Origin: Acidobacteriota bacterium
GTDB taxonomy: Bacteria > Acidobacteriota > Terriglobia > Bryobacterales > UBA6623
Length of the DNA stretch: 64,000 nt
Reading direction: 5' to 3'
Assembly (NCBI GenBank): GCA_016125275.1
Contig: WGMB01000004.1
Location: forward strand, 124,001 to 188,000
The position numbers were made by a program, and so were the translations under genes. Under the pieces are notes generated by a model. That model had not been told where the DNA came from. It ran no database searches and was given only the letters and a program-made list of their open reading frames with translations. Positions 1 through 64,000 of the stretch are shown piece by piece; position 1 is the first letter of the stretch; every line of letters starts with the position of its first letter.

Positions 1-630
1 GTTGAGATAGACGATCCGCCGCTCGACCTCGCGGAAGTGCTCGATCAGCGGCTGATCCGGGTCGGCCAGCACCTTGCGGGCGGTCTCCTCCCAGCCCAGC
101 AGCAACCCGCGGACGTGGTTGAACTTCTGCTCGGCCCGCGCGTCGGCGTAGCGCGTGAAGGTCTCCCAGGGAACCTCGGCAAAGCGGTAGAACGTGTCGC
201 CCATCCAGAAGTGGCCCTCGTTGGGACCGGGATAGCGAAAGTAGCGGGTGTTGAAGACCTCGATGAAGCCCGGCGTGCGCGCCGCGGTCCCCTGGAACGA
301 AGCGACCTTGCCGTTCACACTCTCCAGGTTCGACAGCACCCGGAAGTCCCAGCGCCCCTCGGCGTCCGGGCTGAAGCGAAAGCGGAACAGGCGTCCGCCG
401 TCCCAAAACCCCGAGGCCACCCGCGTGCGCCCGCCGTCGGGCGACCGGAACTCCGCCCGCAGCTCGACCGACACGTAAGGGTTGGGGTGCTGGGCCGCCT
501 CCGCCTCGCTGATCTCGAACGAGATCTCGCACGGCTCGTAGAGCGGCACGCTCTCACAAACCTTCAACTGCCCGGCCGCCGGCCACGCCGCGGCGACCAG
601 CAACCAACCCAACAGCATCCGCCGACGCAT
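1..630 (-). CDS. DUF5060-type exported glycoside-hydrolase-like protein, partial (3' end off window)
   Basis: The visible 210 residues begin at ATG 628-630 and run off the left edge without a stop. The start MRRRMLLGWLLVAAAWPAAG is a signal peptide. Next comes a beta-sandwich resembling DUF5060 (YVSVELRAEFRSPDG, FWDGGRLFRFRFSPDAEGRW), then ARTPGFIEVFNTRYFRYPG, where this family usually joins a DUF4038/TIM-barrel glycosidase domain. The catalytic part would lie beyond the edge. A TATCCT hexamer ends seven bases before the ATG. The family call rests on pattern recognition; the substrate is unknown. Confidence 0.7.
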   Translation of the reverse strand, partial: MRRRMLLGWLLVAAAWPAAGQLKVCESVPLYEPCEISFEISEAEAAQHPNPYVSVELRAEFRSPDGGRTRVASGFWDGGRLFRFRFSPDAEGRWDFRVLSNLESVNGKVASFQGTAARTPGFIEVFNTRYFRYPGPNEGHFWMGDTFYRFAEVPWETFTRYADARAEQKFNHVRGLLLGWEETARKVLADPDQPLIEHFREVERRIVYLN

Positions 631-637
631 ACCTAGG

Positions 638-643
638 AGGATA
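638..643 (-). promoter_or_regulatory. -10-like box TATCCT close to start codon
   Basis: On the minus strand TATCCT ends seven bases before the ATG at 630. It is a weak member of the recurring TANNNT class in this window, and it predicts transcription starting at or next to the start codon. Confidence 0.35.
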
Positions 644-677
644 GAGCCCCGGCGGGCGGGGAGCAACGCGGCCCGTC

Positions 678-1451
678 TCAGCTCAGCCGTCCCGGCAGGC
701 GCGTGGCGTCGTCGATCTCGCACAACTCCAACTGCCGAACCGTCAGACCCACGGCGTCGCTCAGGTCCGCGCCTTCGAGCCGCGTGCCGACCATGCGGGC
801 GCCGCTGAGCTGCGCTCCCACCAGCTTGGCGCCGCGCAGATCGGCCGAAGCCAGGTCCGCTCGGCTGAGGTCGGCGCCGCTCAGACGGGTTTCGAGCAGC
901 AGCGCCCGGTGCAGGTCGGCGTCCACCAGCAGCGCCTTGGTCAGGTCCGCTTGGCTGAGATTCGACTTGTACAGATCCGCCCCGGAAAGATCCGCGCCGG
1001 CCATCCGGCATTCCCGCAAGTCCACGCCCTCCAACGCCCGGCCCTTCAGCCGCACGCCTTCCAGTCGCGGCACGACGTCGGTGTACTTCTTGCGCCACAG
1101 ATTCCAGGCGGCCACGCCCTCGGCCAGGACCTCGAGGGGGTTCGGGCCGGCGGTGCGGGTCTCGTACTGCGCCGGCTCGTAGCTCGGTCCGGACCGCGAG
1201 GGGTCCGCTTTGGCGCTTCCACGGGTCAGCGCCTGGTAGGCCTCGTTGATCCGTTTGAGCCGCTCCTGCGCTTTGCTCTGGAGCCGCTCGTTGCCGGGAA
1301 AGCGGTCCGGGTGCCAGACCTGGGCCAGGTCGCGCCAAGCCTGTCGAACCTGGTCGGCCGTCGCCTCCGGATCGATCTCGAGCTCGCGATAGCACTCCGC
1401 GCGGGTCAAGGGCTTCAGTTCCCTTATCGCTCGCCGGCGCGCGGATGTCAC
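678..1451 (-). CDS. J-domain/pentapeptide-repeat fusion protein
   Basis: The protein has 257 residues. Residues about 16-75 form a DnaJ-type J domain with the HPD signature at 47-49 (WHPDRFPGN), expected to stimulate an Hsp70 ATPase. After a linker, residues about 125-230 form a right-handed pentapeptide-repeat helix of A(D/N)LXX units such as AGADLSGADLYKSNLSQADL. The zinc-binding and Gly/Phe regions of classical DnaJ are absent, so this is a J-protein with a built-in scaffold or client-binding module. It starts ten bases after the stop of the upstream zinc-ribbon gene, implying cotranscription. The client is unknown. Confidence is high for the domains and low for the role. Confidence 0.85.
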   Translation of the reverse strand: MTSARRRAIRELKPLTRAECYRELEIDPEATADQVRQAWRDLAQVWHPDRFPGNERLQSKAQERLKRINEAYQALTRGSAKADPSRSGPSYEPAQYETRTAGPNPLEVLAEGVAAWNLWRKKYTDVVPRLEGVRLKGRALEGVDLRECRMAGADLSGADLYKSNLSQADLTKALLVDADLHRALLLETRLSGADLSRADLASADLRGAKLVGAQLSGARMVGTRLEGADLSDAVGLTVRQLELCEIDDATRLPGRLS

Positions 1452-1460
1452 TCGGCGGAA

Positions 1461-1766
1461 TTACTTAAACAGGTCGTCGAACTGCTTGCGCGCGTCCACG
1501 CCCGGCCGCGCCGCGCCGCCGCTGAGGTCGACCGTCGTACGGGGCTCGAAGAAGTCGCAGAAGTTGCGGTTCTCCTTGTTGGTGACCCACTCGGCTTGCG
1601 ATTCGGCGCACTGGTTGTGGCGGCCGGGGTCGAAGTAGCGACAGTTCAGGCAGCACAGCAGATCCGAGCCGCACTTGTCGCACTCGTGATGCCGCATCAC
1701 TTTTTCTCCCGGACTCAGCGGAATCGCCGAGCCGCATTGATGGCAGCGAAACACGAGTTTGGACAT
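1461..1766 (-). CDS. Small zinc-ribbon protein
   Basis: The protein has 101 residues, starting at ATG 1764-1766. It is rich in paired cysteines: CHQCG at residues 8-12, then CDKCG and CCLNC, followed by further single cysteines. This suggests two treble-clef or rubredoxin-like zinc sites. There is no signal peptide, so it should be cytoplasmic. It lies directly upstream of, and probably in one transcript with, the J-domain/pentapeptide gene, so it may be a partner or substrate-recognition factor for that chaperone system (inference). A TAAGCT box ends nine bases before the ATG. Confidence 0.75.
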   Translation of the reverse strand: MSKLVFRCHQCGSAIPLSPGEKVMRHHECDKCGSDLLCCLNCRYFDPGRHNQCAESQAEWVTNKENRNFCDFFEPRTTVDLSGGAARPGVDARKQFDDLFK

Positions 1767-1790
1767 AATGGAGGCAGCTTACCGGACCCG

Positions 1791-2387
1791 ATGCACCTCT
1801 TCAAGGCGATTGTTTCCGCCGCGCTGTTGCTGATGGCGCTCTCTTGCGGCGGCGGGAAGATTCCGCCCACGCACTACTACGCCTTGGACCTGCCGCCGGC
1901 CCCCAAACCGCAGGTCTCGGCCTCCGGCAAGACGCTGGTGGTCGCCTCGGTCACCGCCGCCGATCCGCTCACCCAGGACCGCATCGTCTACCGCCCGACC
2001 CGCCAAGAGGTCGGCTTCTACGAATACCACCGTTGGGCGTCGGACCCGCGGGAGGCCATTCGCGCCGCGCTGATCGATCAACTGCGCGCCGGCGGCCTGT
2101 TCCAGACCGTGGCGCCGTTCGACGGCCGCACCAAGGGAGACTTTCTGCTACGGTCGCGCATCGACCGCCTCGAAGAGGTGGATTTCGAGGATGGCGTGAA
2201 GGTCTACGCGGCGATCTCCGCGCAACTGCTCGACGTCTCGACCGACCGCGTCGTCTGGACCGGCCGCGGCGAAGCGTCGGAACCGGTCAACTCCGCGGAC
2301 GTCCGCCAGGTGGTGGCGGCGATGAGCAAGGCGACCGACGCCGGGCTGAAGCAACTGGCGGCGAGCCTCGCCGATTATCTGCGGTAG
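1791..2387 (+). CDS. ABC-type transport auxiliary lipoprotein (PqiC/ABC_trans_aux-like)
   Basis: The protein has 198 residues from ATG 1791; the open frame extends upstream, but only this ATG gives a lipoprotein signal (LLLMALSCGGG, with the cysteine as the lipidation site). The mature part begins THYYALDLPPAP, the typical opening of the ABC_trans_aux domain found in PqiC and in Mla/Mce-associated lipoproteins. These proteins sit on the outer membrane and serve lipid-transport systems of the MCE class. No MCE or permease gene is adjacent, so the partner is elsewhere. It is divergent from the zinc-ribbon gene. Confidence 0.75.
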   Translation: MHLFKAIVSAALLLMALSCGGGKIPPTHYYALDLPPAPKPQVSASGKTLVVASVTAADPLTQDRIVYRPTRQEVGFYEYHRWASDPREAIRAALIDQLRAGGLFQTVAPFDGRTKGDFLLRSRIDRLEEVDFEDGVKVYAAISAQLLDVSTDRVVWTGRGEASEPVNSADVRQVVAAMSKATDAGLKQLAASLADYLR

Positions 2388-2421
2388 CGGCCCACGCCTG
2401 ACAGTTCACGGCGTACGCCCG

Positions 2422-3348
2422 TCACAGCTCCCGCACCTGAATCTTCTTGCGCATCGAGGCGACCTCGGCCGGGTCGCCCGCGCCGAGACCCGGCCGGCCG
2501 GCGGCCACCGTCGCCGCCGCCACGCCCCACACGAAGGCCTCGGCGAACTCCTCGCCTTGCCACAGCTTCCAGACGATGGTGGCCGCCATCACGTCTCCGG
2601 CGCCGATCGGGCTGCCGTTCTGCACCACCGGCGGCGTGGCCCGCAGCCGGTCCCGCCCGGAGACTCCCACCGCGCCCTGTCCGCCGAGGGAGAGCGCCAC
2701 GTGTTCCGGCCCCATCGCCAGGATCTCCAGCGCCCCTTCGAGCGCATCGGATTCGCCGAACAGGGTTCTCCCCAGCAGCCGCTCGGCCTCGGGACGGTTG
2801 GGCTTGGCGAGGGTGGGGCGGGCCGCCAGCCCGCTCTCGAGCGCCGGACCGCTGGTGTCGAGCAGCGTCCGCACGCCGTGCTCCTGGGCCAAGCGGATCA
2901 GTCGCGGGTAGAGGTCCTGCGGGGTTCCCGGCGGAATGCTGCCGTTGAGGGTGAGCCAGCGCGCGCGGGGCAGCTTCTCGGCCACGACGGCTTCGATTCG
3001 CCCCAGCTCTTCAGCAGTTAGGGGCGCCCCGCGCTGATCCAGCTTCAGGGTCAGCCCCTCTTCGTCGATCACGGCGACGTTGCGGCGCGTCTCGCCGCGC
3101 ACCGGAATCAGCGTCGCCGCCAGCCCGACCTGCTCGAGCAGCCGCGCGAAGCGCTCGCCCATCGGCCCGCCTTGGGTGGCGATGGCCTCTACCTCGGCAC
3201 CGTAGCCCTGCAGCGTGCGGGCCACGTTGATGCCCTTGCCGCCCGGCTGATAGCTTTCGCTGGTGATGTAGGTCCGGTCGTCGTAGATGATGCGGTCGGT
3301 CGTCAGCGAGACGTCGACCGCCGGATTCAGCGTCAGCGTGAGGATCAT
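2422..3348 (-). CDS. PfkB-family sugar kinase, 1-phosphofructokinase-like
   Basis: The protein has 308 residues, a normal length for hexose-phosphate PfkB kinases. The opening ILTLTLNPAVDVSL and the glycine-rich PGGKGINVAR are typical of the 1-phosphofructokinase/tagatose-6-phosphate kinase branch. The C-terminal GSPIGAGDVMA holds the anion hole and catalytic Asp of the GAGD signature. The predicted reaction is ATP-dependent phosphorylation of a phosphorylated ketohexose in the cytoplasm. No PTS or sugar transporter gene is nearby, so the substrate could equally be tagatose 6-phosphate or fructose 6-phosphate. Confidence 0.85.
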   Translation of the reverse strand: MILTLTLNPAVDVSLTTDRIIYDDRTYITSESYQPGGKGINVARTLQGYGAEVEAIATQGGPMGERFARLLEQVGLAATLIPVRGETRRNVAVIDEEGLTLKLDQRGAPLTAEELGRIEAVVAEKLPRARWLTLNGSIPPGTPQDLYPRLIRLAQEHGVRTLLDTSGPALESGLAARPTLAKPNRPEAERLLGRTLFGESDALEGALEILAMGPEHVALSLGGQGAVGVSGRDRLRATPPVVQNGSPIGAGDVMAATIVWKLWQGEEFAEAFVWGVAAATVAAGRPGLGAGDPAEVASMRKKIQVREL

Positions 3349-3453
3349 TGCGGGCCCCTACCGGCGCGAGAGGGGCCTTCCCAGGATATCGTCCGATGCG
3401 CCGCCGGGCGAGCCGCCTGCCGACGGCCGCGCCCGGGAAGAAGACTCAGCGGC

Positions 3454-4503
3454 TCAGTGGCCGCCGCCCCGGACTCCGTTCGGCGTCGGCAGCGGCGTCT
3501 GCTCGGTATGCGGCGGCAACACCGGGTACTCGACCTTCGGCTGCTGGCCGGTCAGCGTCTTCAGAAACGCCACGATCGCCTCCGACTCGGCGTCGGAGAG
3601 GTCCGCGCCCAACTGCGAGGTCCCCATGATCGAGACCGCCTGCTTCAAGTCCCACACCTTGCCGGAGTGGAAGTACGGCGGGGTCAACTCGATGTTGCGC
3701 AGCGACGGCGACTTGAACTTGTACTCGTCCGAAGCCGTGCGGGTGACCGCGAAGCGGCCCTTGTCGTTGGGAGGCAGCACTTCCGAGCCCGGCTTCTCGA
3801 CCACGCCGAACGGGAAGTAGCCCGTGCCGCCGGCGTTCACGCCTTGGTGGCAGTTCACGCAGCCCTTGTCGAGAAACAGCGTCAAACCTTGCTTCTCCTG
3901 GCTGTCGAGGGCGTCCACATCGCCGCGCAGGTAGCGGTCGAACTTCGACCAGGGGGTCAGCAGCGTCGCCTCGAAAACCTCGATCGCGCTCGCCATGTTG
4001 TCGAACGTCACCGGGTCGCTCTGGCCCGGGAAGGACTTCTGGAACCGCTCCACGTACTCCGGAATGCTCTCGAGCGTCTTGACCGTGCGCTCCGGGTTGG
4101 AGTTCATCTCGACGGCGGCTTGGATCGGGCCCTTGGCCTGCTCCTGCAGATCCTTGGCGCGGCCGTCCCAGAACTGCGCCACGTTGAACACGGCGTTCAA
4201 CACCGTCGGGGAGTTGCGGGGGCCCTGGGCCCAGCCGTGGCCGATCGAGGTCTCCAGCAGGTCCACGCCGCCGAGGCCGACGTTGTGGCAGGTGTTGCAG
4301 CTGATCAGCCAGCTCGACGACAGGCGCGGATCGAAGAACAGCATCTTGCCGAGCTCGATCTTCTCGGGCGTGGCGGGATTGCCTTCCAGCGCCGGCGGCG
4401 TGTTCGGAACCGCCTCAAAGCGCGCCCGCGCCTTGTCCTGCAAAGCGTCGGCCGAAGCCAAGCTTGGCAGCAGAAGAATCAATCCCCACAGTGCTTTGTT
4501 CAT
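3454..4503 (-). CDS. Di-heme cytochrome c peroxidase (CcpA/MauG family)
   Basis: The protein has 349 residues from ATG 4501-4503, preceded by no better start and followed by a signal peptide (MNKALWGLILLLPSLASADA). There are two CXXCH heme sites, CNTCH at residues 69-73 and CVNCH at 215-219, spaced as in bacterial di-heme peroxidases. LGKMLFFDPRLS and GPRNSPTVLNAVFN are family hallmarks. It would reduce hydrogen peroxide in the periplasm with electrons from a small cytochrome or cupredoxin. The tail is proline-rich. A TATACT box lies 21 bases upstream of the start on the same strand. Confidence 0.9.
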   Translation of the reverse strand: MNKALWGLILLLPSLASADALQDKARARFEAVPNTPPALEGNPATPEKIELGKMLFFDPRLSSSWLISCNTCHNVGLGGVDLLETSIGHGWAQGPRNSPTVLNAVFNVAQFWDGRAKDLQEQAKGPIQAAVEMNSNPERTVKTLESIPEYVERFQKSFPGQSDPVTFDNMASAIEVFEATLLTPWSKFDRYLRGDVDALDSQEKQGLTLFLDKGCVNCHQGVNAGGTGYFPFGVVEKPGSEVLPPNDKGRFAVTRTASDEYKFKSPSLRNIELTPPYFHSGKVWDLKQAVSIMGTSQLGADLSDAESEAIVAFLKTLTGQQPKVEYPVLPPHTEQTPLPTPNGVRGGGH

Positions 4504-4870
4504 CGAAGATTTCCCCAGAAAACCAGTATACCCAGCCACTTGTGGTGCTGGCCCCGTAGTAACACGATCGAAATGAGACACCACTGAATCGTGGGTGTGC
4601 TATGCTTCGGGTGTGAGGCGACTCGCAAGGCTCTCCGCAGAGCTCGGCCCTCCTCTCGCCATGAGCGGCCGGCCGTTTCGTCCCCACCCATCCGCCGTTT
4701 TGCGGATGTCTTGATCCCCGCTCCAGTCATTGCGGGGAGTTTGTATCCCTGAATCAGTCCCGGTCTCTCTTCTCCGTGTTTGCCGCGCAGTTTGCGGCTC
4801 GACCGAAGTGTTTCTTCGAGACGATCGCCGGCAGCGAACCAAGCATTCCCAGAAGGAGGACAAACTACAC
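4504..4870. other. Intergenic leader with two tandem hairpins, possible structured RNA
   Basis: This 367-base space between divergent genes has no convincing gene. On the plus strand an extended -10-like TGCTATGCT lies at 4598-4606. Downstream are two perfect adjacent hairpins: CATCCGC/GCGGATG at 4689-4708 with a six-base loop, and TCCCCGC/GCGGGGA at 4715-4738 with a ten-base loop. A strong AAGGAGG ribosome site precedes the gene at 4871. If the promoter is real, the HAD gene has a leader of about 260 bases. I do not recognise a known riboswitch. Confidence 0.4.
4525..4530 (-). promoter_or_regulatory. -10-like box TATACT for di-heme peroxidase
   Basis: TATACT on the minus strand, 21 bases upstream of the ATG at 4503. 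It is the same hexamer used at 10063, 32559, 47926 and 60803, but here with room for a short leader. Confidence 0.4.
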
Positions 4871-5653
4871 ATGAACCACGGATTTCTGATCGACATGGAC
4901 GGCGTGATCTACCGCGGGACCGAAGCGATCCCCGGCGCCGCCGATTTCATCGAGCATCTCGACGAACAGGGCATCCCCTACCTGTTCCTGACCAACAACT
5001 CCGCCTACACGCAGCTCGACGTGGTGGTGAAGCTGCGTAAGTTCGGCATCGAAACGTCCACCGAGCACGTCTACACCGCCGCGCTGGCGACGGCTGAGTT
5101 CGTTTCGCAGCAGAAGCCGGACGGCGCGGCCTTCGTGATCGGCGAAGGCGGCCTGCTCAATGCGCTCAACCAGGTGAACTACGCCATCTCGAGCGAGCAC
5201 GCCGACTACGTGATCGTCGGAGAGGGCCGCACGATGAACTTCGAGGGCATGGAGAAGGCGCACCGGCTGATCGCCAACGGCGCCCACCTGATCTCGACCA
5301 ACGCCGACACCTGGTGCCCCACCGATTCGGGCCCGCGTCCGGGCTGCGGCGCCATCGTCGCCCTGCTCGAAGCCGCCACCGGCCGCAAGGCCTATCACGT
5401 CGGCAAGCCGAACCCCTTCATGATGCGGCTGGCGCGCAAGAAGATCGGCCTGCGTACCGACGAAGTCACCATGGTGGGCGACACCATGGACACCGACATC
5501 CGCGGCGCGACCGACCTGGGCTTCCACTCGGTGCTCGTGCTGACCGGCTCCACGCGCCGGCAGGACCTGGCGATGTACCCCTACGCTCCGACGCGGGTGG
5601 TGGATTCGATCGCCGACCTCGTGCCGAACCACCGCGGCCGCCGCGCCGCCTAG
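4871..5653 (+). CDS. HAD-IIA family phosphatase (NagD/phosphoglycolate-phosphatase-like)
   Basis: The protein has 260 residues. The open frame extends 141 bases upstream, but ATG 4871 follows an AAGGAGG ribosome site and gives the canonical N-terminus. All four HAD motifs are visible: DMDGVIYRG near the start (the catalytic Asp pair), TNNS (motif II), the lysine of GKPNPFMM (motif III) and VGDTMDTDI (motif IV). The C2-type cap between motifs II and III places it in subclass IIA, which hydrolyses small phosphomonoesters such as nucleotides, phosphoglycolate or pyridoxal phosphate. The exact substrate cannot be read from the sequence. Confidence 0.88.
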   Translation: MNHGFLIDMDGVIYRGTEAIPGAADFIEHLDEQGIPYLFLTNNSAYTQLDVVVKLRKFGIETSTEHVYTAALATAEFVSQQKPDGAAFVIGEGGLLNALNQVNYAISSEHADYVIVGEGRTMNFEGMEKAHRLIANGAHLISTNADTWCPTDSGPRPGCGAIVALLEAATGRKAYHVGKPNPFMMRLARKKIGLRTDEVTMVGDTMDTDIRGATDLGFHSVLVLTGSTRRQDLAMYPYAPTRVVDSIADLVPNHRGRRAA

Positions 5654-5670
5654 GTCCCTGAGAAAGCGGT

Positions 5671-5706
5671 GAGCCCGGAGGCGAAGCGTTCGCGTCCGGG
5701 CTCTTT
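5671..5706. terminator. Rho-independent terminator after HAD gene
   Basis: GAGCCCGGA at 5671-5679 pairs with TCCGGGCTC at 5695-5703, with a further inner stem GCGAA/TTCGC, followed by TTT. It starts 18 bases after the HAD stop. It also lies 27 bases beyond the stop of the convergent gene ending at 5730, so it may serve both directions. Confidence 0.8.
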
Positions 5707-5729
5707 CCGTTGCGAGAGACTGCCGGCGC

Positions 5730-8105
5730 CTAGTCCGGGACCGAGCAGCCGCCGCTGGTGCAGCGGACGACGCAGACGCGGGCGTCGAGCACGGTGACGG
5801 AGCCGTCTCCGTCGGCGTCGCGGGCGTCGCCGGGCAAGGCGGTCTGTCCGCGTCCGGCTACGATCGCCTGGATGTCGGCGGCGTCCACGGTTTCGTTGCC
5901 GTCGACGTCGCAGTTACGGGCGAACGCGCCGACGATCCCCAGCGCGGCGTCGTCGATGGCTCCGCAGACCAGACCGCCGTCCATCACGCTCGGCAGCGGG
6001 ACCCACTCCAGCACGGACTCGTTGTATTCCAGCCGCCGCAGCTCGGCGCTGGGCGCGCCTGACGGCGCCGGCACGCAGTAGTCGGCCAGCGTCGATTCGC
6101 CGCAGGAGTTGCGCCACTCGGCGGTGGAGATCCCCGCGAACAGGTTCGACGGAGCGTCAAAGCCGTTCGGGGTCTCCGGCGGCGCGGTCTGCATCGCCGC
6201 CGCAAGAGGATTCTCGTCGTAGGCGGCGGTCTGCAGGAAGTTGCCGATCTTGGGGGCGCGGGTGACGCCGGGGGCGCTGACGCTGCAGAAGCGGATCTCA
6301 GCGCCGTTGCCCAAGGAGACCTCGACGTCGGAGCCGGCCGGGGTGTTCGACGCCGGCTCCCGCAGGCGCACCAGCTCCCAGCCGCCTTCGGGCTTGTTGT
6401 CGAACAGGTCGGTGAGCAGGTTGGCCGGGTTGGCCATCGCCGCCATCATGTCGTCGCCCACGGCCAGCAGATTGCGCACGCCCCAGTTGGCCGCGTTGCC
6501 CAGCCCGGCGCGGGCTTCGGGCAGAAACGGCTCGTCGATGTGGGTGGTCGTCCAAAGGTCGCCGCCGCCGTCGTTGGGGATCGGGCCGATCAGCGAGCCG
6601 AGGCCGGCCTCGAGCGTCGGGACCACGGAGGGGTCGAGCCCGGGCGTGGCCTTGGCCAGCCGGGTGATGACGGAGATGTCCTGAAAGCTCAACGAGTAGT
6701 CGAACGTGCCCACGAGCAGCCGGCCCTTCCAGGCCTTGATGTCCCAAACGTACTGGTTGTAGGCGTTCCAGAAGCCCATCAGCCCGAACTTCGGATGGCG
6801 CTTGCCCGACGGCAGCAGGTTGGGCTGCAGCGTCCACTGGCCGAACCCTCCGCCGGCGGTGAAGACCGGGAACTCAGCGCTGCCGTAGAGCAGGTCGACT
6901 TCCTGCTGCGGCGAGGCGAGATTCCGGGCGCGGAACAGCGAGCTGCCGCGCTGCACGCCGAGCACGGTCGCTTCCACGTCCTGCTGCGTGCTCGGTGCGC
7001 CGTACTGTTCCAGGAACAGGGCCAGGCCGAGGTCGGGCAGGTGCATGGTCCCAAACACCAAGTAGCCGCCGAAGCTCGCCATGGCGCCGCCGGCGTAGGT
7101 GTGCGCCAGCACCGGGTCCGGCTCGTATTCGTCCATTGAGAAGACCTTCGTCCAGCCGCTCGCGTCGGCCGAGGTCAGCTTCAGCCCATTGAGCGGGCGG
7201 CTGACCTGGATCGAGGCGAAGGCGTCTTCGGTGGGCCAGGTGGAGACGGCGATGCGGTCCTCGTGCTCGATGATGTAGGCCGGGAAGCCGTCGATCTCGC
7301 CGACGAGCTCGTAGTCGAAGCAGTTCGTGCACGGCGAAGCGCCCAACTGCCCGGTCCAGCGGATGACGGCGCCCCCGTCGGTCGCCCCCATCGCCAAGTA
7401 CAGATCGCCGCCGATGACGGCGCCCTTGCGGACCGAGCGGAACTCGGGGAAGAGCTTCGTGCCCAGATACTCCAAGGTGTCGGCGCGGAAGGCGAACAGG
7501 CGGACCTCGCCGTTGAGGGTGGGGCCGCCGATGAGGATCAGCCCGCCGAAGGTGGCCGAGAAGCGCAGCCCCTCGGTCTCCTCGATGGCCGGGTCGAAGC
7601 CGAAGCGCGTGCCTTGGGCCTTGGGCGTGATGTCCTTCAGGCTCTGGTTCTGGGTGTCGTAGACGAGTATGTGCGGCGGCCGGTAGTCGCCGCGCTCGGC
7701 CGGCAGGCCGGTCCAGAAGACCCAGCCGCTGAGGCCGAACTCGCAGGCCCAAGCGCGGTACTTGGCCTCGTAGGGGATGGTTAGCCCGGACCGCGCCTGC
7801 CCCAAGCAGTGCGGGTTGGCGGCGGTGCCGATGATGACCTTCTTGCCGCTCTGGTCGAGCGTCGTGCTCCAGGGGTAGGACTGGTTTACCTTGGGTTGGC
7901 TGAAGAAGCACGGCGGGCCGGCGTTGGGAAAGTTCAGGCCCAACAGGCCGTAGCACTCGTCCGGCTGGGCTTTGGCGACGCGGGTTCCCTGTGAAGTTAG
8001 TAGGGACTCGTTGATGGGCTGCGCGGCGGCTCCGGCGATGCAGAGCAAGGCGAGAATCGCTGCGCGGATCAGCGTCCGCCAGGGCGAGAGGGGGTGGTAC
8101 GGCAT
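5730..8105 (-). CDS. Exported beta-propeller-like protein with C-terminal dockerin-like calcium repeats
   Basis: The protein has 791 residues from ATG 8103-8105, chosen because it gives a clean signal peptide (LIRAAILALLCIAGAAAQ); the open frame reaches 22 codons further upstream. The body has no motif I can name, but it looks like repeated propeller blades describing display-like beta strands. The last 60 residues (about 732-791) contain two calcium loops, DVDGNETVDAAD and DADGDGSVTVLDAR, resembling a type I dockerin or EF-hand pair. The tail ends in a cysteine-rich VCVVRC...GGC. Such tails anchor or stabilise secreted proteins. Function unknown. Confidence 0.65.
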   Translation of the reverse strand: MPYHPLSPWRTLIRAAILALLCIAGAAAQPINESLLTSQGTRVAKAQPDECYGLLGLNFPNAGPPCFFSQPKVNQSYPWSTTLDQSGKKVIIGTAANPHCLGQARSGLTIPYEAKYRAWACEFGLSGWVFWTGLPAERGDYRPPHILVYDTQNQSLKDITPKAQGTRFGFDPAIEETEGLRFSATFGGLILIGGPTLNGEVRLFAFRADTLEYLGTKLFPEFRSVRKGAVIGGDLYLAMGATDGGAVIRWTGQLGASPCTNCFDYELVGEIDGFPAYIIEHEDRIAVSTWPTEDAFASIQVSRPLNGLKLTSADASGWTKVFSMDEYEPDPVLAHTYAGGAMASFGGYLVFGTMHLPDLGLALFLEQYGAPSTQQDVEATVLGVQRGSSLFRARNLASPQQEVDLLYGSAEFPVFTAGGGFGQWTLQPNLLPSGKRHPKFGLMGFWNAYNQYVWDIKAWKGRLLVGTFDYSLSFQDISVITRLAKATPGLDPSVVPTLEAGLGSLIGPIPNDGGGDLWTTTHIDEPFLPEARAGLGNAANWGVRNLLAVGDDMMAAMANPANLLTDLFDNKPEGGWELVRLREPASNTPAGSDVEVSLGNGAEIRFCSVSAPGVTRAPKIGNFLQTAAYDENPLAAAMQTAPPETPNGFDAPSNLFAGISTAEWRNSCGESTLADYCVPAPSGAPSAELRRLEYNESVLEWVPLPSVMDGGLVCGAIDDAALGIVGAFARNCDVDGNETVDAADIQAIVAGRGQTALPGDARDADGDGSVTVLDARVCVVRCTSGGCSVPD

Positions 8106-8325
8106 GGAAATTGTGGTCCGAGGGCTCAATCGGTCCGACGCGTCTTCGCCGGGAGCCGTCGTGGGCGCCAACGATCGACCAGTCGCCCCAATTTACCCCA
8201 AAGACCGAATCGCTTCCCGCGATCTTTCGCCGACAATCTTTCGATCAGGCAAGTTCCCGCCCGCGCTAAGGTCTTGATCCGTCGAAGGATTTGCGAACGA
8301 GAACCTTAGGCGGCGCAATGACGCC

Positions 8326-10053
8326 TCAGAACGGCAACGCCAATTTGCCCTTGGCGCCGCGTCCCTTGAGGAACCCGAAATCACAGCCTTCATCGGCCTG
8401 TAACACGTTCTCCAGGAACAGGCGGCCGTAGCCGCGGTCGTAGTGCGGCTCCGGCGCCTGCCACTCCCGCAGGCGGCGGTTCATTTCGTGCTCGTCGATC
8501 AGCACGTCGAGGCGACGGTTTTCCGTATCGAGCCGGATGCGGTCGCCGTTGCGCACCGCCGCCAGCGGCCCGCCGACAGCGGCCTCGGGCGAGACGTGCA
8601 GCACGACTGCGCCGTAGCTGGTGCCGCTCATGCGCGCGTCGGAGATGCGCAGCATATCGCGCACGCCCTTCTCCAACACCTTCTTCGGCAGGGACATGTT
8701 GCCGACCTCGGGCATGCCGGGGCCGCCGATGGGACCGGCGTTGCGCAGCACCAGCACGCAGGTCTCGTCCACATCGAGGTCCGGGTCGTCGAGCCGGTTC
8801 ATCAGGTCCTCGTGGTTCTCGAAGACCACGGCCCGGCCTTCGTGCTGCAGCAGGTGACGCTCGGCGGCGCTGGTCTTGAGCACGGCGCCGTTGGGGCAGA
8901 GGTTGCCGTGCAGCACGATCGTGCCGCCGCCGGCCTGGATGGGGTTGTCGAGCGTGCGGATCACGTCGCGGTCGTGGACCTCTGCGTCGGCCACGTTCTC
9001 CGCGATGGACTTGCCGGTGCAGGTGAGCGCGTCGCCGTCCAGCAGCCCCAAGATCTCCTTCATCACCGCCGGCACGCCGCCGGCGTAGTAGACGTCTTCC
9101 ATCAGGTACTTGCCCGACGGCTTGACGTTGAGGATGACGGGCACTTGGCGCGAGATCTCGTCGAAGCGCGCGAGCGGCAGGTCCAGGCCGATGCGGTTGG
9201 CGATGGCCTTCAGGTGGATCACCGCGTTGGTCGAGCCGCCGATCGCCATGTCGACCCGGATGGCGTTGTCGACCGACCGGGCGTTGAGGATTTTTGAGAT
9301 CTTCAGGTCCTCGTGCACCATCTCGACGATGCGCTGGCCGGAGCGGTGGGCGATCTCGTAGCGCCGCGAGTCCGGGGCGGGGATGTTGGCGCAGCCGGTG
9401 AGCGTCAGCCCTAGGGCTTCGGCCAGAGAGGTCATCGTGGAGGCCGTCCCCATGGTCATGCAGTGGCCGGCCGAGCGCGACATGCAGGACTCGATGTCGC
9501 AGAACTCCCCTTCGCTCAAGCGGCCGGCGCGGCGCTCCTCGTCGAAGCGCCACACGTCGGTGCCGGAGCCGATCTCTTCGTTCTTCCAGCGGCCCTTGAG
9601 CATCGGTCCGCCGGGGACGACGATGCTGGGCAGATCCGCCGAGGCGGCGCCCATGATCTGCGCCGGGGTGGTCTTGTCGCAGCCGCACAGCAGCACCACG
9701 CCGTCGATCGGGTTGGCCCGGATCGACTCCTCCACGTCCATCGCCATGAGGTTACGGAACATCATGGTGGTGGGCCGCATGAACGGCTCGCCGAGCGAGA
9801 TGGTGGGGAACTCGAGCGGGAAGCCGCCGGCCGCCCACACGCCGCGCTTGACCGCTTCGGCCACCTGCCGCAGATGCGCGTTGCAGTTGGTGAGCTCGGA
9901 CCAGGAGTTGCAGATGCCGATGACCGGCCGGCCGTCGAAGACCTCGTGGGGAAAGCCCTCGGACTTCATCCAGGAGCGATGGATGAAGCCGAGCTTGTCC
10001 TTGCGTCCGAACCAATCCTGGGATCGGAGAACGGGCTTGTTGTCGTTGGCCAT
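8326..10053 (-). CDS. IlvD/Edd-family sugar-acid dehydratase (L-arabonate dehydratase-like)
   Basis: The protein has 575 residues from ATG 10051-10053, the family length. The three iron-sulfur cysteines are C57 (TNCNAHL), C125 (CGCDKTTPA) and C198 (GHCMTMGTAST), and the catalytic serine motif is MSGTSYG. The start (GFIHRSWMKSEGFPHEVFDG) is closer to sugar-acid dehydratases (L-arabonate, D-xylonate) than to the branched-chain amino acid enzyme. It would dehydrate an aldonate to its 2-keto-3-deoxy acid in the cytoplasm. A TATACT box ends nine bases before the ATG, inside the 46-base gap to the sulfatase gene, so it has its own promoter. Confidence 0.88.
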   Translation of the reverse strand: MANDNKPVLRSQDWFGRKDKLGFIHRSWMKSEGFPHEVFDGRPVIGICNSWSELTNCNAHLRQVAEAVKRGVWAAGGFPLEFPTISLGEPFMRPTTMMFRNLMAMDVEESIRANPIDGVVLLCGCDKTTPAQIMGAASADLPSIVVPGGPMLKGRWKNEEIGSGTDVWRFDEERRAGRLSEGEFCDIESCMSRSAGHCMTMGTASTMTSLAEALGLTLTGCANIPAPDSRRYEIAHRSGQRIVEMVHEDLKISKILNARSVDNAIRVDMAIGGSTNAVIHLKAIANRIGLDLPLARFDEISRQVPVILNVKPSGKYLMEDVYYAGGVPAVMKEILGLLDGDALTCTGKSIAENVADAEVHDRDVIRTLDNPIQAGGGTIVLHGNLCPNGAVLKTSAAERHLLQHEGRAVVFENHEDLMNRLDDPDLDVDETCVLVLRNAGPIGGPGMPEVGNMSLPKKVLEKGVRDMLRISDARMSGTSYGAVVLHVSPEAAVGGPLAAVRNGDRIRLDTENRRLDVLIDEHEMNRRLREWQAPEPHYDRGYGRLFLENVLQADEGCDFGFLKGRGAKGKLALPF

Positions 10054-10062
10054 GAACAGACC

Positions 10063-10068
10063 AGTATA
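10063..10068 (-). promoter_or_regulatory. -10-like box TATACT, nine bases before start codon
   Basis: TATACT on the minus strand ends nine bases before the dehydratase ATG at 10053, too close for a normal leader with a ribosome site. It is the clearest single example of the leaderless pattern in the window. Confidence 0.6.
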
Positions 10069-10099
10069 GGGTCGGCGGGGGCCGGCGGAGGGACGCGCC

Positions 10100-11644
10100 T
10101 CAGCGCGGGTAGCCGTTGTGCTTGCGCTCCTGCACGAACTGCCGGGTCTGGTCGAAGATCTCCATCGAGCCGGTCGCCCGTGGGTCGCCGGTCTCGAGCT
10201 GATAGGCCCGCAGGGTCTCCTGCAGACGGGTCTTGATCTCGGCGTAGGCCGGATCGTCGGCCACGTTGTGCAACTGCCAGGGGTCCTTTTCGAGATCGAA
10301 GAGCTCCTCGGCCGCCGCGCCGCCGGCGTAGGCGGCGGCCAGGGGCGCAAGCTCCGGCCGCCCGGGGAAGCTCTGCAACAGCGTCTGGGTGTTGGCGGTC
10401 TCGGCCAGCTTGGCGTACTCGGAGTCGGGCCGCCGTAGGGCCGGATCGAGCTTCAAGGCGGGCGTGGAGCCGTAGCGCACGATGTACTCGTAGCGCTGGT
10501 CGCGGATCATGCGGCCCGACAGGTTCACCGGGTCGAACTCGCCGTGCCACTCGAGACCCGTGACGACCCAGTCGCGGGTGGGATCGACGAGGCCGGACTT
10601 GTCCGACTCGAGCGTCGCCACCAGACTACGCCCGGTCATCTCCGGCGGCACCGGCGCTCCTCCCGCGGCCAAGGCCGTGACGCCGAGGTCGCCGAAGGTC
10701 ACAAAATCCTCGATCGTCCGGCCCGCCGGGGCTCGCGACGGCCAGCGGATGGCCAGCGGCACGTGCACGCCCCAGTCGTACAAGGAAGCCTTGGAGCGCG
10801 GGAAGGACGTGCCGTTGTCGCCGGTGACGATCAGCAAGGTGTTGTCGAGTTGGCCGCGCTCCTCCAGCATCTTCAGCACCTTGCCGAGCTGTTCGTCGGC
10901 GTAGCAGACCTCGTAGAGCATGTTGGCGCGCTGGCGGCGGATGGCCGGCGTGTCGGGCAGAAAGCCGGGGACGCTCACCTGGTCGAGCGAGACGCCGTAG
11001 CGCTGCTGGAGCTTCTCGTAGTTGTCCTGGGCCCAGGGAGCGTGCGGCTCGGTGAGGCCGACCCAGAAGAAGAAGGGCTCCTCGGCGGGAGTCTGGTCGA
11101 GAAAGGCCTCGAAGTTGGCGGTGTAGTCGACGGCGCTGATGGCCTCCTGCGGGTCGCCCAAGCGGATGTCCTGGTAAGGCTTGCCCGCCGAATCGGGCCC
11201 GTGGCCGCCTTCGGGGTAGACGCCGGGCCCCCAGCCCTTGCCCGTGTGTCCGACGCGGTAGCCGGCCGCCGCCAGCAGGTCGGGGACGACGGGGAACTTC
11301 GTGGGCAGCCAGGCCTGGATGAAAGAGCCCTGCTCCAGCTCCCAGAAGTTGTGTCCCGTCAGCAACGAGGCTCGCGCCGGCGCGCAGGAGGGCGCCGAGG
11401 AGTAGGCGTGCGTGAACAGGGCGCCCTCGCGGGCGACGCGGTCGAAGTTCGGCGTGGGCAGGTGGGACCAGCCGTAGGCGCTGCGCTCGAGCCAGCTCTC
11501 GTCGTCGGTGATGAAGACGACGATGTTGGGCTTGCGGGCGGGCTCCGACCGCTCGGGCTCGGATGGAGCCTTGCCGCAGCCCGGCAACAAAACGAGGGCG
11601 AGCAGGGCGAGGGCGAGCAGGCGGGAGCGCGACGGAGATCTCAT
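10100..11644 (-). CDS. Type I sulfatase, exported lipoprotein
   Basis: The protein has 514 residues from ATG 11642-11644; the frame continues upstream, but this start yields a lipoprotein signal with the cysteine at residue 23 (LVLLPGCGK). The formylglycine motif is C87-A-P-A-R91 (SCAPARASLLTG), and the metal-binding TDDE lies near residue 46. It would hydrolyse sulfate esters, probably on sulfated polysaccharide, in the periplasm or at the surface. The gene lies just upstream of the sugar-acid dehydratase on the same strand. An anaerobic (anSME) or aerobic formylglycine-generating enzyme must be encoded elsewhere. Confidence 0.92.
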   Translation of the reverse strand: MRSPSRSRLLALALLALVLLPGCGKAPSEPERSEPARKPNIVVFITDDESWLERSAYGWSHLPTPNFDRVAREGALFTHAYSSAPSCAPARASLLTGHNFWELEQGSFIQAWLPTKFPVVPDLLAAAGYRVGHTGKGWGPGVYPEGGHGPDSAGKPYQDIRLGDPQEAISAVDYTANFEAFLDQTPAEEPFFFWVGLTEPHAPWAQDNYEKLQQRYGVSLDQVSVPGFLPDTPAIRRQRANMLYEVCYADEQLGKVLKMLEERGQLDNTLLIVTGDNGTSFPRSKASLYDWGVHVPLAIRWPSRAPAGRTIEDFVTFGDLGVTALAAGGAPVPPEMTGRSLVATLESDKSGLVDPTRDWVVTGLEWHGEFDPVNLSGRMIRDQRYEYIVRYGSTPALKLDPALRRPDSEYAKLAETANTQTLLQSFPGRPELAPLAAAYAGGAAAEELFDLEKDPWQLHNVADDPAYAEIKTRLQETLRAYQLETGDPRATGSMEIFDQTRQFVQERKHNGYPR

Positions 11645-11720
11645 GGCGGATTCCCTCGATTGTCGCCGGTCGAGGCGCCGCGGGGTGTTCGCCAAAGCAC
11701 GGGGCCGGCGAGGCGCGCGG

Positions 11721-12140
11721 CTAGGGTCGGCGGACGGCGTCGCCGAGCTCGGGCAGCAGGCGCTGAAAGAGCTCGACGTTCCAGGTGTAGAAGATGTCGG
11801 CCCGGGCTTTGCGGGCGCAGGCGGCGATGAGCACGTCGTGGAGGGCCGCACCCGGCCGGCTGGCCGCCGCGCTGAGGGCTGCCGGGTACTCGGCCGGCGA
11901 GAGCGCGACCGGTTCCACTCGCTCGCGGATCGCGTCGAGCATCTCTTCGGCCGCGGCGACGGGGATTCTCGGTTCGACCGGCAAGCTCGTGAGGGTTTCG
12001 AAGACTTCCTCCGGCGAGTGCGCGGCGCAGCGGGCTTGGGCGCGGGTCAGCCCTTCGAACAGGGCGAAGCTGGGCTCATGGTGTTCGTGGGCCGCAAGGA
12101 ACACCGCGCTGAGGGCGGAGGTGTCGAGGAAGACGATCAC
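11721..12140 (-). CDS. PIN-domain ribonuclease toxin (VapC-like)
   Basis: The protein has 139 residues when started at GTG 12138-12140, which overlaps the TGA of the upstream antitoxin as GTGA; an ATG 42 bases further upstream is open but lies inside the antitoxin gene. PIN acidic residues are visible: FLDTSALSAVF at the start, E in SPEEVFETL, D in LHDVLIAACAR, and the closing TWNVELF. Predicted to be a metal-dependent RNase neutralised by the adjacent AbrB-type antitoxin. The coupled start and antitoxin-first order are standard for type II modules. Confidence 0.85.
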   Translation of the reverse strand: MIVFLDTSALSAVFLAAHEHHEPSFALFEGLTRAQARCAAHSPEEVFETLTSLPVEPRIPVAAAEEMLDAIRERVEPVALSPAEYPAALSAAASRPGAALHDVLIAACARKARADIFYTWNVELFQRLLPELGDAVRRP

Positions 12141-12430
12141 GGGCGGGTCCTGAATCGGAACCATCCGAAGCTGTCCGGCCACAGGCTGCGGTGGCGGACC
12201 TCGTCCAGGGTCCGCTGCACGAGCTCGGCCGAAATGGCCTCGAGCGTTCGAAACACCGGTATCCCGTGTTTCGACGTCAGGCCGACGTCCACGTGAACGG
12301 GACGCAAGCGGATTTGCCCTTGCTCGGACTCCAGCTCAACGGAGTCCAGGGGCCGCAAGCGCAGGGCCTCACGGATGTCTTCGGGGAGGAGGAGGCGGCC
12401 CTTCTCGTCGAGCTGGAGGCGCCGCGTCAA
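12137..12430 (-). CDS. AbrB/MazE-type antitoxin of the PIN module
   Basis: The protein has 97 residues, from TTG 12428-12430. The N-terminal half is a swapped-hairpin AbrB domain (LQLDEKGRLLLPEDIREAL, then DSVELESEQGQIRLRPV). The C-terminal half would bind the PIN toxin. The TTG choice is supported by a TAGAAT hexamer ending six bases upstream. Antitoxins of this type bind their own promoter, so the short upstream space is probably the operator (inference). Confidence 0.82.
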   Translation of the reverse strand: MTRRLQLDEKGRLLLPEDIREALRLRPLDSVELESEQGQIRLRPVHVDVGLTSKHGIPVFRTLEAISAELVQRTLDEVRHRSLWPDSFGWFRFRTRP

Positions 12431-12436
12431 GGCTGC

Positions 12437-12442
12437 ATTCTA
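12437..12442 (-). promoter_or_regulatory. -10-like box TAGAAT deciding a TTG start
   Basis: TAGAAT on the minus strand ends six bases before TTG 12430. The spacing leaves no room for a leader and is the main support for the TTG start of the antitoxin. Confidence 0.55.
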
Positions 12443-12494
12443 GCACCGCGGTCGCGCCGCCGAACCCGCGAACGCCGCCGAATCGGCCACCTCG

Positions 12495-12500
12495 TAAAGT
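12495..12500 (+). promoter_or_regulatory. -10-like box TAAAGT before orphan antitoxin
   Basis: TAAAGT ends six bases before ATG 12507. Together with the TAGAAT at 12437-12442 it makes a divergent pair of leaderless promoters serving two antitoxins in a 76-base space. Confidence 0.5.
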
Positions 12501-12506
12501 AAGAAC

Positions 12507-12746
12507 ATGAAAGTGGGACGGGGCGAGGCGAAGACGCATCTGTCCAAGCTCGTGGAACTCGCTCGCCGTGGCGAACGCATCGCGATCACCCGACGAGGCC
12601 GTCCGGCCGCTGTGCTGGTCCCGGTGGCGGAGCCTGCTGAGCTCACGGAGATGGAAGCGGTAACGCAGCTGATGGAGATGCGGAAGGGCTTGAGTCTTGG
12701 CGGCCTGACGCCGGTCGAGCTTCGCGACATGGGTCGACGCAGATGA
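12507..12746 (+). CDS. Phd/YefM-type antitoxin, apparently orphaned
   Basis: The protein has 79 residues. Its start MKVGRGEAKTHLSKLVELAR and the segment IAITRRGRPAAVLVPV are the characteristic Phd/YefM fold. The C-terminal ELTEMEAVTQLMEM would embrace the toxin. Its TGA overlaps an ATG (ATGA at 12743-12746), the usual coupling to a VapC-type toxin, but that reading frame ends after 17 codons. The antitoxin therefore has no intact partner here. It could still bind its own promoter or protect against a homologous toxin. Confidence 0.85.
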   Translation: MKVGRGEAKTHLSKLVELARRGERIAITRRGRPAAVLVPVAEPAELTEMEAVTQLMEMRKGLSLGGLTPVELRDMGRRR

Positions 12747-12792
12747 ATCGATTCGTCGTGGACGCCGCGGCGGCCGCCGGCGTCGAGATTCT

Positions 12793-12796
<4 letters not shown>
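12743..12796 (+). pseudogene. VapC toxin remnant, 17 codons
   Basis: ATG 12743 overlaps the antitoxin stop and reads MNRFVVDAAAAAGVEIL then stop. The first eight residues are the usual opening of a PIN toxin (beta-strand plus first catalytic Asp). The last residues resemble the AAGVEIL-like ending of PIN proteins. The simplest reading is an in-frame internal deletion that removed about 110-120 codons and kept both ends (inference). The remnant's TAG overlaps, in the opposite direction, the TAG of the convergent gene ending at 12793. Confidence 0.6.
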
Positions 12797-14913
<2,117 letters not shown>

Positions 14914-15033
14914 GGGCTGACCCGCAGGATAACAGGCGCTCCCGGTAGGGCCCTGGTGCACGATCGGTCACGGGTTTCTGGCTCCGGCGGCGAGCGGACT
15001 GCTAAACTGCCCCGACGAGAGGCAGATTTCTCG

Positions 15034-15888
15034 ATGAGCGCAACCCGTCGTCACTTCTTCGCATCCGCCGCCGCCATGGTGGCCGCACCGGCGGCGGTCC
15101 CGTCGCCCGCCCTGGCGGCTTCGCCGACCATGGCCGAGCACCACTGGAGCGACGTGCGTTTGGCCGTCGCCACCTATTCGCTGCGCAAGTTCAGCCGCGA
15201 CCAGGCGATCGACATCATCAAGGGGCTGGGCATCCGGTACGTGAACGTGAAGTCGTTCCACATGCCGTACTACCTGTCGAAGCAGGAGCTGACGGCGGCG
15301 CGGCAAGAGTTCGAGAAGGCCGGCCTGGAGATCGTCTCCGGCGGCAACATCTCCTTGCGCAAGGACGACGAGGCCGACATCAAGTACCACCTCGAGTACG
15401 CCGCCAACGGCGGGCTCAAGACGGTGGTCTGCGCGCCGCTGCACACCAACCTGGGACTGATCGAGAAGCACGCCAAGCGGCTGGGCCTGAAGATCGCCAT
15501 CCACAACCACGGCCCCGAGGACGAGTACTATCCCAACGGCAAGAGCGTGATCGACCGCGTGAAGAACATGGACCCGTTGATGGGGCTGTGCTACGACGTG
15601 GGTCACGCCTCGCGCACGGGCGTGGACGTGATCGAAGAGATCCAGATGGCCGGCGACCGGCTGCACGACATGCACGTGAAGGATCTGCGCAGCTTCGACG
15701 ACAAGGGCAGCCAGACCGAGGTCGGCAAGGGCAAGATCCCGGTCGGCAAGATCTTCATGACGCTCAAGAAGATGCGCTATCCCGGCGTGGTGGGTTTGGA
15801 GTACGAGATCAACGCCGACGCCCCGCAGCGCGGCATGGCGGAGTCGTTCGCCTACATGCGCGGCGTGCTCGACGGGCAGAGCGCCTGA
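15034..15888 (+). CDS. Tat-exported TIM-barrel sugar isomerase/epimerase-like protein
   Basis: The protein has 284 residues from ATG 15034. It opens with a Tat-like signal (SATRRHFFASAAAMVAAPAA). The mature part is an AP-endonuclease-2/xylose-isomerase-like TIM barrel: VRLAVATYSLRKF, IAIHNHGPED, LCYDVGHASRTGVD, MHVKDL and GLEYEIN give the expected His, Asp and Glu metal ligands at strand ends. Members of this fold isomerise or epimerise sugars or inositols. Here the enzyme would act outside the cytoplasm. A TAAACT hexamer lies 25 bases upstream. The substrate is unknown. Confidence 0.82.
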   Translation: MSATRRHFFASAAAMVAAPAAVPSPALAASPTMAEHHWSDVRLAVATYSLRKFSRDQAIDIIKGLGIRYVNVKSFHMPYYLSKQELTAARQEFEKAGLEIVSGGNISLRKDDEADIKYHLEYAANGGLKTVVCAPLHTNLGLIEKHAKRLGLKIAIHNHGPEDEYYPNGKSVIDRVKNMDPLMGLCYDVGHASRTGVDVIEEIQMAGDRLHDMHVKDLRSFDDKGSQTEVGKGKIPVGKIFMTLKKMRYPGVVGLEYEINADAPQRGMAESFAYMRGVLDGQSA

Positions 15889-16144
15889 AAGGGAAGGCAG
15901 TCCAGGCGGATAGCGATGCCGACTCGCCTCGAAACCAATCGCGCCTGGGAGAGGTACTTTGACGACCTCACCCTGTACTGCGAAGGGCTTGTCTCAAGGA
16001 CGACGAGCCGGAAGCGGTGGATCTCTGACCTAGTCAACCTCCAGAACCCGTCCCCTCGACGGTTCCCCGTTCTTCCTGACTTTTTCCGCCGACGTTTGGC
16101 GCGGTGGATGCATGGCTCGACGTAGCGCCGACAAGGTTGCAACG

Positions 16145-17527
16145 ATGATTTCCCGGTCGTTGCTCGTTGTGCTGTTGGCCATTCCAGCTATCGGCCCAGC
16201 GATGGCTGAGGACTGGACGCGTTTTCGCGGGCCCAACGGCTCCGGCATTGCGGCCGGCGAGGGCTATCCGGACGAGCTCGATCCGGCCAAGAACGCCTTG
16301 TGGCGGACGGCCGCCCGGCCCGGCAAGTCGTCGCCGGTGCTCACCGACGGGCTGATCTTCTTGACGGCCTTCGACGACGAGCGGCTCTATACGCAGTGCT
16401 TTAGCCGCGACACCGGCGAGCTGCTGTGGGAGCGTTCCGTCGAGCGCAACCGCGAAGCCGAGCTGAACAAGCTGAACGAGCCCGCGGCGATTTCGCCCGT
16501 CACCGACGGCGCGAACGTCTATGTGTTCTTCCGCGACGTGGGCTTGCTGTCGTACGACCCAGCCGGCGCGCTGCGGTGGAAGACGCCGCTCGGCCCCTTC
16601 GCCAACTCCATGGGACACGGCTCATCGCCGGTCTTCGTGGACGGGCGCATCCTGGTGCAGGCCGATCAGAAGCTCGGTTCGTACGTGGCGGCGTTGAACG
16701 CCTCCAACGGCGAGATCGAGTGGAAGACCGAGCGCGAGGAAGGCGAGGGCTGGGCGACGCCGCTCCTGTTCAAAGATCGTCTGGTGACCATCAGCCGCGG
16801 CTGGATCGGCGCGCACGCGCTCGACGACGGGCGGCGGCTGTGGGGCAGCAAGACGCTGAGCCCGGCGCTGGTGGCGAGCCCGGTGGCCGTCGACGACAGG
16901 GTTTACGCCTTCGGGTACGGCAACGCCGCCTCGACCGATTGGGAGAAATCGTTCCGCAACCGCGACGCGGACGGTGACGGCTTCGTGTCCGGAAAGGAGC
17001 TCGACGGGCAGCCCTTCCTGGCCGGCATCGCCAAGTACGAGGGCAATCGCGACGATATCCTGGCGCTCGATGAGTTTCTAGCAGCGGCGCGGGCGACCGA
17101 GGCGCCGTCGAGCATGGTGGCGTTCCGGCTGGAGGACGACCCGACGGCGCCGCCGGTGGAGCTTTGGCGTCACGAGCGCGCCTTCAACGGCGTGATTCCG
17201 TCGGCGTTGATTTACCGGGATGTCGTGTACCTGATCAAGAACGGCGGCATCCTGGAGACGCTCGACGCGGCCACGGGTGAAAGCTTGAAGATGGGCAGGC
17301 TCCGCGACGCCATCGCGGGCTACTCGGCGTCTCCGGTGGCGGCGGACGGCAAGGTCTACATGGCCGGCGAGGACGGCAAGGTGAGCGTGCTGAAGGCCGG
17401 CGGCGACTGGCAGGCGCTCTCCACCAGCGATTTCGGCGAGGAGATCTACGCGACGCCGGCGCTGTCGGGCGGCAAGGTTTATCTGCGGACGCAGGAGGCT
17501 TTGTACTGCCTGGGGGCCGGGCGGTGA
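16145..17527 (+). CDS. Exported PQQ-like beta-propeller with inserted EF-hand
   Basis: The protein has 460 residues from ATG 16145, which gives the signal peptide MISRSLLVVLLAIPAIGPAM. WTRFRGPNGSGI and repeated W-x-T or AL-(D/N)-A-x-(N/T)-G motifs mark a PQQ-like propeller with PQQ/quinoprotein-type blades. PQQ-binding catalytic residues are not evident, so an enzymatic role is doubtful. Between blades sits one calcium loop, DADGDGFVSGKEL, with a second weaker helical partner (DDILALDEFLAAA). It overlaps the next gene by four bases (GTGA), so the two should be translated together. Confidence 0.82.
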   Translation: MISRSLLVVLLAIPAIGPAMAEDWTRFRGPNGSGIAAGEGYPDELDPAKNALWRTAARPGKSSPVLTDGLIFLTAFDDERLYTQCFSRDTGELLWERSVERNREAELNKLNEPAAISPVTDGANVYVFFRDVGLLSYDPAGALRWKTPLGPFANSMGHGSSPVFVDGRILVQADQKLGSYVAALNASNGEIEWKTEREEGEGWATPLLFKDRLVTISRGWIGAHALDDGRRLWGSKTLSPALVASPVAVDDRVYAFGYGNAASTDWEKSFRNRDADGDGFVSGKELDGQPFLAGIAKYEGNRDDILALDEFLAAARATEAPSSMVAFRLEDDPTAPPVELWRHERAFNGVIPSALIYRDVVYLIKNGGILETLDAATGESLKMGRLRDAIAGYSASPVAADGKVYMAGEDGKVSVLKAGGDWQALSTSDFGEEIYATPALSGGKVYLRTQEALYCLGAGR

Positions 17528-18312
17528 AGATCGCCATCCTGGTCGCCTTGGGGACGTCGGTCCTGCTGGCTCAGTCGAGCGCCCCGCGCGTCTATGAGAT
17601 CCGCTCGCCCCGCCAATCGGCGCCGACGCGGATTCGCGTGCTGACGCCGGACAAGGCCGACGGCCCGCTGCGGGTGCTGTACGCGCTGCCGGTGGAGGCC
17701 GGGCCCGGGGAGCGCTGGGGCGACGGGCTGGAGCACATCCGCGGGCTGGACCTGCACAACCGCTTCGGGCTGCTGTGCGTGGCGCCGGAGTTCGCCGAGT
17801 TGCCCTGGTACGCCGACCATCCCGAGCGGGCCGACTTGGCGCAGGAGAAGTACTTTCTCGAGGACGTGCTGCCGCTGATCGAGAAGGAGTACGCGGTCCA
17901 ACCCGGTAGGGAAGGGCGGCTGCTGCTGGGCTTCAGCAAGTCCGGCTGGGGTGCCTGGTCGCTGCTGCTGCGGCGCCCGGACCTGTTCTCCCGGGCGGCG
18001 GCCTGGGATGCGCCGCTGGCGAAGGAGGCGCCGGACCAGTTCGGCATGGGGCCGATCTTTGGGACCCAGCAGAACTTCGAGCGCTACGAGATCCTGCGGC
18101 TGCTGCCGGCCCGCCGCGCCGAGCTGGCCGGCGAGCCCCGGCTGATCCTGACCGGCTACGGCAGCTTCCGCGAGCACCATGAGACGATCCGCCTGCTAAC
18201 CGAGAAACTCGGCGTGCCGATGGTCTACCGCGACGGTCCCAAGCGGGAGCACCACTGGGAGAGCGGCTGGGTGGAAGAGGCCGTGACCCTGCTGGTCGGC
18301 CCGGGCGAGTGA
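17524..18312 (+). CDS. Exported alpha/beta-hydrolase esterase
   Basis: The protein has 262 residues, starting at GTG 17524 inside the preceding stop (GTGA). The signal peptide is MKIAILVALGTSVLLAQ. GFSKSGWGAW carries the nucleophile serine in a G-x-S-x-S context, as in esterase D and feruloyl-esterase-like enzymes. REHHWESGW near the end holds the likely catalytic histidine. Coupling to the propeller gene suggests a shared exported substrate. The chemical target could be an acetyl or feruloyl ester on polysaccharide (inference). Confidence 0.8.
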   Translation: MKIAILVALGTSVLLAQSSAPRVYEIRSPRQSAPTRIRVLTPDKADGPLRVLYALPVEAGPGERWGDGLEHIRGLDLHNRFGLLCVAPEFAELPWYADHPERADLAQEKYFLEDVLPLIEKEYAVQPGREGRLLLGFSKSGWGAWSLLLRRPDLFSRAAAWDAPLAKEAPDQFGMGPIFGTQQNFERYEILRLLPARRAELAGEPRLILTGYGSFREHHETIRLLTEKLGVPMVYRDGPKREHHWESGWVEEAVTLLVGPGE

Positions 18313-18328
18313 GGCATACCGCCCTCGC

Positions 18329-18352
18329 GAGCCGGGGCGCCTCACCCGGCTC
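18329..18352. terminator. GC hairpin after esterase gene, no T tract
   Basis: GAGCCGGG at 18329-18336 pairs perfectly with CCCGGCTC at 18345-18352 around an eight-base loop, 16 bases after the esterase stop. No T-run follows, so it may be a weak terminator or an RNA end-stabiliser. Confidence 0.4.
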
Positions 18353-18474
18353 CGCCGCGCGAGAGCCCACGGCGGTCGGCGCGCCATCCCGATGATGTTG
18401 AATACCCGGGGTTTGGCGCGACCGTGCCGGGGCGGCGCCCGAGTTGCTACCTCCCGACGCGAAGGAGGTGAGCC

Positions 18475-19197
18475 ATGCGGACGAGAAGCATTTGCTGGGC
18501 GTTCGCGTTGGCGCTGGCCCTTTTGCCGGCCGCGCCCCTAGTGCTGAGCGCCAAGAATCCCGCCACGCCCGCCGAAGCCGGCGTGATGGATATGGACGGC
18601 TTGTTGGCCGCCTATCCGAACAACGTTCGGATGCTGCTGGAGAATGACCACGTGTGGGTCTATGAGGTGCGGTTGGCTCCGGGCGAGAGGCTCGGGACGC
18701 ACCGAACCGGGGACTTCTTCCTGTATGCGTTGACCGACGCGAAGCTGCTGATGCTGCCCAACTACGAGCCCGAGCTCCTGCGCTTGCGCGCGGGGCAGGC
18801 GCGCTGGTTCGGGTTCGAGCCGCACGACGTGATCAACCGCGGCGCCAAGGAGGCGCGCTACCTGGTGGTGGCTCGCCATAGCAGCCCTCTGCCGGCCACG
18901 CCAGTGGAGCATGGTTGCCCGCTGGCGGAGGTCGCTCCGGCCGGAACGGCCAAGGTGCTGCTGGATAACCGGAACGGCCGGGTGACCGAAGTGATGCTGC
19001 CCGCCGGAACCGAGCAGCCGCGGCATTGCGGCTTGAACCGGGTGGTCTACTCGCTCAACGCCTACGAGATCGCGATGGACGGGCGGGAGGGAGCTTTCGG
19101 CGCGGGGATGACGCATTTCCACGAAGCCGACAACCACGCCGTGCGGAACATCGGAGCGACGCCGGCGCACTACCTGGTCTTCGAGCTCAAGCGCTGA
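18475..19197 (+). CDS. Exported double-cupin protein
   Basis: The protein has 240 residues from ATG 18475, behind a strong AAGGAGG ribosome site. It begins with a signal peptide (ICWAFALALALLPAAPLVL). Two cupin-like repeats follow. The first runs from about residue 48 (VWVYEVRLAPGERLGTHRTG) and the second from about residue 160 (VTEVMLPAGTEQPRHCGLN, then HFHEADNHAV). The first repeat keeps only one obvious metal histidine; the second has HFHEADNH. Such proteins bind or modify small molecules. Reaction unknown. Confidence 0.72.
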   Translation: MRTRSICWAFALALALLPAAPLVLSAKNPATPAEAGVMDMDGLLAAYPNNVRMLLENDHVWVYEVRLAPGERLGTHRTGDFFLYALTDAKLLMLPNYEPELLRLRAGQARWFGFEPHDVINRGAKEARYLVVARHSSPLPATPVEHGCPLAEVAPAGTAKVLLDNRNGRVTEVMLPAGTEQPRHCGLNRVVYSLNAYEIAMDGREGAFGAGMTHFHEADNHAVRNIGATPAHYLVFELKR

Positions 19198-19203
19198 GCG
19201 CGG

Positions 19204-19209
19204 TAGACT
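19204..19209 (+). promoter_or_regulatory. -10-like box TAGACT before a short upstream reading frame
   Basis: TAGACT ends ten bases before ATG 19220, which opens a 11-codon frame and not the main gene at 19252. The spacing fits the leaderless class. Confidence 0.4.
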
Positions 19210-19219
19210 GAACTGCAAG

Positions 19220-19255
19220 ATGGGCCGCGCCCGGCGCGCGCCTTCGACCCGATGA
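19220..19255 (+). CDS. Possible 11-residue leader peptide coupled to J-domain gene
   Basis: ATG 19220 reads MGRARRAPSTR and stops at TGA 19253-19255, which overlaps the main ATG at 19252 as ATGA. The TAGACT box upstream is spaced for transcription to start near this ATG, and the main gene has no ribosome site of its own. Ribosomes finishing this frame could re-initiate at 19252. The peptide is very arginine-rich. Real translation is inferred only. Confidence 0.3.
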   Translation: MGRARRAPSTR

Positions 19256-20049
19256 GCGAGCTGGCCTTGGTCCTCTATCAGCCGCCCCCAACGCGCGAGT
19301 TGCAGGGGCGGCTGGCGTTATTGGGCAAGGTGCAGGGCGAGGCCGACGCGCTCGAGGCCGAGTACGAGCAGGCCCGGGAACGCATCCGCGACTTCGAGAA
19401 GCGCTGGAAGCCCGCCGTGGGGCGGCGCTACCTGGAGGTGGAGGGCCTGAAGGAGAAGGCGGAGCGGGCGCGGCGGCTGTTGCGCTTGGCGCTGGCCGGC
19501 CGGCTGGAGCCTTCTCCCGAGGCCGAGGCGCTGTCGCCGGAAACCCCTCAGGCGGTGTTCCGGCCGGAGAATGAGCTGCGCTCGCTGTTTCGCGAGCTGG
19601 CGCGGAGGGTGCATCCGGATCGGGCCGAGGACGCCGAGGACCGCCAGCGGCGACACGAGTTCATGGCGGAGGCCTCGCGGGCCTATCGCAACCGGGACCA
19701 CCGTCGGCTGCAGTGGCTGCTGGAGCACTGGATGGCGACGCCGCGGATTGCGCCCAGCCACGCCATCGACTCCCGCATCGCCCGCGCCAATCAAAAGATC
19801 GCTTGGGCGCGCTACCGCATTCAGGAGATGAATCATTTGATCGCCGAGCTCCACGGCTCGCCGCTGGCCGAGATGCGTCGGGAGTGCGAGCAGGCCGCGC
19901 GGGAAGGGCGGAATTTGGTGGCCGAGATGCGGGTGAGGGTGTTGGACGACTTGGCGCGGGCTCAGGCTGAGCTCGACGCCGTGCTGGGCGAGGTCGATCG
20001 CCTGCCGGATCCGGCGCGCGCCGAGGTCCGCCGAAGACTGGAAGCTTGA
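19252..20049 (+). CDS. Coiled-coil protein with central J domain
   Basis: The protein has 265 residues. Residues about 25-80 are a charged coiled coil. Residues about 105-160 form a J domain with HPD at 121-123 (ELARRVHPDRAEDAEDRQRR). A second helical segment follows to the end (ELHGSPLAEMRRECEQAARE). The J domain sits in the middle, unlike classical DnaJ, so it should recruit Hsp70 to a complex held by the coiled coils. The gene is ten bases upstream of the FkbM methyltransferase. It is the second atypical J-protein in this window. Confidence 0.78.
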   Translation: MSELALVLYQPPPTRELQGRLALLGKVQGEADALEAEYEQARERIRDFEKRWKPAVGRRYLEVEGLKEKAERARRLLRLALAGRLEPSPEAEALSPETPQAVFRPENELRSLFRELARRVHPDRAEDAEDRQRRHEFMAEASRAYRNRDHRRLQWLLEHWMATPRIAPSHAIDSRIARANQKIAWARYRIQEMNHLIAELHGSPLAEMRRECEQAAREGRNLVAEMRVRVLDDLARAQAELDAVLGEVDRLPDPARAEVRRRLEA

Positions 20050-20059
20050 GCCGTTTCGT

Positions 20060-20974
20060 TTGCGCCATCCACTGAGTCTGGCCGTCGCGGCCCTGGGGGG
20101 AGCCGCGCTGCTGTTCGCCCTGTCGCTGCATCCGTCGGTGCATTGGCGGATGGAGGTCTTGCGCCTGAAGGCGCTGGGGCGACTGTCGACCGTCTCGAGC
20201 CCGGAGCTCCTCGGGCGACTGCTTTCCGCCGACCCGGAATACAACGGCGGGCGCTGGGTGATGGGTTCGGCGACGCTGCGGGACACCCGGGGCGAGGCCC
20301 CTTGTCCGGCGACGTTCGACACGCCGCTGGGGGTCTTCCACGCGGATTTGGCGGACGAGTTCGACGTCGAGTGGTTCGTGGACAAGTTCCTCGGCCTCAA
20401 TTTGGCGCAAACCAGCCGGGGGCTGATGCCGCGCATCGAGCCGGGGGACGTGGTGATCGAGCTGGGCGGCTGGGTCGGGGTGTTCACGCGCTACGCGTTG
20501 CGGCAGGGCGCGGCGAAGGTGGTGGTGCTGGAGCCGGTGGCCGATACGCGCGAGTGCTTCCGGCGGGCGTTCGCCGCCGAGCTGGAGGACGGCCGGGTGG
20601 AGCTGATCGAGGCGGCCGCCTGGGATCGCGCCGGCCGGTTGCGGATGACGCTCGAGGGGCCGAACAACTACACCGGCGGCACGGAGGGCTGGCACGTGGC
20701 CGACGAGGGACCGCTCGAGGTCGCCGCGGTGACGGTGGACGCCGTGGTCGCCGAGCTGGGGCTGGAGCGGGTGGACCTGCTGGAGATGGACATCGAGGGG
20801 GCCGAGCGCCACGCCCTGGCCGGCGCCCGTGGGACGATCCGCCGGTTCGCCCCCGAGATCGCCGTCTGCGTCCACCACCTGCCCGACGACCCCGAGGCCA
20901 TCGCGGCGCTGATGCGGGAGATTCGCCCGGAGTACCAGGTGCGGGCGGACGATCGCCACGCGCTCTACTTCTGA
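20060..20974 (+). CDS. FkbM-family methyltransferase, membrane-anchored
   Basis: The protein has 304 residues from TTG 20060, ten bases after the J-domain gene. An N-terminal hydrophobic stretch (LSLAVAALGGAALLFALSL) would anchor it. The SAM-binding motif is VVIELGGWVGVFTRYAL, and LLEMDIEGAERHAL is the FkbM signature. FkbM enzymes O-methylate hydroxyls, often on sugars or secondary metabolites. An unannotated alternative start within the next codons would remove the anchor. Target unknown. Confidence 0.78.
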   Translation: MRHPLSLAVAALGGAALLFALSLHPSVHWRMEVLRLKALGRLSTVSSPELLGRLLSADPEYNGGRWVMGSATLRDTRGEAPCPATFDTPLGVFHADLADEFDVEWFVDKFLGLNLAQTSRGLMPRIEPGDVVIELGGWVGVFTRYALRQGAAKVVVLEPVADTRECFRRAFAAELEDGRVELIEAAAWDRAGRLRMTLEGPNNYTGGTEGWHVADEGPLEVAAVTVDAVVAELGLERVDLLEMDIEGAERHALAGARGTIRRFAPEIAVCVHHLPDDPEAIAALMREIRPEYQVRADDRHALYF

Positions 20975-21002
20975 GGGCCGCAATCAGGCCCGACGGCCTT
21001 GC

Positions 21003-21008
21003 TACGAT
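21003..21008 (+). promoter_or_regulatory. -10-like box TACGAT favouring start at 21029
   Basis: TACGAT lies 20 bases before TTG 21029 and downstream of the alternative TTG at 20999. If it is the promoter, translation cannot begin at 20999. Confidence 0.3.
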
Positions 21009-21028
21009 ACGGCCGGGAGCGCCGCGCT

Positions 21029-24000
21029 TTGCGGACCGGGTATCAACTCAACGACAAGTACGAGCTCGAAGCGGGCCAAGTGTATCTGACCGGCGTGCAG
21101 GCCTTGGTGCGTCTGCCGCTGGACCAGATGCGCCGCGACCGGCGGGCGGGCCTGAAGACGGGCTGCTTCATCTCCGGCTACGAAGGCTCGCCGCTGGGCG
21201 GCTACGACCTGGCGCTGGGGCAGATCGCGGGCCTGCTGGCGCAGCACAACATCGTGTTCCGGCCCGGGGTGAACGAGGACCTGGCGGCGACGGCGGTCTC
21301 GGGCAGTCAGTTGCTGGAGACGCTGCCGCGCCCGACCGTCGACGGCGTGGTGGGCCTGTGGTACGGCAAGGGGCCGGGGGTGGATCGCTCGGGCGACGCC
21401 TTCCGGCACGCCAACCTGGCCGGGACGGGCCGCAACAGCGGGGCGCTGGCGCTGGCCGGAGACGACCATGTCTCCAAGAGCTCGACCATCCCGCACCAGA
21501 GCGAGCTGGCGCTCTACAGCGCGGGGATGCCCACGCTGGCGGCGGCGACCACGCAGGATGTGCTGGACCTGGGCCTGTACGGCATCGCGCTGAGCCGCTA
21601 TTGCGGAGCCTGGGCGGCGCTGAAGCTGGCGACGGACGTGTGCGACGGCGGCGGGACGATCGAGGTCTCGCCGGAGCGCTGCCCGACCGTGGAGCCGGTG
21701 TTTGAAATCAACGGCCGGCCCTGGCGCAAGACGATCCACCCGCTGCTGATTGCGCCGGGCTCGCTGGACGCCGAGCGCGACCTGTATGAATACCGCCTGG
21801 AGGCCGCGCGGCGGTTCGCCTACGAGAATCGGCTGAACCGCATCGAGACCCGCCGCGCCGGCGACCGCTTCGGCATCGTGGCCTGCGGCAAGGCCTACGC
21901 GGACCTACAGACGGCGCTGCGGAACATGGCGCTCGACGAGGAGGCGCTGGCGCAGGCCGGGGTGCGCATTCTGCGGCTGGGCATGGTCTACCCGCTGGAG
22001 CCGCGGGTGGTCCGGGAGTTCGTGGAAGGGCTGGAGACGGTCCTGGTGGTGGAGGAGAAGCGCAGCTTCGTGGAACTGCAACTGCGCGAGCTGCTGTTCA
22101 ACGAGCCGCACCGGCCGAGGGTGTTCGGCAAGGAAGGCCCCGAGGGCGAGACGCTGCTGCCGGCCTGGGGCGAGATGGACGCCGAGGTGATCTCGCGGGC
22201 GCTGGGGCGCTTTTTGGCCGACGCGCCGGGCGTGCGGGCGCGGCTGGAGCGGCTGGACGAGATCGACGCCCGCTACGGCGCGGCGATGGTCCACGCGCCG
22301 CTGGCGCGGACGGCGAGCTACTGCTCGGGGTGCCCGCACAACCGCTCGACGATCGTGCTGGAGGGGCAGATCGCCGGCGGCGGCATCGGCTGCCACGGCA
22401 TGTCGGCGCGGATGGCGGACGCGGGCCGCGGGGTGGCTTGGCTGGGGCAGATGGGTTCGGAGGGCGGGCACTGGATTGGGGCGGAGCCGTTTACCGAGAC
22501 GCCGCACCTGTTCCAGAACCTGGGCGACGGCACCTACTTCCACTCCGGCCGGCAAGGCGTGCTGGCGGCGGCGCAGGCGGGCGTGAACATCACGTTCAAG
22601 ATCCTGCACAACGGCGTGGTCGCGATGACGGGCGGGCAGGACGCCGCCGGGTCGGTGTCGATTCCGGCGATGACGCGGGAGTTGGAAGCGTGCGGCGTGA
22701 AGAAGATCCTGCTGCTGTCGGACGATCCCGAAAAGTACGACGACGCAGCGGGGTTGGCGGCCAACGTGGAGGTGCGCGACCGGGAGACGCTGGAGCGGAG
22801 TCTGCGGGAGCTGGAAAAGGTCCCTGGGGCGACGGCGCTGATCTACGACCAGATGTGCGCCAACGAGAAGCGCCGGCGGCGCAGCCGGGGCAAGATGGCG
22901 CAGCCGACGCGGCGGCTGATGATCCACGAGCGGGTGTGCGAGGGCTGCGGCGACTGCATCAAGAAGTCCAACTGCGTGTCGTTGGAGCCGACCGAGACCG
23001 AGTACGGCGCCAAGACGAGGATTCACCAGTCGTCGTGCAACGTGGACCAGTCGTGCCTGCTGGGGGACTGCCCGTCGTTCGTGGAGGTGGAGATCGCCGA
23101 GGGTTCGGGGCTGAAGCGGCGCAAGCCTCCGGAGCTGCCGCCGGCGGAGGTTCCGGCGCCGACGCTGCGGGCCTGGGAGGGCTCGTACCACGTGCTGATG
23201 CCGGGGATCGGCGGCACCGGCGTGGTGACGATCAACGCGCTGCTGGCGACGGCGGCGCTGCTGGACGGGCTGCACGTGGTGACGCTGGACCAGACGGGGC
23301 TGGCGCAGAAGGGCGGGGCGGTGGTTTCGCACCTGAGCTTGAGCCGCGCGCCGCGAACGGCTTCGCAGCGCATCAGCGACGGGGCGGCGGACCTGCTGCT
23401 GGGCTTTGACGCGCTGGGCGCGGCGGCCCCCAAGACCGGCCGGCTGTGCGACCCGTCGCGGACCGTCGCCGTGGTCAATACCCACCAGACGCCGACCGGG
23501 CCGAGCATTCGCGCCGGGCTGACCGTGCTGGCCGCGCCGGGAGCGCTCGAGCGGACGGTCAACCAAGCCACACACGCCGAAGAGAACCTCTTTCTGGACG
23601 CCACGCGGCTGGCCGAAGGGCTCTTCGGCAGTCACTTGCAGGCGAACCTGTTTCTGACCGGGGCGGCTTGGCAGAAGGGGCTGCTGCCGATCTCCGAAGC
23701 GGCGATCGAGGAAGCGATTCGGCTCAACGGCGTGGCGGTGGAGCGCAACCGGCAGGCCTTTGGGTGGGGCCGGGCGTACGCCGCCGATCCGGAGCGCGTG
23801 GAAGCCCTGGTGAAGGGCGAGCCGGAGGCGCCCGTGCGGACGCTCGACGAGCTGATCGAGGCCCGGGCGGCCGAGCTGGCCCAGTATCAGGACGAGGCCT
23901 ACGCCGGGCGGTATCGCGAGCTGGTGGAGAAGGTCCGGCGGGCGGAGCGGAGCTTGCAGGGCGGCGCGGAGCCGTTGACGGAGGCCGTGGCGCGCAACCT

Positions 24001-24472
24001 GTTCAAGCTGATGGCCTACAAGGACGAGTACGAGGTGGCGCGGCTGCTGGTCGATCCGGCCTTCGAGCGGCGCATTCTGGAGACCTTCGAGCGGCCGCAG
24101 GGGATGGCCTACCGGCTGCATCCGCCGCTGCTGCGGAGCTTCGGGGTGGAGCGCAAGCTGCGGATCGGGAGCTGGGCGCGACCGCTGCTGCGGCTGCTGG
24201 CGAGCTTCAAGCGGCTGCGCGGCACGGCGTTCGACCCGTTCGGGCGGCTGGCGTCGCGGCGGCTGGAGCGGGAGCTGGTCGGCTGGTACCGCGAGACGGT
24301 GGAGAGCCTGTTGGCCGGGCTGACGGCGGTGAACCGGGCGCAGGCCGTGGAGATCGCCCAGGCCCCGGACGGGATTCGCGGCTACGAGGGCGTGAAAGAG
24401 GCTTCGGCGGCGCGGGTGCGGGCGCGAGTGGCGGATCAGTTGGCGCGCCTGGCGCGGCGGCCCGCGGCTTGA
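21029..24472 (+). CDS. Indolepyruvate:ferredoxin oxidoreductase, single-chain large form
   Basis: The protein has 1147 residues from TTG 21029; TTG 20999 would add ten. The start (YQLNDKYELEAGQVYLTG) matches the one-piece 2-ketoacid oxidoreductases. Visible parts are an alpha domain, the TPP domain (GIGCHGMSARMA, GDGTYFHSG, MTGGQDAAGS), a ferredoxin-like region (CEGCGDCIKKSNC, then CNVDQSCLLGDC) and the gamma domain (PGIGGTGVVTINALLATAAL). It oxidatively decarboxylates aryl 2-ketoacids to acyl-CoA and passes electrons to ferredoxin, mainly in aromatic amino acid breakdown. Confidence 0.93.
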   Translation: MRTGYQLNDKYELEAGQVYLTGVQALVRLPLDQMRRDRRAGLKTGCFISGYEGSPLGGYDLALGQIAGLLAQHNIVFRPGVNEDLAATAVSGSQLLETLPRPTVDGVVGLWYGKGPGVDRSGDAFRHANLAGTGRNSGALALAGDDHVSKSSTIPHQSELALYSAGMPTLAAATTQDVLDLGLYGIALSRYCGAWAALKLATDVCDGGGTIEVSPERCPTVEPVFEINGRPWRKTIHPLLIAPGSLDAERDLYEYRLEAARRFAYENRLNRIETRRAGDRFGIVACGKAYADLQTALRNMALDEEALAQAGVRILRLGMVYPLEPRVVREFVEGLETVLVVEEKRSFVELQLRELLFNEPHRPRVFGKEGPEGETLLPAWGEMDAEVISRALGRFLADAPGVRARLERLDEIDARYGAAMVHAPLARTASYCSGCPHNRSTIVLEGQIAGGGIGCHGMSARMADAGRGVAWLGQMGSEGGHWIGAEPFTETPHLFQNLGDGTYFHSGRQGVLAAAQAGVNITFKILHNGVVAMTGGQDAAGSVSIPAMTRELEACGVKKILLLSDDPEKYDDAAGLAANVEVRDRETLERSLRELEKVPGATALIYDQMCANEKRRRRSRGKMAQPTRRLMIHERVCEGCGDCIKKSNCVSLEPTETEYGAKTRIHQSSCNVDQSCLLGDCPSFVEVEIAEGSGLKRRKPPELPPAEVPAPTLRAWEGSYHVLMPGIGGTGVVTINALLATAALLDGLHVVTLDQTGLAQKGGAVVSHLSLSRAPRTASQRISDGAADLLLGFDALGAAAPKTGRLCDPSRTVAVVNTHQTPTGPSIRAGLTVLAAPGALERTVNQATHAEENLFLDATRLAEGLFGSHLQANLFLTGAAWQKGLLPISEAAIEEAIRLNGVAVERNRQAFGWGRAYAADPERVEALVKGEPEAPVRTLDELIEARAAELAQYQDEAYAGRYRELVEKVRRAERSLQGGAEPLTEAVARNLFKLMAYKDEYEVARLLVDPAFERRILETFERPQGMAYRLHPPLLRSFGVERKLRIGSWARPLLRLLASFKRLRGTAFDPFGRLASRRLERELVGWYRETVESLLAGLTAVNRAQAVEIAQAPDGIRGYEGVKEASAARVRARVADQLARLARRPAA

Positions 24473-24490
24473 GAGTTTTTCTTCAAATGT

Positions 24491-24530
24491 GAGCCAGAGT
24501 GAGCCAAACTGAGCCAAAGTGAGCCATTTG
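24491..24530 (+). repeat. Four tandem 10-base repeats with GAGCCA core
   Basis: Units GAGCCAGAGT, GAGCCAAACT, GAGCCAAAGT and GAGCCATTTG follow one another exactly, one DNA turn apart, starting 18 bases after the oxidoreductase stop. The one-turn periodicity puts all four cores on the same DNA face. Confidence 0.85.
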
Positions 24531-24772
24531 GGCGGGTTGGCTGGGCGGTTTGGGGAGGTTTTCGCGGGTTTGTTGACGCGGCGTGCGGATCATGGGTTGC
24601 GGCCGAAGGGAGGGGATGCGGTAAGCACTTTGGAATCAGTATAAACTGGCGTGTCAAGCGTGCCTCTGAAACCGGGAGCATCCTGGTCGAGGCCTCGCTT
24701 GAGCTCGAGCTTTCGCGTAGGTCCACTCTCCCGGACTGAGACTTGGAATGGGATCGAGAGGGGCCGACGGAC

Positions 24773-24817
24773 GTAGGCCTGGAGGGCCTACGCGGCACGG
24801 CTGGAGCCGTGCGCTAC
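24773..24817. repeat. Two adjacent short palindromes, second with GCGCTACG tail
   Basis: GTAGGCC/GGCCTAC (24773-24791) is followed by GCACGGCT/AGCCGTGC (24795-24812) and the flank GCTACG. The second palindrome and flank match the element at 55425-55447 (GCACGCC/GGCGTGC then GCTACG) despite different stem sequences, so the flank and layout are conserved while the stems co-vary. Confidence 0.7.
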
Positions 24818-24867
24818 GTGGGTCCAACCCAGGGCCGGGCCAGGTGTTCTCTGCCGCGGCGGTTGGG

Positions 24868-24883
24868 GCCGGCTGAAGCCGGC
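24868..24883. repeat. Palindrome GCCGGC-TGAA-GCCGGC
   Basis: A six-base stem with TGAA loop containing GGCTGAAGCC. The same core and loop occur at 56973-56992, with an eight-base stem there. Confidence 0.65.
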
Positions 24884-24886
24884 GGC

Positions 24887-26599
24887 TCATTTGCTTGCTA
24901 CCCAGGTGTGTACTTCTTTGGAGAGCAGGTCCAGCGGGAGGGGGCCGTTGCGGAGGACGACGTCGTGGAACTCGCGGATGTCGAACTTCTCTCCTAGGGC
25001 TTTTTCGGCTTCGCGGCGGAGCTCCAAGATGCGGAGCTGGCCCATCTTGTAGCTGAGGGCTTGGCCGGGCCAGGCGATGTAGCGGTCCACCTCGGAGGTG
25101 TACTCCTCGCCCATGTACGCGATGGCTTGCTCGCGGGTCCAGCCCTTGGCGTGTAGGCCCGTGTCGACGACGAGGCGCTTGGCGCGGAAGCGCTCGCTTT
25201 CGAGCTTGCTGAACTTGCTGGCCGCGTCCGGGTAGACGCCGAGGGCGTCGCCCAGCGACTCGGCGTAGAGCGCCCAGCCTTCGATGTAGGCGCCGACGTG
25301 GTAGATCTTGCGGAACTCCGGCAGGCCTTCGATCTCGATTTGGGTGGCGATTTGGAGGTGGTGACCGGGGTTGGTCTCGTGCAGGATCAGCGAGTGCATG
25401 CTGAACTTCCACTGCTCCTCGGGCTTGTAGGCCTTGAGGTTGAAGAAGCCGGCGCGGCTGCCGTCCGAGGCCGGGGCGGAGTAGTTGGAGGCCGAGGCGG
25501 CCTCGCGGTCCTCGGGGATGGGCCGGATGCCGAAGGGCATGCGCGGGAGCTTGAGGAAGAAGCGCGGCAGGCCGGGGTCGATGATCTTCGCCAGGTTGCG
25601 GCAGTAGACCAGCATCTCCTCCTTGGAGGCGAAGCGCTGGTCGGGGGTGTGCTGGAGGTAGGCTTCGAAGACTTCGCCGTTGGGGTAGCCGGCTTCCGTG
25701 GCGATGGATTCGATCTCGGCCTTGATGCGGGCGACCTCGTCGAGGCCCATCTGGTGGATCTGTTCGGGCGTGCGGTCGGTGGTGGTGTAGCGCTTGACCA
25801 GATGGGCGTAGAGGGCCTGGCCGTTGGGCAGGCTGGTGGCGGCGATGTTCTTGCGTCCGGCGGGGACGTAGACGTCGGCGACGAAGTCGTGCAGCTTGCG
25901 CCAGGCGGGCTGGAAGGCGTTGGCGTAGGCGGCCTCGGCCTGCTCGCTGAGCCGGGCGCGCTCGGCGACGGGGATCTCGTCGGGATAGCTGCGAAAGGCT
26001 TCGAGCAGGGGCGACTCGGCGGCCGGCGGGGCGGCTTGGGATTCGATTTGGCCGGCGATGGTTTGGGCGATGTAGGCGGGCTGCACGATGCCGGCCTTGA
26101 CGCCGTCCTGGAGCACGCTGATGACGCCGTCGACGTAGGCGGGCGTGGCGCGCACGCGGGCGATGCGGTTCTCGAAATCGCGCACCGTGCGGGTGGGCAT
26201 CTCGTTGATGGTGAGCAGGACGCTGGTGTGCAGTCCGAAGAGCTGGTTGAAGCTCAGCAGGTAATCTTCGAGCTCGGCGCCGTCGAGACTCTGTTGCAGG
26301 TCCGTGAGCAGGAGGCTGCGGCTGAGGCGGTCCTGCTCGCCGAGGCCGGCTTCGGGGATGGCTTGCAGGCGCCCGACGAAGCTGCGCTGGGCGTCGCGCC
26401 AAGCCTTGCGGCCGGACGGGCTGAAGTCGCTCCAGCGGTCGTCGTAGTCGGTGCGGCCGACGCTGGTGGCCTGCTCAGGCGAGAAGCGCATCAGGTCCTC
26501 GTAGTAGTCCTCGAAGAGCTGATGCAGCGCGGCTTGTTGGGACTGGGCCATGGCGAGGGGCGCGAGCAGGAGGAAGAGGGCGAGAGATCGCATGAGCAT
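24887..26599 (-). CDS. DUF885-family exported metallopeptidase-like protein
   Basis: The protein has 570 residues with a signal peptide (MRSLALFLLLAPLAMAQ). A start at 26593 would drop two residues. The body is helical. The motif LHETNPGHHLQIATQIE holds the HExxPGHH-type zinc site of DUF885, and EGWALYAESLGDALG is the conserved second block with a likely metal Glu. YTSEVDRYIAWPGQALSYKMG is also a family hallmark. Members are thought to be carboxypeptidase-like enzymes acting on peptides outside the cytoplasm. No partner gene is evident. Confidence 0.88.
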   Translation of the reverse strand: MLMRSLALFLLLAPLAMAQSQQAALHQLFEDYYEDLMRFSPEQATSVGRTDYDDRWSDFSPSGRKAWRDAQRSFVGRLQAIPEAGLGEQDRLSRSLLLTDLQQSLDGAELEDYLLSFNQLFGLHTSVLLTINEMPTRTVRDFENRIARVRATPAYVDGVISVLQDGVKAGIVQPAYIAQTIAGQIESQAAPPAAESPLLEAFRSYPDEIPVAERARLSEQAEAAYANAFQPAWRKLHDFVADVYVPAGRKNIAATSLPNGQALYAHLVKRYTTTDRTPEQIHQMGLDEVARIKAEIESIATEAGYPNGEVFEAYLQHTPDQRFASKEEMLVYCRNLAKIIDPGLPRFFLKLPRMPFGIRPIPEDREAASASNYSAPASDGSRAGFFNLKAYKPEEQWKFSMHSLILHETNPGHHLQIATQIEIEGLPEFRKIYHVGAYIEGWALYAESLGDALGVYPDAASKFSKLESERFRAKRLVVDTGLHAKGWTREQAIAYMGEEYTSEVDRYIAWPGQALSYKMGQLRILELRREAEKALGEKFDIREFHDVVLRNGPLPLDLLSKEVHTWVASK

Positions 26600-26761
26600 G
26601 ACTTTTTCGGGCCGGACAGGCGGGGCGGGACGGCTGTGGCGGCGTCCTGCCGGAGGCTCGGGCGGCGTCGATTCGGGACGCGGGGGGCCGTCTTGGGCGG
26701 GTCTGTCTCCAAATGATACAACTCGTTCGGAAGTGAGCCTCCGGGGCGCTTGAATTTGCGC

Positions 26762-26767
26762 TAGATT
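26762..26767 (+). promoter_or_regulatory. -10-like box TAGATT
   Basis: TAGATT ends eight bases before ATG 26776; no ribosome site fits in between. Confidence 0.5.
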
Positions 26768-26775
26768 GGCGCAGC

Positions 26776-27930
26776 ATGACCCGCCGGAGGTTTGTGACCG
26801 CCTGGGGCGCCGCCGCCTGGGGCTGCGCGTCGTCGCCCTTGGAGCCGCGGGCGGCGGAGGCCGAGAAGACCTTCTTTCGGGTGAAGAAGCACCGCGGCGG
26901 CCACTGGTTTCTGACCAGCCCCTCGGGCGAGGCGGTGTTCTCGATCGGGCTCAACCATATCGATTCGGCGACGCTGCGGTTCGGGAGCAGCGGCGGGGTG
27001 TGGCGGGAGCGCTTCGGCAACAGCGAGCAGCGGTTTCTGGAAGAAGGCGTGCGGCCGGACCTGCAGGACTGGGGCTTCAACTGCGTGGGCTGGAACCAGG
27101 AGATCGTGATTCGCGGGGAGCGGCTGACCGACGGCGGCATTCTGCACCGGCACTCCCGCAGTTGGACGCCGGAGGAGTACCGCTGGCTGGGGATGCCGTA
27201 TTGCCACCTGCTGCCGTTCATCCAGTCGCACCAGTGGGAGTACGAGTCGCGGCTGCCGGACATCCGCAGCGTGGAGTTTGCCGAATGGTGCGACTACGTG
27301 GCGCGCAACGACTGCGCCCGCATGGCCGACGACCCGAACCTGATCGGCTACTTCTATACCGACTGCCCGATCTGGATTCACACGCGCAAGCCGGACTTCA
27401 AGCCGCCGATTCTGGACCCGGCGCTGCTGGAGAGCGAGGCCGGCCGGCGCGAGATGTTCGAGCTGGCGACGGTCTACTACCGCACGACCCAGGAAGCGAT
27501 CCGGCGCTATGACCCGAACCACTTGATTCTGGGGGACCGCTACGAGGCGCGGCGGCCGCTGGCCGAGCCGGTGATCCGCGCGGCGGTTCCGTATGTGGAC
27601 GTGCTGAGCTTTCAGGACTTCGGCCCGACCGAAAAGGTGGTGGAGAACTTGGTGCACTGGCACGAGGCGACGGGGCTGCCGACGCTGCTGGCGGACGCCA
27701 GCGCGCGGATGGCGGACGGGCCGGGCCGGCAATCGTACTCCGAACAGATCAAGGCGCTGCGGGAGCTGGACTCCTGCATCGGCTGGCACCTTTGTGGGGC
27801 TTATCTGCGCAACACGGCGCGGCAGAGAGGCATCCGGAACGAACGCTTCGAGCCGGACGAGGCGTTCATCGAGGAGCTGCGGTCGGCGAACCAGGAGACC
27901 GCGGCCTACGTCCGCGCCCGCACGGCCTGA
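26776..27930 (+). CDS. Tat-exported GH-A-like TIM-barrel protein
   Basis: The protein has 384 residues, starting with a twin-arginine signal (MTRRRFVTAWGAAAWG). The body resembles agarase-like or GH-A clan glycosidases: GLNHIDS near the start, WGFNCVGWNQE, NLIGYFYTDCPIW and PYVDVLSFQDFGP. The usual acid/base position after GYF normally carries a Glu (NE); here it is TD. The strand-7 position reads LLADAS and not a Glu motif. The protein may use Asp residues or be non-hydrolytic. Substrate unknown. Confidence 0.65.
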   Translation: MTRRRFVTAWGAAAWGCASSPLEPRAAEAEKTFFRVKKHRGGHWFLTSPSGEAVFSIGLNHIDSATLRFGSSGGVWRERFGNSEQRFLEEGVRPDLQDWGFNCVGWNQEIVIRGERLTDGGILHRHSRSWTPEEYRWLGMPYCHLLPFIQSHQWEYESRLPDIRSVEFAEWCDYVARNDCARMADDPNLIGYFYTDCPIWIHTRKPDFKPPILDPALLESEAGRREMFELATVYYRTTQEAIRRYDPNHLILGDRYEARRPLAEPVIRAAVPYVDVLSFQDFGPTEKVVENLVHWHEATGLPTLLADASARMADGPGRQSYSEQIKALRELDSCIGWHLCGAYLRNTARQRGIRNERFEPDEAFIEELRSANQETAAYVRARTA

Positions 27931-27934
27931 GGCG

Positions 27935-29353
27935 CTACTTGGGGCGCACGTAGCTGGGCAGGACTTTCTGCTTGGCGTCCTTCCACAGGTCGGGATCGCC
28001 GCAGCCGAGGGAGTCGAACCAGCCGTGCAGCTTGGCGCTGAGGCGGGCGTGCTGGGTTTGCCGCGCCGGGTCGTCGAAGAGGTTGACGCGCTCGGCCGGG
28101 TCCGCCGCCAGGTGGTAGAGCTCGCTGGGGAAGCCTTCGGTGCGCTCGGTGAGCTTCCAGTCGGGCTCGCGGATGGTGCGGCAGTATTGGTACTCGGCGT
28201 AGACGGTGTCGTCCCAACTCTCGGCGGTTTCGCCGCGCAGCAGAGGGGCGTAGCTGCGGCCCGGGAGGGGCTTGGGAGAGTCCAGCGGCGGCAGGCCGAG
28301 GTAGTCGAGCACGGTGGGCGCGAAGTCGTAGAAGCTGGTGCAGGCCTGGACGCGGCCCGCGCCGGGGATGCGGCCGGGCTGGCGGAAGAAGGCCGGCACG
28401 CGCAGGGACTCGTCGAACATGTTGTAGGGCCAGGAGGTGTTGCCCTTGCCCCAGAGGCCGTGCTGCTCGAGCAGGAAGCCGTGGTCGGAGAGGTAGATGA
28501 ACAAAGTGTCGGCGGCGAGGCCGTGGTCGTCGAGGCGGGCGGCGATGCGGCCGACGTTGTCGTCGATGGCGCTGATCATGCCGTAGTAGTGCAGCTTGCT
28601 GTCGCGGTTGCCGACGTTGCGGCGCGAAAGGCTGTGGGCGATGGGCTCGTTGAGGGGCTCGCCGGGGAAGGTGGCGAAGGGCGAGTCGCGGTAGAGCGAG
28701 AGGTACTTGTCGGGCGTGCCCTCATAAGGCGTGTGGGGCGCGTTGTAGCTGACGAAGCAGAAGAAGGGGTGGTCCTTGGATTGGTCGATGAATTCGAGGG
28801 CCTTGTCGGTGATGACGTCGGTGGCGTAGCCCGGGTAGACCTGCTTTTCGCCCTGCCAATACATTTCGGGGTCTTGGTAGCGGGAGCCGCCGGTGGGCAT
28901 GGCGAACCAGTAGTCGAAGCCGGCTTGAGGCGTGGCGCTGTCGCCCATGTGCCACTTGCCGGAGAGGCCGCAGCGGTAGCCGTTGCGGGCCAGAGCTTCG
29001 GATAGAGTGGCCTCGCCGGCCAGGAACTGCTGCGCGGAGTCGCCTTCGTTGCCGTCGCTGATCCAGTCGTGGACGCCGTGCTGCGAAGGGATTTGGCCGG
29101 TCATCAGCGTCATGCGGCTGGGCGAGCAGACCGGAGTGGTGCAGAAGGCGTTGTCGAGCACGGCGCCTTCGCGGGCGAGCTGGTCGCTGTAGGGCGTCTT
29201 GATCTCGGGGTTGCCGTAGACGCCGAGGGTGGCGGGGGCCTGGTCGTCAGTGAGGACGAAGACGACGTTGGAGGGGCGCTGCGAGGGCGGGGAGCCGGCG
29301 CAGGCGGCCAGCGCGGCGGCGGAGGCGGATTGGAGGAACCGGCGGCGGTGCAC
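27935..29353 (-). CDS. Exported type I sulfatase
   Basis: The protein has 472 residues from GTG 29351-29353. Its N-terminus (MHRRRFLQSASAAALAACAG) can be read as a Tat signal with a lipobox cysteine. The formylglycine motif is C76-S-P-S-R80 (VCSPSRMTLMTG), and LTDDQ gives metal ligands. It is likely to desulfate polysaccharide outside the cytoplasm. A TAGAAT box ends six bases before the GTG and is divergent from the glycosyltransferase promoter. It is convergent with the GH-like gene, with its stop four bases away. Confidence 0.92.
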   Translation of the reverse strand: MHRRRFLQSASAAALAACAGSPPSQRPSNVVFVLTDDQAPATLGVYGNPEIKTPYSDQLAREGAVLDNAFCTTPVCSPSRMTLMTGQIPSQHGVHDWISDGNEGDSAQQFLAGEATLSEALARNGYRCGLSGKWHMGDSATPQAGFDYWFAMPTGGSRYQDPEMYWQGEKQVYPGYATDVITDKALEFIDQSKDHPFFCFVSYNAPHTPYEGTPDKYLSLYRDSPFATFPGEPLNEPIAHSLSRRNVGNRDSKLHYYGMISAIDDNVGRIAARLDDHGLAADTLFIYLSDHGFLLEQHGLWGKGNTSWPYNMFDESLRVPAFFRQPGRIPGAGRVQACTSFYDFAPTVLDYLGLPPLDSPKPLPGRSYAPLLRGETAESWDDTVYAEYQYCRTIREPDWKLTERTEGFPSELYHLAADPAERVNLFDDPARQTQHARLSAKLHGWFDSLGCGDPDLWKDAKQKVLPSYVRPK

Positions 29354-29359
29354 GGGCCT

Positions 29360-29389
29360 ATTCTAGTCCCCCTGGGGAGCGGCTAGACT
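29360..29389. promoter_or_regulatory. Interlocked divergent promoters, TAGAAT (-) and TAGACT (+)
   Basis: The minus box TAGAAT (29360-29365) ends six bases before GTG 29353, and the plus box TAGACT (29384-29389) ends eight bases before GTG 29398. The boxes are 18 bases apart, so each -35 position falls on the other box. Polymerase could use only one side at a time (inference). Confidence 0.5.
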
Positions 29390-29397
29390 GGTGGGGC

Positions 29398-30840
29398 GTG
29401 CCAAGCGGTTCACCTGGCAGGCCCTGGAGCGCGGCCGAATGGGCCCTGTTGGCGACGCTGTTCGGCGGCGGATTGCTGGTCTTTCTGACCCAGCCGATCA
29501 ACCCATTTCCCTACGACGACTGGTTCCTGTCGCAAGACCGGCTGTGGCGGCGGGAGCCGGGCGGGAACAACTACACGCCGGTGGCGGCGCCGGCGCTGCT
29601 GTACGGCGGGATTCATGGGCTGGCGAGCGCGGCCGGGCTGGGCTTGGACGTGGAGCTGAGGCTGGGCGTGCTGGCGCACCAACTGATGCTGGCGCTGGCG
29701 GGCGTGTGGATCTACCTGTCGCATCGGCGGCTGGGGTTTGGCCGGTGGAGCGCCGTGGCCGCACTGCTGGCGGTGGTCTTCGTCCAAAGCACCTACGTGG
29801 CGCAGGCGTTCTGGTCAGAGAACGTGATGCTGTGGCTGGTTTCGCTGTCGATCTGGCTGACGCTCGAGATCGCGACCGACGGCGGCGGGTCCCGGGGCCG
29901 GTTCTGGGGGCTGACGGCGGCGCTGGGAGCCGCGCTGGGGCTGGCGACGATCACGCGGGCGGTGCCGATCGTGCTGTTGCCGGCGGCGCTGTGGATGACG
30001 AAGGCAGAGCTGCCGTCGGAGCGGTGGCGGCGCTTTGCGGTCGGGCTGTCGGCGGCGGTGGCGGCGCTCGTGGCGGCGCAGATGACGGCCAACCACTGGC
30101 GGTACGGCCGCTGGGAGCTGAGCCATTCGACCGGTTTGCACCTGTGGGACGGCGTCAGCTACGCCTCGGACGCGATTCTGGCCGAGTCGGCGCTGTATGC
30201 GCGGATGAAGGCGCTCGAGCCGGAGATACAGGGCCGCTGGTGGTGGGAGTTGCCGCGGCCGGACGGGATCGGGACGACGACGGTCGACCTGGAAGACGCC
30301 GTGCGGCCGATGGTGCTGGAAGGGATTCGCCGCCACCCGGCGCTGTTCCTGCGGCAAGGGCTGCGGGATCTGCGGCGCGGGCTGTTCCTGGCGCCGTACG
30401 CGATCGGCCGAAGCGATCCCGGCCGGAAGAATCCGTTGGGGCGGGAAGGGTTCGTGCCCGCGCCCTGGCGGGAGGGGCCGGCGGTGCGAGCGGCGCTGGA
30501 CGCCATCCGGGAGCCGCTGCGAGAGCTCTACGGGTGGGCGCTGAAGGCGGCTCTGGCCGGCGGGGCGGTGTGGTGGGCGGCGTTGTGGCTGCGGCCGGCC
30601 GGGGAGCGGCGGCGCCGCTGGGGCGAGCGGGACTTTCGCGCCTGGGCGTGGCTGGCGTTCGTGCTGGTGACGGCGATCTACGTGAGCAACCAGATCGAGA
30701 AGCTGGACCCGCGCTTCGCGCTGCCGTATGTGGGCGCGGCGGCGCTGTTGGTTTCGCTGGGCTGCCGGCTGGCGACGCGGATTCCGTGGATGGCGCTCGG
30801 GCGGGATGGCGCGATTACAGAGCGACCTCGTCCCAGGTGA
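29398..30840 (+). CDS. GT39/ArnT-like multi-pass membrane glycosyltransferase
   Basis: The protein has 480 residues from GTG 29398. About ten hydrophobic segments are visible. The first extracytoplasmic loop has FPYDDWFLSQDRLW with the paired acidic residues (DD) expected of GT-C glycosyltransferases using polyprenyl-phosphate sugars. It probably transfers a sugar to lipid A, protein or polysaccharide on the outer face of the inner membrane. Its last 26 bases overlap the convergent oxidoreductase gene ending at 30815. Confidence 0.68.
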   Translation: MPSGSPGRPWSAAEWALLATLFGGGLLVFLTQPINPFPYDDWFLSQDRLWRREPGGNNYTPVAAPALLYGGIHGLASAAGLGLDVELRLGVLAHQLMLALAGVWIYLSHRRLGFGRWSAVAALLAVVFVQSTYVAQAFWSENVMLWLVSLSIWLTLEIATDGGGSRGRFWGLTAALGAALGLATITRAVPIVLLPAALWMTKAELPSERWRRFAVGLSAAVAALVAAQMTANHWRYGRWELSHSTGLHLWDGVSYASDAILAESALYARMKALEPEIQGRWWWELPRPDGIGTTTVDLEDAVRPMVLEGIRRHPALFLRQGLRDLRRGLFLAPYAIGRSDPGRKNPLGREGFVPAPWREGPAVRAALDAIREPLRELYGWALKAALAGGAVWWAALWLRPAGERRRRWGERDFRAWAWLAFVLVTAIYVSNQIEKLDPRFALPYVGAAALLVSLGCRLATRIPWMALGRDGAITERPRPR

Positions 30841-31924
30841 CGATGCGCTCTTCCTCGATGGCCTTCTTGCCCATCAGGGCCATCAGCGTGGCGTACATGC
30901 CGTAGGTGACGTTGTTGAGCGGCTCGGAGCTCTCGCGGACGTGCTGGTAGAAGGCGTCGACGGCGTTCTGGGTCATGTCGCCGCGGTCGCCTTCCCACAA
31001 CACTTCCGGCTTGGGGGCCTGGCCTTCGCGCTCGGTGAGGACGGACTTGGTTCCGCTGGGCAGGTCGACGGCGCCGGTGTGGCCCCAGATGCGCTCGGAG
31101 ATTCCCGAGAAGCCGCGCGGGTCGATGTAGAGGTGGGTGAAGCTGAGGCGGATGTTGTCCGGGTACTCGAAGATGCAGGCGTAGTGGTCCCAGATGGAGC
31201 GGTTGGGGAAAGGGCGGCCCTGGTAGACGTTGATGCCGCCGAGCCCCATGGCCTTGATGGGGTGGGTCTTCATGGCCCAGTTCATCAGGTCGAAGATGTG
31301 CACGGCTTGCTCGACGATGATGTTGCCGGAGCGCGAGGCGTCGAACAGCCAAGGCTTTTCGGGCGGCAGGTCGCCGGTGTGGCGGTCGCCCTGCATGTAG
31401 GCCACCGGGCCGATGCCGCCCTGGTGGATGTGCTCGATGGCGGCTCGGCGGGGCGGGTCGTAGCGCAACTGGAAGCCGGTTTGGAGAATGCCTTTGGCCT
31501 TGCGGGCGGCCTCGACGACTTGCTTGACCTCCAGGGGCGTGAGGCCGAGGGGCTTTTCGAGATAGATGCTCTTGCCGGCCTCGAGTGCGGCGATGGCCAT
31601 CTCCTTGTGCAGGTCGACCGGCGTGGCGATGATGACGGCGTCGACGTCCTTGCGCTCGAGCAGCTTGCGGTAGTCGGCGAGGAGGTCCGGCTTCCACTGC
31701 TTGGCGAGGGTCGCACCGCGGTCGCGGGCTTCGGGGTCGATGTCGCAGATGGCGGTGAAGCGCACCTTGGGCGACTTGACGGCGCGGGTGAGGACGGTGG
31801 TTCCGCGGCCGCCGACTCCGATGATGGCGGCGTTGACCTCGTCTTGCTGGTTCTGCGCGGAGAGCAGGGCCGGGGCGGCGAGGGCTGCGGCGCCGAGAAT
31901 CTTCCGCCGGGTCAGGTCTTGCAT
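30815..31924 (-). CDS. Tat-exported Gfo/Idh/MocA-family oxidoreductase
   Basis: The protein has 369 residues from ATG 31922-31924, preceded by GGGAGGAAG as a ribosome site. The N-terminus (MQDLTRRKILGAAALAAPAL) is a Tat signal. The Rossmann motif AAIIGVGGRGTTVLTR follows, then ICDIDPEAR and YLEKPLGLTPLE with the catalytic lysine. Such exported NAD(P)-dependent enzymes are typical of Acidobacteriota, Planctomycetota and Verrucomicrobiota and work on sugars; the cofactor must be pre-bound before export. Substrate unknown. Confidence 0.88.
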   Translation of the reverse strand: MQDLTRRKILGAAALAAPALLSAQNQQDEVNAAIIGVGGRGTTVLTRAVKSPKVRFTAICDIDPEARDRGATLAKQWKPDLLADYRKLLERKDVDAVIIATPVDLHKEMAIAALEAGKSIYLEKPLGLTPLEVKQVVEAARKAKGILQTGFQLRYDPPRRAAIEHIHQGGIGPVAYMQGDRHTGDLPPEKPWLFDASRSGNIIVEQAVHIFDLMNWAMKTHPIKAMGLGGINVYQGRPFPNRSIWDHYACIFEYPDNIRLSFTHLYIDPRGFSGISERIWGHTGAVDLPSGTKSVLTEREGQAPKPEVLWEGDRGDMTQNAVDAFYQHVRESSEPLNNVTYGMYATLMALMGKKAIEEERIVTWDEVAL

Positions 31925-31962
31925 TCTCTTCCTCCCATCGATGCAGGGCGCCGAAATCGAGC

Positions 31963-32304
31963 TCAAGGTTTCAGGATCATCGAGAGCCCGAAGGCGATCT
32001 GCCGAATTCGTTCCGGAGAGAGCCGCCCGATGAAGTCGCGCAGGTCTTCTTTGTCGACCGTAATGATCTGGGTGACGTTGACGACGCTACGCTCGGGCAG
32101 ACCCGCTTCCCCTGCCTCCAGCAGGACGTTGCTGGGGGCTCCGGCTCTTCGCAGATTCGTGGTGAGCGCGCACAGGATTGTCGTGCGAATGGCGCTGGCG
32201 TTGAGCAGGTCGTTCTGCACTACGACGTGCGGGCGGATCAACGCCGGGGCGGAGCCGCGCGGCCTGCCGGGATCGAACCAGTAGATCTCGCCCTGCCGGA
32301 TCAC
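31963..32304 (-). CDS. MazF/PemK-type mRNA interferase toxin
   Basis: The protein has 113 residues, starting at GTG 32302-32304, which overlaps the antitoxin TGA (GTGA). The opening IRQGEIYWFDPGRPRGSAPA and HVVVQNDLLNASAIRTTILC match the MazF fold, including the strand carrying the RNase arginine. SVVNVTQIITVDKEDL is the family's third block. It should cleave mRNA at a short motif. The coupled start and antitoxin-first order are standard. Confidence 0.9.
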   Translation of the reverse strand: MIRQGEIYWFDPGRPRGSAPALIRPHVVVQNDLLNASAIRTTILCALTTNLRRAGAPSNVLLEAGEAGLPERSVVNVTQIITVDKEDLRDFIGRLSPERIRQIAFGLSMILKP

Positions 32305-32552
32305 TCGCCTTCTCGCTCGAGCCGCTCACGATAGTAGTCCAGCGTAGCGTCCCGCAGCTGCTTCTCCGCGGGATCGTCGTCCGCATAGGCCTCGTTGTAG
32401 AGGGCCAGCAGTCGCTCGCTCTCGAGGCGCTGCAGGCGTTCGTCGAGGGCTTCGGCCACGAAGCGGCTTCGCGGCGTTCCCGATTCCTTGACTTCCCGCT
32501 CCATCCGCTCGAAGATCTCTTCCGGCAGCGAGATGGTGGTCTTGACGGTCAT
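32301..32552 (-). CDS. Ribbon-helix-helix antitoxin (MazE partner)
   Basis: The protein has 83 residues from ATG 32550-32552; the open frame extends upstream, but this start gives the canonical MTVKTTISLPEEIFERMERE ribbon-helix-helix. The C-terminal helix (LDYYRERLEREGE) would block MazF. A TATACT box ends only six bases before the ATG, so the mRNA should be leaderless. RHH antitoxins repress their own promoter. Confidence 0.87.
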   Translation of the reverse strand: MTVKTTISLPEEIFERMEREVKESGTPRSRFVAEALDERLQRLESERLLALYNEAYADDDPAEKQLRDATLDYYRERLEREGE

Positions 32553-32558
32553 ACCTGG

Positions 32559-32564
32559 AGTATA
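32559..32564 (-). promoter_or_regulatory. -10-like box TATACT of mazEF-like operon
   Basis: TATACT ends six bases before ATG 32552. The likely autoregulatory operator overlaps it. Confidence 0.6.
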
Positions 32565-32574
32565 ACCGACGGCC

Positions 32575-33741
32575 TTACCAGCCCAGCAGCTTTTTGTAGA
32601 CCGGGTAGAGGCCGGCTTTGGCTTCGATGCCGATGCCGGGGGCGTCGGGCAGCCGGACCACGCCATTCTCCACGGGGACGCCGTCGGCGAAGCCGCCGAA
32701 GGGTTCGAAGACGCCGGGGTAGGACTCGTTGCCGCCCAGTCCCAGGCCGGCGGCCAGGTGCAGCGCGAACTGGTGGCCTCCGTGCGGCACGCAGCGGCCG
32801 GGCGACCAGCCTTGCTCGGCCAGCACGGCCAAGGTGCGGCGGTACTCCACCAGGCCGTAGCTGAGCGCCGGGTCCATCTGCAGGTAGTCGCGCTCGGGCC
32901 GCATGCCGCCGTAGCGCAACAGGTTGCGGGCGTCCTGGTGGGAGAAGATGTTCTCGCCGGTGGCGACGGGAACCTGGGATTCGGCGGCGATCTCGGCGTT
33001 GAGCTCGAAGTCGAGCGGGTCGCCTGGCTCTTCGTACCACAGCAGCGGGTAGCCGGCCAGGGCGCGGGCGTAGGCCAGCGCGGTGGGCCGGTCGAAGCGG
33101 CCGTTGGCGTCGACGGCCAGACGGCGGTCCGGTCCGATGGCGGCGAGGACGGCTTCGATGCGGGCGATGTCGTCGGCGAGCGGGGCGCCGCCGATCTTGA
33201 TCTTCACCGACTCGTAGCCCATGTCGACGTAGCGGCGCATCTCGTCCACGAGCTGCGGGATGTCCTTGCCGGGATAGTAGTAGCCGCCGGCGGCGTAGAC
33301 CCAGGCTTGGTTGGAGAAGCCGCAGCGGTTGTAGCGTTCGCCCAGGAACTGGTAGAGCGGCTTGCCTTCGACCTTGGCCGCCAAGTCCCACAAGGCCATG
33401 TCGACGACGCCGACGGCGACGGAGCGCTCGCCGTGGCCGCCGGGTTTCTCGTCGCGCATCATGGCGTCCCAGGCTTTTTCGGGCGAGAGGGCGCCGTCGG
33501 CGTCGAGCAGGCTCTTGGGGGAGGCTTCGAGCAGCCGCGGCAGGATGCGCCGGCTCAAGATGTCCTGCTGGTCGTAGCGGCCGTTGGAGTTGAAGCCGAA
33601 GCCGACCAGGGGTTTGCCGTCGCGGACGACGTCGGAGACCACGGCGACGACCGAGACGGTCATCTTGGCGAAAGAGATGTAGGCGTTGCGAATCTCGGAG
33701 GCGATCGGAACGACGGCGTGGTGAATGGCTCGTATGCGCAC
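32575..33741 (-). CDS. D(-)-tartrate dehydratase-like enolase-superfamily enzyme
   Basis: The protein has 388 residues from GTG 33739-33741. It closely resembles the characterised Bradyrhizobium D-tartrate dehydratase throughout, for example IRNAYISFAKMTVS, VGFGFNSNGRYDQQD, EKPGGHGERSVAVG and YAAGGYYYPGK. The catalytic lysine is K182 (SVKIKIGG); the metal ligands are D211, E237 and E263; the catalytic histidine is H320 (CVPHGGHQ), all shifted by two from the Bradyrhizobium enzyme as I recall it. It dehydrates tartrate to oxaloacetate in the cytoplasm. A TACAAT box lies nine bases upstream. Confidence 0.9.
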   Translation of the reverse strand: MRIRAIHHAVVPIASEIRNAYISFAKMTVSVVAVVSDVVRDGKPLVGFGFNSNGRYDQQDILSRRILPRLLEASPKSLLDADGALSPEKAWDAMMRDEKPGGHGERSVAVGVVDMALWDLAAKVEGKPLYQFLGERYNRCGFSNQAWVYAAGGYYYPGKDIPQLVDEMRRYVDMGYESVKIKIGGAPLADDIARIEAVLAAIGPDRRLAVDANGRFDRPTALAYARALAGYPLLWYEEPGDPLDFELNAEIAAESQVPVATGENIFSHQDARNLLRYGGMRPERDYLQMDPALSYGLVEYRRTLAVLAEQGWSPGRCVPHGGHQFALHLAAGLGLGGNESYPGVFEPFGGFADGVPVENGVVRLPDAPGIGIEAKAGLYPVYKKLLGW

Positions 33742-33750
33742 GAATCGCAG

Positions 33751-33756
33751 ATTGTA
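33751..33756 (-). promoter_or_regulatory. -10-like box TACAAT deciding a GTG start
   Basis: TACAAT ends nine bases before GTG 33741 and lies inside the open frame that continues to 33885, so translation cannot begin upstream of it. Confidence 0.55.
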
Positions 33757-33832
33757 GCGCGGCGCCTGGGCGCGGCGGGTTCGGACGGCCGGCGGAGGCC
33801 TGCTAGAGTCTAGAGTGACGAGCGAATCCCCG

Positions 33833-35830
33833 ATGCGAAACCTTCTCCTGCTGAGCCTCTCGTTCACGATCTGCGCCGCCGGCATGACGCCTCCGCCGAG
33901 CGTGGATCGGGAGGTCGCCGAGTGGACGATACGGCTGGGCGGAGCGGTGGTGACCGAAGGGGGGACGCGGCGGATTCAGAAGCTGACCGAGCTACCGGCT
34001 GGAGATTTTCGGCTGGAAGAGGTCAACCTGGTGGGCTGCAACATCGATCCGCCGGACTTGGCGCGGTTGAGCCCGCTGATCGCGCTCAAGAGGGTGCACC
34101 TGCCGGGGCCGATGTGGAATCCGCGAGCCGGGGCGAACATCGACCACAGCAAGCGGCTGGGCTTCCTGTCGTCGATCCCGAACCTGGAAGAGCTGACCTT
34201 CAGCTACACCTTCTTGGCGCGGATCAAGTTCAACGACCCGGGCTTGACGATGATTACGCCGCTGGCGGACTCGCTGCGGGCGCTGCGGATGCGGCGGACG
34301 TCGCTGAAGGGCGAGACGCTGGAGCCGTTCGTCAACCTGCGCGAGCTGGACTTGACGTTCTCGACCATCACCGACAAGGCGATGCCGGCGATCGGGCGGA
34401 TGCACGAGCTGGAGAAGCTGTGGCTGCGGGACAGCCGGGTGACCGATGACGGGCTGGAGGAGCTGGCCGGGCTGGTGAAGCTGGAAGAGCTGGACCTGAG
34501 CGGGCTGGCGCTGAGCGACCGCGGTCTGGAGCACCTGGCGGGGCTGAAGAAGCTGCAACGGCTGGAGATCCTGGGCGCGGACTTGACCGACGCCGGGCTG
34601 GAGACGTTGCGCGACAAGAAGGACCTGCAGGTGCTGAACCTGTATCGCACGAAGGTAACCAACGCCGGCCTGGACATTCTGAAGGAGCTGCCGAACCTGC
34701 GGATGCTGGACCTGCGCTACACGCGGGTGACGCAAGGCGGCGTGGAAGCCTTGCAGGCGGCGCTGCCGGACTGCCGCATCGAGTTCATCAACATGGCTCC
34801 GCTGCCGTCGGGCAGCCATGAGGTCACGATCCTCGAAAATCCCGCGCCGGCGGCGGTCGCCGCCTGGGCCGAGGGCGTGGGCGGTTCGGCGCGGATGGAA
34901 GGCGGCAAGCTGATCGAGCTGTCGCTGGCCGATACGGCCGTGACCGACGCCGAGATGGCGAACCTGGCGGGCTTGGCGGACCTGCGCCGCCTGAACCTGG
35001 GCACGACGCAGGTGGGCGACCTGGGCGTGGAGAAGCTGACCGGATTGGACAGCCTGGAAGACCTGGACTTGAAGCACACGACGGTCTCCGACGCGGGGCT
35101 GCCTGCGATCGGGCGGCTGCGCAGCCTGGTGAGCCTGGACTTGAGCCACACGCTGGTGGAAGGCTCGGGGCTCAAGGCGCTGCAGTCGCTGGGCAAGCTC
35201 GAGAAGCTGAGCCTGCTCAACGCGCACGTATATGACGACGGCATCGCGCAACTGGTGGATCTGCCGGCGCTGACGAGCCTGAACCTCTCCTACACGGACC
35301 TGACCGACAACGCCGGCGAGTCGCTGGGCAAGATGACCGGGCTGACCTCGCTGAACCTGACCGGCACGGAGCTGAAGGACCCGGGCCTGGAGAAGCTGGC
35401 CGGGCTGACCGGCCTGCGCTTTCTGGGTTTGAGCTACACCCGCATCACCGACGAAGGTTTTCAGGCGCTGGCCGGGATGAAGCAGCTCGAGACGCTGCAT
35501 CTGGTCCGCACGCGCACCGCCGACGAGGCCATGAAGACGATCGCCACGCTGCCCGCGCTCAAGGATCTGAACCTCGACTACACCGAGGTGACCGACGAGG
35601 GCCTGAAGCTGATGCCGGCGGATGCGCCGCTGGAGCGGCTGAGCCTGGACAGCGCCCACGTGAGCGACGCCGGGGTGGAGACGATCAAACAGCTCGACCG
35701 CCTGAAGGCGCTGGACCTGTATCACACGATGGTGACCGAGCAGGGCAAGCAGCAGCTCGACCAGGCTCTGCCCGCCTGCCAGATCACGTTCGACGCCGAT
35801 TCGAGCCGCCCGACCCGGAGAAGGAGCTAG
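33833..35830 (+). CDS. Exported leucine-rich-repeat protein with two duplicated halves
   Basis: The protein has 665 residues from ATG 33833, with signal peptide MRNLLLLSLSFTICAAG; GTG 33815 would add six residues. It contains two solenoids of 23-24-residue LRRs (L-x-x-L-x-L-x-x-T-x-V-T-D-x-G-L). Each half opens with a V-x-x-W...GG cap (residues about 26 and 341) and closes with an ALP-x-C-x-I-x-F motif (about 312 and 651). The halves meet near residue 337. TAGAGT boxes lie at 33804 and 33811. A surface or periplasmic binding role is likely. It is four bases upstream of the second LRR gene. Confidence 0.85.
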   Translation: MRNLLLLSLSFTICAAGMTPPPSVDREVAEWTIRLGGAVVTEGGTRRIQKLTELPAGDFRLEEVNLVGCNIDPPDLARLSPLIALKRVHLPGPMWNPRAGANIDHSKRLGFLSSIPNLEELTFSYTFLARIKFNDPGLTMITPLADSLRALRMRRTSLKGETLEPFVNLRELDLTFSTITDKAMPAIGRMHELEKLWLRDSRVTDDGLEELAGLVKLEELDLSGLALSDRGLEHLAGLKKLQRLEILGADLTDAGLETLRDKKDLQVLNLYRTKVTNAGLDILKELPNLRMLDLRYTRVTQGGVEALQAALPDCRIEFINMAPLPSGSHEVTILENPAPAAVAAWAEGVGGSARMEGGKLIELSLADTAVTDAEMANLAGLADLRRLNLGTTQVGDLGVEKLTGLDSLEDLDLKHTTVSDAGLPAIGRLRSLVSLDLSHTLVEGSGLKALQSLGKLEKLSLLNAHVYDDGIAQLVDLPALTSLNLSYTDLTDNAGESLGKMTGLTSLNLTGTELKDPGLEKLAGLTGLRFLGLSYTRITDEGFQALAGMKQLETLHLVRTRTADEAMKTIATLPALKDLNLDYTEVTDEGLKLMPADAPLERLSLDSAHVSDAGVETIKQLDRLKALDLYHTMVTEQGKQQLDQALPACQITFDADSSRPTRRRS

Positions 35831-35833
35831 CCG

Positions 35834-36940
35834 ATGCGCCCACTCGCCCTGCTGTTGACCGTGTTGACCGCCGCGACGGCTTGGCCGTTGTGCGCCGCCA
35901 CTTGGAGCGAGAACGACGTCGCGCGCTGGGTGCAGAGCGCCGGCGGCACGATCGAGCGCAACGACGCCGGCCAGATCGTCGGGGTGGACCTGTCCGAGAA
36001 GTGGATCAGCGACGACGACTTGGCGCTGCTGGGCCGGCTGGAGCACCTGGAGCGGATCAACCTGGCCTACACCTGGATCAGCGACCAGGGGCTGGAAGAG
36101 CTCAAGGACCTGCAGAACGTGCGGGAGCTGAGCCTGTACTACTGCGACTACATCACAGACGCGGCGGTGATTCCGCTGAAGGGCTGGAAGAAGCTGGAAG
36201 TACTGGACCTGGAGGGCGCCGACGTGACCAGCCGGGCCTTCGAGCACATCGCGCACCTGGAAAACCTGCGGGTGCTGAAGGTGGGCCACAGCCGGGTGGA
36301 GGACGAAGGCTTCGAGAACTTGGCGCCGCTGGAGAAGCTGGAAGAGATCAGCTTTGGCGGCAACAAGATGAGCGGACGGGCGCTGCCTCTGCTGAAGATG
36401 CTGCCGTCGCTGCGGAAGGTGGAGTTGGGCGGGCTGCAGCGGACCGATTCCGGGCTGTGGGGCGTGGCGCTGTCCGACTTCAACCTCGACAGCCTGGCGG
36501 AGCTGACGCAGCTCACGGACCTGGACCTGCACGACACGAAGATCGGCGACAAGGGCCTGGAACGGCTGCTGGGGCTGAAGAACCTGGAGCGGCTGGACCT
36601 GAGCGGGACGCTGGTGGGCGACCTCGGAATGCCCGTTCTGCCCAAGTTCACGCAGTTGCGCGAGCTGCGGCTGTGGCGCGCGGCGAAGGTGGGCGACCGG
36701 GCGATGGCGGCGATCGCCGCGCTGCCGGCGCTGGAAACGGTGGACCTGGCGGAGACGTCGATTAGCGAGGAAGGCCTGCAGGCGCTGCGGACGGCGCCTT
36801 CGCTGAAGCGGCTGTACGTGGGTGCAACGGCGGTGAGCAAGGCGGCCGCCGACGCTTTCGCCAAAGAGAAGCCGGGCGTGCAGGTCTCCTGGGCGCCGCT
36901 GCCGCCGAAGCCGGAACCGGAAGAGAAGGAAGAACGCTAA
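35834..36940 (+). CDS. Exported leucine-rich-repeat protein
   Basis: The protein has 368 residues with signal peptide RPLALLLTVLTAATAWPLC. The mature start repeats the V-x-x-W...GG cap (VARWVQSAGGTIERNDAGQI), then about ten LRRs such as LTDLDLHDTKIGDKGLERLL. The tail PPKPEPEEKEER is proline/acid rich. It begins three bases after the preceding LRR gene and is followed two bases later by the third gene, so all three should be cotranscribed and probably act together. The ligand is unknown. Confidence 0.83.
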   Translation: MRPLALLLTVLTAATAWPLCAATWSENDVARWVQSAGGTIERNDAGQIVGVDLSEKWISDDDLALLGRLEHLERINLAYTWISDQGLEELKDLQNVRELSLYYCDYITDAAVIPLKGWKKLEVLDLEGADVTSRAFEHIAHLENLRVLKVGHSRVEDEGFENLAPLEKLEEISFGGNKMSGRALPLLKMLPSLRKVELGGLQRTDSGLWGVALSDFNLDSLAELTQLTDLDLHDTKIGDKGLERLLGLKNLERLDLSGTLVGDLGMPVLPKFTQLRELRLWRAAKVGDRAMAAIAALPALETVDLAETSISEEGLQALRTAPSLKRLYVGATAVSKAAADAFAKEKPGVQVSWAPLPPKPEPEEKEER

Positions 36941-36942
36941 CG

Positions 36943-37443
36943 ATGGACCCCGCGTTGATGCGCAAGCTGGTGTTGGCCCTGGCCGTGGTGGGCGTGGCGG
37001 CGCTGGGCTACAACTGGTTTTCCAGCGGCCCGCAGCCGCGCCTAGAGGGCAAGATCACCGGCGTGCGGCTGCTGGAGGTGGAGCCGGAAGCCTCCATTCT
37101 GCTGGTGAACTTCGAGGTCGAGAACATCACGAACCTGCCGTTCGTGGCGCACGAGCGCTGGCTGGAGATCGTGGACGCCGAGGGCGACGCGCACCAGGGC
37201 ACGACGGTGAACGGCGTGGACATGAAGCCGCTGTTCCAGTATTTTGCCGCCGAGCTGGGGGGCATGAAGGACGAGCCCTTCATCGCGATGACGACGATCG
37301 ACCCGGGCGAGGTGGAGCGTGGGCTGCTGGCGGCCCGCTTCGAGATGTCGAAGGCGCAGCTCGAAGCGCGCAAAGAGATCATTTTGAGAATCGTCGATGG
37401 CGTCCGCCGCGAGACGCAGATCCGACAGCTTTCCCAGAACTAG
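36943..37443 (+). CDS. Single-pass membrane protein of the LRR operon, Ig-like domain
   Basis: The protein has 166 residues. One N-terminal transmembrane segment (LVLALAVVGVAALGYNWF) is followed by a soluble domain of alternating strands (GVRLLEVEPEASILLVNFEV, FVAHERWLEIVDAEGD) resembling an Ig-like or DUF4352-type fold. It starts two bases after the second LRR gene. Its last 65 bases overlap the convergent RNase D gene. The anchor and position suggest that it holds the LRR proteins at the membrane (inference). No known family recognised. Confidence 0.65.
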   Translation: MDPALMRKLVLALAVVGVAALGYNWFSSGPQPRLEGKITGVRLLEVEPEASILLVNFEVENITNLPFVAHERWLEIVDAEGDAHQGTTVNGVDMKPLFQYFAAELGGMKDEPFIAMTTIDPGEVERGLLAARFEMSKAQLEARKEIILRIVDGVRRETQIRQLSQN

Positions 37444-38668
37444 CCGGCTCGCCGGGATCGAAGCGGTGCGGGCGGCCGTCCTGGATCTTGAGGGCGCGGC
37501 GGCCGTTGAGCAGCGCCAGCAACTCCTCTCCGAAGACTTCGAGCGCGCCGGGGCTGAGCAGCTTGGAGGCTTCGAGCTCCTCGACGGTGTTGAAGCGGTC
37601 GCGCAGCAGCAGCAACGACGTGTCGTTGTCGACCAAGTAGCGCAGCGGGATCTCGTTTTCCTGGGCCAGGAAATTGAGGAAGCACTTGAGCACGGTGAGC
37701 GCGGCGGCCTCCCGCGGGGAGGGCTCCAGCTTGCGGGGCGGCTCTTCGAGCTCGGCGGCGGGCGTCTCGAGGCCCTGCTCGACGGCCCGCAGGATGGCCG
37801 CGGCGCCGCCGCTCTTGATGCGCAGCCCTGCGCCGTTGAAGGCTTCCAGGTCTTCGGCCTTGCGGGGCCGGCTGCGGGCGATCTGCACCAGGGCTTGGTC
37901 TTCGGCCAGCCAGCGGCGAGGGATGTTGGATTTGCGAATGCGCTCCTCGCGCCACTGCGTGAGGCGCTTGAGGATCTCGTACTCGCGGGAGTCGAGGCGT
38001 CCGCTGGCGGCCAGCTTGGCGGCGATGGCGGAGCCGTCGGGCTCGTAGCGGCTGCGGTCGGCCATCTGCGCGGAGAGTTTCAGGGCCCAGTCTTTGCGGC
38101 CCCGGCGTTCGAGATCCCGTAGCAGCATCTCGGCCAGCTCCACCAGGTGCACTACGTCCTCGGCGGCGTAGTCGAGCATGGCGCGCTTGAGCGGGCGGGC
38201 CAGCCAGTTGGCGCGGGTGTGGCTCTTGGGCAAGTGCACGTCGAGCATCTTGCGCAACAGCGGAGCCAGGCCGATCTGGTCGCCGCGGCCGGTCAAGGCG
38301 GCTGCGATGGAGGTGTCCAGCAGCGGCGAGGCGAGCACGCCGTAGTCCTGGAAGAGGCACTCCTGGTCCTGCTCGGCCGAGTGCGCCACCTTGAGCGTGT
38401 TCGGATCGGAGAAGACCTCCAGCAGCGGCTGCATGTCCGCGGGAGTGACCTCGAGGGGGTCGATCAGCCAGACCTGCTTGCGGTCGGCGATCTGCAAAAG
38501 GCCCAGCTGGGGGAAGAAGGTCTTCTCGCGAAGGAACTCGGTGTCGAAGGCTATGATCGGCTGGCCGCGAAGGCTCTCGGCGATCTCGGCGACGCCGGCT
38601 GCGTTGGTGATGAGCGGCGCTTCGGCGGGGGCTGCTTCGGCGGATCGGCCGGATGAGGAGCGGGACAT
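37379..38668 (-). CDS. rnd: Ribonuclease D
   Basis: The protein has 429 residues from ATG 38666-38668; the frame is open for another 260 codons upstream, but that part is out-of-frame shadow of the next gene. The DEDD exonuclease motifs are FDTEFLREKTF, AHSAEQDQE and LDYAAEDVVHL, followed by an HRDC domain (SREYEILKRLTQWREERIRK). It trims the 3' ends of tRNA and other small RNAs. The C-terminal extension (GRPHRFDPGEPA onward) continues beyond the HRDC domain. The last 65 bases overlap the convergent LRR-operon gene. Confidence 0.9.
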   Translation of the reverse strand: MSRSSSGRSAEAAPAEAPLITNAAGVAEIAESLRGQPIIAFDTEFLREKTFFPQLGLLQIADRKQVWLIDPLEVTPADMQPLLEVFSDPNTLKVAHSAEQDQECLFQDYGVLASPLLDTSIAAALTGRGDQIGLAPLLRKMLDVHLPKSHTRANWLARPLKRAMLDYAAEDVVHLVELAEMLLRDLERRGRKDWALKLSAQMADRSRYEPDGSAIAAKLAASGRLDSREYEILKRLTQWREERIRKSNIPRRWLAEDQALVQIARSRPRKAEDLEAFNGAGLRIKSGGAAAILRAVEQGLETPAAELEEPPRKLEPSPREAAALTVLKCFLNFLAQENEIPLRYLVDNDTSLLLLRDRFNTVEELEASKLLSPGALEVFGEELLALLNGRRALKIQDGRPHRFDPGEPASSGKAVGSASRGGRHRRFSK

Positions 38669-38736
38669 GGGCGCGAAGTTATGAAGCAGCTTACCAGAGA
38701 TCGTAAGTCCGCGGTCCTGTTTCGGCGCACTCCAAA

Positions 38737-39687
38737 TTACTGGATCTTGGCGGCTTGATCGTGATTTTCGGGCAATCCGGACGCCCAGATTCGGCCCGAG
38801 ACGGGTTCCAGCAGGCTGCGAATCTTGCGCAACAGGGCCGCGTCGATCTCGAAATCGAGGGCGGCGAGGTTCATGGCGAGCTGTTCGCGGTTGCTCATCC
38901 CGACCAGAGTGGTGGAGACGTAGGGGTGGTCCAGGCAGAAGCGCAGGGCCAGCGCGGGCAGGGCGACGCCGGCGTCTCGGCAGGCCGCGTCGACCTTGGC
39001 GCAGGCTTCGAGCAGCTCCGGCGCGGCGGGGTGCCAGGGCGGCGGCGCGCCGTGGGTGAGAGCGCCCAGCAGCAACGGCGAGGCGTTGATGAGTCCGATG
39101 CCGCGCTCTTCGGCGAAGGGCCGCAGGCTGCGGTCGAGGTCGGTGATGGCGAGGTTGTAGCGGGCGTAGGAGAGGACCGTATCGACCTCGAAGCGGCGAG
39201 CCACGTCCTCGAGCATTTCGAGCTGCAGGCCGGTGACGCCGATCCAGCGGGCCTTGCCGGCCTGCTGGGCGCGGCGGGCGGCGGGCAGGGCTTCTTCGAG
39301 GATTTGGCGGCGGTCGCCGAACTCGATGTCGTGGATCTGCAGCAGGTCGACGTAGTCGGTTCCGAGGCGGCGCAGGGACTCGTCGAGGCTGTCGGTCACG
39401 CGGCGGGCGGAGAAGTCGAAGCCGTCGGCGGTGTCGCGGCAGCACTTGGTGGCCAGGATGACGCGGTCGCGGCGACCGCGCAGGGCTTGGCCGAGGCGGG
39501 TCTCCGAGAGAGTCCGGCCGTAGTAGGGGGCTGTGTCAAAGAAGTTGACGCCGGCGTCGATGGCGGCGTGTACGGCGCGTTCGCCCTCGGCGGCGTCGAT
39601 GGGGCCGAACTCCTCGCCCAGGGGCGAGGCTCCGTAGCCGAGGATGGAGGGCTCGAGATCGGTGCGACCGAGTCGGCGATAGCGCAT
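38737..39687 (-). CDS. Aldo/keto reductase (L-galactose/L-fucose dehydrogenase-like)
   Basis: The protein has 316 residues. The catalytic tetrad is visible: D in NFFDTAPYYG, Y in the same motif, K in VILATKC, and H in LLQIHDIEF. MRYRRLGRTDLEPSILGYGA and GVNFFDTAPYYGRTLSE are typical of the sugar-dehydrogenase-like branch of the family. It is ten bases downstream of the cysteine-desulfurase-like gene on the same strand. A sugar or aldehyde substrate is likely; a more exact assignment is not possible. Confidence 0.85.
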   Translation of the reverse strand: MRYRRLGRTDLEPSILGYGASPLGEEFGPIDAAEGERAVHAAIDAGVNFFDTAPYYGRTLSETRLGQALRGRRDRVILATKCCRDTADGFDFSARRVTDSLDESLRRLGTDYVDLLQIHDIEFGDRRQILEEALPAARRAQQAGKARWIGVTGLQLEMLEDVARRFEVDTVLSYARYNLAITDLDRSLRPFAEERGIGLINASPLLLGALTHGAPPPWHPAAPELLEACAKVDAACRDAGVALPALALRFCLDHPYVSTTLVGMSNREQLAMNLAALDFEIDAALLRKIRSLLEPVSGRIWASGLPENHDQAAKIQ

Positions 39688-39697
39688 GGCGGGCTCT

Positions 39698-40927
39698 TCA
39701 GGCGGCGAGGGCGGCCAGCAGACGGTCGACCTCTTCGGCGGTGTTGTAGTGGGCCAGCCCGATGCGGACGGCGCCGCCGGGCTGCAGGCCCTGGCGCTCG
39801 GCCCAGTTGAGGGCGTAGTAGTTGCCGTCCCACACGAACAGGCCCTCGGCGGCCAACCGCTCGGCGGTTTGGCGCGGCGTCTCGCCGGCCATGCGGATGG
39901 CGACGGTGGGGGTGCGCTGGCCGAAGCGCTCGGGCTCGCGGATGCCGAAGAACTCGAGGCCGGGGATGGCGAGCAGGCCGGCGACGAGGCGCTCGGACAG
40001 GACGCGTTCGGCGGCCTGCACGGCCGTCATGGCCCCGACGAGCTTTTCGCGGCGGGAGCCGGAGGCGCCGCAGCGCTCGCCGAGCTCGGCGAGATAGTCG
40101 ATGGCGGCGGCCACGCCCGCCATGGCTTCGTGGTTCTGGGTGCCGGTCTCCCAGCGGTCCGGGATCTGCTCGTCGGCCGGGCGGACCTTGTAGGGGCGCA
40201 GCCGCTCCAACAGCTCCGCCTTGCCGTAGAGCAGCCCTTGGTGCGGCCCGAAGAACTTGTAGGAGGAGCAGCCGAGGAAGTCGCAGTCGAGCTCGCGGAC
40301 GTCGATGGGGCCGTGCGGGGCGTAGTGCACGGCGTCGACGAAGGCCCAGGCTCCGACGGCGTGGGCGGCTTCGATGGCGCGCCGCACGGGGTTGATGGTT
40401 CCGACGGCGTTGGAGGCGTAGCCGATGGCGACGAGCCGGGTCTTGGAATTGATCAGGGCCAGTAACTCATCGACGTCGAGCGTGCATTCGCCGAGCCGGA
40501 AGGGGGCCACGCGGACGGTCGCGCCGCACTCCTCGAGGGCCTTCCAGGGCGAGAAGTTGGCGTCGTGGTCCAGGCCGGTGAGCACGATCTCGTCGCCGGG
40601 GCCCAGCTCGCGGCCGATCGCGCGGCTCAGGGCGAAGGTCAGCGAGGTCATGTTGGCGCCAAAGACGACCTCGCGCGCCGAACAGCCCAGCAGATCGGCC
40701 ACGGCGGCGTGCGCCTCGGCCAGGACCTGATCGCTGCGCAGACTGGTCAAAAACGCCCCGTGAGTATTGGCGTTGGACGTGATCAAATAGTGGCTGATGG
40801 CGTCGATGACCCGCTGCGGGACCTGGGTTCCGCCGGGACCGTCGAGGTAGACCACGGGACGGCCGCCGAGCGAGAGGGCCAGGGCGGGGAACTGTGTACG
40901 AATCCAGTCGAGAGGCAGGGCGGGCAC
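39698..40927 (-). CDS. Cysteine-desulfurase-like PLP enzyme (TIGR01976-type)
   Basis: The protein has 409 residues from GTG 40925-40927. It is a class V aminotransferase fold with the PLP lysine in SSYKFFGPHQG and YLDGPGGTQVPQRVI at the start, the signature of the desulfurase-like branch, not of IscS/SufS. No SufE, SufU or Fe-S assembly gene is adjacent. It heads the operon with the aldo/keto reductase. A TAAGAT box ends nine bases before the GTG, with GGGAAG between. The true reaction may be a desulfurase, kynureninase-like or other beta-elimination. Confidence 0.85.
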   Translation of the reverse strand: MPALPLDWIRTQFPALALSLGGRPVVYLDGPGGTQVPQRVIDAISHYLITSNANTHGAFLTSLRSDQVLAEAHAAVADLLGCSAREVVFGANMTSLTFALSRAIGRELGPGDEIVLTGLDHDANFSPWKALEECGATVRVAPFRLGECTLDVDELLALINSKTRLVAIGYASNAVGTINPVRRAIEAAHAVGAWAFVDAVHYAPHGPIDVRELDCDFLGCSSYKFFGPHQGLLYGKAELLERLRPYKVRPADEQIPDRWETGTQNHEAMAGVAAAIDYLAELGERCGASGSRREKLVGAMTAVQAAERVLSERLVAGLLAIPGLEFFGIREPERFGQRTPTVAIRMAGETPRQTAERLAAEGLFVWDGNYYALNWAERQGLQPGGAVRIGLAHYNTAEEVDRLLAALAA

Positions 40928-40936
40928 GGACTTCCC

Positions 40937-40942
40937 ATCTTA
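40937..40942 (-). promoter_or_regulatory. -10-like box TAAGAT
   Basis: TAAGAT on the minus strand ends nine bases before GTG 40927. Confidence 0.5.
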
Positions 40943-40948
40943 GAACGC

Positions 40949-40977
40949 TTGCCGCGCCCCTTGCCGCTGTGTTATCT
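40949..40977 (+). promoter_or_regulatory. Sigma70-like promoter of polysaccharide cluster
   Basis: TTGCCG (40949-40954) and TTATCT (40972-40977) are 17 bases apart, with TG just before the -10. Predicted transcription starts near 40984, giving a leader of about 43 bases before ATG 41027. Confidence 0.45.
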
Positions 40978-41008
40978 AAAAGATGCCCGCCCGTAAGCCG
41001 CGTCCGTT

Positions 41009-41023
41009 ACGCTCCGTGAGCGT
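41009..41023 (+). promoter_or_regulatory. Hairpin abutting start codon of first glycosyltransferase
   Basis: ACGCTC (41009-41014) pairs with GAGCGT (41018-41023) around CGT, ending three bases before ATG 41027. No ribosome site precedes the gene, so the hairpin sits where one would be and could limit translation. Confidence 0.4.
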
Positions 41024-41026
41024 TCG

Positions 41027-42031
41027 ATGACGGTCTCTTGCGTCATACCCCACTGGAACCAGCGTGAGCTGCTGGAATCCCTTTTGGATTCCCTGCTCCG
41101 GTTGCGTCTGCCCGCGGGGTGGACGCTGGAAGCCGTGGTCGTCGACAACGCCTCCGAGGATGGGTCCCCCGAGGCGGCAGAAGCCCACGGAGCCAAGGTT
41201 TTGCGTCTCGATCGCAACTACGGCGTCAGCCATGCGCTGAACCGGGGCATCGAGGCGAGCTCGGGGCAGCTCGTGGCGTTGCTGAACAACGACGTGGAGC
41301 TGGCGCCGGACTGGCTGGAGAAGCTGGCGGCGGCGCTGGAAGCCCCCGAAGTTTGGTTCGCCGCGGGAAAGACGATGAGCTGGAGCGAGCGCGAGCGGAT
41401 AGACGGAGCCGGGGACGCGCTGTGCCGCGGCGGCGCCGCTTGGCGTTTGGGCAACGGGCGCCTGGACGGTCCGCTGTTCGCCCAGCCGCGCCGCACCTAT
41501 TTCCCGTCGGCGACGGCGGCGCTGTTCAAGCGGGAATTCTTCTCGCGCGTGGGTTTGTTCGAGGAGAGCTTCTTCGCCTACCTGGAGGACGTGGACCTGG
41601 GGTTGCGGGCCGCCGTGGCGGACCTGCCCGGCGTGTACGCGCCCGAGGCGGTCGCGTGGCACCACGGCTCCGGCACCACGGGGGCCTGGAGCGGCGCGAT
41701 GGTGCGCTGGATCACCAGCCACCAACTGCTGCTGCTGGCCAAGCACTATCCGCTGGGACTGCTGCTGCGCTTTGCCTGGCCGATCGCGACGGCGCAGTTG
41801 CTGTGGGCGGCGCTGGCGATCTCGCGCGGGAGGGCCTTGGACTGGGCGGCCGGGGCTTGGGACGGCGTGCGGCGGGGCGGGGCCCTGCGAACCGGCGGCG
41901 CGGCGGGCCGTAGCGCCCGGTTGGCGGCGGTGCTCACCGAGACCGAGCGCGAGATCCTGACGATTCAGCGGGCCACGGGCTGGGACGCCTACTGGCGCTG
42001 GTATGACCGGCTGGCGGGAGGGCGCGCATGA
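41027..42031 (+). CDS. GT2 glycosyltransferase (rhamnosyltransferase-like)
   Basis: The protein has 334 residues. The opening VSCVIPHWNQRELLESLLDS and VVVDNASEDGS are typical of GT-A family 2. NNDVELAPDW carries the metal-binding Asp in the DxD-like position, and FFAYLEDVDLGLR is the catalytic ED motif. No transmembrane part is apparent, although the C-terminal LLLLAKHYPLGLLLRFAWPI is amphipathic and may attach to the membrane. It overlaps the next gene by four bases (ATGA). Confidence 0.88.
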   Translation: MTVSCVIPHWNQRELLESLLDSLLRLRLPAGWTLEAVVVDNASEDGSPEAAEAHGAKVLRLDRNYGVSHALNRGIEASSGQLVALLNNDVELAPDWLEKLAAALEAPEVWFAAGKTMSWSERERIDGAGDALCRGGAAWRLGNGRLDGPLFAQPRRTYFPSATAALFKREFFSRVGLFEESFFAYLEDVDLGLRAAVADLPGVYAPEAVAWHHGSGTTGAWSGAMVRWITSHQLLLLAKHYPLGLLLRFAWPIATAQLLWAALAISRGRALDWAAGAWDGVRRGGALRTGGAAGRSARLAAVLTETEREILTIQRATGWDAYWRWYDRLAGGRA

Positions 42032-42990
42032 GCCCGGCGGGCGTCGGCGTGGTGATCGTGACCTACCAGTCGGCGGGCGTGATCGAGCGCTGCCTGCGGT
42101 CGCTGCGCGGCGTGGAGCAGGCGGTGGTGGTCGACAACGCTTCGACGGATCACTCCGCCACGGTCGCGCGTAACACCCTTTTGGCCCGAGTGATCGCCAA
42201 TGAGACCAACCGAGGGTTCGCCGCGGCGGTGAACCAAGGCGTGGCAGCGCTTAAGACGCCGCTGATCCTGGTGCTGAACCCGGACGTGGAGTTGCAGGCG
42301 GGCTTCGAGGAGTCCGCGCCGATCGTGCGGGAGGCTCTGCGGCCCGAAGTCGGGCTGGTGGGCGGGCGGTTGGAGGATGAGGACGGCGCGTACCAGGAGG
42401 GTTTCGGCGTGCGGGCCTTGCCGACGCCCGGCGCGCTGCTGGCCGAGGCGCTGCTGCTCAACCGGGTATGGCCCGGCAACCCGTGGAACCGCCGCTATCG
42501 CTGTGTGGGGTTCGACCCGTCGGCGGCCCAGGATTGCGAGCAGCCGGCGGGCGCGTTTTTGTTATTTCGACGCGAAATTTTCGAACGGATGGGAGGTTTC
42601 GATGAAGACTTCTACCCTCTCTGGTTCGAGGACGTGGACTTCTGTTGGCGAATTCGGGCCGCCGGATATCGCATCCGCTACGAGCCTACGGCTCGCGGAC
42701 GGCACCTGGGGGCGCATTCGATCGGGTCGCTCAGCGCAGCGAACCGCCACAAAGCTTGGTATGGTAATCTTTTACGCTTTGCTGACAAGCATTTCTCCAC
42801 CGCGGAAAACCTCGCCCTGCGGGCGGCGGCGACGGTGGGGCTGGCGGTCCGCGGCATCGGCCGCGGGCTCACTGCTGGGGGAATCCAAGAGGGGCGAGCG
42901 TGTTTTCACGCGATCCGGACGGTGTGGAGCCGTCCGCATTCTTTTTCACGGGACGCCGGCGGGGCTTTCGAGCGCACACGAGCGGCCTGA
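42028..42990 (+). CDS. GT2 glycosyltransferase
   Basis: The protein has 320 residues, coupled to the previous gene by an ATGA overlap. GVVIVTYQSAGVIERCLRSL, VVVDNASTDHS, LVLNPDVEL (metal Asp) and LWFEDVDFCWRIRAAGYRI (catalytic block) give family 2. From about 42540 the DNA becomes visibly richer in A+T (for example around 42555-42600 and 42755-42800) than neighbouring genes, suggesting a patchwork origin. A terminator-like hairpin lies inside its 3' end. Confidence 0.88.
   Translation: MSPAGVGVVIVTYQSAGVIERCLRSLRGVEQAVVVDNASTDHSATVARNTLLARVIANETNRGFAAAVNQGVAALKTPLILVLNPDVELQAGFEESAPIVREALRPEVGLVGGRLEDEDGAYQEGFGVRALPTPGALLAEALLLNRVWPGNPWNRRYRCVGFDPSAAQDCEQPAGAFLLFRREIFERMGGFDEDFYPLWFEDVDFCWRIRAAGYRIRYEPTARGRHLGAHSIGSLSAANRHKAWYGNLLRFADKHFSTAENLALRAAATVGLAVRGIGRGLTAGGIQEGRACFHAIRTVWSRPHSFSRDAGGAFERTRAA
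42916..42946 (+). terminator. Intragenic terminator-like hairpin in GT2 gene
   Basis: CGGACGG (42916-42922) pairs perfectly with CCGTCCG (42930-42936), followed by CATTCTTTTT, 44 bases before the stop. It could reduce read-through into the next glycosyltransferase gene. Confidence 0.4.
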
Positions 42991-43011
42991 AAACGGAAAC
43001 GCTGAGGTTCG

Positions 43012-44058
43012 ATGAACGGCAAAGACCTCGTCTCTGTCACAGTGGTGACCTATAACAGCGGGCGGTTCATTCGCCGCTGTCTCGATGCGGTGCTGGAGCA
43101 GCGCTATTCGCGGGTGGAAGTCATCGTCGTGGACAATGCTTCGACCGACGGCACTGCCGATATCCTGGAGCGGTTCGAAGGGCGCTGCCGGATTGTCTAC
43201 AACGAGGACAACGTTGGCTTTGCGGCCGCGCAGAATCAGGCGATCGCGCTATCGCGGGGCGAGTGGGTGCTGACGCTCAACCCCGACGTGCTGCTGTTGC
43301 CGGACTTCATCGAGGCGCTGATGCGGACGGCCTCGGTGGACCCTCAGGTGGGCACGCTGTGCGGCAAGCTGCTGATGGTGGACGCCTCGTTCGAGATTCC
43401 CGACCAGCGGGTGGTCGATTCGACCGGGATGTATTTCACCCCGATGCTGCGGCACTTCGACCGCGGCTGTCTGGAAAACTACAACGGCCACTACCGAAAG
43501 CATGAGTACGTGTTCGGCGCGACGGCGGCGGCGGCCTGCTATCGCCGGGCGATGATCGAGGACGCTTCGGTGGAGGGCGAGTTCTTCGACTCGGACTTCT
43601 TCACTTACCGCGAGGACGCCGACGTGGCCTGGCGCTCGCAGTTGCTGGGCTGGAAGTGCGTGTACGACCCGACCGCCTGCGGCTATCACGTGCGCAAGCT
43701 GCGGCCGGGGATGCGGCGGTTCCTGCCTCCCGAGATCAACATGCACTCGGTGAAGAACCGTTTCTTGATGCGGGTGAAGAACGTGACGCCGGGCGTGTAT
43801 CTGCGCAACTTCGTGCCGATGACGGTGCGGGACGTGGGCATCCTCGGCTACTGCCTGCTGTTCGAGCGGTCATCGCTGAAGGCTTTCTACCTGCTGGCGC
43901 GCGACTTCCGCAAGACGATGGCGAAGCGCAAGCTGATCCAGGCGCGGCGGCGGGTGGATGACGCCTACCTGACCAAATGGTTCCGCTTCGAGCCGGTGAG
44001 CGAGCCGCTCGAGGTTCACGCCGAGGAAGCGGCGGCCGTGCGGGTGTCGGAGAGCTGA
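43012..44058 (+). CDS. GT2 glycosyltransferase
   Basis: The protein has 348 residues, 21 bases after the previous gene. VSVTVVTYNSGRFIRRCLDA, VVDNASTDGTADIL, TLNPDVLLLPDF (metal Asp) and TYREDADVAWRSQLLGWKC (catalytic block) identify family 2. The C-terminal part has positively charged segments (FRKTMAKRKLIQARRRV) likely to touch the membrane. It is the third GT2 enzyme in a row, consistent with successive additions to one polysaccharide repeat unit. Confidence 0.88.
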   Translation: MNGKDLVSVTVVTYNSGRFIRRCLDAVLEQRYSRVEVIVVDNASTDGTADILERFEGRCRIVYNEDNVGFAAAQNQAIALSRGEWVLTLNPDVLLLPDFIEALMRTASVDPQVGTLCGKLLMVDASFEIPDQRVVDSTGMYFTPMLRHFDRGCLENYNGHYRKHEYVFGATAAAACYRRAMIEDASVEGEFFDSDFFTYREDADVAWRSQLLGWKCVYDPTACGYHVRKLRPGMRRFLPPEINMHSVKNRFLMRVKNVTPGVYLRNFVPMTVRDVGILGYCLLFERSSLKAFYLLARDFRKTMAKRKLIQARRRVDDAYLTKWFRFEPVSEPLEVHAEEAAAVRVSES

Positions 44059-44069
44059 CCGCGGCGGGC

Positions 44070-45167
44070 ATGCGCATCGCGCTGGCGGGCACGCGCGGCA
44101 TTCCCGCCAACTACGGCGGGTTCGAGACCTTTGCCGAGGAGTTGGCGGTGCGGTTGGCCGCGCGCGGCCATCAGGTCACGGTCTACTGCCGCACGAACAA
44201 CGTAGAGACGCGGGAACGGCTGTGGCGGGGCGTGCGGCTGGCGCACCTGCCGACGATTCCGCACAAGTACTTCGACACGCTGGCGCACACGGCGCTGGCG
44301 ACGCTGCACCTGTTCTTTGTGGGGCGCTTCGACGTCGCCCTGTACTGCAACGGCGCCAACGCGATCTACACCTGGATTCCGCGGCTGCGGGGCGTGCCCA
44401 CGGCGCTGAATGTGGACGGGCTGGAGCGGCAGCGCAAGAAGTGGAACGCGTTGGCGCGCGGCTGGTACCGGCTGTCGGAGCGGCTGGCGACGTTTCTGCC
44501 GACCGTGGTGGTCAGCGACGCCCGGGTGATCGAGCGCTACTACCAAGACACCTACGGCAAGGCGACGCGCTGCATCGCCTACGGCTCGGACATGCAGCGG
44601 GCGGAGACGCGGGAAGTCCTGGACCGGCTGGGGCTGGAGCCGGGCGGCTACTTCCTCTACGTGAGCCGGATGGAGCCGGAGAACAACGCCTTGCTGGTGG
44701 CGCGAGCGTTCGAGCGCACCCAACTGCCGCAGAAGCTGGTGATGGTGGGCGATGCGCCGTATGCGGCCGAGTATATTCGGGAGCTGCGCTCGACCGGCGA
44801 TCCGCGCATCCTGTTTCCCGGAGCGATCTACGGGCAGGGCTACCGCGAGCTCCAGTCGCACTGCCTGGCCTATGTGCAGGCGACGGAGGTGGGCGGCACG
44901 CATCCGGCGCTGATCGAGGCGATGGGGCGAGGGGCGCCGACGCTGTATCTGCGGACGCCGGAGAACGAAGAGGTGGCCGGGGACTGCGGCTTGGGCTTCC
45001 ACAAGGACGAGGCGGAGCTGGCGGCGCTGCTGGAGCGGGTGGCGGCGATGAGCCTGGAGGACCGCGCCGCCTGGGGCGCCAAGGCGTTGGCTTCGGCGCG
45101 GGCCCGCTACGACTGGGAAGCGATCACGACGCAGTACGAGGAGCTGTTTCGGGAGTTGGCGGGATAG
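44070..45167 (+). CDS. DUF1972/GT4-family glycosyltransferase
   Basis: The protein has 365 residues from ATG 44070; the open frame begins 93 bases earlier but that part overlaps the previous gene. The start MRIALAGTRGIPANYGGFET is the DUF1972 domain, followed by a GT4 (GT-B) C-terminal domain with QATEVGGTHPALIEAMGRGA, where the Glu contacts the donor phosphate. Relatives are rhamnosyl- or mannosyltransferases of capsule and O-antigen clusters. The stop is seven bases from the convergent flippase gene. Confidence 0.9.
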   Translation: MRIALAGTRGIPANYGGFETFAEELAVRLAARGHQVTVYCRTNNVETRERLWRGVRLAHLPTIPHKYFDTLAHTALATLHLFFVGRFDVALYCNGANAIYTWIPRLRGVPTALNVDGLERQRKKWNALARGWYRLSERLATFLPTVVVSDARVIERYYQDTYGKATRCIAYGSDMQRAETREVLDRLGLEPGGYFLYVSRMEPENNALLVARAFERTQLPQKLVMVGDAPYAAEYIRELRSTGDPRILFPGAIYGQGYRELQSHCLAYVQATEVGGTHPALIEAMGRGAPTLYLRTPENEEVAGDCGLGFHKDEAELAALLERVAAMSLEDRAAWGAKALASARARYDWEAITTQYEELFRELAG

Positions 45168-45174
45168 GCGGCTT

Positions 45175-46668
45175 CTATTTGCCGGCCACCCGCTGGAGCA
45201 GCGCGGCGGCCTTGCGGCGGGCGCCTTGCACGGCCTCGCGCTCGGCGGCGTCGAGCGGTCCGAAGAAGTAGACGGCGAACGGCAGCGCGGTCAGGATGAG
45301 GACCTTGGCGGCGAGGGCGGCAATCACGCCCAAGGGCTCGAAGGCGATGGCGGCCAGGTAGGCGCCGCCGTACCAACCCAGCAGCAGCGCGCAGCGGCGG
45401 TACTCGAAGGGAATGCGGTAGGACTGCTGCCCGTAGTGCAGCGTCATGACGGCCAGGCACAACTGGCCGAGCACGGTGGCGATGGTGGCGCCCATGACGC
45501 CGGCCGAGGGGATCAGGGCGGCGGCGACGGCGATGTTGACCAGGGCGCCGACGAAGGTCAGCCAGCTCAGCAGGATGGTGCGCTTGCCCTGCACCAGGCC
45601 GATGCGCAGCGGCCCGGCCAGCCCGACCAGGAAGGCCGCCAGGCAGAGCCCGGGGGCGATGGGAATGGCCGGGCCGAACTCGGCCGGCATCAGCCACCGG
45701 ATCGCCTCGATGCTGGCCAGGGCGACGCCGACGGCGGTGTAGCCGAACGCCAGGATGTAGAGCGTGGTGGCCCTGGCCATCAGGCGCGGTCCTTCCGCGA
45801 CGTGGATGTTCTGGAAGGCGAAGCGGCGCCAGCCCATGCCGAAGGCCGTGCTGAACAAGGTCATGATGGAGCTGAAGCGCTCGGCCACCGAATACCAGCC
45901 GACCTGGACCAGGGCGTTCGGGGCCAAGCCCTTGAGTAGGTAGCGGTTGGCGCTGACGAGCAGGAAGGCCGACAGAGAGCCGGGGACCAAACCGGCACCG
46001 TAGTGCAGCATCTCGCGGGTGAGCTCCTTGTCAATGCGCAGGCGGGCTTCGCGCAGCGTGTAGGCCCAGATCCAGGCGGTGGTGACGACCACGCCGACGG
46101 CTTCGCCGGCGGCCAGCGCAACTGGCGTGCGGTAGCGGATCAGCAGGCCCAGCCCGACCGCCCGCACCAGCACCGCTCCGGCCATACGAATCCAGACGAA
46201 CAGCTTGACGCGGCCTTCGGCCTGCAGCCGGCAGTCGGCGAGGGTGCCCACGGCCTCGGCGTAGGTCCGCACGGCGAGCAGCGGCACCAAAACAGGTTCC
46301 GCAACGCCGAAGACGAGCTCGGCCAAGGGCCCGGAGGCCAACAGGGCGAAGGGGACCCAGGCCAGCGTAGTGACGTTGATGATCGTGAAGGCCGTTTGCA
46401 GGACCCTCTGCTGGCGCTCGACGTCATCGAACTCGGTGTAGTAGCGGAAGAAGGTCTGCTGCATGCCGACCGAGCAGACCACCACGAGCACCTGCGAGGT
46501 CGTCATGTACAAGCTGTAGACGCCGAAGCCGGCGCTGGCCAGGATGCTGGCCGTCAGCGGCAAGAAGAGGAAGCCGATCAAGCGGTCGGCCATGCCGGCG
46601 ACGCCGAACAGCACGGAATCGCTGACCAGCGTCCGCAGCGAAATGGCTTGGCGCTCGGGTTGGCTCAT
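45175..46668 (-). CDS. Polysaccharide flippase (Wzx/MATE-like, oligosaccharide translocase)
   Basis: The protein has 497 residues from ATG 46666-46668; the open frame upstream is only a shadow of the next gene. About 12-14 membrane segments are visible, for example SVLFGVAGMADRLIGFLFLP and LVPGSLSAFLLVSANRYLL. The layout matches the polysaccharide biosynthesis (Wzx) family. It would flip the lipid-linked repeat unit made by the neighbouring glycosyltransferases. It overlaps the upstream GT4 gene by four bases (ATGA). Confidence 0.88.
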   Translation of the reverse strand: MSQPERQAISLRTLVSDSVLFGVAGMADRLIGFLFLPLTASILASAGFGVYSLYMTTSQVLVVVCSVGMQQTFFRYYTEFDDVERQQRVLQTAFTIINVTTLAWVPFALLASGPLAELVFGVAEPVLVPLLAVRTYAEAVGTLADCRLQAEGRVKLFVWIRMAGAVLVRAVGLGLLIRYRTPVALAAGEAVGVVVTTAWIWAYTLREARLRIDKELTREMLHYGAGLVPGSLSAFLLVSANRYLLKGLAPNALVQVGWYSVAERFSSIMTLFSTAFGMGWRRFAFQNIHVAEGPRLMARATTLYILAFGYTAVGVALASIEAIRWLMPAEFGPAIPIAPGLCLAAFLVGLAGPLRIGLVQGKRTILLSWLTFVGALVNIAVAAALIPSAGVMGATIATVLGQLCLAVMTLHYGQQSYRIPFEYRRCALLLGWYGGAYLAAIAFEPLGVIAALAAKVLILTALPFAVYFFGPLDAAEREAVQGARRKAAALLQRVAGK

Positions 46669-47843
46669 TGGACCGCCGCGCGCCGCCGCTCGATGGCTTG
46701 GAGGATGGTGGATTCGCCGATCTCGGCGGCGCGCGCCCAGGTGTGATGCCGGCTGACCCAGGCGCGGGCCTGCTCGCCGGCGGCGAGGGCGGCGGCGGGC
46801 TGTTCGAAGAGCCGCGCGATGGCGTCGACCCATTCCTCGGGCCGGCGGCAGAGCGTCCAGGGGGCGTCGGCGCCGCTCTCGAGCCCGTTGACGGCGGTCG
46901 GCGAGACCACCAGGGCGCGCGCCATGGCGGCGCCTTCGAGCAGCTTGTTCTTGATGCCGGCGCCGGAGACGAAGGGATAGATCGCGACGGGGGCCGAGCA
47001 GGCGGCGGGCCGCAGGTCGTCCAGGTTCGGCAGTAGGCGCACGCCGGGCCGGTCGGCGAGGGCGCGCACCTTCTCCGACGGCTGGAAGCCGATGACGAGC
47101 AGCTCCGCCTCGGGCTTGCGGGCGCGGACGCGGTCCCAGACCTGGCCCAGGAACCACTCCATGGCCTGCTCGTTGGGCCCGAAGTCGAGCCGGCCCCAAA
47201 AAGCCGCCCGCTGCGGCCGGGTCTCGGCCTCGACGGGGCGGAAAAAGTCGAGGTCGACGCCGTTGGCGACCACCGTGGCGGGGCGGCCGGTGACGAGCTC
47301 GAGGCGGCGCCGGTCGGCGTCGGTGACGACCCAGGTGGCTTCCGGGGTTTGCCGCCAGAGCCGTTCGCTCAGGAAGGCGACCACGGCTTCGACCGTGAGC
47401 CGGTAGTTTTGGGACAGGCCGTTGGCGAGACGCATCTCCGACACGGCCGCCCAGATCAGCTCGTCGGCGGCGTACCAGACGCGGGTGGTTTGCAGGCCGC
47501 GCAGATAGTAAAGCTCTTCGAGGCCCGCGGCGATACAGGCGTCGAAGCCGCCGGCGTCGACGGTTCGGCGAATTGCCGCCAGTTGGGCCATGCTGACGCC
47601 CATCAGGCGGCAGACGCGTCGCTGCAGGCGGCTCAGTCCCGACGCTCCGGCGGACTCGTCCTGGGGGGTGACGGCGAGCTCGTGCACGGGAAACGGCAGC
47701 CGCTCGCAGCCGGCGGTCTTCCCGGCGAAGTACTCCACCGCATGCCCGCGAGCCAGCAGAGCCTTGGCCATCTCAGTGGTGTGCAGGTCGGACCCCGCAC
47801 GCGCCGGCAGCGTCAGCGCGCTCTTCACAAAGGCTATGCGCAT
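46665..47843 (-). CDS. GT4-family glycosyltransferase
   Basis: The protein has 392 residues from ATG 47841-47843. A GT-B fold is evident: MRIAFVKSALTLPARAGSDL at the N-terminus, TVVANGVDLDFFRPV linking the domains, RAAFWGRLDFGPNEQAMEWF and YPFVSGAGIKNKLLEGAAMA in the C-terminal nucleotide-sugar domain. It is coupled by ATGA to the flippase gene, so it forms a two-gene operon facing the rest of the cluster. The upstream 97-base gap holds the divergent PQQ dehydrogenase promoter. Confidence 0.88.
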   Translation of the reverse strand: MRIAFVKSALTLPARAGSDLHTTEMAKALLARGHAVEYFAGKTAGCERLPFPVHELAVTPQDESAGASGLSRLQRRVCRLMGVSMAQLAAIRRTVDAGGFDACIAAGLEELYYLRGLQTTRVWYAADELIWAAVSEMRLANGLSQNYRLTVEAVVAFLSERLWRQTPEATWVVTDADRRRLELVTGRPATVVANGVDLDFFRPVEAETRPQRAAFWGRLDFGPNEQAMEWFLGQVWDRVRARKPEAELLVIGFQPSEKVRALADRPGVRLLPNLDDLRPAACSAPVAIYPFVSGAGIKNKLLEGAAMARALVVSPTAVNGLESGADAPWTLCRRPEEWVDAIARLFEQPAAALAAGEQARAWVSRHHTWARAAEIGESTILQAIERRRAAVQ

Positions 47844-47925
47844 GGCGGAGGCGCTTGATAGCCCAGGATAGCTCGCCTGCCGAAAAGGCTGCTTTTGGGG
47901 GGCTTTGGGCGCCGAGGGCTCGCAG

Positions 47926-47931
47926 TATACT
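47926..47931 (+). promoter_or_regulatory. -10-like box TATACT in palindrome AGTATACT
   Basis: TATACT ends nine bases before ATG 47941. It is part of palindromic AGTATACT (47924-47931), which also gives a minus-strand TATACT 80 bases from the glycosyltransferase at 47843. Confidence 0.55.
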
Positions 47932-47940
47932 GTGGGCCGC

Positions 47941-49617
47941 ATGTTGCGGACTCTACTCCTGTTGTTGCTGATCGGCGCCATGGCCGCGCCGGGCCAGGAG
48001 GTCAACGCCGAGCGCTTGGCCCGGGCCGAAGCGGAGCCTCACAATTGGCTGACCTATTACGGGACCTACAAGGCCTGGCGCTACAGCGAGCTGTCGCAGA
48101 TCCACGCCGGCAACGTGGGCGAGCTGACCGCGGCGTGGGCCTTCGAGTCGGGCTTTCCTGACGGCGGTCTGCAGGCCACGCCGCTGGTGGTGGACGGCGT
48201 GATGGTGATCTCGACGGCCTCGAACCACATCTTCGCCCTCGACGCCGCCACCGGCCGCCGGCTCTGGCGCTACGACTACGCCGCCGTGCAGGAGTCGCCC
48301 GCCACCTACGGCAACTGGAACCGCGGCGTCGCCATCGCCTACGGGCTGGTATACATGGGGACGCTCGACAACCACCTGGTGGCCGTGGATCTCGAGACCG
48401 GGCGGGAAGTCTGGAACGTGGAGATCGAGAACTCCAAGCAGTGCGGCTGCGACATCACCGGGGCGCCGCTGGTGGTGAAGGACATGGTGGTGACCGGCGT
48501 GACCGGCGGCGACTCCGCCCATCGCGGCTACCTGAACGCCTTTGACGCCAAAACGGGGCGGCACCGCTGGCGCTTCTGGACGATTCCGGGCCCGGGCGAG
48601 CCGGGCCATGAGAGCTGGAAGGGCGAGTCGTGGAAGTACGGCGGCGGCTCGACGTGGATCACCGGGACCTATGATCCGGAGCTGGACCTGCTGTACTGGG
48701 GCGTCGGGAACCCTGCGGCGGACTTCTATGGCGGCGGCCGGGAGGGCGACAACCTCTATACCGAGTCGATCATCGCCCTGGACCCCGACGACGGCAAGCT
48801 GGCGTGGCACTACCAGGAGATCCCCTACGACGTCTGGGATTACGATTCGGCCTACGAGATCGTGCTGCTCGATACGGAGATCGGCGGCAAGCCGCGCAAG
48901 ATTCTGGTCAACCCGAACAAGTCGGGCTACGTGTGGGTGCTCGACCGGACCAATGGGGAGTTTCTGGGGGCCTGGAACTTGGTCGAGAACTCGAACTGGG
49001 TGGAGCGGATCGGCGAGAACGGCGAGTTGATCGGCCGCAATGAGCCGCCGCTGGGCGAACCGACGTTTCTGTGTCCGGCCATCGGCGGCGGCCGCAGTTG
49101 GAACCACGGGGCGTATTCGCCAAAGACGGGTTGGTTCTACTCGACGGGGCTGGAGTGGTGCCAAACGGTGACGGTGAAGCAGGAGGAGCCGCAGCCGGGG
49201 ATGGCGTTCTTCGGCGGGGAGTTCCAGATGGCGCACCCGCGGGGCGGCAAGGCGTTCTCGCACTTGAGCGCGTACGATCCGGTGACGGGCAAGCGCCACT
49301 GGCAGTACAAGCACGAGTACCCGTTGCTGGCGTCGCAGCTCGCCACCGCCGGCGGCCTGCTGTTTGCGGGGGACGCCACGGGACGCTTCTTCGCGCTCGA
49401 CGCCGAGACCGGCAAGGAGCTGTGGGAGTTCCGCACCGGGTCGGGCCATCGCGGGTCGGCCATCACCTACTCGGTGAACGGACGGCAGTACGTGGCGACG
49501 CCCAGCGGCTGGGGTTCGGCGCTGGCGGGCCTGACGACGCAGCTCTGGCCCGAGGCGGCGGATTTTCCGACCGGGTCGAGCCTGTTCGTGTTCGCTTTGC
49601 CGGAGGCGGGGCGATGA
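47941..49617 (+). CDS. PQQ-dependent alcohol dehydrogenase, lanthanide-type signature
   Basis: The protein has 558 residues from ATG 47941, with signal peptide MLRTLLLLLLIGAMAAPG. Propeller tryptophan-docking motifs repeat (ALDAATGRRLWRYDY, AVDLETGREVWNVEI). The catalytic Asp is D300 in YDVWDYDSAYE; the second Asp, D302, is the extra acidic residue seen in XoxF-type lanthanide enzymes. The vicinal Cys-Cys of methanol dehydrogenase is not seen; CGC at 168-170 is the nearest. It oxidises alcohols in the periplasm and passes electrons to the adjacent cytochrome c (ATGA overlap). Confidence 0.88.
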   Translation: MLRTLLLLLLIGAMAAPGQEVNAERLARAEAEPHNWLTYYGTYKAWRYSELSQIHAGNVGELTAAWAFESGFPDGGLQATPLVVDGVMVISTASNHIFALDAATGRRLWRYDYAAVQESPATYGNWNRGVAIAYGLVYMGTLDNHLVAVDLETGREVWNVEIENSKQCGCDITGAPLVVKDMVVTGVTGGDSAHRGYLNAFDAKTGRHRWRFWTIPGPGEPGHESWKGESWKYGGGSTWITGTYDPELDLLYWGVGNPAADFYGGGREGDNLYTESIIALDPDDGKLAWHYQEIPYDVWDYDSAYEIVLLDTEIGGKPRKILVNPNKSGYVWVLDRTNGEFLGAWNLVENSNWVERIGENGELIGRNEPPLGEPTFLCPAIGGGRSWNHGAYSPKTGWFYSTGLEWCQTVTVKQEEPQPGMAFFGGEFQMAHPRGGKAFSHLSAYDPVTGKRHWQYKHEYPLLASQLATAGGLLFAGDATGRFFALDAETGKELWEFRTGSGHRGSAITYSVNGRQYVATPSGWGSALAGLTTQLWPEAADFPTGSSLFVFALPEAGR

Positions 49618-50423
49618 GGGCGCTATGGGCCTTGCTGTTGGGTTCGGTGTGCGGGGCGCAGACGCTGGACCTGCGGGCGCCGGCGGTGATCGAGCAGGGC
49701 GCGGCGGCCTTTGCCAAGAGCTGCGCGGTGGGCTACTGCCACGGTTCGGAAGGCCGCTCGGCGCGGGGGCCGGAGCTGCGCGGACGGCGCTATGAGCCCA
49801 AGGCGCTGTTCGGGATGATCCACGACGGGTTGCCGGGCACGAGCATGCCGGCCTGGAAAGGCATCTTGCCGAATGAGGAGATTTGGGCGATCACGGGCTA
49901 CATCGCGAGCCTGGGGTCGGCGCCCGTGGCGGAGAGCCAGACCGTGGTGGACCTCTCGCAGGCGGCCAGCGAGCCCGCGCGGCGGCTCAGCGCCGAGGCG
50001 CGGCGCGGCCGGGAGCTGTTCTTCGACCTCAACCGGCAGAAGCGCTGCGGGCTGTGCCACGCGCTGGAAGGGCGCGGGCGGGCGGTGGGTCCGAACTTGG
50101 CGGCGACGCTGGAAGGCCGCAGTGCGGCGGAGATCCGCCGGGCCATCGACGATCCGCATGCCTCGATCGCCTTCGGCTACGCGGAGACCGAGCTGGTGAC
50201 CGCGGACGGCGAGACGATCGTGGGCGTGCGGACCGAGGAGCCGACCGACGTGGTGAGGATCTACGACTTTGGGGCGCTGCCGCCGCCGCTGCGGAGCTTT
50301 GCGCCCGAGCAGGTGCGGCGGGTGCGGCGGCTGGAGCGCTCGCCGATGCCGGGAGGCTGGACGGCGGTGTACAGCGAAGACGAGATCGCGGCGATCGTGG
50401 CGTACCTGGACGCGGAGAACTAG
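49614..50423 (+). CDS. Exported di-domain cytochrome c, partner of PQQ dehydrogenase
   Basis: The protein has 269 residues from ATG 49614, overlapping the dehydrogenase stop as ATGA. A signal peptide precedes two heme sites. The second is canonical C145-G-L-C148-H149. The first, C37-A-V-G-Y-C42-H43, has four residues between the cysteines (CX4CH). Each is followed by a distal Met candidate (GLPGTSMPAWKG after the first). It should take electrons from the PQQ enzyme to the respiratory chain. It ends convergent with the PPC-domain gene. Confidence 0.85.
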   Translation: MRALWALLLGSVCGAQTLDLRAPAVIEQGAAAFAKSCAVGYCHGSEGRSARGPELRGRRYEPKALFGMIHDGLPGTSMPAWKGILPNEEIWAITGYIASLGSAPVAESQTVVDLSQAASEPARRLSAEARRGRELFFDLNRQKRCGLCHALEGRGRAVGPNLAATLEGRSAAEIRRAIDDPHASIAFGYAETELVTADGETIVGVRTEEPTDVVRIYDFGALPPPLRSFAPEQVRRVRRLERSPMPGGWTAVYSEDEIAAIVAYLDAEN

Positions 50424-50965
50424 CGGTAGGTCTTGTCGTCCACGCGGCTGAGGTCGACGGAATCGTCGAAGACGCCGAGCGTGATGATGGCGAAGGTGAA
50501 GACGTTGGTGTTGGGCTCGAGGTGGCCGCCGAAGGCCTTCTCTCCGTTGGTGAGGGTGAGGTGGGCGTGCAGGCGCCCGTCGATGACGTAGCCGTTGACG
50601 GAGATGATGTCGGCGGGCGCGCCGCGGTCCTCGAGGAAGACGTTCTTGGAGGGGAACTCGCGATTGCTCACCGAGTGGATCTGGTAGTTGCGCACCGAGC
50701 CGATGCCGGAGAGGATGACGGCGTTCCGGATGCCTTCTTTGGCGACTAGGGATTCGATGCCGGCCAACAGGTCGGTTTGGTACTTGAAGCGGAAGACGAC
50801 GACGCGCTGGAACTGGCCGGAGACGGCGTAGCCTTCGGGGACGTCGGGGTTGTTGGGCGCGGCGTCGGCCTCCGGCGTGGTGGGCTTGACGAGCTCGTAG
50901 CGCGAAAGCTGGGCGGGCAGGGCCGGGACGAGGGATAGGGCGAGCAGCAGGGCGAAGGCCTTCAT
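50420..50965 (-). CDS. Exported PPC/DUF296-domain protein
   Basis: The protein has 181 residues from ATG 50963-50965, with signal peptide MKAFALLLALSLVPALPAQL. The rest is a PPC (DUF296) domain: VVVFRFKYQTDLLAGIESL, NAVILSGIGSVRNYQ and GRLHAHLTLTNG...GGHLEPN. PPC domains are usually cytoplasmic and linked to DNA-binding tails; here there is an export signal and no AT-hook. The histidines in HAHL and GGHL could bind a metal. A TACAAT box ends eight bases before the ATG. Confidence 0.78.
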   Translation of the reverse strand: MKAFALLLALSLVPALPAQLSRYELVKPTTPEADAAPNNPDVPEGYAVSGQFQRVVVFRFKYQTDLLAGIESLVAKEGIRNAVILSGIGSVRNYQIHSVSNREFPSKNVFLEDRGAPADIISVNGYVIDGRLHAHLTLTNGEKAFGGHLEPNTNVFTFAIITLGVFDDSVDLSRVDDKTYR

Positions 50966-51150
50966 GGCCGACGATTGTACGGGATGGCGGGGTGGGGAGC
51001 GTCCTCCCGCCGACGGTCGTCGATCAACTCGTCCGCCAGAGAGACGTCGCGAGGGACCTTCGCCTGGATGCGCTGCTGAATGCGGCGGAGCGCGGCCTCA
51101 CGCGTTTCGATTCGCAGGACTTCGTCTCGCGTTCGAGCCCGACCAGGCAC
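50962..51150 (-). CDS. Small hypothetical gene, antitoxin-tail-like
   Basis: GTG 51148-51150 opens a 62-residue frame whose TGA overlaps the PPC gene ATG (ATGA). A TACAAT box ends seven bases before the GTG. The first 48 residues have coding-like composition (TRDEVLRIETREAALRRIQQ, VSLADELIDDRRREDA), recalling the C-terminal, toxin-binding part of type II antitoxins. The last residues (PHPAIPYNRRP) overlap the PPC promoter box and look less like protein. It may be a small gene or a decayed antitoxin. Confidence 0.35.
   Translation of the reverse strand: MPGRARTRDEVLRIETREAALRRIQQRIQAKVPRDVSLADELIDDRRREDAPHPAIPYNRRP
50974..50979 (-). promoter_or_regulatory. -10-like box TACAAT of PPC gene
   Basis: TACAAT ends eight bases before ATG 50965 and lies in the 3' end of the small frame at 50962-51150. 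Confidence 0.5.
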
Positions 51151-51157
51151 GCTCTTG

Positions 51158-51163
51158 ATTGTA
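51158..51163 (-). promoter_or_regulatory. -10-like box TACAAT of small gene
   Basis: TACAAT ends seven bases before GTG 51150 and is the main argument that the small frame is a gene. Confidence 0.4.
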
Positions 51164-51210
51164 TGCCGTGCGGCGGGACGATCGCGTTGGTGCGTGGCGT
51201 GCGGATTCGC

Positions 51211-51216
51211 TACAAT
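51211..51216 (+). promoter_or_regulatory. -10-like box TACAAT of sulfatase
   Basis: TACAAT ends ten bases before ATG 51227. It lies inside the longer open frame that starts at 51080, excluding that start. Confidence 0.5.
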
Positions 51217-51226
51217 CCAGCCGCTC

Positions 51227-52741
51227 ATGCGCTTTGCCGTCACCGCCCTGCTGCTAGCTTTGGCCTCTTGCTCCGGTCCTGCCGAGCCGCCTGCCGCGAA
51301 ACCGCCCAATGTCGTTTACATTCAGAGCGATACGCACCGCTGGGGAGCGATGTCGTACACGCTCACGCCGCAGGCGGTGACGCCGAACATGCAGGCGATG
51401 GCGGGACAGGGCGTCTCGCTCGACCGCTACTACGTGAACCTGCCGATCTGTACGCCGTACCGGGCGATCATGATGTCCGGCCGTTGGCCCTGGCAGCAGG
51501 GGCTGATGGCCAACCACATGAGCCTGGGCGAGCGCGTGGACCTGCCCGAGGGCCAAAAGACCCGTGGGACGATCGCCTGGGCGTTCAAGGACGCCGGCTA
51601 CACGACCGGCCATTTCGGCAAGTGGCACCTGGGCGGCAAGGACGCCCGGCCGTTCGGCTTCGACCGGTCCGTCGTCTGGAACGGCACGAACAACCACCGC
51701 AAGAACACCTTCAACGTGGACGGCGGCGACAACGAGAAGTGGCAGGGCGAATCCAACGCGACCGCCACCACCGAGCAGGCCCTGGACTGGATCGCCGAGA
51801 AGGCCCAGGGAGAGCAGCCGTTCTTCGCGGTGATCTCGCTGAACCCGCCGCACGGGCCGTTCGACGACGCCCCGGAGGCCAAGAAGGCCCTCTATCCCGA
51901 CGAGAAGACGCTGCCGTTCCACCCGCTGGACCAGATTCACGACTTCGAGCAGCACCGCGACTACCACGCCTTGATCAGCGGCATCGACGACGATTTGGGG
52001 CTGGTGATGCGGCGGCTGGATGAGCTGGGGTTGGCCGAGGACACGATTCTCGTCTATACCTCCGATCACGGCGCGATGACGGGCATCGACGGCGTCTCCT
52101 ACGGGCAGAAGCGGCATCCGAACGATGAGTCCAGCCGCGTGCCGTTTCTGATTCGCTGGCCGGGTTCCATCGTGGCCGGTCTGCGACTTGAGATTCTGGC
52201 GTCGACGATCGACGTGTTTCCGACTCTGGCGGGACTGTGCGGGTTGGCGCCGAAGCTGGAGGGCAAGCCGTCGGGCGAGTACTTGGTGTCGCTGCCGGGG
52301 CAGGATCTCTCGCCATGGCTGCTAGAAGGGTCTGACGCGTTTCCTCAGCCTACCCAGGAGGTTTACTTGGCGCACCCGTCGAACATGAACAACAACGGCA
52401 GCCGGCACGAAATCGTCTGGAGGGCGATCGTCACGCCGGAGTACACCTATGCCGTGACGGACCAGGGCGAGCACCGGCTGTGGGCCAACGGGGACGGCTA
52501 CCAGGAGAAGAATCTGATCGACGACCCGCAGTATCTTGAGACGCGGCGCAAGCTGTGGGCGCAGCTCGACAAGCTGCTCGACAAGACCGAGCGGCCGTTC
52601 TATGACCAGTGGTTCGCCAACGCCGCCGAGGGCGAGTTGAAGGCTTGGAACCGCGAGCACGGGTTGGGCGAGGGGAACACGGACCGGGCGGCGGGGAAGG
52701 CGTTTTTGTTTGACATGGGGAAGTCGAAGCCTGGGGAGTAG
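51227..52741 (+). CDS. Exported lipoprotein sulfatase
   Basis: The protein has 504 residues from ATG 51227; the frame is open to 51080, but this start gives a lipoprotein signal (ALLLALASCSG, cysteine at residue 15). The formylglycine motif is C75-T-P-Y-R79 (PICTPYRAIMMSGRWP), and SDTHRWGA gives metal ligands. It belongs to the S1 sulfatases. It would act in the periplasm or at the surface on sulfated glycans. The stop is five bases from the convergent frameshifted gene. Confidence 0.92.
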   Translation: MRFAVTALLLALASCSGPAEPPAAKPPNVVYIQSDTHRWGAMSYTLTPQAVTPNMQAMAGQGVSLDRYYVNLPICTPYRAIMMSGRWPWQQGLMANHMSLGERVDLPEGQKTRGTIAWAFKDAGYTTGHFGKWHLGGKDARPFGFDRSVVWNGTNNHRKNTFNVDGGDNEKWQGESNATATTEQALDWIAEKAQGEQPFFAVISLNPPHGPFDDAPEAKKALYPDEKTLPFHPLDQIHDFEQHRDYHALISGIDDDLGLVMRRLDELGLAEDTILVYTSDHGAMTGIDGVSYGQKRHPNDESSRVPFLIRWPGSIVAGLRLEILASTIDVFPTLAGLCGLAPKLEGKPSGEYLVSLPGQDLSPWLLEGSDAFPQPTQEVYLAHPSNMNNNGSRHEIVWRAIVTPEYTYAVTDQGEHRLWANGDGYQEKNLIDDPQYLETRRKLWAQLDKLLDKTERPFYDQWFANAAEGELKAWNREHGLGEGNTDRAAGKAFLFDMGKSKPGE

Positions 52742-52746
52742 ACGGG

Positions 52747-53396
52747 TTAGGAGATCCAGGTCATTCGCGTTTCGGTCACCGTCCAGGAGCCATCTTCTCG
52801 ACGCTCCAGCAGAAAGTAGTAACCGCCACCGCACAGACCGCACATGTGATCCATTTGGACGACGGCTTGGTCGCGTCCGAGACTGTAGCCGATTCGTGAG
52901 AAATCTACGTAGCCTAGGCTATGCGGATGCTTGGCGGTGAATGCACCGCCCGCGCTATTGTGCCAATAGATTCGATCCAGCTCGTCGTTCGATGTCACTT
53001 CGAAGGCAAACGGGAGATGGAGGGCCCTTCCATCGAGCTTGCGAGGGGAGAGGTCCTTTACGCGCAAGTCCCACTCCGCAAACGCGCTCGCCTGTGACAG
53101 GCTCGCTCCATAGAGGGGCCGCATTGGGAGTAACGCCCAGACGAACCAGCGGGCGAAGCGGTGCGGTGCGGTGCGCGGTCCTTGCCAGAACTGCCCAGGT
53201 CTGAATTGACCACAAGGTTGAAGTCTATTCCGGTCGGTTCATCCGGCGCCCCAAAACTGTGCTGCAGGCATTCCGCATAGATGGCGTAGTCGTCCGGTCC
53301 CAGTGGGGCCGCATTGCGGTAGGCCGCGAACAGGAGAACGGCGACCGGAACGCTGATCAGGACAAGTGTAGTTCGGCGAAGGGTCTTGCGGAACAT
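52747..53396 (-). pseudogene. Membrane-anchored hypothetical protein split by a frameshift
   Basis: The first half starts at ATG 53394-53396 (TLVLISVPVAVLLFAAY anchor, then PDDYAIYAECLQHSFGAP). The frame continues to 53058 but becomes non-protein-like after FNLVVNSDLG. The next frame holds the rest: WQGPRTAPHRFARWFVWALL, then VTSNDELDRIYWHNSA and the closing CGLCGGGYYFLLERREDGSW. Adding one base near 53184-53200 joins both into about 216 residues. The C-terminal pattern is that of a family I have seen but cannot name. It could be a true pseudogene or a sequencing error. Confidence 0.65.
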
Positions 53397-53448
53397 GCTG
53401 TTCTCAGACACCGCGCGGGCAGGAAAAGATCCGTGGTTTCGCAGCATC

Positions 53449-53519
53449 GACGGACAGGAATGTCCGTCTCCACCTAATCGGGATGCGGCTTTCGGTGGGG
53501 CCGGGCATTCCTGCTCGGC
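53449..53519. repeat. Inverted pair of GGAATG-core palindromes (REPIN-like)
   Basis: GACGGACAGGAATGTCCGTC (53449-53468, loop GGAA) and GCCGGGCATTCCTGCTCGGC (53500-53519, loop TTCC) are each palindromic, and the second is roughly the inverse of the first. Both are flanked inward by CTCCACC and GGTGGGG, around a spacer near 53476-53494. This is the layout of a REP doublet. Confidence 0.65.
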
Positions 53520-53534
53520 CTTTCTGGGGCGCGA

Positions 53535-53540
53535 TACACT
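53535..53540 (+). promoter_or_regulatory. -10-like box TACACT
   Basis: TACACT ends nine bases before GTG 53550; GGAGGG between them could also serve as a ribosome site. Confidence 0.45.
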
Positions 53541-53549
53541 CGGAGGGAC

Positions 53550-54314
53550 GTGCCGACCAAGCCCGCTGATCCGTCGCTGGATGAGGGCCGCGAGCCTGAT
53601 GCGTTCCGGCCGTTTGGGCTGCCGCGCTGGGCCGGCGTGTTGCTCTACGCGCTGTTTTGGTTTGCGTTGCTGATTCCGCTGGTGCGGCGTTGGCGGCGGG
53701 CCAAGCACTGGCCCGTGACTCGTTGGGCGATTGCGTTGACCGGCCTCGGGTTGGCGGCATGGGGTTGGACGGCCGGGCCGGGCTGGTGGGTTTGGCCGCC
53801 GGCCGTGGGTTTGCTGCTGGCCGGGCTACTGCTGGGGCCGACCGCGGACCCGGACCGGGAGCGGAAGCTGCAACGCAAGCACCAGGCGCAGTACTTGCTC
53901 AACGGCGGCGTTTTGGTGGGCGGGCGGCTGCCCAATTCCGAGCCGCTGGGCGACAAGCAGCCGCTCTACCTGTTGATTCGCGGCGAGCATCTGCTGCTGG
54001 TCCCCCGCAACGGCGACGGCGAAGCCCATTCGGCGCTGACCATCCGCCGGATCGCGGCGATCGAGGTGGACGGCGCCCGCTACCTGCCGATCTACGTCTC
54101 GGAAGCCAAGGACCCGCCGGTGAAGGAGACGTCGGTGGACCGGGCGGCGACGTCGGAGCTGGCGCTGAGCTTCGATGACGGCAATGTGGTGCGGTTCCGC
54201 TACCAGGGCGCCTTCCACAAGCACTTGGCCGAGACTGCGGCCCACGCCGTCCACAGCGTGCGGGAGCGGCTGCTGCGGCCGCAGCCGGCGGAGCTGACGC
54301 AGATCCTTCAGTGA
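53550..54314 (+). CDS. Membrane protein with unknown soluble C-terminal domain
   Basis: The protein has 254 residues from GTG 53550. The N-terminal third has three hydrophobic segments (WAGVLLYALFWFALLIPLV, TRWAIALTGLGLAAWGW and VWPPAVGLLLAGLLL). The rest is soluble: KHQAQYLLNGGVLVGGRLPN, RGEHLLLVPRNGDGEAHSAL, IRRIAAIEVDG, ELALSFDDGNVVRFRY, which looks like strands of a PH-like or bPH fold. Its end overlaps the convergent radical SAM gene by seven bases. I recognise no family. Confidence 0.7.
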   Translation: MPTKPADPSLDEGREPDAFRPFGLPRWAGVLLYALFWFALLIPLVRRWRRAKHWPVTRWAIALTGLGLAAWGWTAGPGWWVWPPAVGLLLAGLLLGPTADPDRERKLQRKHQAQYLLNGGVLVGGRLPNSEPLGDKQPLYLLIRGEHLLLVPRNGDGEAHSALTIRRIAAIEVDGARYLPIYVSEAKDPPVKETSVDRAATSELALSFDDGNVVRFRYQGAFHKHLAETAAHAVHSVRERLLRPQPAELTQILQ

Positions 54315-55363
54315 CGGCGAACGGTATCCGCCGCGACGCCCCAAAAATCTTCCACGTAGTACGACGACATCACGTTGCCGAACAGGAAGCAGTTGTTCTT
54401 GCACTGCGGGGTCTCGCCGTAGAGCTTGCGGCCGCGCCGGAAGCAGGCCGCGATCGAGCCTTCTTCCAGGATGTTGCCGGCGATCTTGCGCAGCACCTCG
54501 CAGGGGTAGAAGACGTCGCCGTTGGGGTAGACCCGCGGGAACATCGTCGGGTAGCACTTGAACTCCTCGAAGCGCAGCAGGGTGCTGAGCAGCTTGGGGG
54601 TGCCGTTGATGCGGACCTCCTGGCGCTTGCGCATGTCGATGAGCTTTTCCACGAAGGCTTGGTAGCGAGGGTCTTCGAGGAACTGGAAGTTGGGGTACTT
54701 GCCGTTGTTCTGCGAGGATTGCACGGAGAACTGGAAGCCGTTTTGGCGGCAGAGCTCGAGGATGCGCTCGGCCTCGGAGAGGTTCCACAGGTCGAGCACG
54801 CAGCTCAGGGTGATGGAGTCGGGCCGCATCACCGACTTGGCGAGTTGCAGGTTGTCGAGCACTCGCGGGATCTGCGCGGATTTCGACATCGGCTCGGAGG
54901 CGTCGTGGGTGACGGCGTCGAGGCTGACGATGAGGCCGTTGAGGTGCTCCAGGATGCTGCGGCGTTTGTGCAGCAGCACGCCGTTGGTGACGACGAGCAC
55001 GGAGCGGAAGCCGATGTCCTGCTTGGCGGCGCGGACGAGCTCCTCGATGTCGGGCCGCATCAGGCATTCGCCGCCGGTGATGAGCAGGGTGTCGACGTCT
55101 TTGCGGATGTTTTCGAAGATGCGCAGGGTGGAGGCGGTGTCGAGCTCGTCGGAGAAGACTTCGGGGTTCTTCTGGGTGCAGTAGGAGCAGTCCAGATTGC
55201 ACTTGTGGGTAGCGTAGAAGACGCCGGAGTAGGGCGTGACGATGGTGGTCCGCAGGACCTTGCGACGCCAGAGGTTGCCGAAGTAGGCCCGGAAGTTCTT
55301 GAGGATGAAGGGGTAGTGCGAGAGCATCCCCTTGACGAGGCGGTCCTGGGCCGAGGCGGGCAT
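54308..55363 (-). CDS. Radical SAM protein with C-terminal cysteine cluster
   Basis: The protein has 351 residues from ATG 55361-55363. The radical SAM cluster is C55-NLD-C59-SY-C62. TLLITGGECLMRPDIEELV is the SAM-binding GGE region. The C-terminal part contains FYPCEVL, CKNNC and nearby cysteines, resembling a SPASM or twitch auxiliary cluster, so a peptide or protein substrate is possible. No candidate precursor peptide is seen next to it. A TAGAGT box ends six bases before the ATG. Its end overlaps the convergent membrane gene by seven bases. Confidence 0.85.
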   Translation of the reverse strand: MPASAQDRLVKGMLSHYPFILKNFRAYFGNLWRRKVLRTTIVTPYSGVFYATHKCNLDCSYCTQKNPEVFSDELDTASTLRIFENIRKDVDTLLITGGECLMRPDIEELVRAAKQDIGFRSVLVVTNGVLLHKRRSILEHLNGLIVSLDAVTHDASEPMSKSAQIPRVLDNLQLAKSVMRPDSITLSCVLDLWNLSEAERILELCRQNGFQFSVQSSQNNGKYPNFQFLEDPRYQAFVEKLIDMRKRQEVRINGTPKLLSTLLRFEEFKCYPTMFPRVYPNGDVFYPCEVLRKIAGNILEEGSIAACFRRGRKLYGETPQCKNNCFLFGNVMSSYYVEDFWGVAADTVRRH

Positions 55364-55369
55364 GGGAAG

Positions 55370-55375
55370 ACTCTA
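55370..55375 (-). promoter_or_regulatory. -10-like box TAGAGT
   Basis: TAGAGT ends six bases before ATG 55363, so the transcript should be leaderless. It lies just downstream of the palindromic repeats at 55403-55447. Confidence 0.5.
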
Positions 55376-55402
55376 GGGTAGCGCGAGGCTTGGGTTGAAG
55401 AG

Positions 55403-55447
55403 GTCGTCGGGGACCGACGACCCGGCACGCCGGAGGCGTGCGCTACG
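55403..55447. repeat. Two adjacent palindromes, second supplying glpK stop codon
   Basis: GTCGTCGG/CCGACGAC (55403-55421, three-base loop) is followed by GCACGCC/GGCGTGC (55425-55441) and GCTACG (55442-55447). The second unit matches 24795-24817. The CTA in GCTACG is, on the minus strand, the TAG stop of glycerol kinase. Confidence 0.75.
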
Positions 55448-56918
55448 CGCGGGCGCGGTGGATGGCTTTTTTCCAGCCGGCGTGGAGCTCGTCGCGGCGG
55501 GCGGCGTCCATTTGCGGCTCGAAGCGGCGGTCGGCTTTCCAGAAACCTTCGATTTCGTCGGTTCCGCTCCAGACGTCGACCGCCAGTCCGGCCAGGAAGG
55601 CTGCGCCGGCGGCGGTGGTCTCGACGTTGGCCGGGCGGACGACCGGGCAGCCGAGGATGTCCGCCTGGAATTGCAGCAGGAAGTCGTTGGCGGCGGCGCC
55701 GCCGTCGGCGCGGAGCTCGCGCAGGGGCGCGCCGGAGTCGGCTTCCATGGCGTCGGCCAAGTCGCGGGCCTGGTAGGCGATCGATTCGAGGGTGGCGCGG
55801 ACGAGGTGCTCGCGGCGGGCGGCCTGGGTGAGGCCGGTGATGATGCCGCGGGCGTTGCTGTCCCAGTGCGGAGCGCCGAGGCCGACGAAGGCGGGGACCA
55901 TGTAGACGCCGGCGGTGTCGGGCACGGAGGCGGCCAGGGCGGCGGATTCGGCGGCGGATTCGAGCAGCCCCAGGGAATCACGCAGCCACTGGATGGCGGC
56001 GCCGGCGATGAAGATGGCGCCTTCGAGCGCGAAGGCCCGGCCGGTGGGCGCGGAAGCCGCCGTGGCGAGCATCTTGTGGCTGGAGACGGGCCGCTGGGAG
56101 CCGGTGTGCTCGAGCAGGAAACAGCCGGTGCCGTAGGTGTTTTTCGACATGCCGGGCCGGAAGCAGGCTTGGCCGAACAGGGCGGCCTGCTGGTCGCCGG
56201 CGACGCCCGCGATGGGGATCTCGCGGCCGAGCACGGAGGGGTCCGTGAGACCTACTACGCCGCAGGAAGGCGCCACGGTCGGCAGCAGGGGCCGGGGGAT
56301 GCCGAGCAGGGAGAGCATGTCGTCGTCCCAGGCGCCGGTCTCCAGGTTCAGCAGCATCGTGCGGGAGGCGTTGGTGACGTCGATGGAGTGGGTGCGGCCG
56401 CCGGTGAGCTTCCAGATGAGCCAGGAGTCGACGGTGCCGAAAGCGAGCTCGCCGGCTTCGGCGCGACGGCGGGCGTCGGGGACGTGGTCGAGGATCCAGG
56501 CGATTTTGGGGCCGCTGAAGTAGGCGTCGATGACCAGGCCGGTGCGCTCGGCGACGAAGGGGCCGTGGCCGGCGTCGAGCAGGGCTCGGCAGGCGTCGGC
56601 GGTGCGTCGGCATTGCCAGACGATGGCGGGGCAGATGGGTTCGCCGGTCTTGCGGTCCCAGACGATGGCGGTCTCGCGCTGGTTGGTGATGCCGAGGGCG
56701 GCGATGGAGGCGATGTCGACGCCGGAGCGTTCGATGGCGCGGCGGAGGGCGGCGGACTGGGCCTGCCAGATGCGTTCGGCGTCCTGCTCGACCCAGCCGT
56801 CGTGGGGGTAGGAGGACTGGACGGGGATCTGATCGACGCCGAGGATGCGGGCTTGCTCATCGAAGACCAGCGCGCGGGCGCTGGTCGTGCCCTCGTCGAG
56901 GGCGACCACGTGTTGCAT
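55443..56918 (-). CDS. glpK: Glycerol kinase
   Basis: The protein has 491 residues from ATG 56916-56918; a longer open frame starts 39 bases earlier but lacks the family start. The FGGY kinase motifs are clear: VVALDEGTTSARALVFDEQA, GWVEQDAERIW, ALGITNQRETAIVWDRKTGE, NTYGTGCFLLEHTG and the C-terminal GGAAANDFLLQFQADIL. It phosphorylates glycerol to sn-glycerol-3-phosphate in the cytoplasm. No glpF or glpD lies next to it. A weak CAGACT lies nine bases upstream. The stop codon falls inside a palindromic repeat element. Confidence 0.95.
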   Translation of the reverse strand: MQHVVALDEGTTSARALVFDEQARILGVDQIPVQSSYPHDGWVEQDAERIWQAQSAALRRAIERSGVDIASIAALGITNQRETAIVWDRKTGEPICPAIVWQCRRTADACRALLDAGHGPFVAERTGLVIDAYFSGPKIAWILDHVPDARRRAEAGELAFGTVDSWLIWKLTGGRTHSIDVTNASRTMLLNLETGAWDDDMLSLLGIPRPLLPTVAPSCGVVGLTDPSVLGREIPIAGVAGDQQAALFGQACFRPGMSKNTYGTGCFLLEHTGSQRPVSSHKMLATAASAPTGRAFALEGAIFIAGAAIQWLRDSLGLLESAAESAALAASVPDTAGVYMVPAFVGLGAPHWDSNARGIITGLTQAARREHLVRATLESIAYQARDLADAMEADSGAPLRELRADGGAAANDFLLQFQADILGCPVVRPANVETTAAGAAFLAGLAVDVWSGTDEIEGFWKADRRFEPQMDAARRDELHAGWKKAIHRARA

Positions 56919-56972
56919 ACCGGAGTCAGTCTGCTGGAAGGGGAGGGGGGAACGCAAGCCGGGGGCCGGCGA

Positions 56973-56992
56973 CCCCTGGCTGAAGCCAGGGG
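56973..56992. repeat. Palindrome CCCCTGGC-TGAA-GCCAGGGG
   Basis: An eight-base perfect stem with TGAA loop, sharing the GGCTGAAGCC core with 24868-24883. It fills most of the 85-base space between the DUF2062 stop and glpK start. Confidence 0.75.
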
Positions 56993-57003
56993 CCTTGCTT
57001 CGC

Positions 57004-57540
57004 CTAGGGGGCCGTCGGGATGGAGCCGGAATCGGCGGGCGGACGGGGGGTGCGGGGCTGGTAGCGCTTCGGCTTGATCAGCAGCGGGCGCAGGCCGCCT
57101 TGGCGGCGCACGATGAAGAACATCGCCGTCGCCAGGATCGCTCCCACCGTGAAGGCCACCACCGAGCTGCCTAGCAGGAACGGCACGGCGTATTCGCGCA
57201 GCATGCTGAACATACCTTGGGCTTCCTGCTCGATGCGGTGCTGGTCGAGCAACTCGAAGCCGAGCCAGGCGCTCAGCGAATACAGGAACGGGCCCGTGAC
57301 CGGGTTCATCGCGATGACGGTGCCCGCCACCGCCGCCGCGCGGTTCAGGCCCAGCCGGCCGGCGACGAAGAACGCCAGCGGCGTGCCGATCATCAAGGTC
57401 GGGAAAATACCGATGAACGCGCCGAGGCCCAGCCCCAGGGCGGTGCGCCCGGGGGACGCATTCTCACGAACGGCTCGGAGCAGATGCAGGCGCAGCCAGC
57501 GTCCGATCCGAGTAAACCACGTTGTTGCCGGACGCGCCAT
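57004..57540 (-). CDS. DUF2062 membrane protein
   Basis: The protein has 178 residues from ATG 57538-57540, behind GAGGAG as a ribosome site. After a basic N-terminus come three or four membrane segments: ALGLGLGAFIGIFPTLMIGT, FFVAGRLGLNRAAAVAGTVI, MNPVTGPFLYSLSAW and a later VVAFTVGAILATAMFFIV. GLGLGAFIGIFP and NPVTGP are DUF2062 hallmarks. Members are inner-membrane proteins of unknown function, often fused to or near polyprenyl-sugar enzymes. A TACAAT box at 57674-57679 would give a leader of about 130 bases. Confidence 0.85.
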   Translation of the reverse strand: MARPATTWFTRIGRWLRLHLLRAVRENASPGRTALGLGLGAFIGIFPTLMIGTPLAFFVAGRLGLNRAAAVAGTVIAMNPVTGPFLYSLSAWLGFELLDQHRIEQEAQGMFSMLREYAVPFLLGSSVVAFTVGAILATAMFFIVRRQGGLRPLLIKPKRYQPRTPRPPADSGSIPTAP

Positions 57541-57673
57541 TGCTCCTCAACCCACGAAAACGTACCTGGACCCACGAACACACGACAGAAAAAACCGCCC
57601 CTCTGTCCCGCTCTCTGTCCTTATGTATCGGACGCTCGAAGCGGAAGGATAGTTCCCGGACCCCTTACTTTCG

Positions 57674-57679
57674 ATTGTA
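57674..57679 (-). promoter_or_regulatory. -10-like box TACAAT of DUF2062 gene
   Basis: TACAAT on the minus strand about 133 bases upstream of ATG 57540. Unlike most boxes here it would leave a long leader, and the gene has a ribosome site. Confidence 0.3.
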
Positions 57680-57740
57680 GCTTGCAGCACCGCGCGGGCC
57701 GGTGAGGCGAAACCCTATGGGGCTGTCGGAAACCGACCTA

Positions 57741-59726
57741 TCACCGTCCTGCACGCGCCTCCGAGAGCATCGGTTTTGCGCTCTGCAAAAACTGCTCGAA
57801 TTCGTCGACGTCACGGGTGCGGCCGGGGAAGGTGCTGATGGTCCGGCCGTCGGCGTCGACCAGAGCGTAGAAGGGAACGGCAACGCTCTGAAAACGCTCC
57901 TGTTGCAATTTCTGATTGGCTTCCGAGACGGCTTCGTTGGGATCGTCGGTGTAGAGCTCGAGCAGCACGAGGCGGTCGAGCGCGGCGGCGATCCGCGGTT
58001 TCGGAAACATGTTCGCTTTCATCCATTTGCAGTTGGTGCAGGAGTAGCCGGTGAAACTGATCAGTAATGGCCGGCCCTGCTCGCGGGCCTGTTCGAGGGC
58101 GGCGGGGTAGTCGTCCTTGATCCAGGCGGCCTTTTTGGCGCCGTCGCCGGAGGCGAAGCCGTAGCCCTGGGACGAGGCCGGGATGTAGGCCTCGAGCTCG
58201 CCGAGGTGGCCGCCGAACATGCCGGGCAGCAGGCTGACGGCGAAGATGAGCGAGGCGGCGCCGACGGCGAGGCGGCCCAGGCCGACCTTGTCGGCGGGCT
58301 CGTCCTCCAGCCGCAACAGCCCGAGCAGGTACAAACCATCGAGCGCGAACAGGCCGATCCAGACGGCCAGGAAGCGGTCGCGGCTCAGCAACTCCCAGTG
58401 GTACATCTGGTCGACGTTGGAGAGGTACTTGAAGGCCGCGGCGATGATCGGGAAGGCCATGGCGATCTTGACCCGGGTCATCCAGCCGCCGGCGCGCGGC
58501 AGGCGGTTGAGGTAGGCCGGAAACAGCGCCAGGAAGAAGAACGGCAGCGCCAGCCCGGTGGAGAACATCAGCATGCCGAAGACAGGCCAGGCCATGCCTC
58601 CGCCGGAGACCGAACCGGCCAGCAGGGCGCCCACGAACGGGCCGGTGCAGGCGAACGAGGCCAATGCGAAGACCAAGCCCATCATCAGCGTGGGCAGCAG
58701 GCCGCTGCCTTGCGTGAAGGAGTTGAGCTTGGTGAGCGCGCCGCTGGGAACGGTGATTTCGAAGGCGCCGAGCAGGCTCGCGCCGAAGGCGAAGAACACC
58801 ACGGCGATGAACAGGTTGACCCAAACGTTGGAGCCCAACTGCTGCATGCCGAACGGCCCCAGCACGACCGACACCAGCGCGCCCAGCCCGGTGAACAGGC
58901 CGATCACGCCGACCACGAAGGTGGTCGCCTGGACCAGCGAAGCCTTCTTCTCGCCCGACTGCGTGCTTACGAAGTACGACATCGTGATGGGGATCATCGG
59001 GAAGACGCAGGGCGTGAAGATGGCCAGCAGGCCGAAGCCGAAGGCGACGGCGGCGAACTGGAACAGGCCCTGGTCGGCGGCGGCGGTCTGGCCGGCGGGC
59101 GGCTGGGACGGCATGGCCGCGGCGGCTTCCGCGACAGTTTCGGCCGGGGGCGGCGGCGCGGCGAAGAGCTGCATCGCCTCATAGCCCGCCGGGCGCGGGG
59201 GCAGGGCGGCGGACTCGCCGGGGGCCGCGGTCAGCGTGGCCGTGGCGGAGCGGCGCGTGGGAGGCAGGCAGGTCTTGGCGTCGCAGGCGCCGTAGCGCAG
59301 CTTGGCCTCGATGGGGATCTGGCCCGAGGCGGCCTCGGAGAGCTGAATTTCGATGCGGAACTCGGCCCCGTGCTCATACCACTGGCTCTCCACGCCGAAC
59401 AGCTCGTCGAACTGACGGGCGGGCTCGGGCTGGAAGGCCTCCCAGGAGGCGATGGCGGGATTGGCGGCGAGGTCGAGCTGAAGAGCGATGGGCTTGCCCT
59501 GCGGCGTGGTGGAGGCGTAGAGGTGCCAGCCGTCGTCGACGGTGGCGGTAAGCTTGCCCACGATCTTGGAGCCGGGCGCGGCGGCGGCGGGCTCGAGCGC
59601 GAGGGACCACTTGACCGGGTCAATGATTTGCGCCGGCGCGACCGACGCGGCGGCCAGCGCGAACAAGATCGCAAGGAATGTTCCGCGAGCCAGGGCTCGA
59701 CGGCTCGCTAGGGGGTCGGGAGACAT
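57741..59726 (-). CDS. dsbD: Thiol:disulfide interchange protein DsbD
   Basis: The protein has 661 residues from ATG 59724-59726; ATG 59772-59774, three bases after the upstream gene, is an alternative. A signal peptide is followed by the N-terminal DsbD domain with CDAKTCLPP, then about eight membrane segments with the redox cysteines in FTPCVFPMIP and SFACTGPFVG, and a C-terminal thioredoxin domain with CTNCKWMKANMFP. It moves electrons from cytoplasmic thioredoxin to periplasmic disulfide reductases and cytochrome c maturation. It follows the lipoprotein gene on the same strand. Confidence 0.92.
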   Translation of the reverse strand: MSPDPLASRRALARGTFLAILFALAAASVAPAQIIDPVKWSLALEPAAAAPGSKIVGKLTATVDDGWHLYASTTPQGKPIALQLDLAANPAIASWEAFQPEPARQFDELFGVESQWYEHGAEFRIEIQLSEAASGQIPIEAKLRYGACDAKTCLPPTRRSATATLTAAPGESAALPPRPAGYEAMQLFAAPPPPAETVAEAAAAMPSQPPAGQTAAADQGLFQFAAVAFGFGLLAIFTPCVFPMIPITMSYFVSTQSGEKKASLVQATTFVVGVIGLFTGLGALVSVVLGPFGMQQLGSNVWVNLFIAVVFFAFGASLLGAFEITVPSGALTKLNSFTQGSGLLPTLMMGLVFALASFACTGPFVGALLAGSVSGGGMAWPVFGMLMFSTGLALPFFFLALFPAYLNRLPRAGGWMTRVKIAMAFPIIAAAFKYLSNVDQMYHWELLSRDRFLAVWIGLFALDGLYLLGLLRLEDEPADKVGLGRLAVGAASLIFAVSLLPGMFGGHLGELEAYIPASSQGYGFASGDGAKKAAWIKDDYPAALEQAREQGRPLLISFTGYSCTNCKWMKANMFPKPRIAAALDRLVLLELYTDDPNEAVSEANQKLQQERFQSVAVPFYALVDADGRTISTFPGRTRDVDEFEQFLQSAKPMLSEARAGR

Positions 59727-59777
59727 CGCCTTCTCGCTTAGAAATTCGCTTTTTGGGGCCCGAAGGTTACGCATGAA

Positions 59778-60794
59778 CTACTCGGCGAGGGCGGCCAAGC
59801 CGATTCGACCGTTCAGATTCTCGTCGGGGGAAGGGCGGTTTCCGCCGCCGTAGATCACCTGGAGACGGCCGTCGACGACGACCCAATCGGGGTCGCAGAC
59901 GACGGGCTGGTTCCAGGGCTGAGCGCCGGAGAGGATGGGGCCGGACTTGCTCCAGACGACGCCGTCGGCGGAGCGGGCCCAGCCGAGGCGGCGCTGCTCG
60001 GAGGCGTCGCGGCCGACGTAGAGCATCCAGTACTGGTCGCGCGCAAACAGCACGGCGGGCTCGCCGAGGCCGCGCTCGTCGAACTCGCCGGCGCCGCCGG
60101 TTTCGAGGATCGGGTTGCGGTGCGAGCGCTGCCAGTGGCGGCCGTCGAGGGAGCGCGCCACGCCGAGCCGCTGGACGCCGAAGCGGTCTTGCCCCAGGTA
60201 GAAGAGGTAGAAATACTCGCCGCAGGCCAGCGCGTAGGGGTCGCCGACGGCGGCTTCGTCCCAAGCTCCGGCGGCCCCGGTCTCAAAGACGGGCGAGGGG
60301 TCCTTGGTCCAGGCCGCGCCGTCGCCCGAGACGGCAAGGCCGAGCCGGGTGCGGTTGCGGGGGCCCGCCTGGTACCAGTGCCAGAGCTTGCCGTCGCGGA
60401 CGGCGGTGGCGCCGTTGGCGGCGATGTAGTCGGCTTCCCAACTCGAAGGGTCTGGCGCGAGGATCGGCTCGGAGCCGTCCTTGTGCCAATGCAGGCCGTC
60501 GGAGGAGCGGGCCAGGCCGGTCCGCCAGCGCTTGCCGTCGAAGCCGGAGTAGAGGTTGAGCCAGCCGCCTCTCCAGCGCACGATGGTGGGGTTGAGGGCG
60601 TCGACGGAGTCCCAGGCGCCGGCGGGACCGGGCTCGAGGACGGGGTCGGGGGAGGGCTCCCAGTCAGAAGGGCCGCCCCAAACGGCGTCGAGCGCTGCGC
60701 AGCCGCTGAGGGTGAACTGAGCTTGGCGGGGCGGCGCGCAGGCCGAAAAGACGAGCAGGGCGAGCCAAAGCCGCGCATCCCGAGTAGCGCCCAA
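59778..60794 (-). CDS. Glycosidase-like five-bladed propeller lipoprotein
   Basis: The protein has 338 residues from TTG 60792-60794, giving a lipoprotein signal (ALLVFSACAPP). The body repeats blades with W-D-S, G-x-W-x-L-Y-S-G and GLARSSDGLHW patterns (for example WLNLYSGFDG, YFYLFYLGQDR, YWMLYVGRDAS), as in GH43/GH32/GH130-type propellers. Catalytic acids of a particular GH family cannot be picked out. It would act on sugars at the outer surface. It shares a palindromic promoter with the divergent GT87 gene. Confidence 0.7.
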   Translation of the reverse strand: MGATRDARLWLALLVFSACAPPRQAQFTLSGCAALDAVWGGPSDWEPSPDPVLEPGPAGAWDSVDALNPTIVRWRGGWLNLYSGFDGKRWRTGLARSSDGLHWHKDGSEPILAPDPSSWEADYIAANGATAVRDGKLWHWYQAGPRNRTRLGLAVSGDGAAWTKDPSPVFETGAAGAWDEAAVGDPYALACGEYFYLFYLGQDRFGVQRLGVARSLDGRHWQRSHRNPILETGGAGEFDERGLGEPAVLFARDQYWMLYVGRDASEQRRLGWARSADGVVWSKSGPILSGAQPWNQPVVCDPDWVVVDGRLQVIYGGGNRPSPDENLNGRIGLAALAE

Positions 60795-60802
60795 GACTCC
60801 CG

Positions 60803-60810
60803 AGTATACT
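60803..60810. promoter_or_regulatory. Palindromic AGTATACT, shared -10 box of two divergent genes
   Basis: Read on the plus strand, TATACT (60805-60810) ends eight bases before TTG 60819. Read on the minus strand, TATACT (60808-60803) ends eight bases before TTG 60794. Both genes start with TTG at the same distance. Confidence 0.65.
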
Positions 60811-60818
60811 GGAGCGCC

Positions 60819-62057
60819 TTGGGGAGCACGCGGCGGCGACGGTGGCTGGGACTGGGCGTCGTGGCGGCCCTGGCGGCGAGCGGCTGGGCGTCGACGTTCG
60901 CGATCGACTTCTCGGTGTACTGGACGATCTGCCGTTCGGCGATCGGCGACGGCGGCGGCCTCTATGGCGAGGCATCGCGGCTGCCGTGGCCGATGTGGTA
61001 CCGCTACCCGCCGCTATTCGCGTGGCTGCTGTGGCCGCTGTCGCTGTTGCCGTTTCGGGCGGCGGCGTTCCTGTGGGCTCTGGGGAAGCTGGTTGCACTG
61101 GCGGCGGTGTTGCGCGAGCTGGGCCGGCGGGTCGGGGCGACAGCGCCGATGTGGGGCCTGGCGGCGCTCGCGGGGTTGCCGTGGGTGCTGATGGAGCTGC
61201 GCTACGGCAACGCCCAGGGGGCCGTGTTCGCGCTGACGGCGGCGGCGCTGCTGGGGGCGGGGAAGCGTCCGCGGCTAGCGGCGGCCGGGCTGGGCTTGGC
61301 GGCGGCGCTGAAGGTGTGGCCGCTGTTCTTCGTTCCCTACTTGGCGGCGCGCAGGCGCTGGGCGGTGGCGGCGGGCGCGACGGTTTGGGCTGCGGCGCTG
61401 ACGCTGGCGCCGGCGGCTTGGACGGGGTGGGCGGCGCATGCGGCGGCGCTCGGGGACTGGTGGGCGCAGGAGTCGGCGATCGCGAGCCGGGGCGGCTCGA
61501 TCTGGTTCCCCAGCCAGTCGTTGCTGGGCGTGATGACGCGGCACTGGACGGCGCTGAGCTGGAAGGACCAGCCGGACCCGAACTATCCCTTGGTGAACTG
61601 GTTGGCGCTGGACCCGGCCTGGGTTCGGGGGCTGTGGCTGGCGCTGGCGGCGGCGGGATGCTTGGCGCTGTGGCGCTGGGCTCGGCGGCTGCCGCCGGAG
61701 GCGGAGCCGTCGGCGGCAGCGGCGGCGTTGTGCGCGCTGGCGCTGCTGGAACCCTACGCGCAGCGGCAGACGGCGCTGGTGGTGTTGGCCTGGCCGGCGT
61801 TGGTCGCGGCGGCGGCGGCGTACCGGCGGGGCGGCCGTCCGCGGACGCTGTTTGCGGCGGCGGTTGCGCTGGTTTGGCTGCAGCCGCTGACGCCGAGCGC
61901 TTGGTGGCAGAGAGTGTATGAGGTATGGGGGCTGGACGCGCTGGCGGCCGTACTGCTTTTGGCGGCGAGCGCGGGAGGGTTTACCATGACGGGCGTCGGA
62001 GGTTCGCCATGCCCCAACCGATCGAGCTCCACGTCAACGGCCGAACACGAACGGTGA
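60819..62057 (+). CDS. GT87-family polyprenyl-sugar membrane glycosyltransferase
   Basis: The protein has 412 residues from TTG 60819, in frame and set by the TATACT box. About ten hydrophobic segments are visible. FAIDFSVYWTICRSA puts the conserved Asp of GT87 (mannosyltransferase, DUF2029) in the first extracytoplasmic loop, and PMWYRYPPLFAWLLWPLSLL follows as in the family. The C-terminal 16 residues lie in the overlap with the next gene (62009-62057). It probably adds a mannose or arabinose from a polyprenyl-phosphate donor. Confidence 0.75.
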   Translation: MGSTRRRRWLGLGVVAALAASGWASTFAIDFSVYWTICRSAIGDGGGLYGEASRLPWPMWYRYPPLFAWLLWPLSLLPFRAAAFLWALGKLVALAAVLRELGRRVGATAPMWGLAALAGLPWVLMELRYGNAQGAVFALTAAALLGAGKRPRLAAAGLGLAAALKVWPLFFVPYLAARRRWAVAAGATVWAAALTLAPAAWTGWAAHAAALGDWWAQESAIASRGGSIWFPSQSLLGVMTRHWTALSWKDQPDPNYPLVNWLALDPAWVRGLWLALAAAGCLALWRWARRLPPEAEPSAAAAALCALALLEPYAQRQTALVVLAWPALVAAAAAYRRGGRPRTLFAAAVALVWLQPLTPSAWWQRVYEVWGLDALAAVLLLAASAGGFTMTGVGGSPCPNRSSSTSTAEHER

Positions 62058-62506
62058 CGACCGAACCGGACCGCCCTTTGCTGGAGGTTCTGCGGGAGGA
62101 TCTGGCCGTGCAGGGGGTGAAGTACGGCTGCGGCGAAGGTCAGTGCCGAGCCTGCACGGTGCTGCTGGACGGACGGCCGACGCCTTCGTGCCTGACGCCG
62201 GTCTCGCGGGCGGCGGGCAAGACGATCGTCAGCATCGAAGGCTTGGCCGAGGGCGAAGAGCTGCACCCGGTGCAGCAGGCCTTTCTGGAGGCGGACGCGA
62301 TGCAGTGCGGCTATTGCGTTCCGGGCATGATCTTGACGGCGAAGGCCCTGCTGGAGCGGACTCCGGACCCGTCGGACGAGCAGATCGTCGCCGGGATGAA
62401 CGGCAACCTCTGCCGCTGCTGCGGCTACCGCAACATCGTGAAGGCCGTGCGGCTGGCGGCGGAAGGAAAGAAGAGAGCGGAGGCGCGCCATGCCGAGCTC
62501 GTTTGA
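62009..62506 (+). CDS. Molybdenum hydroxylase 2Fe-2S subunit (isoquinoline 1-oxidoreductase alpha-like)
   Basis: The protein has 165 residues from ATG 62009, behind GGAGG. The plant-type [2Fe-2S] site is CGEGQCRAC...C, and the second site is CGYC...CRCC (GNLCRCCGYRNIVKAV), where most relatives have CRCTGY. A two-subunit arrangement (small Fe-S plus large Mo) marks the isoquinoline 1-oxidoreductase/aldehyde-oxidase branch without a FAD subunit. The start overlaps the GT87 gene by 49 bases, and the end overlaps the large subunit by 17. Confidence 0.9.
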   Translation: MPQPIELHVNGRTRTVTTEPDRPLLEVLREDLAVQGVKYGCGEGQCRACTVLLDGRPTPSCLTPVSRAAGKTIVSIEGLAEGEELHPVQQAFLEADAMQCGYCVPGMILTAKALLERTPDPSDEQIVAGMNGNLCRCCGYRNIVKAVRLAAEGKKRAEARHAELV

Positions 62507-64000
62507 ATTCCAAGAAGACTTGTTCGAGCCCGAGCGCCGGGAGCTGCTGGAAGGGCCGCCGTACCGCTTCGAGCTCGACCGTCGCGAGTGGGCGGCGCTG
62601 GTGGGCGCGGGGCTGTGGATCACCGCAGCCGGCAAGACGGCTTACGGGCAGAGCGGCGCGGCGCCGGAGCTCGCGGCGGGAATCCGGCTGCATCTGGGCC
62701 AGGACGGAACGATCACGGTACTGACCGGCAAGGTCGACGTGGGGCAGGGCTCGCGAGGGCAGATCCGGCAGGCGGCGGCTGAGGAACTGCGGGTTTCGCC
62801 GGAGGCCGTGAGGGTTCGGCTGGCCGATACCGACGTGACGCCGAACGACGGCTCGACGGCCGGCAGCCGCACCACGCCGTCGACGGTTCCGGTGGTGCGC
62901 CGGGCCGCTGCGCGAGCGCGGGAGATGCTGCTCGGGGCGGCGGCGCAGGCTTGGGGGACCGAGCCGAGCCGGCTGACGGTTCGCGACGGCGCGGTGACGG
63001 AGCCGGGCGGCGAGCGGCGGATGAGCTATGCCGACTTGGCTCGCTCGCCGGGCGCGGCCGACGTGCGCGATGAAGGCGCGCCGCGGCAGCCGCCGCTGAC
63101 GCCGGTCGAGCAGTGGCGCACGCTGGGCCGGCCGGAGGGTAAGGCCGACGGGCGAGCGATCGTCACCGGGCGGCATGAGTACCCGTCGGACATACGGCGC
63201 CCGGGGATGCTCTACGGCGCCGTGCTGCGGGCGCCTAGCTATGGGGCTCGGTTGCTCTCCGTGGATCTCGCGCCGGCGAAGGCGCTGGGCGCGGCGGCGG
63301 TCCACGATGGAGAGCTCGCGGGCTGCGCGGCCGAGACCTCCTACCAGGCCCGCAAGGCCCTGGCGGCGATGGCGGCGACGGCCCGGTGGGAAGAGTCTCC
63401 GCAACCGTCGAGCGATGAGCTGACGGAGCATCTGCGGCGGACGGCCCAGCGGGAGGGCTCGGGGCGTTCGGGGCCGCGGCGCGAGGAGCGCGGTTCGCTC
63501 GAGCAGGGCTTTGCCGCGGCGGAGAAGACGGTTTCGGCGAGCTACTCGATTCCGTATATCCAGCATGCGCCGATGGAGCCTCGGGCGGCCGTGGCGGAGT
63601 GGGCGGACGGCAAGTTGACGGTGTGGACGGGCACGCAGCGGCCGTTCGGCGTGCGAGAGCAGTTGATGGAGGCGTTTCGGCTGCCGGCGGGGAAGGCGAG
63701 GGTGATCGTGCCCGATACGGGCGGCGGTTTTGGCGGCAAGCACACCGGCGAGGCGGCGATCGAGGCGGCGCGGCTGGCGAAGGCGGTCGGCAAGCCGGTT
63801 TCGTTGCGCTGGACGCGCCAGGAGGAGCTGGCCTGGGCCTACTTCCGGCCGGCCGGCGTGTGGGACGTGCGGGCGGGGCTGGCGGGCGGCAAGATCGTCG
63901 CCTGGGACTTTGCGTGCTTCAACGCGGGGACGGCCGGGATGGAGTCGCCCTACGCGGCGCCGCATGCGCGCACGCAGTATTTTCCTTGTGACTCGCCGCT
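62490..64000 (+). CDS. Molybdenum hydroxylase large subunit (isoquinoline 1-oxidoreductase beta-like), partial
   Basis: ATG 62490 opens a frame with no stop to the right edge, 503 codons so far. Residues near 30-52 (RREWAALVGAGLWITAAG) look like a Tat signal preceded by a long N-terminus. The molybdopterin domain shows TVLTGKVDVGQGSRGQIRQA, GSTAGSRTT, YIQHAPMEPRAAVAEW, GTQRPFGVREQL and GGGFGGKHTGEA. It pairs with the 2Fe-2S subunit to oxidise an aldehyde or N-heterocycle, probably in the periplasm. The catalytic Glu lies beyond the edge. Confidence 0.88.
   Translation, partial: MPSSFEFQEDLFEPERRELLEGPPYRFELDRREWAALVGAGLWITAAGKTAYGQSGAAPELAAGIRLHLGQDGTITVLTGKVDVGQGSRGQIRQAAAEELRVSPEAVRVRLADTDVTPNDGSTAGSRTTPSTVPVVRRAAARAREMLLGAAAQAWGTEPSRLTVRDGAVTEPGGERRMSYADLARSPGAADVRDEGAPRQPPLTPVEQWRTLGRPEGKADGRAIVTGRHEYPSDIRRPGMLYGAVLRAPSYGARLLSVDLAPAKALGAAAVHDGELAGCAAETSYQARKALAAMAATARWEESPQPSSDELTEHLRRTAQREGSGRSGPRREERGSLEQGFAAAEKTVSASYSIPYIQHAPMEPRAAVAEWADGKLTVWTGTQRPFGVREQLMEAFRLPAGKARVIVPDTGGGFGGKHTGEAAIEAARLAKAVGKPVSLRWTRQEELAWAYFRPAGVWDVRAGLAGGKIVAWDFACFNAGTAGMESPYAAPHARTQYFPCDSP

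What the first reader, a model, noticed from the sequence alone, without database searches (positions are those of the whole stretch)
33833..37443. Three-gene leucine-rich-repeat operon with a shared W...GG cap
The first protein is an internal duplication: each half opens with a V-x-x-W...GG cap and closes with ALP-x-C-x-I-x-F. The second LRR protein has the same cap once, and a single-pass membrane protein ends the operon. This could be a surface recognition or adhesion system with matched modules.
Basis: partly seen in the sequence, partly recalled or inferred. Interest (0 to 1): 0.5.

Follow-up and report, generated by a model that had tools for sequence, protein, structure and literature searches.

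The report
Paired LRR proteins tied to cytochrome
Two neighbouring, probably secreted leucine-rich-repeat proteins form a matched pair that, across one order of soil and water bacteria, comes and goes in nearly equal copy number with one particular exported protein of unknown function, usually with its di-haem cytochrome partner, which gives a first handle on a long-mysterious gene pair; the third gene of the supposed operon is not part of it.

Summary
P1 (33833-35830) is two LRR modules in tandem, each with a helix-GG-strand N-cap; P2 (35834-36940) carries the cap once. A cap profile finds only the 3 P1 and 3 P2 genes in this 7.55 Mb genome. P1-P2 is a conserved pair: P2 lies directly downstream in 94 of 103 distinct P1 loci, and both are one open frame in another.

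The third gene does not belong. P3 is a single-copy membrane protein in 35 of 41 genomes, with or without the LRRs, and lies beside P1-P2 only here (1 of 103 loci).

The real partners lie outside the finding: a divergent subfamily of DUF1552 (Tat-type leader) and a DUF1592/PSCyt3 di-haem cytochrome. In 200 genomes of the order, P1 occurs in 87 and this DUF1552 in 83, never without P1; copy number is equal in 72 of 83. Their trees mirror each other (r 0.94). The window's own counterpart is probably at C10:592848-596098.

Most likely: a secreted LRR heteromer that serves as binding or scaffold part of an extracytoplasmic redox system. The association is strong; complex, chemistry and substrate are inferred. 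My searches found no report of the link.

The parts
33833..35830 (+). P1: double-module LRR protein, 665 aa (hydrophobic leader, two capped LRR solenoids, conserved basic C-terminal tail)
33902..33955 (+). P1 first N-cap (helix 24-34, GG 36-37, strand 38-41)
34760..34786 (+). ALPDCRIEF closing strand of first module (residues 310-318)
34847..34924 (+). P1 second N-cap (helix 339-348, GG 350-351, strands 352-364)
35765..35791 (+). ALPACQITF closing strand of second module (residues 645-653)
35801..35821 (+). P1 C-terminal tail S657..P660.R662R663; S657, R662 and R663 in 40 of 40 aligned sequences, S...RR at the extreme C-terminus in 79 of 80 P1 frames of the named loci
35834..36940 (+). P2: single-module LRR protein, 368 aa, conserved neighbour of P1
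35909..35947 (+). P2 N-cap (ENDVARWVQSAGG, residues 26-38)
36943..37443 (+). P3: single-pass membrane protein with a beta-sandwich domain; in operon position here but NOT part of the conserved system

Best explanation
P1 and P2 are the two LRR subunits of a dedicated four-component extracytoplasmic system. The other two parts are a divergent DUF1552 protein with a Tat-type leader and a di-haem c-type cytochrome of the DUF1587/1595/1592/1588/1585 (PSD/PSCyt3) family. P1 and P2 are secreted and act together, probably as a heteromer; their capped LRR arcs bind either the substrate or the partner proteins and hold the DUF1552-cytochrome pair in place, while the cytochrome moves electrons to or from whatever the DUF1552 protein acts on. 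The strictly kept basic tail of P1 is the best candidate for a docking site. SHOWN here: adjacency of P1 and P2, one fusion, phyletic and copy-number matching with the DUF1552 subfamily, mirrored trees, leader, haem and Tat-type sequence motifs. INFERRED: secretion itself, the physical complex, redox chemistry, role of the tail, substrate (a polymer such as a polysaccharide is a guess from family context). In this genome the set is split: the window holds P1-P2, and the DUF1552-cytochrome pair at C10:592848-596098 is its likely counterpart.
For: (1) P2 directly downstream of P1 in 94 of 103 distinct P1 loci; a P2-P1 fusion frame of 944 aa in L248. (2) Subfamily DUF1552 and/or cytochrome gene in 68 of 103 loci, and in 51 of the 66 with at least 5 kb on both sides; families by Pfam. 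(3) This genome and 40 relatives: 21 have both P1 and the subfamily, 20 neither, equal copy number in all 41 (hand counts, tallied); r of P1 with the other DUF1552 genes is 0.33. (4) 200 genomes of the order (the 41 included): P1 in 87, subfamily in 83, subfamily without P1 in 0, copy number equal in 72 of 83. (5) Mirrored trees: P1-P2 r 0.92 (29 linked pairs), P1-DUF1552 0.94 (27), P1-cytochrome 0.96 (24); 0, 0 and 1 of 2000 within-genome shuffles reach these. (6) G000, G005, G007, G009 and G024 keep equal numbers of P1 and subfamily genes although some copies are unlinked; in G000, G024 and for one P1 of G009 the unlinked copies lie well inside contigs, in G005 and G007 some gaps may be contig breaks. 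(7) The one other P1 genome in a 396-genome phylum sample has the full four-gene set. (8) Two CXXCH in 62 of 63 distinct cytochromes, Tat-like RR in 65 of 72 distinct DUF1552 proteins. (9) Of 30 fetched DUF1552 loci of two genomes (42 matches), 3 score 775-799 bits with the subfamily profile and 27 at most 240.
Against: The window copy has no DUF1552 or DUF1592 gene within its 64 kb. 4 of 87 P1 genomes lack a detected subfamily gene (one, G494, is listed as 97% complete), and 11 of 83 differ by one copy. The cytochrome matches less well (34 genes against 40 P1 in 41 genomes). Pairing of the window with C10 rather than C14 rests on tree position with modest support (SH-aLRT 77 in P1; 91 for the DUF1552 clade, 34 inside it; 63 in P2) and a small r difference (0.928 against 0.923). 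Relatedness of the genomes inflates all correlations and was not corrected for. In six P3 loci of one genus a DUF1592-cluster gene also lies nearby (one, in L128, confirmed by Pfam), so mere proximity to such genes is not rare. No binding, localisation or enzyme data were found for any of the four proteins.
Confidence: 0.62

Rival explanations
1. Surface adhesion or recognition system: P1 and P2 are displayed internalin-like binders, with P3 as a membrane partner.
For: LRR folds close to internalins and other binding LRRs (InlF 4fmz: Z 28.7, rmsd 3.7, 289 aligned, second module only); hydrophobic leaders; the three genes are tightly packed here.
Against: P3 lies with the pair only in this genome among 103 loci and is present in 15 of 20 P1-less genomes. 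No anchor domain was found by Pfam. Matching to a DUF1552/cytochrome pair is not explained by adhesion alone.
Confidence: 0.15
2. The four genes are one mobile or hitch-hiking island whose co-occurrence reflects co-transfer and not joint function.
For: Copies vary from 1 to 6 per genome and lie in different surroundings; a mirrored gene trio that looks like an insertion sits beside one copy (L093).
Against: Sets split across contigs still keep equal numbers and similar tree positions, in G000 and G024 well inside contigs; four relative orientations occur (36/14/9/6); fusion of P2 and P1.
Confidence: 0.1
3. P1/P2 are LRR inhibitors or chaperones that keep the DUF1552-cytochrome pair inactive until the right place, like ribonuclease inhibitor with RNase.
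For: The second module of P1 resembles ribonuclease inhibitor (2bex: Z 29.1, rmsd 3.3, 321 aligned), although FBXL2 (6o60: Z 32.0, rmsd 2.5, 308 aligned) is nearer; one-to-one gene copies in 41 genomes.
Against: Fold similarity among LRRs says little about function; nothing seen here indicates that the pair is harmful when free.
Confidence: 0.13

Closest known systems
PSCyt3/PSD gene next to a conserved unknown gene, as described for planctomycetes and freshwater Verrucomicrobia (He et al. 2017, PMC5615132; passages read)
   Same: The partner genes have these domains: DUF1587/1595/1592/1588/1585 (PSD/PSCyt3) beside DUF1552. The paper says PSCyt2 and PSCyt3 genes usually lie next to each of two families of unknown genes and that nothing is known of their functions. 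That the PSCyt3 neighbour there is DUF1552 is my assumption: the main text does not name it.
   Different: Here a dedicated LRR pair is attached to one DUF1552 subfamily; 'leucine-rich' does not occur in that paper's main text. The window copy itself is unlinked.
Internalins and other bacterial LRR proteins
   Same: LRR solenoid with its own N-cap and a leader; structural matches to InlA and InlF.
   Different: 24-residue repeats with best matches to FBXL2 and ribonuclease inhibitor, helix-GG-strand cap, double module, no anchor domain in Pfam, conserved basic tail, a second LRR protein as regular neighbour.
Cbp2D/Cbp2E redox pair of Cellvibrio japonicus (PMC12542752; passages read)
   Same: A c-type cytochrome-bearing protein working with a second binding protein, for which the authors hypothesise a heterodimer in cellulose attack.
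   Different: Different domains (CBM2, X158, X183); no homology was tested here. An analogy only.

Membership tests
LRR proteins | Tandem LRR units forming a solenoid | tested here: met
   Pfam LRR_4/LRR_6/LRR_8 above cut-off in P1 and P2; P1 model with 24-residue strand spacing, pLDDT 91; P2 was not modelled
Internalin family | LRR solenoid of internalin type | tested here: inconclusive
   InlF Z 28.7 (rmsd 3.7, 289 aligned), but FBXL2 Z 32.0 and ribonuclease inhibitor 29.1 are as near or nearer
Internalin family | Cell-wall anchor (LPXTG, GW or WxL) or post-LRR Ig-like domain (features recalled) | tested here: not met
   Only LRR models above cut-off in P1 and P2; P1 ends in a short basic tail after its last repeat
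PSCyt3-DUF1552 gene pair | DUF1552 gene beside a DUF1592/1588 cytochrome gene | tested here: met
   Met at partner loci; absent in the window, whose likely counterpart is C10:592848-596098
DUF1552 (HXXSHH), LRR-linked subfamily | H-x-x-[ST]-H-H motif from which the Pfam name comes | tested here: not met
   HH[DEG]Y[ST]H present in 72 of 72 distinct proteins, but the last His only in 2 of 72; the one member scanned still passes the Pfam cut-off, 242 against 30 bits
Three-gene LRR operon with P3 | P3 co-occurs with the LRR pair in other genomes | tested here: not met
   1 of 103 distinct loci, the window; P3 in 15 of 20 P1-less genomes
Alkaline phosphatase/sulfatase superfamily (for the DUF1552 partner) | Profile similarity to DUF1501 and sulfatases | tested here: inconclusive
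   Other DUF1552 to DUF1501 probability 97.7, DUF1501 to sulfatase 93.5 over 99 columns, but the LRR-linked subfamily to DUF1501 only 13.9 and to sulfatase 9.2; profile names checked by Pfam on members

The most novel reading that the evidence does not exclude
P1, P2, the variant DUF1552 protein and the di-haem cytochrome form one stoichiometric secreted redox machine, in which a double-plus-single LRR scaffold holds a cytochrome-coupled enzyme and the nearly invariant P1 tail (S..P.RR) docks or sorts it. Each genome that has the system runs one to six parallel cognate sets, even when the genes are scattered.
Probability: 0.38. Interest if true: 0.75.

Novelty: new variant of a known kind. Interest (0 to 1): 0.56.

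Why it matters
DUF1552 and PSCyt/PSD genes are multiplied in these bacteria without a known function (up to 25 DUF1552 matches per genome among the 41 searched). A dedicated partner with matched copy number and mirrored evolution turns that open question into a concrete biochemical one: co-purify the cognate set and ask what it binds and oxidises or reduces.

Tried and rejected
P3 as an operon partner: rejected. P3's fold search gives middling beta-sandwich matches (best Z 9.4, rmsd 2.7, 102 aligned, in a GH2 beta-glucuronidase) and names no function; its best sequence match among solved structures is chance-like (E 0.52). Solved relatives of the cytochrome and of the DUF1552 protein by sequence: none at E<=0.1. 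The genome-contig scan with P3 found no relative, although genome search did. Adhesion was not testable here. Whether sulfatase genes are enriched near the cassette was not tested.

Literature: searches gave no paper linking LRR proteins to DUF1552/DUF1592/PSCyt. These are listings (15 of 47 papers shown, 12 of 312) of an open-access library. Passages were read in PMC5615132, PMC2754498, PMC6004670, PMC7789669, PMC11495043 and PMC12542752; in PMC10916295 the terms did not occur. No whole paper was read.

Counting choices: copy numbers were typed by hand. Partial LRR matches to P1 under 250 bits (among them the only ones in G003, G030, G031, G037) were not counted as P1. G018's P1 appears as two pieces and was counted as one. 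Eight cytochrome matches at 206-214 bits (35-36% identity) were dropped. The list was cut by the tool; G007 has 3 P2 against 4 P1. At most 6 P1, 8 DUF1552 and, in the phylum sample, 3 P1 candidates were scored per genome. The first DUF1552 tree labelled L169 as not LRR-linked although by score it belongs to the subfamily. In one search, 18 duplicate loci were dropped before counting 103. Trees are quick IQ-TREE runs; no correction for relatedness was made.
Full report
WHAT IS IN THE WINDOW. Three same-strand genes lie at 33833-35830 (P1, 665 aa), 35834-36940 (P2, 368 aa) and 36943-37443 (P3, 166 aa), 3 and 2 bases apart. P1 and P2 begin with hydrophobic leaders. Above their cut-offs Pfam finds only LRR models in P1 and P2, and nothing in P3. 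P3 runs tail to tail into a 3'-5' exonuclease/HRDC gene.

THE CAP AND THE DUPLICATION. P1 has V28..W31...GG and V342..W345...GG, P2 has V29..W32...GG. The P1 model (mean pLDDT 91.1, pTM 0.82; 24 aligned sequences) shows two LRR solenoids with 24-residue spacing, each opened by a helix, a GG turn and a strand. The P1 halves match each other (hhalign probability 100; BLASTP 29% over 279 residues) and both match P2. A profile of 15 caps finds six places in the 7.55 Mb genome at E<=0.1, one in each of three P1 and three P2 genes, and 115 P1 and 110 P2 ORFs, no others, among 7677 ORFs of fetched loci, some of them held twice. The profile was made from these families, which favours them, and it misses the first, more divergent cap of P1. 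Across 40 P1 sequences W345 is kept in 97% and G350/G351 in 95%; W31 is kept in 20 of the 20 aligned sequences that reach it. The extreme C-terminus is kept as well as anything: S657, R662 and R663 in 40 of 40, and an S...RR end in 79 of 80 P1 frames of the named loci, the one exception still having RR.

P1-P2 IS A UNIT. Relatives carry full-length P1 at 38-50% identity with P2 beside it in most cases. A scan of named genomes kept 80 loci out of 108 relatives; by record title they are Bryobacterales or other acidobacterial bins except one titled Acidimicrobiia. P2 is present in 75 of these 80. Over all loci, duplicates removed, P2 lies directly downstream of P1 in 94 of 103. Of the nine others, L248 has both in one 944-aa frame in the order P2-P1, with the P1 tail still at the end, and L101 has a sulfatase gene between them.

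P3 IS NOT. P3 has one match per genome in 35 of 41 genomes: 20 of 21 with P1 and 15 of 20 without (Fisher p 0.09). In 11 of the 19 other P3 loci fetched it sits beside a member of one gene cluster, NifU-like by Pfam on one member. It is beside the LRR pair in 1 of 103 loci, the window, and none of the 19 other P3 loci shows an LRR gene of this family within five genes. Six of those 19, all of one genus, do hold a DUF1592-cluster gene; the one checked has the same Pfam domains as the cytochrome described below, and a match in that genome near P3 is only about 35% identical to the LRR-linked type. The P3 model is a membrane helix and a beta-sandwich.

THE REAL PARTNERS. The genes most often next to the pair are a roughly 440-aa DUF1552 (HXXSHH) gene and a roughly 650-aa DUF1587/1595/1592/1588/1585 gene. 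At least one is found in 68 of 103 loci, and in 51 of the 66 with 5 kb or more on both sides; the DUF1552 gene, where present, lies downstream convergent in 36, upstream on the same strand in 14, upstream divergent in 9 and downstream on the same strand in 6. The cytochrome has two CXXCH motifs in 62 of 63 distinct sequences and the DUF1552 protein a Tat-like RR motif in 65 of 72. The LRR-linked DUF1552 is a separate subfamily: of 30 fetched DUF1552 loci of two genomes (42 matches), 3 score 775-799 bits with its profile and 27 at most 240. It carries HH[DEG]Y[ST]H in 72 of 72 distinct proteins and has the last histidine of HXXSHH in only 2 of 72.

CO-OCCURRENCE. In 41 genomes (this one and 40 relatives), 21 have P1 and the subfamily, 20 neither, with identical copy number in every genome (40 and 40 genes, hand-counted). 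Other DUF1552 genes correlate with P1 at only r 0.33, and G019 has 20 DUF1552 matches without P1. The cytochrome is close (34 genes, r 0.95). Across 200 genomes of the order, the 41 included: P1 in 87, subfamily in 83, subfamily alone in 0, P1 alone in 4, equal copy number in 72 of 83, r 0.98. In a sample of 396 genomes of the phylum, drawn evenly and so not centred on this order, only this genome and G227 reach E<=1e-130 with P1, and one of G227's two P1 contigs holds the full four-gene set.

CO-EVOLUTION. Distances in the P1 and P2 trees correlate at 0.92 (29 linked pairs), P1 and DUF1552 at 0.94 (27), P1 and cytochrome at 0.96 (24); reassigning copies within genomes reached these values in 0, 0 and 1 of 2000 shuffles. 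In several genomes the set is scattered. Here P1 occurs at the window, C13 and C18; P2 at the window, C14 and C18; the DUF1552 subfamily at C10, C14 and C18; the cytochrome at C10 and C18. The window's P1 and P2 and the C10 DUF1552 occupy the same place in their trees, next to the G005/G007/G009 sets, so C10:592848-596098 is the likely counterpart. Support is modest (r 0.928 against 0.923 for the swap).

MECHANISM. Shown: leaders, folds, motifs, genetic coupling. Inferred: a secreted P1-P2 heteromer acts as binding or scaffold part of an extracytoplasmic redox system with the DUF1552 and cytochrome proteins. The other DUF1552 proteins resemble DUF1501 (probability 97.7) and DUF1501 resembles sulfatases (93.5 over 99 columns), though the LRR-linked subfamily alone does not (13.9 and 9.2); a hydrolase-like fold is therefore a lead only. 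For PSCyt genes in general, He et al. 2017 (PMC5615132, passages read) report PSCyt2 and PSCyt3 genes next to unknown families, sulfatase genes often nearby in some bins, carbohydrate-binding modules in some, and unknown function; they predict periplasmic or cytoplasmic location. A DUF1592 protein with CBM2 is listed from a lignocellulose-degrading community (PMC6004670, one table passage read). That is why a polymer substrate is my guess.

NOVELTY. The listings showed no paper that joins LRR proteins to these families; the library is open-access and some listings were partial. The partner families and their pairing are known or close to known; a dedicated LRR pair with matched copy number appears to be new.

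Noticed in passing
window 36943-37443: P3 belongs to a membrane protein family with one match in each of 35 of 41 genomes, beside a NifU-like cluster in 11 of 19 other loci fetched; no Pfam match at E<=1.
   Followed up: partly
L247 (record JANXLY010000229.1), frame 4748-8671: P1 is in one open 1308-aa frame with an upstream amidohydrolase-family protein (Amidohydro_3 by Pfam); a real fusion or a missing stop.
   Followed up: partly
L101 (G009:C139), L253 (G005:C180), L259 (G007:C210): A sulfatase gene (Pfam PF00884) lies between P1 and P2 (L101) or beside P2 (L253, L259) in one type of the cassette.
   Followed up: partly
window 10100-11644, 27935-29353, 51227-52741: Three sulfatase genes (Pfam PF00884) lie in the same 64 kb window, a neighbourhood reported for PSCyt genes in some Verrucomicrobia bins.
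   Followed up: partly
L093 1173-6420 (G007:C118): A trio of genes occurs twice in mirror image between P2 and its DUF1552 gene, looking like an insertion.
   Followed up: no
L123, L125, L126, L128, L129, L131 (P3 loci of one genus): A DUF1592-cluster gene lies within the fetched stretch around P3 in six of 19 loci (L128 confirmed by Pfam).
   Followed up: partly
LRR-linked DUF1552 subfamily, e.g. L082 12025-13365: The HXXSHH motif reads HH[DEG]Y[ST]H with the final His in only 2 of 72 distinct proteins, and a His (H379) stands where 82% of 28 other rows (one of them a subfamily member) have Ser.
   Followed up: partly
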